A DNA stretch of 37,642 nucleotides, from contig VMSU01000107.1 in assembly GCA_013792005.1 (NCBI GenBank), positions 1 to 37,642 of the forward strand. The letters run 5' to 3'. The notes under the pieces are model-generated. The model was not told where the DNA came from. It saw nothing but the letters and a program-made list of their open reading frames with translations, and searched no databases. The translations under genes and the position numbers were made by a program. The stretch comes from Desulfobulbaceae bacterium. Lineage in GTDB: Bacteria; Desulfobacterota; Desulfobulbia; Desulfobulbales; VMSU01. Positions 1 through 37,642 of the stretch are shown in pieces; within the stretch, counting starts at the first letter, position 1; every line of letters begins with the position of its first letter.

Positions 1-657
1 GATCTCGTTTCGGGCAACCGCATGCTTAATCCGAAGAGGAATATCCATAAAACAGGCAAGCTTGACATAATGGGACAGACGATCATTGATTTTACGCAAC
101 ATCGACCGGGTAAGAGGAATATCCAACTCCGTCAGTTTTTTGGCGTCAACCAGAGTGACACTGTAGACTTCAGTTGCGGCTTTATATGCCTTGGCAAATG
201 AGGCAAACAGTGCAAACTTCTTCACCGACAGCCTATCCTCCTGGATCGCCAAGACCATATTCCGCACCAAATAGTGGGTGTCCAGCCGGACCACTTGCAC
301 CACCGCCAGATCGGCGGAAAGCGGAGAACGAACCAACTGCTCCCGCAATGATTTTTCAAAAAACCGACACCGCTTGGAAGTGCTGCAAAACAGGATATCA
401 ACCCGATTGGCATCAACAAAACTCCTGATGGCCTTGATCGGATCCCCCCCCAGCACCACCCTTTCAGTAACGACATTGTCGATCTCAGCCGCCTCCTCGA
501 TAACGTCCATGCTTCGCTCTACGTCATCCAGACTGTCCTTGGAATTCTTTACGTGAAGCAGAACGAGAGGAAACCCGTGAACGGCTGCGTACCGCAAGGC
601 ATAAAAAGCCGCGACTTCCGAGGTAATCAGGCCGTTAACTGCTGCGATGACTTTCAT
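1..657 (-). CDS. Universal stress protein, two USP-like domains (3' end cut by window edge)
   Basis: An open frame runs from ATG at 657 to the window edge without a stop, 219 codons visible. A GGAGGT ribosome binding site lies just upstream of the ATG. The start MKVIAAVNG and the following helix/strand pattern (ALRYAAVHGFPLVLLHVK) fit the UspA fold. A second related unit begins near residue 130 (RNMVLAIQEDRLSVKKF), so this looks like a tandem USP protein. The first domain lacks the G-x2-G-x9-G(S/T) nucleotide loop, having CSTSKRC where it would sit, which suggests a non-ATP-binding type. The family is cytoplasmic and linked to stress or membrane-transport control. A transporter gene lies next on the same strand, but a MITE-like element separates them, so co-transcription is doubtful. 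Confidence 0.8.
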   Translation of the reverse strand, partial: MKVIAAVNGLITSEVAAFYALRYAAVHGFPLVLLHVKNSKDSLDDVERSMDVIEEAAEIDNVVTERVVLGGDPIKAIRSFVDANRVDILFCSTSKRCRFFEKSLREQLVRSPLSADLAVVQVVRLDTHYLVRNMVLAIQEDRLSVKKFALFASFAKAYKAATEVYSVTLVDAKKLTELDIPLTRSMLRKINDRLSHYVKLACFMDIPLRIKHAVARNEI

Positions 658-1037
658 GGGCAACCTCCATTACAAAAAGCCTGAGCACCAAGCAAAAAAT
701 CATCTAATGATGGCGTGACACGTAAAGGGCCTCAAAAAGCAGCTAGTGTTTAATGACAAAATCACATGCCATTATATTTCACCTTGTATCTTCATTCCGG
801 CCTTCGCATGGGTGACGGCTGTGGCAATATCGATCATTTCTACAATTAGGCACTAGGAGCCTGTCGGACTTAGAGAATCGTAGCGAAAATTCGTAAAATT
901 GTGACCAGATATTCATGAGTTTGAGACGAATAGCAGGGCTATTTAACGAAAATTCATGGAGATATGGGCCGGTTTTACGAATTTGCAGTAGATTTATGCC
1001 TAAGTCCGACAGGCTCCTAAGTCAACACCAGAATCAA
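658..1037. other. Gene-free stretch between USP gene and antiporter gene
   Basis: No convincing coding region lies here. Its right half is the 166-bp inverted-repeat element at 854-1019. The left half is AT-rich and should carry the promoter of the minus-strand USP gene, but I cannot assign -35/-10 boxes with confidence. The short plus-strand frame beginning at 915 crosses the inverted repeat and runs antisense into the antiporter gene, so I do not call it. Confidence 0.6.
854..1019. repeat. MITE-like element with 20-bp perfect terminal inverted repeats
   Basis: The left end (854-873) reads taggagcctgtcggacttag and the right end (1000-1019) is its exact reverse complement. Inside the ends, a second imperfect match continues the symmetry: aaaattcgtaaaa on the left and ttttacgaattt on the right, giving about 50 bp of discontinuous inverted repeat per side. 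The element is 166 bp and codes for no transposase. The spacing of 126 bp between the arms is too wide for a normal terminator. A non-autonomous miniature transposable element is the best reading. I see no clear target-site duplication. Confidence 0.75.
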
Positions 1038-2996
1038 TCAAACTTCTGCCAACCTCTTAAAGCCATTCCGCTCTTGTTGGTTGCCAACAATCGCCACCAA
1101 ATCACCTTCCTGGAAGCAATAGTCCACTTTAGGATTGGAATAAAAAACTTTTTCATGGATAATTCCAACAATTGAAACTCCGGTTTTGGTGCGAATGGCT
1201 GCTTCTTTAATGCTTTTACTAATAAGAGGGCTATCAGCAAGAAGAGTAACCCATGAAATTTCCAACATATTTTTTATATTATCAAATTTGGTCAGGAGTT
1301 GATGATTATTATTCGATTTGTAAATTGGAGCGTAAAGATGTTGCCGTACCGCGTCAGTATATTTTTGAATGATAGATACCGGGATTTCCAAGTGAAGAAG
1401 CGCCTGTCGAGCAATTTCCAACCCTGCTTCCATCTCAGGCAGCACGGCCATATAAACCCCACTTTCATACAACGCCCGCATTTGCTCTGTGCCATCGGCC
1501 CGGACAATTATATGTAGTTCCGGCTTAATACGATGAACTTGTCTGACGATGGACTGAGTGGTCACAACTGATGGAGTTGTAATCAACAAAAGCCTGGCCA
1601 AATGAACTTTTGAAACATCAAGTACATTTGGTTGGCTCATATCCCCAAAAACCACTGGAAATTTTGCACCCTTACATTCAACCATTCGCTGATGATTCAA
1701 TTCGATAATAACAAAAGGGAGATTAAGTTGAGTCAGAACCTGAGCGATATGTTGCCCCACACGCCCACCACCAGCAATGACAACATGATCTTTAAGTCCA
1801 TGATGAGGGAGATTTTCTGTTTGCAATAACTCCTTTTTAAATAACTTTTTCCTTATCTGATAGAGTGAAGGGGCAAGCGTTGAAACAAATGGGGTAATCG
1901 CCATACTTATGACAGAAATGGCAAGAACAAGCGAATATATATCTTGATCAATGGCCTTCGTTTCAAGTCCTACCCGTGCAAGAACAAAGGAAAACTCCCC
2001 TACCTGAAACAGCCCTAACCCGACTGCAATTGGCACAATATTGATATATCCGAATAGCATCGCCAACACCCAAAAGACTGTCCCTTTAAAAACTGCAATA
2101 GCCAAAACGATAGAGAAAATCTTGATCCAATTTTCAAATAAAAATACCGGATCCAGAAGCATCCCAACCGATGTAAAAAATAACAGACCAAAGATATCCC
2201 TTAACGGAATAATATCACTCAGCGCTTGATGGCCGTAATCAGACTCGCTGAGCACCATCCCAGCAACAAAGGCGCCAAAAGCAAACGAGAGTCCGAATAA
2301 ATATGTGGCATACCCAATCCCAAGACCTATGGCTGTAATGGACAAAATAAAAAGCTCCCTGGAGTTCCATTGGGCAACATGTGCCAACAACCACGGGAGT
2401 AACTTCCTACCTAAATAAAACATCAGCGCTAAAAAAATTACGGACTTGATTACAGCTATGGCCAAGAGTGGCAAACCTGCCTTGGGGTTGCTCAGCTGAG
2501 GGAGGATAATCATCATCGGGATGACAGCGAGATCTTGAATAATGAGCATGCCGATCATCACCCGACTGGAAAGTGTCCCCATAAGTCCCCTGCCCATAAG
2601 TGTTTTCAATGTCACCATGGTGCTGGAGAGAGAGATTAAGGCCCCTAACCATAATGAACTCGCACTAGACCAGCCCATATATTTACCAAGCACATAGCCA
2701 GCTCCAATGGTCAACAGAATCTGAACTGGTGTACCAAAAAGAGCAATATTCCGTACCGGTTTTAGTTCGCTGATAGAAAATTCCAGCCCCAGCGCAAAAA
2801 GAAGCAGGGCCACTCCGATCTCCGCCAAGAGTTCAATTTCGTGAATATCGCCGACCGTAACCCCACCCGTATACGGACCGACAACAATTCCGGCAAAGAT
2901 GTACCCTAAGATTAACGGCTGCTTAAGCTTTTGGGCAATGAGCGCGCCAAACAAAGCAGCAACCACAATAATGACAATATCTGCAGCTACCCCCAT
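1038..2996 (-). CDS. CPA2-family monovalent cation:proton antiporter with TrkA-N and TrkA-C domains (KefB/YbaL type)
   Basis: The product is an inner-membrane K+(Na+)/H+ antiporter of about 652 aa. The first ~380 residues carry a dozen hydrophobic segments (for example [15 protein letters not shown] and [19 protein letters not shown]), typical of the Na+/H+ exchanger domain. A cytoplasmic RCK/TrkA-N domain follows ([15 protein letters not shown], a Rossmann GxGxxG), then a TrkA-C domain at the end ([21 protein letters not shown]). I chose ATG 2996 ([12 protein letters not shown]) because GAGGT precedes it and the hydrophobic domain starts at once. The longer frame to 3086 would read into a palindromic repeat. 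Family members export K+ or Na+ under pH, redox or electrophile control. The exact ion cannot be told from sequence. Confidence 0.9.
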
Positions 2997-3032
2997 GTGA
3001 ACAACCTCGCACTTAATAATCGCATTTTTTCG

Positions 3033-3141
3033 GTAAACGTTCACTGGGCACCCCATCTGCTTTGTTAGCGGCCTGCTTATGTGCAACTAGCACACTTCGC
3101 AGACCGCTTTCGCGCATCTGGGGCACCCGGTGAACGTTTAC
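3033..3141. repeat. Palindromic repeat element, copy A
   Basis: Two 28-nt arms (3033-3060 and 3114-3141) pair as a long imperfect hairpin that begins and ends with GTAAACG/CGTTTAC. The arms share blocks with copy B near 15 kb: AAGCAGATGGGGTGCCC (here on the minus strand at 3046-3062) and CAGATGCGCGAAA (minus strand, 3108-3120). The positions between these blocks differ from copy B but still pair within each copy. The element lies between the Fe-S protein gene and the antiporter gene, just upstream of the latter. Confidence 0.75.
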
Positions 3142-3165
3142 AGTTCCGGGGTTACCTGTAGTTTC

Positions 3166-3187
3166 GGTGCCCCTGGTGAACGTTTAC
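3166..3187. repeat. Partial extra copy of the palindrome right arm
   Basis: The 22 bp ending in GGTGAACGTTTAC repeat the outer part of copy A's right arm (3120-3141), with GGTGCCCC in place of GGGGCACC. A CCGGGGTTACC segment lies between them. This looks like a degenerate or duplicated half element attached to copy A. Confidence 0.55.
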
Positions 3188-3253
3188 TTTTTTCGCTTCA
3201 ATTTTTTCTTGGTTTTCCTCTTAAGCTATCGGCATTGCGCACTTAAAAAACTA

Positions 3254-4564
3254 TCACGAAAAATGATCGGCAAAAACTCCCGCCTGTTTCTTTGCTCCCT
3301 TGACCAGCAGGTTGAGAACTGATAATTTAATCGACTCCGAAGCCATTGCTGTTTTATAAAGCGCTGTTTTCTCAAGAAGACTGACTAGCCGCCCCAAGGC
3401 CCGATGACCGAGTTTTTCCGGATCATCAAAAAGCATATCCGCCAACTTGCCGCGCTCTATTGCCATTGCCACTCTCTGGTCAAATATAGTTTCCGGCGCC
3501 AGGATCCGGTGCGGACGAGGCTTCATCATTGCGCCACCGCTTTTACAAATCTTGCTGCATATTCCACAGCCCAGACAGACCTCATCATTTAACACTGCCC
3601 ATTGTTTTTTCTTCTCGTGGCTTAGGCCTTTCTCAACTCTAATCGCATCAAGAGGACAGACCTTACTGCACTCCCCACACCCCGTGCATTTGAAACGATC
3701 CACCTCCATGATCCAGTTTGAAGAGACAATACCCTTGTTAAGATTATAGGTCTTGACACCACGAAGCATATGACAGCAACAACTGCAGCAATTACAAATG
3801 AAACTTACTTTCCGCTGTACGTTATCGCCAATCTGGATAAGGTTTGCGTCTTTGCATTGAGCCAAGATACCCATTGCTTCATCTTTTGTTACTAATCTAG
3901 TCAAGCCATTCCGGGCCAGACTTTGAGCCGCATAATCAAATGACAGGCATACTTCTTGAGGCTTATCACAAGCTGTGCCATGATGTTGAGCAAGATGCTG
4001 ACACTGACAGAGCCCAACAGATATTACCGTTGCCGCGGAGACGATATGCGTTGCCCTTTCCCAATCAAGGACCTCGGAATGCGATCTGCTTGGGATTACC
4101 TCTTCCTGAACAAAAGTGCGGGCAAGCTGCGTCTCCCCCTGCCAAAAAGACTTGGCAAGGGCGCCATCATTCTCGGTAAAATACTGTTCAAACAGATAAG
4201 CAAGTTCCTTCATGGAAATATCCGGCCGCGCCCGCATGAAAACAAATTCAAAAAAACCAATGACAACCGGCGGCAAAGTAACATAGCGCTGACCATCGCA
4301 TTCAAGATCGAACAGCACCCCCCGGCGTGCCAGTTCTGTCACCTTATCATTCAGTTCATCGACAGGAATATTAAGTTTTATTGATAGAGCTGGAATCGAC
4401 GTCAGGTTGTGCGGAATTTTTCTCGCCAATCGGGCCTCTTCAGGCGAAAACAAAATGCGGAGGATTTTCATCAAGGTCGGCGAATGAGGGTTCGCCTGAA
4501 CTTTTTGGGAGAGCCGTTGTTGCAAGCTATGATATTCGTATTCAGGATCAGCACTGTGGCCCAC
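3254..4564 (-). CDS. Winged-helix-like / multi-cluster 4Fe-4S ferredoxin-domain protein
   Basis: The product is about 436 aa. The first ~120 residues look helical with an HTH/winged-helix character (ALSIKLNIPVDELNDKVTELARRGVLF). Then comes a cysteine set CQC-x10-C-x6-C near residues 188-208, a dense CNCCSCCC block near 259-266, and two ferredoxin motifs CTGCGECSKVCP and CLGCGICSKIC near 293-340. Members occur in anaerobes as predicted electron-transfer or redox-sensing proteins; the substrate is unknown. The longest frame starts with GTG at 4570, directly against an AAGAGGA box. The GTG at 4564 has normal 6-nt spacing from that box and is preferred. There is no signal peptide or membrane segment, so it is probably cytoplasmic. 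Confidence 0.8.
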   Translation of the reverse strand: MGHSADPEYEYHSLQQRLSQKVQANPHSPTLMKILRILFSPEEARLARKIPHNLTSIPALSIKLNIPVDELNDKVTELARRGVLFDLECDGQRYVTLPPVVIGFFEFVFMRARPDISMKELAYLFEQYFTENDGALAKSFWQGETQLARTFVQEEVIPSRSHSEVLDWERATHIVSAATVISVGLCQCQHLAQHHGTACDKPQEVCLSFDYAAQSLARNGLTRLVTKDEAMGILAQCKDANLIQIGDNVQRKVSFICNCCSCCCHMLRGVKTYNLNKGIVSSNWIMEVDRFKCTGCGECSKVCPLDAIRVEKGLSHEKKKQWAVLNDEVCLGCGICSKICKSGGAMMKPRPHRILAPETIFDQRVAMAIERGKLADMLFDDPEKLGHRALGRLVSLLEKTALYKTAMASESIKLSVLNLLVKGAKKQAGVFADHFS

Positions 4565-4699
4565 GATCACTCCTCTTGGTTGAATAACTTGATTTGACGG
4601 TTATGGTAGTGTCACCATCTTCCTCGGCATTACCCAAAATACTCCTTACCTACCCAGAGACCATTTCGTCCGAACCTCACGGTCATAGGTTATTTACCT

Positions 4700-5611
4700 T
4701 CATCTCCTGAATTTGATGAACGTACCCTGATCATACTCCTCAAAGGCAGCTCGTAGCTCTCCAGCGGTATTCATCACAATCGGGCCCCGCCACGCGACAG
4801 GTTCACCGATAGGTTTGCCGGAAATAAGGAGGAAGCGCACCTCCTGATCCTCTGTAAAAACCATAATTTCAGAACCATCGCCAAACAGAATAATCTCACC
4901 ATTAACACCAAATGATTGTTGCTGAAGATTACCCGAGCTGCTCTCCTCCACTTCACAGGTACCAGGTTTTTTCTCCCCGCAAAACGATCCCTGCCCATCG
5001 ATAAGGTAAGCAAAAACGGTATGCCCCGGTTTCACCGGATGTCTGAACTCCGTCTTCGCTGGCACAGTAACGTCAATATACTCCGGATCGATGACAATAC
5101 CCTGCACCGGCCCCACAATTCCTGCGACCTCCCCGGCAATAACCTTAATTATCACCCCACTAGACAGTTTGACCTCGGGGATCTGGGTGCTTGCCACATC
5201 TCGATACCGCGGGTCCATCATCTTATCCCGAGCTGGCAAATTAGCCCAGAGCTGAAATCCGTACATCTTCCCCTCACTATCACCTTTTGGCATTTCCTGG
5301 TGGATAATCCCGCTCCCGGCAGTCATCCATTGAACATCGCCGGAACTGATAACCCCCGAGTTACCTAAACTGTCGCTGTGTGCTACGTCGCCTCTCAATA
5401 CATAGGTGATCGTTTCGATCCCCCGATGAGGATGCCAAGGAAACCCCTTGATATAGTAAGCTGGGGTGTCAGAACGGAAATCATCAAAGAGCAGAAAAGG
5501 ATCAAACTCCGGCGCCTCACTGAATCCAAATCCTCTTTTCAAGTGAACTCCATCCCCTTCAATGGTTGGCTTGCCAGTAAAAACTTTACAAACTTTGCGC
5601 ACGGTAACCAT
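4700..5611 (-). CDS. Pirin family protein
   Basis: The product is a bicupin of about 303 aa. The N-terminal cupin carries the pirin signature HPHRGIETITYVLRG near residues 60-75 and a further metal ligand set (GSGIIHQEMP) near 105-112. The C-terminal half continues with AYLIDGQGSFCG and ends with the typical RGPIVMNTAGELRAAFEEY segment. Pirins bind Fe or another divalent metal; some act as quercetinases and others as redox-dependent regulators, and the substrate here is not known. ATG 5611 is chosen because AAGGAGGA lies 7-8 nt upstream. The longer frame from 5629 would place that ribosome binding site inside the gene. It is on the same strand as the cyclase operon, about 50 bp after it. Confidence 0.92.
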   Translation of the reverse strand: MVTVRKVCKVFTGKPTIEGDGVHLKRGFGFSEAPEFDPFLLFDDFRSDTPAYYIKGFPWHPHRGIETITYVLRGDVAHSDSLGNSGVISSGDVQWMTAGSGIIHQEMPKGDSEGKMYGFQLWANLPARDKMMDPRYRDVASTQIPEVKLSSGVIIKVIAGEVAGIVGPVQGIVIDPEYIDVTVPAKTEFRHPVKPGHTVFAYLIDGQGSFCGEKKPGTCEVEESSSGNLQQQSFGVNGEIILFGDGSEIMVFTEDQEVRFLLISGKPIGEPVAWRGPIVMNTAGELRAAFEEYDQGTFIKFRR

Positions 5612-5660
5612 TGAGACATCCTCCTTCAAATATCTTTAATGCAAACCAAACCACTCAAGC

Positions 5661-7901
5661 CTATTTACTCGTTGCAGTAAATACCCCGTCCCAGTCAGGT
5701 GGGGGTGGATCGAACAGAAAGGCATCGATTCGACCAAGATACAGATCATACATAGGCGACTGCTCCTCCTGCTGCAATGACAGAAGGATTGCCCGGGCTT
5801 GATAAAAGTTCTGACCCTGATAATACCCGAGCGCCTCCTCAAACTTCTTGCTTTGCTCAAGGATCTTAGTCGAAGGCTCCCCCTCGCACCGAGGTTGATA
5901 GATGGCTACCGGACGATCCTTCCCTTTAACCCGAACCCTGTCGACTAACTGACAGAAAAAAGCCCCCTTAACCGCTTCATAGGTAGGCTCACTAAGTAAA
6001 ATGCTGGTGCCATAGATTTTATTCAGACCCTCAAGACGAGAGGCAAGATTGACGTTGTCACCGATCACCGTATAATCGAAACGCTGGGTGCTGCCGAAAT
6101 TACCAACACTCACTCGTCCGGTGTTGATCCCAACACCAATCTCGATTGCCGGCAGACCCTTTTTGCTCCACTCCGGTTGAAGCTTCCGTAAGGCATCACC
6201 CATCGCCATAGCCGCCCGAAGGGCATGAACCGCATGTTCTTGGTCCGGCAGTGGTGCTCCCCAAATCGCCATAATCGCATCACCGATATACTTATCCACA
6301 GTCCCCTGATGCGCCATGATAATATCACTCATGGCGCTCAAGTACTCATTAAGGAAACGGGCAAGCTCCGGCGAGGCCATGCTTTCAGAAATAGAGGTAA
6401 ACCCACGGATATCATTAAAGAATACCGTCAGTTCCCGCTCTTGACCCGCTAGAATGAGTTTTTCCGGGGCATCGACAAGCTCCTGGACTACTTGAGGTGA
6501 GACATAATGACTGAAGGCACCTTGGATAAATCGCTTCTCCCGATCCTTGATACAGTAGTTGAACAAGGTGACCACGACAAACACTGAGGAAAGGGTCAGC
6601 AAGGGATAACTCACCCCCACCACAACTCCCTGTAAGAAAAGTTGGTGATAAGTGCCATACACCAAGGTGAAAACAATCAGCGCCATCCCCCCCAGACCAC
6701 CAATCAAAGGACTAGAATAGGCCAACAGCGCCGCAAGAGTTACCCCTCCGGCGATAATCACTGTATAGGTCAAGCCAATCTCGGTGTAGATATCATGCCG
6801 CAGAGGGTCGCCATTCAGGATATTATCAACAACACTGGCATGAATCTCTACCCCAGGAACTACAGTGCCGAATGGGGTCGCCCGAAGGTCATGAAGCCCA
6901 GCTGCCGACGTGCCGATCAGCACATACTTGTCCTTGAAACTGTGAGTTCTGCCGTTAAGAACATCCCCGGCTGAATAGTAGGGGAATGATCTCCCAGGCC
7001 CACGAAAATTAACCGTCAACTGACCTGCGCTATCAGTAGGAATAAAATGGCTGCCCACGCTGACTCCCAGGAGAGGGAAACGACCTCGGCTATGCGTTGT
7101 GGCGTAAATCGTTACGGAACTGACATCAAGCCCCATTCGCACCACCTCAAGTGCCAGCGAGGGGTATGGAATCCCATCATAGGCCATGAATAACGGAACT
7201 TTTCTAACCGTCCCTGACGGATCGGGGATCACATTGAAAAACCCTTCCGACTGAGCTATTGCCACCGCAGGCACGTTGACAATCGCCCGATAGGCTTTAC
7301 GCAGAGGAAGGTCCGCGAAGTTGATCTCTTTCGGCTCGAGAGAGAGATTAATAGAGGGAAAAGGGACGCTTGCCGGATTTTTGAGTCCATCGTCAGAACA
7401 TTGAAACACATACCCGAGAATGGTTGGGGTTGTGGCAACAACACCACCAAGGGTTGCATCATGATCAAAGCGTTGATCAGTCTTGAGGTCGTTGATCTCC
7501 TCAAGGCTGAAACGCTGAACCAAAAACGGCTCAAGCTCACCCAGCCCATAGCGAGGAGAAGTCCGATCGACTTCGGCAAACACGATATCCATAGCGATGG
7601 CTTTAGGCCCTTGGCCGGCAATAGCCTCAAGCAGACGGGCCACCTCTGTTCGGGGCCAGGGCCATTGACCGATCTGCGACAGACTCTTCTCATCAATATC
7701 GACCACCACCACCGACCCGCTGCTGGGATGCGGGCCACGCCAACGAAACATGACATCGGTGATCTGGTTATCGAGTTGTTCAAGGAATCGGGGCTTAACT
7801 CCCCCAAAGGAGTAAAAAACAAGGCAGGCCGCAACCACAACCAGACAACCGGTTGCAAACGGAGAAGATACCGCGAGATACAAATTCTTGGCTCTGAGCA
7901 T
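5661..7901 (-). CDS. CHASE2-domain adenylate/guanylate cyclase
   Basis: This receptor-type class III nucleotidyl cyclase is about 746 aa. An N-terminal membrane anchor (residues ~14-34) is followed by a periplasmic CHASE2 domain (VVVVDIDEKSL, GQWPWPR, ending YVLIGTSAAGLHDLRATP), then three membrane spans near 376-448 and a cytoplasmic catalytic domain. Both metal-binding aspartates are present (FFNDIRGFTS near 497 and KYIGDAIMAIWGAP near 541), as are the catalytic Asn and Arg in GDNVNLASRLE. A TPR-like tail follows. ATP versus GTP preference cannot be settled by eye. ATG 7901 is preferred; the GTG at 7922 is the outer limit and lacks a ribosome binding site. It is the last gene of an operon with a FecR-domain protein and a barrel protein, which may provide or sense its stimulus. 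Confidence 0.92.
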   Translation of the reverse strand: MLRAKNLYLAVSSPFATGCLVVVAACLVFYSFGGVKPRFLEQLDNQITDVMFRWRGPHPSSGSVVVVDIDEKSLSQIGQWPWPRTEVARLLEAIAGQGPKAIAMDIVFAEVDRTSPRYGLGELEPFLVQRFSLEEINDLKTDQRFDHDATLGGVVATTPTILGYVFQCSDDGLKNPASVPFPSINLSLEPKEINFADLPLRKAYRAIVNVPAVAIAQSEGFFNVIPDPSGTVRKVPLFMAYDGIPYPSLALEVVRMGLDVSSVTIYATTHSRGRFPLLGVSVGSHFIPTDSAGQLTVNFRGPGRSFPYYSAGDVLNGRTHSFKDKYVLIGTSAAGLHDLRATPFGTVVPGVEIHASVVDNILNGDPLRHDIYTEIGLTYTVIIAGGVTLAALLAYSSPLIGGLGGMALIVFTLVYGTYHQLFLQGVVVGVSYPLLTLSSVFVVVTLFNYCIKDREKRFIQGAFSHYVSPQVVQELVDAPEKLILAGQERELTVFFNDIRGFTSISESMASPELARFLNEYLSAMSDIIMAHQGTVDKYIGDAIMAIWGAPLPDQEHAVHALRAAMAMGDALRKLQPEWSKKGLPAIEIGVGINTGRVSVGNFGSTQRFDYTVIGDNVNLASRLEGLNKIYGTSILLSEPTYEAVKGAFFCQLVDRVRVKGKDRPVAIYQPRCEGEPSTKILEQSKKFEEALGYYQGQNFYQARAILLSLQQEEQSPMYDLYLGRIDAFLFDPPPPDWDGVFTATSK

Positions 7902-7986
7902 GAAAGCACATTCCGTTAGCACAGGAAGAAGAGATTATGGCGGGTACTGATAGCTCACCCGCCAGGGAAGGGGAAAATATCAAAGC

Positions 7987-10350
7987 TCAACGGGCAGGAC
8001 CGTTGACCAAGTTGCCACCAAAGATCCCAAGGTATCGCTGGGTACTGAGTTCGGCCTGGAAATTTCCGCCGATGGCATTGACTGTTGGTCCATAGAATAC
8101 CCCATTAACAGCGCTGTCGATGACACCGGGGTTAACAATGCTCGCCTTGAATCCTTGCCCAGTAAGCAGCGATGCCGCCGAGTTAATGCTCAAAGTAACC
8201 TCGTCAAAGGACAAGGCCCCGGTAACTGCCGAGACGACAGAAGCTTGGCCAAAATCAATGGCCAGATTGGTTCGGCCATTGGTCAGCGGGGAAGCATGAT
8301 TCATTGAATCGATCACTTGCCCCTGGGCCCTCCCTGAGTAATGACCGACAAAGGTCGTCTTATTGAGCAACGAATCAACAAAGCTTGCTGGAGTTCTCTG
8401 CCCCGCAATCCACAGGGAGTAAGGGACATGGGTGTGATACATATCGTCGACCGTATCCACCATATCCGGCCCATCCGGCTCTTGATGGGTGATCTCCCAA
8501 TGGCCCCAGCTGACGTAATCGGAAAACTGTCGTTCAGGAACCTCGGTAACCAAGTAGTTACCATAGGGGGTAAGACCAACATTAAATACAGGTGTCGATG
8601 TGCTATCATCATTGATACAGTTGCCGGAGCAGCCGATGATCGCCATCATGGCATCATCTAAAACATAGGCCGAGCCATGGCTACCGCCGATTTCCAGCTC
8701 CAGACCGCCAAAGTTGGAACCGATAACAGACCCAAGGGTGGTGGTGCTAGAGGTGGCCGTTGACATCCGGTTAAGTTGAGGTGCTTTAAACCGACCGGTA
8801 ATAGTGCCCAAGTCTCTATCGATTGCCAGGATAAACTCTTCGTCAATGCCGTCGGCGACAGTATTCATGAAAAGCTTTCGTTCGACATCAGGCCCATTCA
8901 CATTCTCGGAGACGCCCACGGCAAACCCAGACCAGAGTGATGTCCCCTTGAGTGAAGTGAGATCAAGCGGATCCTGAGGTCCCCGAGCGGCGGAGACCGT
9001 CACTTCCCATTGTGAAACCAAAGGGGTTCCCGGGATGCGCAGGCTGTACTCCCCGCCTGTTGCACTGGCAGTAAAGCTCTCAACCTGAGTGCCGGCAAAA
9101 CCGCCCGTTCCGGCACCAGACAAGAGCGAAACCCCATCAGTCAGGCTTGTTGGGATCGTTGAACTTGGTGGGTCCCCGGCATCACTGCCGAAGATATGAA
9201 TATCGGTTAGATTGGCATCTTTGACCGTTCCAAAAAAGAAGACCGGTCCCCCGTAGGGAGTTGTCTGATCCTTCATGCCCCCGACAGCCTTGCCACTGTG
9301 CCAGTTAACCTCCATCAAAAAGTCCCCGCCAATCGCCCCGAGGTCTGGAGTGGAAATTCCCTTAAATGTACCCTTATAGCCGGAAATACCGTCTCTAGGG
9401 GGAACGGGAACGGCTGGCGGCAGAATAACCGGCAAATTATCCGGATTATCCTTAGGTTCATAGAGGACCGGCGGCACCGGAACAGGAACCGGCAAAGCAG
9501 TTGTTAGCTGGGGAGGTACGGAATCCACTCCTAACTCCTGGCCAGAGAGATCTTTCAGCGCCATCTCACTGGCCAGGGCCGTGGAGGAGGCACTCGGCGC
9601 CTCGTTCATCTCCTTCTTCCCTGCCGGGGTCTTATCACCGACCTCTCGCTTCTTCTTCATTGGAGTTTTTTCTTGGTCCGACTTACCGGTCTGCTTCTCT
9701 TCCGGCGGGGTACCGGTCATAGTCTCGTTAAAGATACCAAGCTCTGCCCCACTCAACTTCTTAGGCGGACTTGGGGGCTGGTCGGTGCTACTGACCTGGG
9801 AGCCGAAACCCGGCGTGGTAATGGCAACCGTCCCAGCGGCATTGGTGATATCGATCCCTTTGCCGCCCTGGAAAACCACGGAAAGAGAATTTCCCCTCAC
9901 CGTTCCTGCGTACATGGATCCTCTGATCCCAATAGTGGCCGTGGGGGTTTCGGTAGTAAAATTTTGGGGAACAAATTTCGTTAACGCACCACCCATGACC
10001 CGAAAGGTCCCCTCTTTCACCCTAGTCTTCATCTTACCGGTCTTAGCCTCCTGATCCCAATGATACTCTGCAAGTATCATTTCGGTATCGGAAGCAAGAC
10101 TGATGATTGAGGCATCACGAAACAGCAGTTGGATCCTTCCCTGCTTCCCGGTGCGCAAGATATCCTCCTCAAACACCGGGCCTTTTATCACAAGCGTCCT
10201 AACCACACCGTGCGGGGTGGTGGCTGTGACCTGCCCCCTTACCGCCACGACCGTGGCAATGGCCGCAGAGTCAGGACTGACGGCAAAGGCGCCTGCAACA
10301 TCAAACAGTATACCAGCAAGAGCGGCAATCAAGAATAGAAGCCGGATCAT
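7987..10350 (-). CDS. Secreted FecR-domain protein with TbpB-like C-terminal beta-barrel motifs
   Basis: The product is 787 aa with a GAGGGA ribosome binding site 5 nt before ATG. A signal peptide spans residues 1-23 (no lipobox Cys). A FecR domain occupies about 30-165 (VVAVRGQVTATTP, DILRTGKQGRIQLLF, TPTATIGIRGSM). A long Pro/Lys-rich linker runs to ~325, and a Gly/Ser/Thr-rich beta region fills the rest. The last 120 residues hold HYSGRAQG, an alternating-strand segment, GVFYGPTVNAIGGNF (750-764) and GIFGG. That FYGP/GG/FG pattern is characteristic of the barrel found in TbpB-type lipoproteins and other Slam / type XI secretion cargo. I infer an exported or surface protein handled by the adjacent barrel protein. 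The ligand is unknown. The domain family call rests on motifs only. Confidence 0.82.
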   Translation of the reverse strand: MIRLLFLIAALAGILFDVAGAFAVSPDSAAIATVVAVRGQVTATTPHGVVRTLVIKGPVFEEDILRTGKQGRIQLLFRDASIISLASDTEMILAEYHWDQEAKTGKMKTRVKEGTFRVMGGALTKFVPQNFTTETPTATIGIRGSMYAGTVRGNSLSVVFQGGKGIDITNAAGTVAITTPGFGSQVSSTDQPPSPPKKLSGAELGIFNETMTGTPPEEKQTGKSDQEKTPMKKKREVGDKTPAGKKEMNEAPSASSTALASEMALKDLSGQELGVDSVPPQLTTALPVPVPVPPVLYEPKDNPDNLPVILPPAVPVPPRDGISGYKGTFKGISTPDLGAIGGDFLMEVNWHSGKAVGGMKDQTTPYGGPVFFFGTVKDANLTDIHIFGSDAGDPPSSTIPTSLTDGVSLLSGAGTGGFAGTQVESFTASATGGEYSLRIPGTPLVSQWEVTVSAARGPQDPLDLTSLKGTSLWSGFAVGVSENVNGPDVERKLFMNTVADGIDEEFILAIDRDLGTITGRFKAPQLNRMSTATSSTTTLGSVIGSNFGGLELEIGGSHGSAYVLDDAMMAIIGCSGNCINDDSTSTPVFNVGLTPYGNYLVTEVPERQFSDYVSWGHWEITHQEPDGPDMVDTVDDMYHTHVPYSLWIAGQRTPASFVDSLLNKTTFVGHYSGRAQGQVIDSMNHASPLTNGRTNLAIDFGQASVVSAVTGALSFDEVTLSINSAASLLTGQGFKASIVNPGVIDSAVNGVFYGPTVNAIGGNFQAELSTQRYLGIFGGNLVNGPAR

Positions 10351-10365
10351 ACAGTCCCTCTCTCG

Positions 10366-11706
10366 TTAGAACCCATAGGAGAACATCGCTACAGATACAT
10401 TTTTTCGATAGTCATAAACGCTGACAGTAGAGTCGGATTCGGTGTAGGTGTAGCTCAACTGTCCAAGGAGATTCTGCCTCCTACCTTTTGCTTGCCACAA
10501 TAGTTTCGTGACCCCACAATAGAAGTCACTTACTCTATCTAAACGTTGACTGACATCGCCGGGCTTGATGGCCCCATACTCTGTCCTCTGGCGGTTGAAC
10601 CCGGCAAAGGCGGTAAAATCCACGGGCAGAACCCGGTCATACCGCCCCCCCCAAGCACGCCGGTTATAACTCCAATAATCGGCATCGGCCCTTTCCTGCT
10701 CATGACCCAGGCTGACGGTAATCCTGTTATTGCCAAGCATGAGTATCGGACTGAGACCAAGGGTAAAGGTTGTCGCATCCTTTACCGAATTACTGTCCTC
10801 CTGATATCGTTTTTCCTGAAGAGTCGTGGTAGCGCTGGCAATAAGCTTCGAACTCAAACTGACTATCGCCGAGCCACCAATACCCATTGGCCGCATATAC
10901 GGATCATGCTCGACCAGCAGATCATGAAACATTCCATGGACCTCGTACAATGCCGTGGGTGTCTCATAGGCAGGTCCGGTACTAAGACCAAACAGGTTGA
11001 CATCCAAATCATGATAGTCGCCATAAAGGTTATTAAAGGTAGTGGCCGTAGTCTTCCAGGCAAAAGGGCTACCCTCCCTGCGATAGATATGGCTCACCAC
11101 CACGCTGGCGGTAGTGTAATAGTCGGATTGCGAGGGAGCCGACAGGTCATGAGTGACAAAATTCAACCCATCAAATGAGGTAAACAGAAAGTCCCCGGGG
11201 GACGAACGGATGTTGTCGTCAAAGCTGATTCCGGCAGAGACCGTACCACTGAAAAAGTGCCGCCGTTCGGCTGCGGCAATGGCTGAGAGGTAGTTATCAA
11301 TATTTATCCGCACAGCTCGAGGCGGATTGCCAGCAAGAACTTCATAAAAATACTGCTTGGCAGACTCGAAGGACCTTAGACGCATATAACAACGGGCGAG
11401 TTCAAGTTTCACCCGCATCGCACCCGGTTGCATGATCAGTATCCGCTCAAACGACATAACCCCAGTCTCATACTCTCCAGCCTCGGTGGCCGCAAGCCCA
11501 AGATAAAAACTGATCTCGATATTAGCAGGGTCATCGATAAACGCCAGTTGAAAATACCGAACGGCAGTGCTGTAATCCTGGCCCTGAAAGGCCTGCTTGC
11601 CGAGGACAAAAGGATCGGTCGCAACCGAACTGGCCGCAACAGTCTGAACGCTAAAGGAAAACAACAACAGACAATACCCAACGATAAAGGCGGCTTTCTG
11701 ATTCAT
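10366..11706 (-). CDS. TPR plus outer-membrane beta-barrel protein, Slam/DUF560-like
   Basis: The product is 446 aa from ATG 11706, chosen because GGGAG precedes it and a signal peptide (MNQKAAFIVGYCLLLFSF, cleavage after VAA) follows at once; the longer frame to 11829 has no such features. TPR-type helical repeats fill about residues 28-150 (ADP/IEISFYLGLAATEAGEYETGVMSF...). From ~160 on, alternating beta strands with aromatic ends run to a terminal Phe (FSYGF), the classic outer-membrane barrel signature. SGTVSAGISFDDNIRSSP at the junction resembles the first strand of DUF560/Slam barrels. Slam proteins move cargo with a TbpB-like barrel across the outer membrane. The neighbouring FecR protein starts 16 bp after this gene and carries such a tail. 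A plain TPR porin is the alternative. Confidence 0.78.
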   Translation of the reverse strand: MNQKAAFIVGYCLLLFSFSVQTVAASSVATDPFVLGKQAFQGQDYSTAVRYFQLAFIDDPANIEISFYLGLAATEAGEYETGVMSFERILIMQPGAMRVKLELARCYMRLRSFESAKQYFYEVLAGNPPRAVRINIDNYLSAIAAAERRHFFSGTVSAGISFDDNIRSSPGDFLFTSFDGLNFVTHDLSAPSQSDYYTTASVVVSHIYRREGSPFAWKTTATTFNNLYGDYHDLDVNLFGLSTGPAYETPTALYEVHGMFHDLLVEHDPYMRPMGIGGSAIVSLSSKLIASATTTLQEKRYQEDSNSVKDATTFTLGLSPILMLGNNRITVSLGHEQERADADYWSYNRRAWGGRYDRVLPVDFTAFAGFNRQRTEYGAIKPGDVSQRLDRVSDFYCGVTKLLWQAKGRRQNLLGQLSYTYTESDSTVSVYDYRKNVSVAMFSYGF

Positions 11707-11963
11707 GGCGCTCCCAAAAGAAATTGGCATCAGGAGATGACGGTGACATTCTTCAATCAGAATGGAATTTCGCGCCCTGCCAAGGTCTGCTGGAATTCCA
11801 TCTTGATGAACTATACTATAGTACAGCACACCTCAGCTCGTTGTGAACCCAAAAAATTACCACAACCCCATCAGTCGAGATAAATTGACAGATTCGGGGC
11901 CAGAGTAGATGCCACAACTGACCCTCATTCCGCCCGAAGCTTTACATCTCATACTGGACCAAC

Positions 11964-13166
11964 TCACTCTGCCGCCCGCACCCCACACTCCTGGCAATAA
12001 GTGCCATAGACATGCCTCAGTTTACCACAGGCGCTGCATGGTCGCCATTGCGCAAAGCCACAGAACGGACAGGCGGACGCGCCAAAGGGCAACCCCTTAC
12101 CACAGCGCTGACACTCCCCCTTCATGATCCTGCGTTCAAGAAGCTTCTCGCGCGAAAAAAGCTTCTTCTGAAAGAGATAGATCAGCAACAGCGCAGCTAC
12201 CACAGCAAGAGCAATGACAAGATAATGCCAGATCGCCACAAGCTTGAGTGATTCCAACAGCTCAATAAGCGTCTTCAGTAATTTCTTGGGGATGATGCTG
12301 TACACAGTTTCGATGAGCTGGCAGAGAATCGGAACAAATGAGACTACCAACAGATGGGAGGAGACCAGGGTCTGAACCCCTCGGGATCTCCTAATGCTCG
12401 CGCTATTCCAGACATAAAACACCAGGAACAACGGCAGCAGGAAGATCATCTGCATCCCCAGCACCTTTACCGGGTGCCAAAAATTCAACCTTCGCAGATC
12501 AGAGATCAGTTCCTGCCGGCCCTGTTCATGCAATCCATCAATCTGTTCCCATAGTGCCTTGACTCGAGAATCCCCATTGATAGTCTGATCCAAGGATGAG
12601 ACCTGATTGCTGAGACGATCAAGGGCGGTTGCGTTGTGTTGAAAATCTTTTTTAGTCGCACCAACTTCCGTTTGGCTCTCCTGCTCCTGCGCGATGGTTT
12701 CCAGCAAAGAAGTATCATACACACCTTTTTGATTACCAATCCTTCGCTGGAGTTCTTTTACTTCATTGGCAAACTTAGTGCGGTCCTCAATGAGACGGAC
12801 CAACGCCTTATCGTTCTGAATTTGATCCAAGAGATCAAGGTAGGGAACACAAACCGCATGCCGCCCTCTCTTCTTCTCTGCACTCTGATAATAATTGGCG
12901 CTGAATGAGATGATTCTTTGAGAAAGATTGTCAATACGATTGGTAGGGTTCCAGTGACGGTCGATAACGATCTCCCGACAGGCAGTGGGGATATAGTCGT
13001 CAGGAGAGGAGAGTTGCCTGGTATGCTCATCAAGGCCATTGAAGATGGCTGTCAGGATGAAGATATCGAGAAACAGGATAATAACCAGCGCTGCCTTGCC
13101 CAAGGGCTGGTCATCCAGGCTCATAAGGTGGGCCCTGATCCTGTTCAGTTGATCCTTAAATTTCAT
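11964..13166 (-). CDS. Membrane protein with coiled-coil loop and C-terminal double zinc ribbon
   Basis: The product is 400 aa of unrecognised function. One membrane span lies near residues 26-46 (AALVIILFLDIFILTAIF). A long, charged, helical region follows (about 60-220, with RTKFANEVKELQRRIGNQ and many Gln/Glu), then two or three more spans between ~225 and ~335. The tail holds two four-cysteine zinc ribbons: CQRCGKGLPFGASACPFCG and CSACGKLRHVYGTYCQECG. The ribbons should lie in the cytoplasm. ATG 13166 is chosen because a GAGGGGA box sits directly before it; the frame to 13178 would swallow that box. It is transcribed alone, with about 107 bp before the next gene start downstream. Confidence 0.75.
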   Translation of the reverse strand: MKFKDQLNRIRAHLMSLDDQPLGKAALVIILFLDIFILTAIFNGLDEHTRQLSSPDDYIPTACREIVIDRHWNPTNRIDNLSQRIISFSANYYQSAEKKRGRHAVCVPYLDLLDQIQNDKALVRLIEDRTKFANEVKELQRRIGNQKGVYDTSLLETIAQEQESQTEVGATKKDFQHNATALDRLSNQVSSLDQTINGDSRVKALWEQIDGLHEQGRQELISDLRRLNFWHPVKVLGMQMIFLLPLFLVFYVWNSASIRRSRGVQTLVSSHLLVVSFVPILCQLIETVYSIIPKKLLKTLIELLESLKLVAIWHYLVIALAVVAALLLIYLFQKKLFSREKLLERRIMKGECQRCGKGLPFGASACPFCGFAQWRPCSACGKLRHVYGTYCQECGVRAAE

Positions 13167-13273
13167 ACATCCCCTCATTCAATTTTCTTGATGAATCGAT
13201 AAAACATTGGCAACCGGATCATGGCCCTGCGCAGGACCCGCCAGGCGTATGTTTGAATTTCGGTGTAACCGGA

Positions 13274-14365
13274 TCAAACCTGTTTAAAAGGGGAATAATC
13301 CGTGTACCCATCACTGCCCGGACTGTACCACCGAGACATATCCTCGGCAGGATTAAGAGGCCAATTATGCTGAAAACGTTCGGGCAAATCAGGATTAGTT
13401 ATAAAAGGCCTGCCAAAGGCTATCAGATCGGCATTACCCTCTGCCACTCTTTGCTCCGCCATCTCCTTAGTGTAACCGCAATTACCGATTACCACTCCTT
13501 GATAAACCGGTTTGAATTCAGCTAGGGTCATTGGCTCACCCTGCTCATGAAAACCAAAGGCCAGGCCATCCATTATATGCAAATAGCCAAGGTTAAATTT
13601 GTTTAATTCTTGTGCCACATACAGAAAGGTTTCTCTGAAGTCCGGGCTGCCCATATCGTTAAATACACCATTCGGTGAAATGCGGGCACCTACCTGCTCA
13701 GGCGCCCATACCTCCAACACGGCGTCGAGCACCTCCTTATAAAACCGGAATCTGTTCTCAAGACTGCCACCGTATTGATCGGTACGCTGATTCGTTTTCG
13801 AGTCAAGAAATTGATTGATTAAGTAGCCATTGGCGCCATGGACTTCTACTCCTGAGAAACCAGCCTCCTTAGCATTGATCGCCGCCTGACGAAAATCATC
13901 CACAGTTGCCTTAATCTCGTCCACAGACAAAGCCCGTGGCGTCTCATACGACTTACGGCCAAAAGGAGTGTGGATGTTCTCTCCATTAAGTTTCACGGCT
14001 GAAGCTGAAACAGGAAGCTCACCATTATGAAAATCACTATGCGAAGCCCTCCCGCAATGCCAAAGCTGAAGAAAGATAGGAGTATGTGTGGGCTTGATTT
14101 TTTCCGTGACCTTCCTCCATCCCTCGACCATCTGATGGGTATAAATCCCTGGCGAATCAATCCAGCCTACTCCCTGCTGTGAGACCACCGTCGCCTCGGT
14201 TATCAGAAGACCTGCTGATGATCTCTGGTAATAATATTCAGCCATCAACTCATTTGGAACACGCTCTATTCCTGCGCGTCCCCTCGTCATCGGAGCCAGG
14301 ACAATTCTGTTTTTCAAACGAAGATTTCCGATGGAGAGCGAATCAAACAGGGTGTTTGTTTTCAT
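13274..14365 (-). CDS. Alkene reductase, old yellow enzyme family (NemA-like)
   Basis: The product is a 363-aa FMN-dependent, NAD(P)H-using ene-reductase of the NemA/xenobiotic reductase group. It begins LFDSLSIGNLRLKNRIVLAPMTRGRA, the usual OYE first strand. LQLWHCGRASH, the substrate/FMN-binding HGAN pair in GVEVHGANGYLINQFLD (catalytic His and Asn) and QYGGSLENRFRF are all present. The C-terminal phosphate-binding segment (VIGNCGYT, ADLIAFGRPFITNPDLP) completes the barrel. Length matches the family (about 360 aa). GGAAGAAG lies upstream of ATG. Family members reduce activated alkenes, nitro compounds and nitrate esters. The natural substrate here is unknown, and no regulator gene is adjacent. 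Confidence 0.93.
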   Translation of the reverse strand: MKTNTLFDSLSIGNLRLKNRIVLAPMTRGRAGIERVPNELMAEYYYQRSSAGLLITEATVVSQQGVGWIDSPGIYTHQMVEGWRKVTEKIKPTHTPIFLQLWHCGRASHSDFHNGELPVSASAVKLNGENIHTPFGRKSYETPRALSVDEIKATVDDFRQAAINAKEAGFSGVEVHGANGYLINQFLDSKTNQRTDQYGGSLENRFRFYKEVLDAVLEVWAPEQVGARISPNGVFNDMGSPDFRETFLYVAQELNKFNLGYLHIMDGLAFGFHEQGEPMTLAEFKPVYQGVVIGNCGYTKEMAEQRVAEGNADLIAFGRPFITNPDLPERFQHNWPLNPAEDMSRWYSPGSDGYTDYSPFKQV

Positions 14366-14494
14366 ATCTTCTTCCTCATGTAAGTAATTTAAGTGACGAT
14401 ACTATGGAAACTTGCGCATAGAACTTAAAGCTATGAGCGTTGTGATTCTTACTGATGATGAGTCAGTTGGCCCGACCTCCCCAGCTACCAACCT

Positions 14495-14827
14495 CTAGTC
14501 CCGATCCCTGCCCTTATCCCTTCGTTTGTCTATGTCTCGATATTTATCCCGATGTTTCTCCTTAAAGCGAACCTCTTTGGGATAGTGCCCTCTTGGCAAG
14601 TCAAACCAAGGCCCACGCCTTGACTTTGAATAGTACCACCTGTCTCTTAGATAATGATAGTGAAAGCCACTGTAAAAATAGAACGGCTCTACATCCAGCA
14701 CCACAACAGAGGGCAGCAGGGGCACAACCATCACTCCATCAGGACCATGACCGTGCCGGGCAGGGACAACAGCACAAGCCGTCAACCAAACCAACGAGAG
14801 AAGCGTCAAAATCCATACTCTTTTCAT
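14495..14827 (-). CDS. Small predicted lipoprotein, Tyr-rich middle and basic/acidic tail
   Basis: The product is 110 aa from ATG 14827, which has an AGGAGG box 5-6 nt upstream. A lipoprotein signal is clear: MKRVWILTLLSLVWLTAC, with Cys at residue 18 as the lipid site. The middle is aromatic (FYFYSGFHYHYLRDRWYYSKSRRGPWFDLP) and the last ~25 residues are a charged Lys/Arg/Asp tail. The family seems to be a small periplasmic or outer-membrane lipoprotein with no known role. The gene stands alone and is divergent from yaiI, with palindrome copy B in the shared intergenic region. Confidence 0.7.
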   Translation of the reverse strand: MKRVWILTLLSLVWLTACAVVPARHGHGPDGVMVVPLLPSVVVLDVEPFYFYSGFHYHYLRDRWYYSKSRRGPWFDLPRGHYPKEVRFKEKHRDKYRDIDKRRDKGRDRD

Positions 14828-14922
14828 AACTGCCTCCTTGTTTGAGTAAAATGATGCCAAAAACTCATCGCTTGTAAGTGATCACGGGGTAACGACTAGA
14901 AACTACGCTCTACTTCAGAACT

Positions 14923-15055
14923 GTAAGCGATTGCAGGGCACCCCAGATGCGCGAAATGGGGCTGCGAGCTATACTTCGGTATGTGAACAACCCCATGACA
15001 ACTAAGCGAACGTAGCGAGACTGCGAAGCAGATGGGGTGCCCTGCAATCGTTTAC
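14923..15055. repeat. Palindromic repeat element, copy B
   Basis: Arms at 14923-14950 and 15028-15055 form a 28-bp hairpin with about 25 matches. It starts GTAAGCGATTGCAGGGCACC and ends with the complementary GTTTAC. It shares the blocks CAGATGCGCGAAA (14944-14956) and AAGCAGATGGGGTGCCC (15026-15042) with copy A in opposite orientation. Where A has CGTTCAC in its arm, B has CGATTGC, and both arms of each copy carry the matching change. The loop has its own partial symmetry (ATGGGG and CCCCAT). Confidence 0.8.
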
Positions 15056-15200
15056 CATCGCTTGGCTCATTATGCTGAAGATAAAAAGGGAACCATGAAT
15101 TGTCTTCTAGCTAAAATTATTAGACTGCGACCCTCACCTCAGGTACAATACTCAGTTCATTTGATCACAGCAGAAAACAATCATCAATAGAATTAACTAT

Positions 15201-15220
15201 ACTGACAAAATTTTATCAGT
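15201..15220. promoter_or_regulatory. AT-rich 20-bp palindrome, possible operator
   Basis: ACTGACAAAATTTTATCAGT is symmetric at 18 of 20 positions. It lies about 120 bp before the yaiI start in a divergent intergenic region. A dimeric regulator site is possible, but chance is not excluded in AT-rich DNA. Confidence 0.25.
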
Positions 15221-15338
15221 AAGTGACTAGTGTGAACCATCAACCAAGCTCTCCCTGGACACCAAAAAATGAACTTGATAAACATCCCAGAATATTGATC
15301 AGTTAATGTCCGGTTATTATGACGCGCAGGAGAAAAAT

Positions 15339-15791
15339 ATGCACATCTGGGTCGATGCCGATGCCTGCCCCAACACAATTAAAGAGATTCTTTATCGTGC
15401 CGCCGAGAGGGTTCGAACCCCGATGACTCTGGTGGCAAACAAATTACTCCGCCCTCCGTCATCAAAGTACATTAAAGCCATAATCGTTCCTCACGGATTT
15501 GATGGGGCAGACAACCGGATAGTCCAGCGCCTTCAACCAGGAGACCTGGTGATCACGGCAGACATCCCTTTGGCTGCCCAAGTGATAGACAAAGGTGGCT
15601 TTGCCCTCAATCCCCGTGGTGAATTCTATACGGAAGAGACGATCAGGGAACGGCTGAGCATGCGTAATTTCATGAGTGAACTGCGGGAAACCGGGATCGA
15701 GACAGGAGGCCCCTCTTCCTTGAACCAGAGTGACCGGCAGGCCTTTGCCAATCAACTGGATCGTTTTTTGACCAGTCGCGGCAGACGATAA
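15339..15791 (+). CDS. YaiI/YqxD family protein (UPF0178)
   Basis: The product is 150 aa, the usual length for UPF0178. The hallmark WVDADACP sits at residues 3-10 and is followed by [11 protein letters not shown]. Further conserved segments are [30 protein letters not shown], the GG(FA)[13 protein letters not shown] block and [12 protein letters not shown] near residue 110. The fold is PIN/NYN-like, suggesting a metal-dependent nuclease, but no activity is established for the family. ATG 15339 is preferred because AGGAG lies 6 nt upstream; the longer frame from 15306 lacks support. It is a single plus-strand gene flanked by non-coding DNA. Confidence 0.9.
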
Positions 15792-16146
15792 ACCTTGCAC
15801 CAAATTCAAAGCACAGGGCCTCGACCTCGGACATACCAGGTATTTAGGCGCCCATGCAAAATCTTATAATGAATATTCCGCCATTGACAGATCTTTCAGT
15901 ACAATTACCCATTCAGGCGAGAATTTTTAAGAGATTGACTTTCATAAAAAATTCGAATTATGTCTTAGCATCACCATATGACTTAAGCATGTCAGAGGTA
16001 TGATGATCTGCTGGGCACAGCCGGGGTAAAGGACCGTACTCTTCCTGATTATCAGTATTTTCACCCCCGAGTGAACACGACTAATCAGCAGCGCCAGTCA
16101 CGGTATGCCCATCAGCTTCCCACCACACTATTGGTCTAGATATCAC
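15792..16146. other. Intergenic region upstream of the diguanylate cyclase gene
   Basis: About 350 bp without a credible gene. A TTGACT at 15935-15940 followed by 18 bp and TATGTC is a weak sigma-70-like promoter candidate pointing at the diguanylate cyclase gene. I looked for a c-di-GMP riboswitch because of the downstream gene and did not find one. No clear terminator for yaiI is visible. Confidence 0.4.
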
Positions 16147-17409
16147 ATGCCATTTTCAGAATTTGCCGACAAAAAAGTTTGGAAGACCTTCGCCATCAAT
16201 ATCAGCCTGGTCATCCTTCTAGGCATCCTTAGCATTTTCATCGGCCTTTTCCTCAACAACAAACGCTTGGTTGAAACAGGACTGACGATCAGAGCCAAGG
16301 CCCACTTCAACAATATCATCCTGACCCGTCGCTGGAATGCAGGCTACGGCGGAGTCTATATCGAAAAGACACCGGGCATAGCCTCCAATCCCTACTTGAT
16401 CGCCCCAGATATCCAGACGGTGGACGGCAAAACCTACACCAAGAAAAACCCAGCCTTGATGACTAGAGAAATTTCAGAATTAGCTAAAAAAGACCCAAAC
16501 GGGGCGTTCCAATTTCACATCACCAGCTTGACTCCCCTGAATCCACAGAACACTCCGGATGATTTCGAAACAACAGCTCTCAATTCCTTCGAAAAAGGGG
16601 AAATAGAGGCTACCACCAGGCAACAGAACGGAGACTCATTAGTTTTCCGCTACATGGCTCCCCTGTTCGTCGAAGAGTCATGCCTCCAGTGCCACGCGCA
16701 ACAAGGCTATAAAATCGGAGATGTTCGAGGCGGGATCAGCGTCTCCTTTGACATGATGGATGTACAGCGAGCGCTCAACATCAACCGCTATATCCTGATC
16801 GGTCTTTTTATAACCACCGTCTCGGTCCTGCTGGGAACTATCTACTTCTTCATCCACAGCCTGATGATACGCCTCGCCACAATTCAGGCTAAAATCGCTG
16901 AAATGGCGATAACCGACGAGTTAACCGGACTTTACAACCGACGATATTTTTATTCCAAGCTCCAAGAGGAGATCAGCCGGGCCAAACGTCACCAGTATCC
17001 GATCAGCTGTCTGCTGATTGATCTCGATTTTTTCAAGATAGTCAATGACACCTATGGGCATCTGGCCGGTGACCTGGTCTTACGAGAAGTGGCAATCCTG
17101 CTGAGGAGTAACTGCCGTACTTCCGACACCGTGGCTCGGTACGGAGGAGAAGAGTTTGTCCAGTTCCTCCCGGAGACCGGAGCTGATGGCGCCAGAATCC
17201 TAGCGGAAAAACTCAGGACTTTGATTGGCTCTCACGTGATTCAGCTGGAAGCCTCTGATCCTCTACAGATAACAATCAGCATCGGGGCAGTCAGTCTCTC
17301 CGAGGAGGCGATTGCCAAAATCGACACCGCAGATCAGGTCATCCATCAGGCCGATCAAGCCCTATATCGGGCCAAGACCAAGGGCAGAAACCGGGTGGAG
17401 TTTGCCTGA
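16147..17409 (+). CDS. Diguanylate cyclase with DUF3365 (Tll0287-like) haem-binding sensor domain
   Basis: The product is about 420 aa and makes c-di-GMP. A membrane span at residues 14-36 is followed by a periplasmic DUF3365 domain (RRWNAGYGGVYIEK ... PLFVEESCLQCHAQQGY) with a single CxxCH haem motif at 179-183. A second span lies near 215-237. A GGDEF domain fills the C-terminus with active motif GGEEF (333-337) and an intact inhibitory RxxD site (RTSD, 324-327), so product inhibition is likely. The haem domain suggests redox or gas sensing. The start is uncertain: neither ATG 16147 nor ATG 16105 has a good ribosome binding site. A strong terminator follows the stop directly, so the gene is transcribed alone or last. 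Confidence 0.92.
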   Translation: MPFSEFADKKVWKTFAINISLVILLGILSIFIGLFLNNKRLVETGLTIRAKAHFNNIILTRRWNAGYGGVYIEKTPGIASNPYLIAPDIQTVDGKTYTKKNPALMTREISELAKKDPNGAFQFHITSLTPLNPQNTPDDFETTALNSFEKGEIEATTRQQNGDSLVFRYMAPLFVEESCLQCHAQQGYKIGDVRGGISVSFDMMDVQRALNINRYILIGLFITTVSVLLGTIYFFIHSLMIRLATIQAKIAEMAITDELTGLYNRRYFYSKLQEEISRAKRHQYPISCLLIDLDFFKIVNDTYGHLAGDLVLREVAILLRSNCRTSDTVARYGGEEFVQFLPETGADGARILAEKLRTLIGSHVIQLEASDPLQITISIGAVSLSEEAIAKIDTADQVIHQADQALYRAKTKGRNRVEFA

Positions 17410-17410
17410 T

Positions 17411-17441
17411 GGTTGTGAGATTTTCTCATAACCTTTTTTTT
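17411..17441 (+). terminator. Rho-independent terminator of the diguanylate cyclase gene
   Basis: GGTTGTGAGA pairs with TCTCATAACC (10-bp stem with one G-U pair) across a TTT loop, followed by eight T residues. It starts two bases after the stop codon. Confidence 0.9.
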
Positions 17442-17903
17442 CACCACAGTGTCCAAGCGTCTCTACGCCTGTAACCCTATGTTTTAGTGTCAGTTATTCG
17501 TCGAGTTATTAAAGATATATGGTAACTACACAGGTTAACGGTAATCAGTATCGGTTTACGGTTAAAAGAATTATGATTAGTCATAAATCATCGTATGATA
17601 CTCAATGTCAGTGTGTCCTCATCCATTGGCAGGCCCCAATCACCGTCAACTGTCAACCGTCAACTGTCAACCGTAAACCGACAACCTGAGCAGTTACAAT
17701 TATTTCTAACAACCTGATTTAATGGTAACGTCAAACTTCTTATAACCCGCAAGAAGCGAGGGCAAGCAGAAGGTGGGCGGGATTAGGGTGCTTGTCGATC
17801 ATCTTCAGAGGAGTGCCGAGCAATCGAATTGCGGACTGACTGGATATCCCCTGATTTTACGCCTCGCCCCTTGCGACTGCCCTGCCCACCAACTTTCGGA
17901 CTG
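17442..17903. other. Non-coding stretch with inverted and heptad repeats
   Basis: About 460 bp lie between the terminator and the small minus-strand gene. It contains the inverted pair cggtttacggtt (17552-17563) and aaccgtaaaccg (17669-17680) and the heptad array described separately. The plus-strand frame at 17773-18012 is the antisense shadow of the lysine-rich small gene. Confidence 0.6.
17643..17684. repeat. Heptanucleotide tandem repeat, six units
   Basis: The units read CCGTCAA, CTGTCAA, CCGTCAA, CTGTCAA, CCGTAAA and CCGACAA. The first four form a perfect 14-bp direct duplication. The array is too short and has no spacers, so it is not a CRISPR. Its last units pair with cggtttacggtt at 17552-17563, so it also forms one arm of a wider inverted repeat. 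Confidence 0.8.
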
Positions 17904-18023
17904 TCATTGCGGTTTAAACTTAGTCTTTTCACTCTTTTTGACTTTTTTGGCGGCTTTCTTTTCCTTCATGGTCTTGGCCGGTTCCTTCTTGACTGCTTTT
18001 TTAGTGTCCTGAGATTTACTCAT
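17904..18023 (-). CDS. Small lysine-rich basic protein (39 aa)
   Basis: ATG at 18023 with AGGAG 8 nt upstream opens a 39-codon frame ending at 17904. The product starts MSKSQDTKKAVKKEPAKTMK and continues with EKKAAKK, ending FKPQ; 16 of 39 residues are Lys. From memory, similar short Lys/Ala/Glu proteins with the PAKTMKEKK-type core are common in Proteobacteria and Desulfobacterota with no assigned function. It is probably a soluble nucleic-acid-associated or disordered protein, which is inference from charge alone. The codon pattern is clean and the ribosome binding site is good, so I consider it real despite its size. Confidence 0.7.
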   Translation of the reverse strand: MSKSQDTKKAVKKEPAKTMKEKKAAKKVKKSEKTKFKPQ

Positions 18024-18339
18024 GATTAACGCTCCTGATAGTTGAGATTACGAGTATTCGGCACCTGGCGGACAACAACACACTGCCGCTTGGGCAACGA
18101 CAATGCCTACATGCATCATGCATTTTTCCTTTTATTATGGCAAGCTTTACGAGCAAATAACAAGGGGAAAATTCCTCATTGTTACCTGCTCACTCATCGC
18201 CTACTATAGCACCGCCTTTATTCACACTCTCGGAAATGATCCCCCTTCTCCTGGGAAATAGCTCAACAGACCAACCGGCATTGTTCCCGGTTCCCCATTT
18301 CCATAACCAACAGTTGTAGATATTACCTTCAGGACTTTA
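18024..18339. other. Divergent intergenic region
   Basis: About 315 bp lie between the divergently read small basic protein gene and the exonuclease-like gene. I see only a short ATGCATCATGCAT direct/inverted motif followed by T residues near 18110-18125, and nothing I can name. Confidence 0.4.
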
Positions 18340-19191
18340 ATGCTGACACATACCTTTCGTCATATACCAGGCATAGGCCTTAAGAGCGAAAAACGATTCT
18401 GGGAGGCAGGCCTTACTTCCTGGGAAGATTTCAAAGAACCAGGCCCTATTCGATTAACTCCAAGTAAAATCTCTATCATCAAAAAACATCTCCAGGAGTC
18501 ACAGCAACACCTCAACAATAACCCTCTGTATTTCTATGATTTATTGAACGTCAATCAGCACTGGCGCTTATTCCCACACTTCCGGCATACAACTGTTTTC
18601 CTGGACATAGAGACCACAGGCCTTAGTGAATGTCAGGACCAGATAACCACTATTGCCACCTATGATGGGAGCGAAATACGCTACTATATCAATGGTGAGA
18701 ACCTGGAATCATTTATTGAGGATGTCGACCGATACGATGTCCTTGTCTCCTATAATGGCAAGACGTTCGACATCCCGTTCCTTGAACATTCCTTCGCGCG
18801 AAAAATTAACAAGGCACATATTGATCTACGTTATGTCCTACGAAACCTTGGGTATCGTGGGGGACTGAAAAGTTGCGAGAAACAGCTTGGACTCGACCGA
18901 GGAAATCTTAATGGGGTCGATGGATATTTTGCCGTGCTGCTGTGGCAGGAATATAAATCGACAGGGGACAGAAAAGCTCTTGAAACGTTATTGGCTTATA
19001 ATATTGAGGACGTAGTCAATCTGGAGACCTTAATGGTTCATGCCTATAATTTAAGTCTCCGAGGGACCCCATTCACAGACTCGCTCCACCTTCCTTGCCC
19101 ACCTAAACCGACATCGTTACCTTTTACCGCAGACCCGAACGTTATCAACAGGATTAAGATGAAGCATAACATGCAGGAGCACAACCACTAA
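18340..19191 (+). CDS. YprB-like ribonuclease H-like / DnaQ-type 3'-5' exonuclease domain protein
   Basis: The product is 283 aa with AGGA 6 nt before ATG. The first ~35 residues (FRHIPGIGLKSEKRFWEAGLTSWEDF) resemble a helix-hairpin-helix-like start seen in this family. The nuclease core follows: FLDIETTGL (exo I, Asp and Glu) near residue 90, YDVLVSYNGKTFDIPFLE (exo II) near 130-147, and AYNIEDVVNLETL (exo III) near 220-235, consistent with a DEDD nuclease of the RNase_H_2 (YprB) group. Family members are predicted nucleases of unproven substrate. No helicase or repair gene is adjacent. Confidence 0.85.
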   Translation: MLTHTFRHIPGIGLKSEKRFWEAGLTSWEDFKEPGPIRLTPSKISIIKKHLQESQQHLNNNPLYFYDLLNVNQHWRLFPHFRHTTVFLDIETTGLSECQDQITTIATYDGSEIRYYINGENLESFIEDVDRYDVLVSYNGKTFDIPFLEHSFARKINKAHIDLRYVLRNLGYRGGLKSCEKQLGLDRGNLNGVDGYFAVLLWQEYKSTGDRKALETLLAYNIEDVVNLETLMVHAYNLSLRGTPFTDSLHLPCPPKPTSLPFTADPNVINRIKMKHNMQEHNH

Positions 19192-19329
19192 AATGCCCAG
19201 CACCTAGAAATACCAGAGCTGACAGAAGTATTGATTGTGTTGATCGTCGCATTAGCAATACCGATTAATAGAGAAAGTGAACCCTGGTGGCTACGGAAAA
19301 AACCGTCCGCGCCTAGCTACCTAACCTCA

Positions 19330-19875
19330 CTAGTAACGGTTAAAACTGCACATCTCGCTTCGGTCTTTGCGTATTTTCTTACGAAGCGGATAGCCGTCTA
19401 CGGCATAGCCTAAGGTAACCAGCAGGCCGATCCTGATCTTTAATGGGATATGCAGCAACGTTTTAATGGCCTCTTCGTCAAACCAGCCGAGCATGCAGGT
19501 CCCCAACCCCAACTCTACTGCCTGTAAGCAAAAATGTTCGACAGCAATACCAATATCGATCAACGGAAATTCACGATCTTTCAAGCGAGCGCCGATCTGA
19601 GTAATGAGCTTAGGCTTTTGGATAGTGAAAACGGCAAGGACCGGGGCTTGAGGAACGAACTTATTAAAAGAAACGATGGAGCTGAAGGTCGCTCTGGCCA
19701 CCCTATCTTTTACCACAGGGTCATTAACGATAATGACCTTCCAAGGCTGAGAGTTACTGGCAGAGGGAGAGAGACGGACCGCTTCGATCAATTGAGCGAT
19801 TTTCTCCTCCTCCACCGGCTTATCCTGATACTTTCTCACACTCTGCCTAGTGGTTAACAACTCCGAAAATTTCAT
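19330..19875 (-). CDS. Nitroreductase family protein
   Basis: The product is 181 aa from ATG 19875, preferred because GGTGGAG precedes it and the family start MKFSELLTTRQSVRKYQDKPV follows. FMN-contact segments are visible: RQSVRKY near residue 9, PSASNSQPWKVIIV near 35-48, and the C-terminal GLGTCMLGWFDEEAIK near 125-140. The C-terminus is basic with a Cys (RKKIRKDRSEMCSFNRY). Family members are FMN flavoproteins reducing nitro compounds, quinones or flavins; the substrate is unknown. It lies about 115 bp downstream of the big radical SAM gene on the same strand, so weak co-transcription is possible. Confidence 0.88.
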   Translation of the reverse strand: MKFSELLTTRQSVRKYQDKPVEEEKIAQLIEAVRLSPSASNSQPWKVIIVNDPVVKDRVARATFSSIVSFNKFVPQAPVLAVFTIQKPKLITQIGARLKDREFPLIDIGIAVEHFCLQAVELGLGTCMLGWFDEEAIKTLLHIPLKIRIGLLVTLGYAVDGYPLRKKIRKDRSEMCSFNRY

Positions 19876-19989
19876 ATCTCCACCACCCGATAAACCCCAT
19901 GGCTCCGTAAACCGAAACACGGACAAGGCCTTTTATACTTTGTTGCCTCGCCCTAACGAAAAAAACAGTGAGTTGGAGCTTTGACGTTC

Positions 19990-22491
19990 TTACGAAAGCG
20001 CGCGCCAAGCCAACTTAAGTATCCTTGTCTGTGGGATCTCATCCGCCTCAATGCCAAAGAGTTTGACCATCAACTCCTGCGGCTTAACCCCTACCTTGGC
20101 AGCCTCAACCATCATGGTCATTTCAACGGTGCTCGGGTCCACCATACACATGCCCGCCACTATTGGCCGGGCATCAAGTTCCCGCTTTTTGCCTTTACGC
20201 ACCACGCTGATCGGATAGTGGTCACTGGCACAAAAGTTGTCAACGCTGTCGGCAGGATAGGGTTTGGCAAGAGTAATCCGATAATCAACCGCAATCTGAG
20301 CAGGAGGCGTCTTCGCGCCAAGAGAGAGAGAGGTCACGGACAGCCCCGGTGGCGTCTGGGCCATCAGCCGCTGCCGCCAATCTTCAAGATCCTGCAACGG
20401 CGCTCCGGTCTCAACAATACAGTATTCGGCAAGACTCTCTGTCCCTACAGACAGGGCCGGACTGAACGAGACCTTAGGCGATGGACTAAACCCTTGAGAA
20501 AAGAGCACCGGCATTCCGGCCCGCTTCAAGACCCGAAAGATAACCTGGAGCAGCTCCAAGTGCCCAAGAAACCTGGCCTGTTCATGACGTTGATACTCAA
20601 TCCAATAATAAAAAGATCCTTGACCTCGGAGCGGCTCCTCACACTCATTGTGAATCGACGGGGGAGACAGTTCGGAAGGAGAAAAGACCACCGGTCGGAT
20701 GGTCTTAAAATCACACAAGCCGCACTGCTGGCAGCCATGATAACGGCAATCCGGGGTGTAGGCCTCATCTTTGGCCTTGTCCAGCTCCCTGGTCAGAAAA
20801 TCGGCATCGATCCCCGCATCCAGATGCTGCCAAGGCAGGATCTCATCACGACCCCGACGACGCAGATACCAACTAAGATCAAGACTACACTCTTCTGCCG
20901 CCTGTCGCCACAGAGCGAGCTGAAAATGTTCTGACCAGGCATCAAGACGAGCCCCCATTCGCCAAGCCCGTTCAATCAGGGCGGACAAGCGCCGATCTCC
21001 CCGAGAAAACACGCCTTCGAGAAAACTCAGCTTGACATCATTCCACTTTAACTTGGCGTTACGGGGCAGAGTGCGCCGAAGAAAATCGGTCTTTTGATTG
21101 GCCTCGTCAATGCCAAGCTGCGGCTCCCACTGAAATGGGGTGTGAGGCTTAGGAACAAAGGTCCCGGCGCTGACATTAATCGTCCGACCACTGCGTCCGG
21201 CAAGGTGCATGGCCTTAGCAACCAGGGTAGGAATGGCGGCCAGATCCTCCTCGGTTTCAAAGGGCAGGCCATACATAAAGTAAAGCTTGATCAACTTCCA
21301 ACCCAAACCAAAGGCGCTCTGTACCGTTTGCAGCAGATCATCCTCGGTGATACCCTTGTTAATCACCCGTCGAAGACGATCGCTCCCGGCCTCCGGGGCG
21401 ATGGTGAATCCGGTCTTGCGCACCCGTTTTACCTGTTCCATAATCTCAGGAGTCAGGGTACCGACCCGCATCGATGGCATAGATACTGAAACCCGTTGCT
21501 TTGCGAAATGGTCCATCAACCGGACCAGGAGCGGAGCGAGGCAAGAGTAATCACCAGTGCTGAGAGACAAGAGCGCCAACTCGTCAAAGCCGCTGGAAGC
21601 AATGCCGCGGCAGGCTCGCTCCATCGCTTGATCAGGGTGCAACTCACGCACGGGTCGATAAATCATTCCGGCCTGACAGAAACGGCAGCCACGAGTACAG
21701 CCACGGGCAAGCTCAAGCCCCAAGCGGTCATGGACAATCCTGTTCAAAGGCACCAGCGGTTTATCTATAATTGGTTGTTGGTTCAGATCGGCAATTACAG
21801 CCCGACGGACGGACTGATACTCCGGCAGAAGCGGCGTTATGGCAGACAGACGACCATCCTCATGGTAGTGCGGTTCAAAGAGGCTGGGCACATACATGCC
21901 GGGGATTCGGCACATAAACTGCAATATCTCCCTCCGCCCCAGACCCTTTTCCTTGCCTGCTCGCACAAGATCAGCGATAGCCAGGATCGCCTCCTCGCCA
22001 TCACCAAGGAGGATGGCATCAAAAAAATCAGCTACCGGTTCCGGGTGGAAGGCACAAGGACCGCCGCCGATAATCAAAGGATGATCATCCTTCCTGTCGC
22101 GGCTGTACAAGGGAATCTCGGCCAGATCCAGGATGGTCAGAATATTGCTGTAACAGAGTTCATACGGCAAAGTAATTCCGACAATATCAAACTCAGCAAG
22201 AGGTCGTCCTGATTCAAGTGCGAACAGGGGCTTGTCCAGTTTCCGCAAGACCTCTTCCAAGTCACGGTCAGGGGCATAGACCCGTTCTGCCAGAAACTCG
22301 GACCTACCGTTGATAATGTGATAGAGAATCTGCAGACCATGATGGCTCATCCCGATCTCATAGAGGTCGGGAAAGGCCAGAACGATACGCAAACTGACAC
22401 TCTGCCACTCCTTCTGCACTACATTGTATTCATTGCCACAATAACGGCTCGGCTTAACTACCAGGGGTAAAACAGCATCTCGTATATTCAC
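19990..22491 (-). CDS. TIGR03960-family radical SAM protein fused to TIGR03936/DUF2344 domain
   Basis: The product is 833 aa. The first ~190 residues form a B12-binding-like Rossmann region (RIVLAFPDLYEIGMSHHGLQILYHIIN, IIGGGPCAFHPEPVADFFD). The radical SAM cluster motif CTRGCRFC lies at 265-272, followed by SLSTGDYSCLAPLL, TIAPEAGSDRLRRVINKG and GLPFETEEDL. A small Cys cluster (CRYHGCQQCGLCD) near 590 leads into a C-terminal DUF2344 domain (IEYQRHEQARFLGHLELLQVIFRVLKR, QGFSPSPKVSF). The start is a GTG that overlaps the upstream TGA (GTGA), showing translational coupling. The function of this widespread family is unproven; an RNA-modification role has been suggested. Fusion of the two units in one chain is known in several phyla. 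Confidence 0.92.
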   Translation of the reverse strand: MNIRDAVLPLVVKPSRYCGNEYNVVQKEWQSVSLRIVLAFPDLYEIGMSHHGLQILYHIINGRSEFLAERVYAPDRDLEEVLRKLDKPLFALESGRPLAEFDIVGITLPYELCYSNILTILDLAEIPLYSRDRKDDHPLIIGGGPCAFHPEPVADFFDAILLGDGEEAILAIADLVRAGKEKGLGRREILQFMCRIPGMYVPSLFEPHYHEDGRLSAITPLLPEYQSVRRAVIADLNQQPIIDKPLVPLNRIVHDRLGLELARGCTRGCRFCQAGMIYRPVRELHPDQAMERACRGIASSGFDELALLSLSTGDYSCLAPLLVRLMDHFAKQRVSVSMPSMRVGTLTPEIMEQVKRVRKTGFTIAPEAGSDRLRRVINKGITEDDLLQTVQSAFGLGWKLIKLYFMYGLPFETEEDLAAIPTLVAKAMHLAGRSGRTINVSAGTFVPKPHTPFQWEPQLGIDEANQKTDFLRRTLPRNAKLKWNDVKLSFLEGVFSRGDRRLSALIERAWRMGARLDAWSEHFQLALWRQAAEECSLDLSWYLRRRGRDEILPWQHLDAGIDADFLTRELDKAKDEAYTPDCRYHGCQQCGLCDFKTIRPVVFSPSELSPPSIHNECEEPLRGQGSFYYWIEYQRHEQARFLGHLELLQVIFRVLKRAGMPVLFSQGFSPSPKVSFSPALSVGTESLAEYCIVETGAPLQDLEDWRQRLMAQTPPGLSVTSLSLGAKTPPAQIAVDYRITLAKPYPADSVDNFCASDHYPISVVRKGKKRELDARPIVAGMCMVDPSTVEMTMMVEAAKVGVKPQELMVKLFGIEADEIPQTRILKLAWRALS

Positions 22492-23354
22492 TGAACAACA
22501 GTCCTTTTATAGTCAGAGGGAGGAGTCACTGAAAACGGGCTAGGGTCCAAGGAAGGAGTCGGGTACCGTTTGGTGAAACCAAGAGTTAAGCTGCCACTGC
22601 CGCGGCCTTGAATGATAATCTTAACGGGCAATTGGCAATCGGCCGCCTTCTCGGAACCCTGGTAGTCATAGCTCAGATCAACAGCAATGCCCCCATTGCC
22701 ATTCAGCACCAAATGCCGTTTAATCAACTGCTGCTCAGGGGAGTACAGAATCATGGAACGGTTCCCGCCCTCGACATAGCGCAAATCAAGCCAATAGCCC
22801 AGACCTTCCTGGTCGCGGCCGACCTCGCCAATCCCCAGGGCGCCAGGCGGTATCCGCCCCAAGAGCCAATAATAACTCATCGCTGTCGCCAACCCTTCCG
22901 GTGCGTAACGATTGAGCAAATCGGCATTAAGAGGACCAACATAGGCCTGCTGGTCCCGAACCGAGACATAGGTAAAATTCTCTCCGTCAACTGCCAGAAT
23001 AGCCTCGGTCAAGCCTAAGGGATTAATCCCTTCAAAACGAATAAAGGCCGGAGCCATAGCCTTCAGGTACCCGGAAATGGTCCCGGACCATACAAGGTTA
23101 TTGATAGTAACAACGACATCACTATCAAACGAAGCCGGGCACTGCCGCTGATCATTCAACATAACCTTGAATTTCTTGCGAACATCAACCGCATCACTAT
23201 CTGAAAGCGGCGCTCGCTTAGGTAGCGTAGCACACCCTGTAACAATAAATACCAGACAACAGAGTCCGACAAACCGCCTCACCCTGCCAAGCGATAACCA
23301 GCCACCAACATGCCCGTGGTGGCCGACGTTATTTCCCCCGCTACGATATCTCAT
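22488..23354 (-). CDS. Outer-membrane lipoprotein, DUF4292/LolB-like
   Basis: The product is 288 aa with GAGG 4-5 nt before ATG. A lipoprotein signal ends at VTGC with Cys 41. The n-region is unusually long and Gly/His-rich (about 25 residues before the hydrophobic core). The mature part is a beta-rich unit: SGTISGYLKAMAPAFIRFEGINPLGLTEAILAVDGENFTYVS, then YYWLLGRIPPGAL and a closing LTLGFTK. This pattern resembles DUF4292/LolB-type lipid-binding half barrels that anchor at the outer membrane. It overlaps the radical SAM gene by 4 nt (GTGA), while 220 bp separate it from the TPR lipoprotein gene upstream. A direct role in lipoprotein or LPS traffic is inference. Confidence 0.75.
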   Translation of the reverse strand: MRYRSGGNNVGHHGHVGGWLSLGRVRRFVGLCCLVFIVTGCATLPKRAPLSDSDAVDVRKKFKVMLNDQRQCPASFDSDVVVTINNLVWSGTISGYLKAMAPAFIRFEGINPLGLTEAILAVDGENFTYVSVRDQQAYVGPLNADLLNRYAPEGLATAMSYYWLLGRIPPGALGIGEVGRDQEGLGYWLDLRYVEGGNRSMILYSPEQQLIKRHLVLNGNGGIAVDLSYDYQGSEKAADCQLPVKIIIQGRGSGSLTLGFTKRYPTPSLDPSPFSVTPPSDYKRTVVQ

Positions 23355-23576
23355 AAGACCTCATGCTCTGTGAAAAATGAGTCAAAACTCTTCAGCTTGG
23401 TTCAATAGTAGGCCGAAGGCAGATAGGACAAACAGCCCGTGATTCTGTCCTGTTGATTCTTCGACAAGGAGAACAACCGAGAAAAGGATGTGCTGAATGC
23501 ATCGCTGAAAATAGGTTCGCTATCGGCTAGAGCTTGATCCGTTACGATCTGGTGTTCATGAATTGCACGGAGGACA

Positions 23577-25337
23577 TCAGGGGGTAATAGCACCGATCTT
23601 GGCCGAGACTCGGGCCTTATCTTCATCCTTGTTACTCAACTCCAAGGATTTTTTATATGTATCAAGCGCTAACTGCGGCTTTTGAAGGGCAAGATAAACA
23701 TCTCCAAGATGCTCATGAATAGTAGGGTCTTCGGGTTCCAAGGCAATGGCTCTCACCAGGGTCTCGGCAGCCTGTTGGAGATCTCCCATCTTGAAATACA
23801 CCCACCCCAGACTATCTTGAATAAAACCGTCATCAGGACGCTGTTCAACTGCTTTCTTGACATACTCCAAGGCCTCAGGAAGCCTGACTCCCCGTTCAGC
23901 CCATGAATACCCGATATAGTTCAAGGCCAGAGGATCGTCAGGGTTAAGAATCAACACCTTTTCCATCTGAGCAATAGCCTCGGCCAGACGCCCATGACGC
24001 TCCAGAAACATGCCATAAGTAAAATAACCGCTCTCCTCCTCCGGATAGCGACGAAGAGACTCGAGCAGCGCCTTCTCTGCCTCAACGAGTTTACCCTGCT
24101 CTTCATACAAGGACGAAATGGCAAACTCATAATTCTGGGTCTCACCCTTCGACGCACTGATCACCTTAGTCAACAGGCCAATGGCCTTGGAAAACTCTTT
24201 GTCATCGGCATACATCTTGACCAGAAGGGAAAGTGCGTCATCAAATCCTTGCTCATCCGGCTTGACTGCCAGCAAAACACTTTTAGCTTGCGCACGATCA
24301 CCAGCCTCATAAAGTGCCAGGGCAAGCAACGAACGGGCCACGTTCAACTGAGGATCACGGGTCAGCATCTCACGAAAAATTGTGATCGCCTCCTGATACT
24401 TCTTCTGATCCATGAATATCCGGCCGATGGCCAAATCAACTTTCTGGTTATCAAGAGCATTGCCCCGTAATTCCTTCAATACTGCCAAGGCCTTATCAGA
24501 CTGTTTCTGGATTAGATAGAGCCTAACTAAACGGTTAGCCGCGTCCTCGCTGCTTTCGTCATCGCTTAAGAGTTCCTGATAAAGAGCGACAGCTTGCTCG
24601 GTCATCTTCTGGGATTCATAGAAATCAGCCGCCTCCAAAGCCAACGGCGACGTCCAGTTAAGATCAAGGGTCTTCTGATAGGCCTCTGCAGCCTTCTGAT
24701 TAAACTTTAACTCCCGATACAACCGGGCAAGATAATAAAATCCCAATAACGAGTCTGGTTCAATCAATACTAATTGCTCAAAGCTGTCTCTCGCCTTTAA
24801 GTAGTCAAGACTGCTTAAATACTGTTTCCCAAGCTTCAACAGGACTTCGGTATCTTTTGGCTCCAGAACCAAATGCGCCTGATAAATGGCGATGGCCCTC
24901 TCCCCTTCCCCCATCGCACCCAGGAGATCTGCCTGAAAAAGTTTAACTTTCTGATCTTCAGGATCGGCTTGCATCAACTTCTCGACCCAGTCCATGGCCT
25001 GCTGTTTTCGATTCATCCTCAGCAGAAGCACAGTCAGATTCCTGATTACATAGTCGGCGCCACTGTCACAAACAACGGCTTTTTCGTAGGCCTCAAGCGC
25101 CTCATCATATCGCCCCTCAGTCTCGGCAGTCTTTCCCCACAAGAAATAGAAATACGAGCACTGGGTATCCGGTTGTTCTTCACCATCCTGAACTGAAGAC
25201 ACCACAGGTTTCTCCTTGCTCACGGTCAGAACCGAACCTATCGGCTGCCCCATGTGTGGCGTTGGCGGGGAACACGACGTCAACACAAATCCGCCCACGA
25301 TCATTATCACCCAGACTATCTGTTTGAATTTAATCAT
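23577..25337 (-). CDS. TPR-repeat lipoprotein
   Basis: The product is about 586 aa. The longest frame opens with TTG at 25343; ATG 25337 two codons later is preferred. The lipobox FVLTSC ends at Cys 22, so the protein is lipid anchored. From residue ~60 to the end it is an almost unbroken array of tetratricopeptide repeats, about 14 units (for example GRYDEALEAYEKAVVCD, GDLQQAAETLVRAIALEPEDP). It most likely scaffolds protein complexes at the outer membrane. Orthologues sit in the same pdxA-tmk neighbourhood in related bacteria as I recall. The gap after tmk is 11 bp, so the two are in one transcript. No strong ribosome binding site is visible. Confidence 0.85.
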   Translation of the reverse strand: MIKFKQIVWVIMIVGGFVLTSCSPPTPHMGQPIGSVLTVSKEKPVVSSVQDGEEQPDTQCSYFYFLWGKTAETEGRYDEALEAYEKAVVCDSGADYVIRNLTVLLLRMNRKQQAMDWVEKLMQADPEDQKVKLFQADLLGAMGEGERAIAIYQAHLVLEPKDTEVLLKLGKQYLSSLDYLKARDSFEQLVLIEPDSLLGFYYLARLYRELKFNQKAAEAYQKTLDLNWTSPLALEAADFYESQKMTEQAVALYQELLSDDESSEDAANRLVRLYLIQKQSDKALAVLKELRGNALDNQKVDLAIGRIFMDQKKYQEAITIFREMLTRDPQLNVARSLLALALYEAGDRAQAKSVLLAVKPDEQGFDDALSLLVKMYADDKEFSKAIGLLTKVISASKGETQNYEFAISSLYEEQGKLVEAEKALLESLRRYPEEESGYFTYGMFLERHGRLAEAIAQMEKVLILNPDDPLALNYIGYSWAERGVRLPEALEYVKKAVEQRPDDGFIQDSLGWVYFKMGDLQQAAETLVRAIALEPEDPTIHEHLGDVYLALQKPQLALDTYKKSLELSNKDEDKARVSAKIGAITP

Positions 25338-25348
25338 AATCAATTATA

Positions 25349-25969
25349 TCATAAAAGGATGCCGGACTCCATGACCTCGGCAACGACCCGACCATGAACT
25401 ACATCAACGGGCTCGCTACCGTCAACCCGCCGAATACAGTCGTTGGTCAAATCGGCAAAAACCTTGGCGACCTGCCGCAACCCCTCCTCCTGCTCGAAGT
25501 GATTGAGTTCCTCCTGTCGATAACGCTCGATACGCATCACCGCATCCTCCGGACGGATATTAATCAGGATCACGAGATCAGGAACCGGAGCGAATGCTTC
25601 ATTCTGCCGGATAATTGCTGCCGGATCGAATCCATGAACTCCCTGATAGGCGGCTGTGGAATAATAATAGCGGTCGGTCAAAACAATCTTTCCCTCTGCC
25701 AAGGCCGGTGCGATCAACTGCTCCACATGCTCCTGACGATCCGCCAAAAAAAGATCCAGTTCCTCTTGGCGACTCACCGAATCACGGGCCTGGTACAGGC
25801 GCCTGATCCGCTGCCCGTAAACTCCATTGGTTGGTTCTCTGGTAACTACAACATCATACCCCTGCTGACGCAGCCAATCCGCCAGCAAGGAAATCTGTGT
25901 TGATTTTCCGGTGCCGTCAATACCCTCAAAGGCGATAAGAATTCCCGTCCGCTTCATATCTGGGCTCAT
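25349..25969 (-). CDS. tmk: Thymidylate kinase
   Basis: This cytoplasmic kinase of about 206 aa phosphorylates dTMP to dTDP for DNA synthesis. The P-loop FEGIDGTGKST is near residue 15, followed by VVTREPTN (the DR/TREP substrate loop), DRYYYSTAAYQG near 95-106 and a LID-like RYRQEELNHFEQEEG segment near 150. ATG 25969 sits 2 nt after the pdxA stop with GAGG upstream, so the genes are coupled; a later ATG at 25957 is an alternative and the frame to 25990 overlaps pdxA. Length matches the family (about 200-215 aa). Confidence 0.95.
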   Translation of the reverse strand: MSPDMKRTGILIAFEGIDGTGKSTQISLLADWLRQQGYDVVVTREPTNGVYGQRIRRLYQARDSVSRQEELDLFLADRQEHVEQLIAPALAEGKIVLTDRYYYSTAAYQGVHGFDPAAIIRQNEAFAPVPDLVILINIRPEDAVMRIERYRQEELNHFEQEEGLRQVAKVFADLTNDCIRRVDGSEPVDVVHGRVVAEVMESGILL

Positions 25970-25971
25970 TA

Positions 25972-27021
25972 TCAGGCCTCGCGCTGACACTGCCGGTTAC
26001 CAGCGATCTCCGCCGCCAAATCAAAGGCCGCACACAGGCTGGCGGGATTGGCCTTGCCCTGTCCGGCAATATCATAGGCAGTGCCATGATCAACAGAAGT
26101 CCTGACAATCGGTAGCCCGATAGTTACATTCACTCCGTCCTCAAAGTGGAGAAGTTTAAAAGGGATCAGCCCTTGGTCATGGTACATGCAAATCACCGCA
26201 TCATATTCACCGGAAACCGCCTTGTGAAAAACAGTGTCAGGCGGAAAAGGTCCGGCAACCTGCCACCCCTCGGCCCGAGCTGCGTTAATCGCCGGAGTAA
26301 TAATTCGTTCCTCCTCGTCACCGAAAAGCCCTCCCTCCCCGGCATGGGGGTTGAGACCCGCCACCGCCATCCGAGGCAAAGAAAGCCCAAAATCAATGCG
26401 CAATGACTCACCAGTCAACTTGATCAAACGGAGAATAGCTTCAGTCTTCAGGTTGGCAACGACTGAAGCCAGTCCTTGATGAATAGTGACCAGGGTCACC
26501 CGCAGGGTGCGACCTGCCATCATCATCGCATATTCCTTGGCGTGACAGAGGTCAGCCAGCATCTCGGTATGGCCAGGATAAAGATATCCGGCATCATTAA
26601 GCGCGGCCTTGGTTATAGGACAGGTTACCATAGCTGAGAAATATCCGTCCCGTACCAAGCGAACAGCCTCTTCAATGCACGCGGCCATAATTTGACCACT
26701 ACCACTATTGGGCTGTCCCCAGACAAGATCACTGGCGTTGAAGACCATATCAGAAGGGTAGAGTGGCTGGTGGATCAGGATCGTGCCAGGGCGATGCTGG
26801 ATTCCGGGCTGCCAGGGGATCACACCCACCACAAGACCGAGCAATTGGGCCGTTCGTTGCAGAACCTGGGCATCACCAAGGACAACCGGGACGAGCGGAC
26901 CTTGGTAACTCGTAGCAAATTTAAGAATGATCTCGGGACCGATACCCACCGGGCATCCCATGGTAATGGCAATAGGCGCCAAATCACCGCCTTCAGTTCT
27001 CTCCATACTTGCAATACTCAT
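25972..27021 (-). CDS. pdxA: 4-hydroxythreonine-4-phosphate dehydrogenase
   Basis: The enzyme oxidises 4-phosphohydroxy-L-threonine in pyridoxal 5'-phosphate synthesis (DXP-dependent route). The start IAITMGCPVGIGPEIILK is typical. Metal-binding histidines are present in GHTEMLADL, NPHAGEGGLFG and CMYHDQGLIPFK, and the C-terminus GTAYDIAGQGKANPASL matches the family. The usual family opening is TMGDPxGIGPE; here Gly-Cys replaces Gly-Asp, a small deviation. The longest frame starts with TTG at 27054 inside the end of the YraN-family gene. ATG 27021, with GGTGG upstream, gives 349 aa and is preferred. Close packing with tmk suggests one transcript. Confidence 0.93.
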   Translation of the reverse strand: MSIASMERTEGGDLAPIAITMGCPVGIGPEIILKFATSYQGPLVPVVLGDAQVLQRTAQLLGLVVGVIPWQPGIQHRPGTILIHQPLYPSDMVFNASDLVWGQPNSGSGQIMAACIEEAVRLVRDGYFSAMVTCPITKAALNDAGYLYPGHTEMLADLCHAKEYAMMMAGRTLRVTLVTIHQGLASVVANLKTEAILRLIKLTGESLRIDFGLSLPRMAVAGLNPHAGEGGLFGDEEERIITPAINAARAEGWQVAGPFPPDTVFHKAVSGEYDAVICMYHDQGLIPFKLLHFEDGVNVTIGLPIVRTSVDHGTAYDIAGQGKANPASLCAAFDLAAEIAGNRQCQREA

Positions 27022-27043
27022 CGCTTCCACCACAATTTTCCCG

Positions 27044-27421
27044 TCAGCCTTCAAAGGTTAGATCAAAGGCATTCTTGATCAACTCGATGCGGGGGGGACC
27101 GCCAGCAGCTAAAACTACCGAAACAACATCAAAACGGGCAGGACGACTCATTGCTCTATTCTGACCCAAAAAGAATAAGGCTGCTTTAGCAATCTGACGT
27201 TGCTTCCGTGGGGTAACAGCCTCTGCCGGCAAACCAAACCCAAGACTTGAACGGGTTTTAACCTCGACAAACACTATTGTTCCTTTGTCTTCAGCAATGA
27301 TATCAACCTCACCACAAGGTACTCGGTAGTTCCTAACCTTCACCTGATAGCCGAGGTTGAGCAGAAACTCAGCAGCTAATTCTTCGCCACGCCTTCCCTT
27401 CTCTCCTCTAGCCTTGGTCAT
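27044..27421 (-). CDS. YraN family protein (UPF0102), endonuclease-like
   Basis: The product is 125 aa from ATG 27421, matching family length. The Holliday-junction-resolvase-like motifs are present: EELAAEFLLNLGY, GEVDIIAED and VFVEVKTRSS (the D/E-x-K set), followed by AVTPRKQRQIAKAA. The ATG overlaps the end of rnhB by 14 nt, showing coupling. The longer frame to 27499 would overlap rnhB by over 90 nt and is not favoured. Family function is unproven, although the fold is that of a restriction-type nuclease. rnhB-yraN adjacency is a common arrangement. Confidence 0.92.
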   Translation of the reverse strand: MTKARGEKGRRGEELAAEFLLNLGYQVKVRNYRVPCGEVDIIAEDKGTIVFVEVKTRSSLGFGLPAEAVTPRKQRQIAKAALFFLGQNRAMSRPARFDVVSVVLAAGGPPRIELIKNAFDLTFEG

Positions 27422-28091
27422 GGCCACCAGCAAAGAACTCTTTGACCCCCGCAAACGACTTTCGATGCAAGGGACATGGCCCGTGTTCCGCAAGAGCACG
27501 CCGATGTTCCGCCGTGGGATAGCCCATGTTTGACTGAAAAGAGTAGTGTGGGTACTGGTTGTGGTAGTGTTTCATTAACTCATCACGGGTTACCTTGGCC
27601 ACAATCGACGCAGCAGCGATGGTAGCGCTTCTGGAATCCCCCTTGACCAAGGCGCGCTGAGGAACCGACACCGGCACCGGAAACTTCCCGTCCACCAGCA
27701 GAAAATCAGGAACCTGAGGCATATCTTCCATGGCCTTCTTCATTGCCAGCAAGGACGCCTGGAGAATATTGTAACGGTCGATAATACGTTCAGAAATCAC
27801 CCCCACCCCAATGACTGCGCCAATATCTCTAAGATGCAACGTCAACTGCTGACGAATAGCAGGAGTTAACTTCTTTGAGTCTTTAAACTGAGAGAAATCA
27901 CACTCCCGTGGCAAAATAACGCAGGCCGCCACAACTGGTCCTGCCAAAGGACCGCGACCAACCTCATCGGTACCAGCAATCGCTCGAAAACCTTGGCGAT
28001 ACAATTCCCGCTCAAAAGAAAAGGAGTCACACTCCTGAACTGAAAAGAGGGATGCTTGAGGATCATGTCTAATAGGCTTGTCTTTTGTCAT
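27408..28091 (-). CDS. rnhB: Ribonuclease HII
   Basis: This 227-aa endonuclease removes ribonucleotides from DNA and cuts RNA/DNA hybrids. The active-site strand IAGTDEVGRGPLAGPVVAA lies near residue 37 with Asp and Glu ligands. SERIIDRYNILQASLLAMKKA, LLVDGKFP and the GDSRSATIAAASIVAKVTRD block are all present, as is the late YPTAEHRRALAEHGPCPLHRKSF. A ~30-residue N-terminal extension (RHDPQASLFSVQECDSFSFERE) precedes the core and is seen in related proteins. It is the first gene of the operon; no strong ribosome binding site is visible. The promoter must lie in the repeat-rich 700-bp region upstream. Confidence 0.95.
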   Translation of the reverse strand: MTKDKPIRHDPQASLFSVQECDSFSFERELYRQGFRAIAGTDEVGRGPLAGPVVAACVILPRECDFSQFKDSKKLTPAIRQQLTLHLRDIGAVIGVGVISERIIDRYNILQASLLAMKKAMEDMPQVPDFLLVDGKFPVPVSVPQRALVKGDSRSATIAAASIVAKVTRDELMKHYHNQYPHYSFQSNMGYPTAEHRRALAEHGPCPLHRKSFAGVKEFFAGGHDQG

Positions 28092-28312
28092 AATGACACC
28101 GCATTACCGTCTTAGGCGTGCAACCCCACCCAAAAACAGCATGTGATCACCCGATAGCGACCCCAAATTTCATCCTTGCCCAAGATATTACACAATCATC
28201 TTATCTACAGATACCAACGCAGGATATCTGAAAAGTAAGGAGATTCATTCCCCCTGGGTGAGGTGGGGCATAACAAAATAAAATTAGCAAAAATGTGATA
28301 ATTTTGACAATC

Positions 28313-28498
28313 TCGCAAAAGTCCGGGGATGGCTAAACAAAAGGTGCGATATACAGGTAAGCGATCGAAGAGAGACTCCGAGGCGCGGGGTGTGTTTCGG
28401 AGTCTCACTCCGTTCGCTTACCTGTGAGTGAGGCCATACATATGGTATGCCGAACGAGCAAAACCGCCACGCAACGCAGTAGATCGGACTTTTTGCGA
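28313..28498. repeat. MITE-like element bounded by TCGCAAAAGTCCG inverted repeats
   Basis: The left end TCGCAAAAGTCCG (28313-28325) is matched on the right by CGGACTTTTTGCGA (28485-28498), differing by one inserted base. The 186-bp interval carries no protein and contains a long internal hairpin. My recollection is that TTTTTGCGA-type ends occur in dispersed repeats of related genomes, but this needs a search. Confidence 0.55.
28353..28425. repeat. Long hairpin repeat, possible copy C of the GTAARCG palindrome group
   Basis: The 29-nt arms 28353-28381 and 28397-28425 match at about 24 positions: ACAGGTAAGCGA at the outer end and GAGACTCCGA at the inner end, around a GC-rich 15-nt loop. The outer GTAAGCGA is shared with copy B, but the inner part differs. 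It may be a divergent relative of copies A and B or a different repeat. It is far longer than needed for a terminator and has no T-run. Confidence 0.65.
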
Positions 28499-28566
28499 CG
28501 CCATCAATTTTAAAGAGATACTTTTTATTGCTTACCATCAGCCTATACCATGCTGCTCCCTATGGA

Positions 28567-28632
28567 TCAACGCATAAAGGCGCAAAAGTTTTACACTGTA
28601 CCAGTGTATACTCTTACGCCTTTATGTTGAAT
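28567..28632. repeat. Near-perfect ~30-bp stem hairpin
   Basis: TCAACGCATAAAGGCG on the left and CGCCTTTATGTTGA on the right bound the stem, which closes at TTTACACTG / CAGTGTATA around a 3-4 nt loop. It lies 160 bp after the rplS stop. It could end the rplS transcript or be a mobile hairpin. No T-run follows on either strand, so I prefer a repeat. Confidence 0.65.
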
Positions 28633-28791
28633 GAGTTAAAAATTTTATCCCACAACTGATAGCGATAACAATGGCCATGACTCTTAACAACGAACCACAG
28701 CTGCCACCACTTTTTGCCCACTCACTCCCAGATGGTTTGCCAACCTTGACTTACTAGGTTCAAGGATAGCCGAAACTCAACCAGAAGGTGG

Positions 28792-29154
28792 TTAACGAAG
28801 TCCTCTTTCCTTAATTCGTGCAGCCTTACCGCGCAGATTTCTGAGATAGTAAAGACGTGAACGACGGACGCGGCCCATGGTTATAACTTCAATTTTTTCA
28901 ATCTTCGGCGAATGAAGGGCAAAGGTCTTTTCTACCCCAATCCCATGGGAAACTTTACGCACAGTAAAGCTTGCGTCCATTGAACCTCGCTTTACTCGAA
29001 TGACCACACCCTTAAAAATCTGGATCCGCTCCTTCGCGCCCTCTAAAATTCTGATATGTACATCCACAGTATCCCCAGGACGAAATGTAGGGATATCAAA
29101 ACGCATGTTTTCCTGTTCAATCTTTTGAATCACAGTCATTGCCATCATCATCAC
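28792..29154 (-). CDS. rplS: 50S ribosomal protein L19
   Basis: The product is about 115-120 aa and sits at the subunit interface of the 50S ribosome. Family blocks are present throughout: [64 protein letters not shown], and the end [20 protein letters not shown]. The start is ambiguous among several ATGs (MMMMAM); AAGGTG just upstream fits one of the internal ones better than the first. It is the last gene of the ffh-to-rplS operon, about 100 bp after the SPOUT methyltransferase gene. Confidence 0.97.
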
Positions 29155-29253
29155 CTTCTTATGTTAAGATCAGTACGATAGACTTACTTCAAGCCCATCA
29201 AAGTAGAAAATTTCGATGTAATCCTTACCAAATTGGAGCCGTATTTATTCTTC

Positions 29254-29805
29254 CTAAAGCACGCCCAACAAACGATCCAATACGATTGAGCAGGCAGAAC
29301 GGACGGAAAGATGATTATACGTTTCTCTACTGCCAACAGGTGGCAGAACAACATCAACAGCTGCCATGACTTCCGGTGTCAAACCAGAGCCGGTGCCAAA
29401 CAAAAGCAATATATGCTCTCCATCCGCCAATCGCTGACGGAGAACCGCAAATTCCAATGTCCTCTCCTGTACCTTGGCGCTTGTTGCCACGACCATCGGT
29501 CGGCTAAGGCCTTTCACCGAATAATTCGAATACAGTTCTTCAAGACTGGGGCAGATACTGACAATGGAAAAAGCCTCTCTCCGGTCTGGGTTATGCTGTG
29601 CCCCATACCCTGTACGCCAATGATCTATAATCTCACCAACCAATTTCTGTTGATCCGCAAAAGGGGTGATGATAAAAAAATTATCCACCCCATAGGACCT
29701 TCCTGCCCGGGCAATATCATGAATATCCAAGTTTGTAACAGCAGCCCCGATAATCTCTTTCTTGGCATTGCATACAGGGTAATGGACTAAGGCGATATCA
29801 AGCAT
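29254..29805 (-). CDS. SPOUT-type RNA methyltransferase (Methyltrn_RNA_4 / DUF2168)
   Basis: The product is 183 aa and starts MLDIALVHYPVCNAKKEIIGAAVTNLDIHDIARAGRSYGV, the classic opening of this small SPOUT family. The SAM-binding knot is near the end: LLLFGTGSGLTPEVM, then DVVLPPVGSRETYNHLSVRSACSIVLDRLLG. The ATG overlaps the trmD stop by 8 nt, so translation is coupled. Members are predicted SAM-dependent RNA 2'-O or base methyltransferases; the target site is not known to me. The tight link to trmD suggests a tRNA target, which is inference. Confidence 0.88.
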   Translation of the reverse strand: MLDIALVHYPVCNAKKEIIGAAVTNLDIHDIARAGRSYGVDNFFIITPFADQQKLVGEIIDHWRTGYGAQHNPDRREAFSIVSICPSLEELYSNYSVKGLSRPMVVATSAKVQERTLEFAVLRQRLADGEHILLLFGTGSGLTPEVMAAVDVVLPPVGSRETYNHLSVRSACSIVLDRLLGVL

Positions 29806-30565
29806 CAGAACCGTTATCCATGGATGTTACTAAGTCACTCACGTCAATGCCCTGCCGCCGAAGCATCTTCATCTCGCGACGGGAAAAAAGAGCCAGCTCA
29901 ATCAAGTCTGGACGACGAGCCCTGGTCCGTTTCACAGACTCGACAAGACGCCAATCTGCAATGGCCTGATGATCCCCGGACAGAAGCGCCTCTGGCACTT
30001 CAATGCCTTCAAACTGCCGTGGCCTGGTATACTGGGGATGCTTTAACAATCCACGGCTGAATGTATCGCATTCAGCGGAGTCCGAGCACCCTAATACTCC
30101 AGGCAATAACCGTGTTACTGAGTCAATCACGACCAACGCGGCCAATTCGCCGCCAGTCAGCACGTAATCACCTATAGATATTTCATCATCGAAATATGCT
30201 TCCACACGAGCGTCAACCCCTTCATAACGTCCGCAAAGCAAAATCAGATGTTCTTTCTGTGCCAGATCCGAGGCTACTTTCTGGGTGTATGGCCGCCCCT
30301 GTGGTGTCAAAAAGACCACGTGCCCACCAGGATGTTCGCTCTCTACCTTTTGAAGCGCAGCAACTATTGGCTCAGGCTTCATTACCATGCCCTCGCCGCC
30401 GCCAAAGGGCCGATCATCGGTTACGGCATGTTTACCTAAGGCATAGTCACGAATATTGTGAAATTCAATGCTCAAAGCGCTGGCGGCAAGGGCCCGGCTG
30501 ATAATCCCTTCCTCAAGCGGAGAGACAAACAAATCGGGAAAAATCGTCAGTACATCAACACGCAT
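29798..30565 (-). CDS. trmD: tRNA (guanine-N1)-methyltransferase
   Basis: The 255-aa enzyme makes m1G37 next to the anticodon, protecting reading frame. The start MRVDVLTIFPDLF, the GGGEGMVMKPEPI block near residue 56-68, LCGRYEGVDARVEAYFDDEISIGDYVLTGGE (the SPOUT knot) and the C-terminal RRPDLIELALFSRREMKMLRRQG are all typical. The ATG lies inside the end of rimM (11-nt overlap), and the stop overlaps the SPOUT methyltransferase gene. Length is usual for bacterial TrmD. Confidence 0.97.
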   Translation of the reverse strand: MRVDVLTIFPDLFVSPLEEGIISRALAASALSIEFHNIRDYALGKHAVTDDRPFGGGEGMVMKPEPIVAALQKVESEHPGGHVVFLTPQGRPYTQKVASDLAQKEHLILLCGRYEGVDARVEAYFDDEISIGDYVLTGGELAALVVIDSVTRLLPGVLGCSDSAECDTFSRGLLKHPQYTRPRQFEGIEVPEALLSGDHQAIADWRLVESVKRTRARRPDLIELALFSRREMKMLRRQGIDVSDLVTSMDNGSDA

Positions 30566-31103
30566 CAGGCAAATTAATTTCCAAAAGTCCTGGCATGGGA
30601 CTGATGGTCAAAATCCCTGACTCATTATCCTGATGGACAATTATCTCTTTAATCACCGGGATCAGATACTCACCATCTGCTCCGGTTACAACCAAGACAT
30701 CATTTGCGCCTGTGGCGATTAGGGATGTTACAGTTCCTAACTCCTTCCCCTGATCGGTAACCACGGTAAGTCCAAGCATCTCATGCCAGTAGAATTCATC
30801 AGCCTCCAATTCCGGCATCTGACTTTTGAATACTGATATTTCACAACCGACAAGAGCTTCGGCTTGGTCGCGGGTAGTAATCTCACGCAACTTAAGAGCC
30901 ACGGACTTTCCTTGAGGACGCGTATACTCTACTGAATACTGCTGGACCACTCCACTACGTTCTGTGAGTATTGTCGTAAAAACAGCCAACTCTTTCAAAT
31001 CGCCCGAGTAAAGAGTTACCTTGACCTCCCCATCAAGACCGCGAGCCTTAACTATGGTCCCAACAGCCACTGTATGAGGATCAACTACAGGTACCTTTGC
31101 CAT
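30555..31103 (-). CDS. rimM: Ribosome maturation factor RimM
   Basis: The 182-aa product assists 30S head assembly and binds S19. The N-terminal RimM beta-barrel (VAVGTIVKARGLDGEVKVTLYSGD) is followed by a PRC-barrel (LEADEFYWHEMLGLTVVTDQGKELGTVTSLIATGANDVLVV). The closing PVIKEIIVHQDNESGILTISPMPGLLEI is conserved. The stop overlaps trmD by 11 nt, and 65 bp separate it from the KH-domain gene upstream. Order and size match the usual rpsP-khpA-rimM-trmD cluster. Confidence 0.95.
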   Translation of the reverse strand: MAKVPVVDPHTVAVGTIVKARGLDGEVKVTLYSGDLKELAVFTTILTERSGVVQQYSVEYTRPQGKSVALKLREITTRDQAEALVGCEISVFKSQMPELEADEFYWHEMLGLTVVTDQGKELGTVTSLIATGANDVLVVTGADGEYLIPVIKEIIVHQDNESGILTISPMPGLLEINLPDAC

Positions 31104-31168
31104 CCGATTATGCCTCAGAGCTGCCCATCTCCAGCCAAACAGCAGTTGGATGTAATCGGCCAGCCGGA

Positions 31169-31399
31169 TTATTCAACAATCTCGAGTCTGACTTTTTTGT
31201 CAAGTTTAGCAGCAGCGGCAGTCAACACTGTCCGAATCGCTTTCGCAGTTCGGCCTTGTTTGCCAATGACCTTCCCTAAATCATCCTTAGCGACTCGAAG
31301 CTCTTCGACCACCACATCGTCTTTTTGAAGCTCTTCGACCGTAACCTCATCAGACTTATCGACCAACGCTTTTGCGACAAAAACAACCAGTTCTCTCAT
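31169..31399 (-). CDS. khpA: KH-domain RNA-binding protein (KhpA/YlqC)
   Basis: The product is 76 aa from ATG 31399 (MRELVVFVAKALVD), the family's usual start and size. The longer frame to 31435 overlaps rpsP and is not favoured. The KH loop is GKVIGKQGRTAKAIRTVL (GxxG as GKQG). KhpA binds RNA and pairs with KhpB in cell-division and sRNA control in some bacteria. Position between rpsP and rimM is standard. Confidence 0.93.
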   Translation of the reverse strand: MRELVVFVAKALVDKSDEVTVEELQKDDVVVEELRVAKDDLGKVIGKQGRTAKAIRTVLTAAAAKLDKKVRLEIVE

Positions 31400-31412
31400 T
31401 ACAGTAAGACGA

Positions 31413-31664
31413 CTATTCAGCAGCCGGAGCTGCATTCTTAGCCAACAGGCTCTTTACCGTTGTTGTCGGTTCCGCGCCCTTATCAAGCCAATCCTGCAAC
31501 TTCTCATGGTGAATGGTCACTTCATGCGGTTCAATCATCGGGTTATAGGTTCCAACGATCTCAAGAAACTTGCCATCGCGACGGGCTTCGGAATTTTGGA
31601 CAACAATCCGATAAAAGGGTTTCTTCTTACGACCAAACCGGCTTAATCTAATCCTGACAGCCAT
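31413..31664 (-). CDS. rpsP: 30S ribosomal protein S16
   Basis: The product is 83 aa from ATG 31664, with a GAGGAAGAG box upstream and the invariant start MAVRIRLSRFGRKKKPFYRIVV. IVGTYNPM and the WLDKGAEPTTTVKSLL block complete the family signature. The frame to 31709 is an artefact. It lies 128 bp after ffh and 13 bp before khpA. Confidence 0.97.
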   Translation of the reverse strand: MAVRIRLSRFGRKKKPFYRIVVQNSEARRDGKFLEIVGTYNPMIEPHEVTIHHEKLQDWLDKGAEPTTTVKSLLAKNAAPAAE

Positions 31665-31792
31665 TACACTCTTCCTCTCTAATTTAGTATTTAGTCCCCT
31701 TCTGTTCAAAAGGGGGCGATGTAATCACAAAAACTGCATGCCACTAGGGACTCACAGCCAACAGAGACTTCCCTTAAAACAACCACTCTATT

Positions 31793-33160
31793 TCAACGCA
31801 ACCCACTGAGTTTCTTTCGTTTTTTATTGCCAACATTCATCTTCGATGATGTTCCGCCAAACATCGGCCCCCGCATCTTACCCATCATCTTCAACATCTC
31901 GCTATAGTTCTTGAGAACACGATTGACGTCCTGAACCGTCGTCCCACTACCTGACGCAATCCGCTGCCGACGGCTGGCATTAATGATCTCATAACGCCGC
32001 CTCTCAGCCTTGGTCATGGAGTTGATGATCGCCTCGACACGGGCCAACTCTTTTTCATCCGGCTTAGGCATGTTCTTGATCTGCTTAAACTTATTGAGTC
32101 CGGGGATCATGCCCATGATCTGTTCCAGACTTCCCATTTTTTTGATTTGCTGAATCTGATCCCGAAAATCTTCCAGCGTAAAGGTGTTATGCTTAAGTTT
32201 CTTGGCAAGGGCTTCTGCCTTCTTCTTATCAACAACTTCTTCCGCTTTTTCGATCAAGGACAAAACATCGCCCATGCCAAGGATACGCGATGCCAGACGA
32301 TCCGGATGAAAAACCTCCAGCCCGTCCAAATCTTCGCCCGTACCGACAAACTTGATGGGACACGAAGTAACCTTCTTGATGGAAAGAGCAGCTCCGCCTC
32401 GGGCATCACCCTCCATCTTCGACAGAATAATGCCGGTCAGTGTAAGCATCCGATGGAACGAATCAGCGACCGACACCGCATCTTGGCCGGTCATCGCATC
32501 GGCGACAAGGAGTATTTCGCGTGGTCCAACCGCCTCCTTAATTCTGCCAAGCTCCGCCATCAGGGCCTCGTCTACATGAAGACGACCAGCAGTATCAACA
32601 ATGACAGTATCGTAGAGATTATGCTTAGCGGCAATAAGCGCGCTCTTACAAATATCTACCGGATCCTGACTCGCCAGAGACGGATGGACCGGAACATCAA
32701 TGGACTGCCCCAAGACCCGAAGCTGTTCAATCGCAGCAGGACGATAGACATCCGCCGGAACCAGATACGGACGTCTGCCCTTCTTCTTAAGCTGTTTGGC
32801 AAGCTTTGCCGAGGTTGTAGTCTTTCCTGACCCCTGAAGACCGACAACAATAATAACAGCAGGAGATGGTCCCGTCAGCCGAAGGTCCTCTGTCGCTCCT
32901 CCTAAAAGATCAATCAACGCCTCATGGACGAGCTTGACCACTTGCTGCCCAGGAGAAAGACTCTGCAGGACGTCCTGACCTATGGCACGTGCAGTAACCG
33001 ATGCAATGAAGTCCTTGACCACGGTGAAATTAACATCGGCCTCCAACAAGGCCATGCGTACTTCACGCAATGCGTCCTGGACGTTCGCTTCGGTCAGGGT
33101 CCCCTGACCCCGTAGTTTTTTAAAGACCCCTTCGAGGCGGTCTGATAGTGTTTCAAACAT
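31793..33160 (-). CDS. ffh: Signal recognition particle protein (SRP54)
   Basis: This 455-aa GTPase recognises signal sequences with SRP RNA and docks with FtsY at the membrane. The N domain (LSDRLEGVFKKLRGQGTLTEANV) leads to the G domain: GLQGSGKTTTSAKLA near residue 108, VPADVYRPAAIEQL, VIVDTAGRLHVDEALM, and SKMEGDARGGAALS. The methionine-rich M domain occupies about 325-440 (MGSLEQIMGMIPGLNKFKQIK ... SEMLKMMGKMRG). The length is slightly under the typical 450-480 but complete. ffs RNA was not found in this window. It leads the ribosomal operon. Confidence 0.97.
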   Translation of the reverse strand: MFETLSDRLEGVFKKLRGQGTLTEANVQDALREVRMALLEADVNFTVVKDFIASVTARAIGQDVLQSLSPGQQVVKLVHEALIDLLGGATEDLRLTGPSPAVIIVVGLQGSGKTTTSAKLAKQLKKKGRRPYLVPADVYRPAAIEQLRVLGQSIDVPVHPSLASQDPVDICKSALIAAKHNLYDTVIVDTAGRLHVDEALMAELGRIKEAVGPREILLVADAMTGQDAVSVADSFHRMLTLTGIILSKMEGDARGGAALSIKKVTSCPIKFVGTGEDLDGLEVFHPDRLASRILGMGDVLSLIEKAEEVVDKKKAEALAKKLKHNTFTLEDFRDQIQQIKKMGSLEQIMGMIPGLNKFKQIKNMPKPDEKELARVEAIINSMTKAERRRYEIINASRRQRIASGSGTTVQDVNRVLKNYSEMLKMMGKMRGPMFGGTSSKMNVGNKKRKKLSGLR

Positions 33161-33328
33161 ATTCGTTACAGCAGTTTACCATAGGGTATAGTTGGACCTT
33201 TTTTGAGAATCTGCAAACATAAACTGATTACTTTTGCTTGTCAAGAAACAAAGCAATCGTTATCAGGATTATATCAAACCGCAAACAAGCCCCTGCCTCC
33301 ACTATATCAGAACTTTGAAGCTAACATC

Positions 33329-33838
33329 TTACCCAGAAAGATCCTTAACATAGATAAGCTTATCATCACCCTGACGATAATAATCCTTAAGGCAAGCGAT
33401 ATTCCGAAAGCCCATTTTTTGATAAAAACGACAGGCTGGGATAAAATCAGACAGAGAGGATGTATCGATATAAACTTGCCTGCCGTGCTGACCAATAATA
33501 ATATGTTCCATATAGCGAACAAGTGCCTCCCCAACGCCTTGCCTGGAAAAGCGCGGAGCTACTCCTATCCAATATAGATCCCAGCACCGATCCGTCAAAG
33601 GGGCGAGACCAAAAACGACAAATCCTACGACAACCCTATCAACCTTGGCACAATATCCATAGTATTGCTGAAAGGGATGACAGGCTGCCTCCTCACAAAA
33701 TTCCATAGCCGCGTCAATGGCTTCCGAGGAAAAATGATCCCATCCTTTAAGAATCTGGGTAATCTGGACTTGATCAGAAGGCAGCAACACATGAATACCG
33801 AGTAAGCTCATATCCTGCTTACTCTCGGCAACGGACAC
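33329..33838 (-). CDS. GNAT-family N-acetyltransferase
   Basis: The product is up to 169 aa. The acetyl-CoA-binding motif A is RFSRQGVGEALVRYME (Q/RxxGxG/A) near residue 95, preceded by the beta strand DLYWIGVAPRF and followed by DTSSLSDFIPACRFYQKMGFRNI, all typical GNAT blocks. The substrate (small molecule or protein N-terminus) cannot be told. The frame opens with GTG at 33838; ATG 33811 is an alternative, and neither has a strong ribosome binding site. It lies 30 bp after comM/yifB, so it may be the last gene of that operon. Confidence 0.85.
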   Translation of the reverse strand: MSVAESKQDMSLLGIHVLLPSDQVQITQILKGWDHFSSEAIDAAMEFCEEAACHPFQQYYGYCAKVDRVVVGFVVFGLAPLTDRCWDLYWIGVAPRFSRQGVGEALVRYMEHIIIGQHGRQVYIDTSSLSDFIPACRFYQKMGFRNIACLKDYYRQGDDKLIYVKDLSG

Positions 33839-33868
33839 GCTGCGCTGCGGGTGATAAATAGAATCTTT

Positions 33869-35413
33869 TCATTGACGAGAGGCATCATCTTTCCGGACGA
33901 GCCGTCGATACTGAATTGCCTCTGCCACATGAGCCGCCTGGATGACTTCTGAACCATCTAGATCAGCTATTGTGCGGGCAATTTTTTGGATACGGCGGAA
34001 GGCCCTGGTCGACAGGCCAAGACGTGTCACCGCCCTTTCAAGCAGTTGTTCCGAGGCCGGATCAAGATGACAAAAACGCTTGATCTGCTTGGGGGGCATC
34101 TGGCTATTACAGTAAACACCGGCCAATCCGCCTAAACGCTTGTGCTGAACATCACGGGCACGAACCACCCGGGCCTTGACCTCTGCTGATGTCTCCCCAT
34201 CATTTTGAGTGGAAAGTTCTTTAAACGGTACGGCTGCGACTTCAACATACATGTCAATTCGGTCAAGCAAAGGACCAGATATCCGGCTCCGGTAACGCTG
34301 AATTTGAGTGGCTGAACATCGACATTCGTGATTGGGATCACCAAGAAATCCGCACGGACAGGGGTTCGAAGCTGCCACCAGGATGAAATTGGCCGGGAAA
34401 CTGAGTGAACTCGATGCCCTGGAGATAGTCACCCCCCCATCCTCCAGGGGTTGACGGAGCCCCTCCAGAATATTCTTCTTGAACTCCGCCAACTCATCAA
34501 GAAACAAAACACCGTTATGGGCCAACGAGACTTCACCAGGCCTGGGAATCTGCCCCCCGCCAATCAATCCGGCATCAGAAATTGTGTGGTGAGGAGCACG
34601 GAAAGGACGTTGCGTGACAATGCCGTCATCTTTACTGACTAAACCGGCAACGCTGTAAATACCAGTAGTCTCAAGAGCTTCCTCCAAGGTAAGATCAGGG
34701 AGGATAGAGGGCAGGCGGCGGGCCATCATCGTCTTGCCGCTCCCTGGCGGACCTTCAAAAAAGAGATTATGGCCACCAGCTGCTGCTATTTCCAAAGCCC
34801 GCTTGGCATGGGCCTGCCCCTTTACTTCACACAGATCATTATCAGCCCGGGGCTCACGTTTAAAAAAACTCGCAAGATCAACGAAAAATGGGGAGATCTC
34901 GATATTCCCGGTAAAAAAATCTATGGCTTGGTGGAGTCGCTCAACCGGAATAACATCTAACCCTTGAACCACAGCTGCCTCCCGGGCGTTCTCCACCGGC
35001 ACAACTATCCCCTTAAGCCCAGCGCGTCTGGCGGCCAGGGCGATGGGCAAAACACCAGGAACCGGTCGCACACGACCGTCCAGGGATAATTCACCTATCA
35101 ATAGATACCGATCAAGCAGGGCAAACGGCCCAGCCCCGCCTGCCGCGACAATCCCAACTGCTATCGGCAAATCATAGCCAGTCCCAGCTTTGCGGACATC
35201 TGCTGGGGCCAGATTAACTGTAATCCGGTGAGGTGGGAACTCATACCCACTATTTTTGATCGCGGCTTTCACCCGATCCTTGCTTTCACGCACAGCCGCC
35301 TCAGGCAAGCCAACAGTAGCAAAGGCTGGCAGCCCAAAGGCGATATCGACCTCCACCTCTACCAGCAGCCCATCTACCCCCTCAACTGTGGCGCTGTGAA
35401 CTTGTGATAACAC
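33869..35413 (-). CDS. comM: YifB/ComM-family Mg chelatase-like AAA+ ATPase
   Basis: The product is 514 aa. The N-terminal LonC-like ChlI domain (SATVEGVDGLLVEVEVDIAFGLPAFATVGLPEAAVRES) is followed by an AAA+ module with Walker A FEGPPGSGKTMMARR near residue 210, Walker B GVLFLDELAEF, and a Mg_chelatase_C tail (LDPASEQLLERAVTRLGLSTRAF). ComM acts in natural transformation as a branch-migration helicase in several Gammaproteobacteria; a role here is inference. The longest frame begins with TTG at 35446 within the HPt gene. GTG at 35413 lies 1 nt after the HPt stop (TAAGGTG) and matches the family N-terminus, so it is preferred. Confidence 0.92.
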   Translation of the reverse strand: MLSQVHSATVEGVDGLLVEVEVDIAFGLPAFATVGLPEAAVRESKDRVKAAIKNSGYEFPPHRITVNLAPADVRKAGTGYDLPIAVGIVAAGGAGPFALLDRYLLIGELSLDGRVRPVPGVLPIALAARRAGLKGIVVPVENAREAAVVQGLDVIPVERLHQAIDFFTGNIEISPFFVDLASFFKREPRADNDLCEVKGQAHAKRALEIAAAGGHNLFFEGPPGSGKTMMARRLPSILPDLTLEEALETTGIYSVAGLVSKDDGIVTQRPFRAPHHTISDAGLIGGGQIPRPGEVSLAHNGVLFLDELAEFKKNILEGLRQPLEDGGVTISRASSSLSFPANFILVAASNPCPCGFLGDPNHECRCSATQIQRYRSRISGPLLDRIDMYVEVAAVPFKELSTQNDGETSAEVKARVVRARDVQHKRLGGLAGVYCNSQMPPKQIKRFCHLDPASEQLLERAVTRLGLSTRAFRRIQKIARTIADLDGSEVIQAAHVAEAIQYRRLVRKDDASRQ

Positions 35414-35414
35414 C

Positions 35415-35768
35415 TTATACGTGCCCCGAATCCCGCACAAAGGCAACTGTCTCTTTAATAACTCTCACTAAACGTTGCCGGCTTTCTCCGGCATCAGACA
35501 AATCGCCATTTACAGCGTATGCGCTCAACTCTGCTGTTGCCTCAATAATATACCGGGCTTGTAAGGTGCCAGCGCTTCCTTTTATCTTATGACACAACTT
35601 TCGAACTATTTCAGGATCGCCACCGGCAAAGGCCTTATCAAGCTCTTCGACCCAAAGCGGCGCCTGTTCCAGCAACAATTGCAAGAGTCGACGAAATAGA
35701 GAGTCATAGCCCGACACATGTTGCCGTAACTCTTCGAAATCGATAAACGTAACTGGCTCTATTTTCAC
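35415..35768 (-). CDS. Histidine phosphotransfer (HPt) domain protein
   Basis: The 117-aa product is a stand-alone HPt domain. The phosphorylation motif is LCHKIKGSAGTLQA near residue 57-70, with the active His in HKIKGSAG. Long amphipathic helices flank it (FRRLLQLLLEQAPLWVEELDKAFAGG; EATAELSAYAVNG). It starts with GTG, 3 nt after the kamA stop, and its TAA is 1 nt before the comM start, so all three are one transcript. It should relay phosphate between a hybrid kinase and a receiver. No kinase gene lies in the same operon, though a receiver protein begins divergently 37.1 kb. Confidence 0.88.
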   Translation of the reverse strand: MKIEPVTFIDFEELRQHVSGYDSLFRRLLQLLLEQAPLWVEELDKAFAGGDPEIVRKLCHKIKGSAGTLQARYIIEATAELSAYAVNGDLSDAGESRQRLVRVIKETVAFVRDSGHV

Positions 35769-35771
35769 AGG

Positions 35772-36812
35772 CTATCCACCATCAACATAGGAACAAATCG
35801 TTCCACAATAGTTTTCAAAAATCATCGTCCGGCTCTTTTCAATCACATAATCAGGCACCAAAGGAATCTTGCCGCCACCACCAGGGGCATCAACAGCGTA
35901 TGTTGGAACGGCTAAGCCCGAGGTATGTCCGATCAGTGAACGCATGATTGACAACCCGGTGTCGATAGAGGTCCTGAAATGATTCGTCCCTTGAGTCATA
36001 TCAGCCTGAAAAATATAATAAGGCTTAACCCTGATTCGCAACAACCCCTGCATCAGACTTCTCATTACCTCTGGCGTGTCGTTTACTCCACGCAACAGTA
36101 CCGTCTGGCAACCAAGGGGAATACCAGCATCAATCAACCGCCCACACGCCAGAGCAGCCTCCGTGGTCAATTCCACCGGATGGTTGAAGTGAGTATTGAT
36201 ATAAAGTGGATGGTACCGTTTAAGAATTGAGACCAGTGATCTCGTCACCCGCATCGGCAAGACGCAAGGAACACGGCTGCCGATACGAATAATTTCAACC
36301 GTTGGGATTGACCGCAAAGCTGCAAGCAGTTTGTTAATCATCTCATCCGGCAGCAGCAGAGGATCTCCGCCTGAAACAAGAACATCACGAATGGCAGGAG
36401 TTCTGCGAATATAATCAAGACCCGCCTGAATGGTTTCATCAGTAATCACCATACGCTCCGTCCCGACTTTCCGTTTCCTGGTACAAAAACGGCAATACAT
36501 GGCACACTGGCTGGTCACCAGGAACAAAGCACGATCCGGATATTTATGAATCAGATTAGGGACCGGACTCAAAGTTTCTTCTGCCAGCGGATCCTGGAAA
36601 CAGACTGTGTCGGACAACTCCACAGGATCAGGAACAGCCTGACGCCAGATCGGGTCATTCACCTCTCTGATCAACCCCAAATAATATGGATTGATCCGCA
36701 TGGGATACCGCTGAACAACCTCTGCCATCCCAGCTAAGTCTACTGAAAATCGGGCCGCCAGTTGGGTTGGTTGAACAATACTTTTTTGAACTATCTGATG
36801 CCACTGGGCCAT
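35772..36812 (-). CDS. KamA-family radical SAM aminomutase, lysine 2,3-aminomutase/EpmB-like
   Basis: The 346-aa product has the radical SAM motif CAMYCRFC (Cys 103, 107, 110), the PLP-binding lysine in DAPGGGGK (Lys 315), and the LLRGVNDTPEVM and SQ/NHFRTSI blocks. The two aspartates that contact the lysine epsilon-amino group in Clostridium lysine 2,3-aminomutase have equivalents here (Asp 271 in FQADMTQG and Asp 308 in VDAP), which favours a lysine-type substrate over glutamate. It is shorter than classic KamA (about 416 aa) and close to EpmB (about 342 aa), which acts on EF-P. No efp or epmA is nearby, so osmolyte synthesis versus EF-P modification is open. It leads an operon with HPt, comM and a GNAT. 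Confidence 0.85.
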   Translation of the reverse strand: MAQWHQIVQKSIVQPTQLAARFSVDLAGMAEVVQRYPMRINPYYLGLIREVNDPIWRQAVPDPVELSDTVCFQDPLAEETLSPVPNLIHKYPDRALFLVTSQCAMYCRFCTRKRKVGTERMVITDETIQAGLDYIRRTPAIRDVLVSGGDPLLLPDEMINKLLAALRSIPTVEIIRIGSRVPCVLPMRVTRSLVSILKRYHPLYINTHFNHPVELTTEAALACGRLIDAGIPLGCQTVLLRGVNDTPEVMRSLMQGLLRIRVKPYYIFQADMTQGTNHFRTSIDTGLSIMRSLIGHTSGLAVPTYAVDAPGGGGKIPLVPDYVIEKSRTMIFENYCGTICSYVDGG

Positions 36813-37095
36813 TGCTTCCCAACCACTCTCGCTTTCTCAGTGAAGATGCACATCAGCATCAAAAAAAATTCTTATGGACCACACAATGTATGAACGAAAC
36901 AAACAAGAGTATTCCCCTCACTGAAACATCTCCAAACCTCGCCAGGTTTTGCCTTAGTATACTCACAAAGACACAAAAGTTACCAAAAAAGACGCTACCA
37001 TAGACTAAATAACTCTTGTTTGTATGGCAAATAATATCGTATGCTTAGTGACAATACCAATGAAAGTAAACTACTTTCCAGGAAAAATATTTTTT

Positions 37096-37642
37096 ATGAG
37101 CACTATGCCATACCAGATTGACACAAACTCCTTTAATCCAACCAGGAAAAAAACCATTCTGGTAATTGATGATGATCCCACCACACTGAACCTTCTCGTC
37201 AACCGGCTCTCCAATGCCGGATTTTCTCCCGTAACAACAAAAAATAGCGCAGAGGCGCTGACCCTCCTCCGGAATCAATCATTCGACCTTATCCTTACCG
37301 ATCTTGTCATGCCAGAGATTGACGGCTTTCAGGTACTATCAACGGTCACGCATGAAGATCCGGAACTGCCCGTCATTATCATCTCCGGCCAAGCTGGCAT
37401 CAATGAATCCATCAAAGCACTACGCCTTGGCGCCTGGGATTTCGTCACGAAACCAATCGATGTGGCATTACTTATTCATCAAATCAACAAAGCTTTGGAA
37501 CGAGCGGCGCTACTCAAAGAAAACACTAATTACCGACATAAACTCAAGGCTGAAGTCGAAGCAAGAACAGCAGAACTTTATAAACGAACTCAAGAACTCG
37601 AAGATTCAAACAATGCTCTACGCCACGAAATCCAGACCCGCC
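37096..37642 (+). CDS. Response regulator receiver protein with coiled coil (3' end cut by window edge)
   Basis: ATG 37096 with an AGGAAA box upstream opens a frame that runs off the window after 182 codons. A receiver domain is complete: acidic pocket IDDD at residues 24-27, phospho-acceptor Asp 69 in LILTDLVMP, switch Ser 97 and Lys 119 in VTKPID. From about residue 135 a helical, charged coiled coil begins (LERAALLKENTNYRHKLKAEVEARTAEL). That layout usually leads to an output such as a histidine kinase, GGDEF or PP2C-type phosphatase, which lies outside the window. The divergent HPt gene 1.3 kb away is a possible partner. Confidence 0.88.
   Translation, partial: MSTMPYQIDTNSFNPTRKKTILVIDDDPTTLNLLVNRLSNAGFSPVTTKNSAEALTLLRNQSFDLILTDLVMPEIDGFQVLSTVTHEDPELPVIIISGQAGINESIKALRLGAWDFVTKPIDVALLIHQINKALERAALLKENTNYRHKLKAEVEARTAELYKRTQELEDSNNALRHEIQTR

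Follow-up and report, generated by a model that had tools for sequence, protein, structure and literature searches.

Three adjoining minus-strand genes, at 5661–11706 of the analysed window (the whole 37,642-nucleotide stretch of the Desulfobulbaceae contig VMSU01000107.1), encode a Slam-like TPR/barrel protein, a CHASE2 class III cyclase and, between these two, a FecR protein that carries a TbpB-like body, and together they probably relay encounters at the cell surface into an internal signal. The preferred reading, to which we give a probability of about one half, is a trans-envelope sensor in which the barrel exports the TbpB body and the FecR domain stays in the periplasm, from where it signals to the CHASE2 adenylate cyclase. 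The genes and their domains are as follows.

5661–7922 (alternative start 7901), minus strand: CHASE2 receptor adenylate cyclase, class III (PF05226, PF00211), catalytic residues intact.
5913–6440, minus strand: cytoplasmic class III cyclase domain.
6804–7826, minus strand: periplasmic CHASE2 sensor domain.
7987–10350, minus strand: FecR and TbpB-like protein, presumed sensor/cargo, with a Sec-type signal peptide and no lipobox.
7999–8943, minus strand: TbpB C-lobe-like handle and 8-strand barrel, putative Slam-recognised domain (5kkx, Z 14.8, 199 residues aligned, rmsd 3.9; TbpB_B_D and slam_lipo matches).
8977–9411, minus strand: first 8-strand barrel lobe, NHBA-like (5o1r, Z 14.9, rmsd 2.2 over 113).
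9445–9708, minus strand: disordered linker from FecR to the TbpB-like body (pLDDT <50 at residues 215–302).
9751–10260, minus strand: periplasmic FecR domain (PF04773; PupR 6ovk, Z 16.1; 5ix9, Z 11.3; NF033682).
10366–11706, minus strand: Slam-like outer-membrane protein (DUF560/SlipAM, type XI secretion family) with signal peptide, TPR domain and a 14-strand barrel ending in F.
10369–11259, minus strand: outer-membrane barrel in the SlipAM region, modelled with 14 long strands (OmpG/CymA, Z ~21–22).
11260–11625, minus strand: periplasmic TPR domain of the barrel protein (Pfam TPR matches; helices 73–187 in the AF2 model).

Both the coordinates and the intergenic gaps, 15 bp between the barrel and FecR genes and 64–85 bp between the FecR and cyclase genes, agree with the close-set trio described in the original prediction. 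The barrel gene begins with an ATG at 11706, within a longer GTG-initiated ORF reaching 11829.

A Slam layout had been proposed for the barrel protein, with an unrelated porin lacking any DUF560 match named as the outcome that would speak against it. A search with Pfam revealed SlipAM (DUF560) at 30.5 bits, above the curated cut-off of 22, together with TPR families, and the same families were matched by 43 of 48 barrel homologues (SlipAM), while the AF2 model (mean pLDDT 87.8) consists of TPR helices followed by a 14-strand barrel, which is the published layout of Slams (PMC5449769). Foldseek searches with this model placed BcsC and PelB at ranks 1–3 (rmsd 14–20). The Slam identity is based on Pfam and on the layout, since a PDB sequence search gave mostly TPR matches, and it suggests that the protein may move cargo over the outer membrane.

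The FecR protein matched FecR at 33.4 bits (cut-off 24) and, at 8014–8343, TbpB_B_D at 25.6 bits, 0.4 short of its cut-off of 26; among the homologues FecR was found in 35/35 and TbpB_B_D in 34/35 (E<=0.01). The NCBIfam model slam_lipo, with a cut-off of 80 bits, was not reached by the window copy (29.8 bits) and was matched at E<=0.01 by 33 of 35 relatives. Structurally the C-terminal half is a two-lobed body resembling TbpB and NHBA, in line with the TbpB-type motifs noticed earlier at the end of the protein. No lipobox was found in the window protein sequence or in 35 of 38 relatives and the cargo is therefore not a classical surface lipoprotein; unlipidated (soluble) T11SS cargos are known (PMC12282271).

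At the N-terminus, the FecR domain folds like the cell-surface-signalling domain of PupR, which itself was solved in complex. The anti-sigma type of FecR does not fit, as a signal-peptide-like helix directly precedes the domain, no cytoplasmic anti-sigma N-terminus is present in the protein and the adjoining genes do not encode a sigma factor. The N-terminal part of the domain also shows likeness to the LapA/MpAFP retention module, an observation first taken as proof of plugging and then downgraded to weak evidence because 20 of 36 control FecR proteins (no Slam) share it, making it a general trait of FecR proteins. In 38 relatives the stretch linking FecR to the TbpB-like body varies from 60 to 558 aa, a predicted length that would be enough to span a barrel.

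The cyclase matched CHASE2 (3.4e-63) and Guanylate_cyc (1.3e-24), and all catalytic metal, adenine-selecting and transition-state residues are present in the window copy. When 36 sequences were aligned, five of the six key positions were invariant and the adenine Asp was found in 28, so by its residues the enzyme should make cAMP. CHASE2 is an extracytoplasmic domain, and the ligands of CHASE2 receptors are generally unknown.

The trio is found in many bacteria of the sulfur cycle. Its order and short gaps are kept across Desulfobulbales and elsewhere in the Desulfobacterota, and Campylobacterota, Planctomycetota and Alphaproteobacteria hold relatives of it. Separation of the genes in related genomes had been named in the original prediction as an outcome that would speak against it; they stay adjacent across genera, families and phyla. 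The adjacency is not due to chance, because the order is identical in most family members examined and the homologues match the same Pfam families, with flanking genes that vary. The neighbours in the window (a Zn-ribbon membrane protein, a pirin, a ferredoxin-type protein and an OYE) were considered as parts of the system and rejected, being absent from every related locus examined. A gene fusion of FecR and cyclase in two loci (L037 and L060) was likewise discarded as proof of direct contact, as it spans a run of N and represents an assembly gap. Cyanobacterial matches (L117–L119) consist of TPR only.

The TbpB body varies together with the barrel. It was found in ~37 of 40 intact FecR genes adjoining a Slam-clade barrel versus 0 of 35 with no barrel nearby, after correction of four raw exceptions (raw table, present/absent: 34/5 beside a Slam-clade barrel, 4/35 without a barrel), counts that are not independent, most trio members coming from one broad lineage. 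Barrel-less TPR stubs pair with FecR proteins lacking TbpB, and two of these stubs (L110 and L227) nest within the TbpB and Slam clade on starred branches; barrel and TbpB therefore appear to have been lost or gained jointly. The converse, TbpB cargo wherever there is a barrel, does not hold strictly in the wider CHASE2 survey, where L079, L166 and L179 and the more divergent barrels L151, L169, L178, L181, L150 and L158 depart from it. The barrel can thus work in the pathway without TbpB cargo, since no TbpB domain was found in the FecR proteins beside the wider-family TPR-barrel proteins L179, L166, L151, L178, L181 and L079.

The trio had been put forward as a system not previously described, and this holds in part. 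In Sinorhizobium meliloti, NsrA is required for CyaK-dependent cAMP signalling in response to an outside protein (PMC7529298). On pSymB one 1224-aa ORF, in a record without annotation and here named NsrA from its position, lies directly beside a CHASE2 cyclase and combines FecR and TPR with an outer-membrane barrel. It shares with the window an outer-membrane barrel, FecR and TPR adjoining a CHASE2 adenylate cyclase, but has the three parts in one ORF where the window has two genes and a FecR protein with a TbpB-like body; neither TbpB nor SlipAM was among the matches listed for it in the family search. NsrA–CyaK is a functional precedent. A cluster of CHASE2-cyclase, FecR, TPR and phosphodiesterase genes has been described in Campylobacterota (PMC9239204), a set equal to that of the window except for the phosphodiesterase, none of which lies directly beside the window trio. 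The linkage of FecR, TPR and CHASE2 cyclase is therefore not wholly new. The passage on this cluster makes no mention of Slam/DUF560 or TbpB-type cargo, and neither the assignment of the barrel to Slam nor a TbpB-type body on the cargo appears to have been reported so far. Slam-like, FecR, TbpB and CHASE2 pieces were found in a Helicobacteraceae MAG (L105).

Known Slam/type XI pairs (TbpB, fHbp, HpuA, HphA; NilB–NilC) likewise combine TPR and a 14-strand DUF560 barrel with an adjoining TbpB-barrel protein. Unlike these, the cargo described here carries an N-terminal FecR domain, has no lipobox in most of its members and is followed by a CHASE2 cyclase, and trios of this type occur mainly in Desulfobacterota MAGs. 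A FecR-type periplasmic domain that relays an outer-membrane event is shared with FecA–FecR–FecI and PupB–PupR, PupR being the best fold match, but the window has no adjoining sigma factor or TonB receptor and its FecR has a signal peptide and no cytoplasmic anti-sigma part. In the BiofilmReg operon a LysM-FecR protein adjoins a CHASE2 histidine kinase (PMC5192318), differing in the kinase output, the peptidoglycan-binding partner and the lack of an outer-membrane barrel.

Taken together the data support the original interpretation of the trio, and from them we infer the following route. The Slam-like barrel would span the outer membrane, its TPR domain facing the periplasm, and would take the C-terminal TbpB-like body for display at the cell surface. 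The FecR domain would remain folded in the periplasm, with the long disordered linker running through or beside the channel, so that a FecR plug and not a lipid holds the exported protein. Binding of a surface ligand, or the export state itself, could then be felt by the periplasmic FecR/TPR pair, whose contact with CHASE2 on the inner-membrane cyclase would alter cAMP output. It speaks against this route that Slam cargo normally arrives at the surface whole; a periplasmic anchor on it would be new.

The same genes could instead form a static receptor resembling NsrA, in which the barrel is a surface receptor that exports nothing and the periplasmic FecR-TbpB protein bridges it to the cyclase. 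We regard this as doubtful, though it deserves serious consideration: a single FecR-TPR-barrel chain works with CyaK, and signal binding has been proposed for the loops of its barrel; the FecR partners of some TPR-barrel proteins gave no TbpB match, and the operon is completed by signalling genes, not by a secretion apparatus. It leaves unexplained why the FecR proteins of this clade carry a complete Slam-cargo body with a TbpB barrel and why that body is missing where the barrel is absent, and the window barrel is SlipAM-positive, with no such match listed for NsrA. Ordinary type XI export, with the whole FecR-TbpB protein exported or released and the cyclase merely controlling expression or reporting envelope state, draws on the resemblance of the C-terminal body to TbpB, HphA and NHBA and on the unlipidated cargos already known (PMC12282271). 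It is unlikely, as 28 of 29 barrel-less FecR genes lie near CHASE2 (though most such loci were chosen for CHASE2), and with CHASE2 extracytoplasmic a FecR domain would be wasted outside the cell.

A polysaccharide or small solute as the substrate of the barrel, as for BcsC/PelB or a porin, is very improbable. The leading Foldseek ranks of BcsC and PelB and the OmpG/CymA scores (Z ~22) are in favour of it, but BcsC and PelB combine TPR with a 16-strand barrel and synthase genes, whereas the window protein belongs by sequence to SlipAM, has 14 strands and adjoins a cargo gene, with no polysaccharide synthase among the adjoining genes. Functionally unlinked neighbours, an explanation we find hardly credible, would not account for a three-gene unit conserved across genera and phyla while its flanks differ.

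Returning to the sensor with exported TbpB body and retained FecR domain, it would, if true, connect cyclic-nucleotide signalling with type XI (Slam) secretion, two fields not linked in the literature found, and would offer a concrete route by which an inner-membrane CHASE2 receptor senses the outside, namely an outer-membrane exporter and a TbpB-like surface protein. On this view a common design, in several variants, would underlie NsrA of S. meliloti and the so far unexplained FecR and TPR genes that adjoin CHASE2 cyclases in other phyla. Surface-display assays in E. coli are already in use for Slams, and the question is thus testable.

FecR, TPR and CHASE2 cyclase genes were found in several settings: with Slam/T11SS and TbpB-like cargo in the window, with genes for the type I secretion of giant proteins of the DUF4347 kind (L115/L228), where the TPR and FecR parts come without barrel and TbpB, and with NHLP ABC exporters in Shinella and Ensifer. 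A tentative and possible wider reading is that they constitute a portable module by which cells read the state of various export machines in the outer membrane, the secreted receptor of the Slam form being itself the sensor, half-exported and held by its FecR plug. In the genome of the window FecR adjoins CHASE2 in both of the two CHASE2 loci, and eight cNMP-binding proteins are encoded.

In the window, the three minus-strand genes of the original prediction were present where they had been placed and with their parts correctly named (ORFs and Pfam), in a genome of 4.0 Mb in 252 contigs:

5661-7922 (alternative start 7901), minus strand, CHASE2 cyclase gene (ORF; Pfam CHASE2, Guanylate_cyc)
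7987-10350, minus strand, FecR gene (ORF; Pfam FecR, TbpB_B_D)
11706 to 10366, minus strand, barrel gene (ORF; Pfam TPR, SlipAM/DUF560)

The start of the barrel gene was set at 11706 because the ATG there opens straight onto the signal-peptide helix in the model. Pfam scores were 30.5 bits for SlipAM/DUF560 in the barrel protein (cut-off 22) and 25.6 bits for TbpB_B_D in the FecR protein (cut-off 26).

In the barrel protein model (pLDDT 87.8) TPR helices lead into 14 long strands, and the last residue is phenylalanine. This arrangement resembles that published for Slam1, a TPR domain with a DUF560 barrel predicted to have 14 strands (PMC5449769), and together with the SlipAM match over cut-off it bears out the proposed Slam-type layout. 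Structure comparison of the model revealed the 14-strand porins OmpG and CymA as nearest folds (Z 21-22), a likeness informative on the predicted barrel fold and not on function. In the FecR protein model (pLDDT 81) a disordered linker of 88 residues connects the FecR domain to an 8-strand lobe, and a second lobe, made of a handle and a barrel, comes last. Matches were the PupR cell-surface-signalling domain (FecR domain, Z 16.1), NHBA (lobe 1, Z 14.9) and the TbpB C-lobe (lobe 2, Z 14.8). The last match and a Foldseek search with the whole chain, where hits 1-22 were all TbpB, support the suggested TbpB-type C-terminal part.

A GTDB genome scan gave 67 loci (denoted L), with matches mostly in Desulfobacterota MAGs, foremost Desulfurivibrionaceae and Desulfobulbaceae, and the order Slam-like gene, FecR, CHASE2 cyclase is repeated across many genera of the same order. 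The expectation that the trio stays together in related genomes held, the FecR gene adjoining 44 of 49 automatically collected full-length barrel ORFs (median gap <30 bp) and the cyclase following next in nearly all barrel loci whose contig extends that far; re-inspection added complete trios in L072, L078 and L087. The flanking genes vary among loci or sit on the opposite strand, and the unit is therefore these three genes, made solid by this conservation. In Pfam, SlipAM was matched by 43/48 barrels, TbpB_B_D by 34/35 cargos and FHBP_C by 7/35, while NCBIfam slam_lipo was matched by 33/35 cargos, the window copy being under its cut-off. Outside Desulfobacterota, relatives occur in Campylobacterota (L105), in Planctomycetota (one MAG, L082) and, with weak TbpB/FHBP matches, in the Alphaproteobacteria Shinella and Paracoccus.

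Some loci deviate in composition. L072 holds two facing cassettes, of which one is a trio with TbpB cargo and the other combines FecR, TPR/barrel and a further CHASE2 cyclase but has no TbpB, and the cargos of L055, L092 and L095 carry 2-3 tandem TbpB-like lobes (1171-2052 aa). In L233 a Slam-like barrel and a TbpB-barrel protein (7858-11769) stand by themselves, with neither FecR nor cyclase, as a classical type XI secretion (T11SS) pair; the FecR form is present in this relative as well.

Complete FecR ORFs were grouped according to the gene beside them. Those adjoining a Slam-clade barrel comprised 34 with and 5 without TbpB, and those lacking a barrel or having just a TPR stub (a TPR protein without barrel) 4 with and 35 without, a table whose rows share ancestry, so that its Fisher value is not readable as a probability. 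Each of the four barrel-less ORFs with TbpB (L057, L104, L087, L108) either is the second paralogue within one operon or belongs to a locus with a masked or broken barrel ORF. Of the five TbpB-less cases, L060 is explained by an N-gap, L091 by a frameshift that moves TbpB into the following ORF, and L065 by a short gene at a contig end; genuine exceptions are L166 and L179, plus L079. Neither TbpB_B_D nor FHBP_C was among the 25 most frequent Pfam families listed for 36 control FecR proteins. In the FecR tree the TPR-stub forms fall inside or beside the TbpB+Slam clade, and L110 and L227 are nested in it on starred branches, hence barrel and TbpB appear to have been gained or lost jointly on at least one occasion.

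Among known systems, NsrA of S. meliloti is an outer-membrane protein required for CyaK-dependent cAMP signalling upon external protein (PMC7529298, PMC13001267). The pSymB ORF directly beside the CHASE2 cyclase, called NsrA by its position, is a FecR-TPR protein with a weak C-terminal outer-membrane-barrel match (OMP_b-brl_3); the parts are those of the window, but FecR, TPR and barrel are in one chain. In Campylobacterota, CHASE2 cyclase genes have been reported to cluster with genes for a FecR protein, a TPR protein and a phosphodiesterase (PMC9239204). FecR, CHASE2 and cyclase are unmentioned in the main text of the T11SS surveys PMC8406197 and PMC12282271, and the combined literature searches of freely accessible main texts gave no link of Slam to a CHASE2-cyclase/FecR/TPR cluster. 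The trio combines a new form of the NsrA/CHASE2-type receptor with a Slam-type pair, its function being one that we infer.

The trio reads as a putative trans-envelope receptor, where the TbpB-like body would lie outside the cell, FecR and TPR in the periplasm and the CHASE2 cyclase on the inside. Between FecR and the TbpB-like body, 38 relatives have linkers of 60-558 residues, lengths that would suffice to cross a barrel. A lipobox is absent in 35 of the 38, therefore some other anchor is required, and a folded FecR domain remaining in the periplasm would act as one.

Judging from conserved catalytic and adenine-selecting residues and the genome's content of cyclases and cNMP-binding proteins (two class III cyclases, eight cNMP-binding proteins), the cyclase product should be cAMP. 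In 36 cyclases the metal residues, the adenine-selecting lysine and the transition-state residues are invariant and the adenine-selecting aspartate is conserved in 28, the adenine-selecting residues being assigned as is usual for class III cyclases. The genome's two FecR domains lie next to its two CHASE2 proteins; the other CHASE2 protein (L192, 8465-11727) is a histidine kinase, and upstream of it are an OmpA-like lipoprotein and a short FecR protein. On Paracoccus plasmid pAMI5 (L224, 714-2540) a cyclic-nucleotide-binding patatin-like phospholipase, a possible cAMP effector, adjoins the trio.

Elsewhere TPR stub and FecR genes adjoin type I secretion genes and NHLP ABC exporters, which suggests, without proving, that FecR/TPR/CHASE2 is a portable module associated with export at the outer membrane. 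In L109, L110, L115 and L228 a TPR stub and a short FecR protein, which has a conserved Cys at its end, are flanked by a TolC-like gene on one side and giant DUF4347 proteins with HlyD genes on the other. This set is the module's type I secretion version, and in L115 it is followed by a CHASE2 gene. In L223 and L226, on Shinella and Ensifer plasmids, the FecR/TPR/CHASE2 cyclase genes adjoin NHLP bacteriocin-type ABC exporters.
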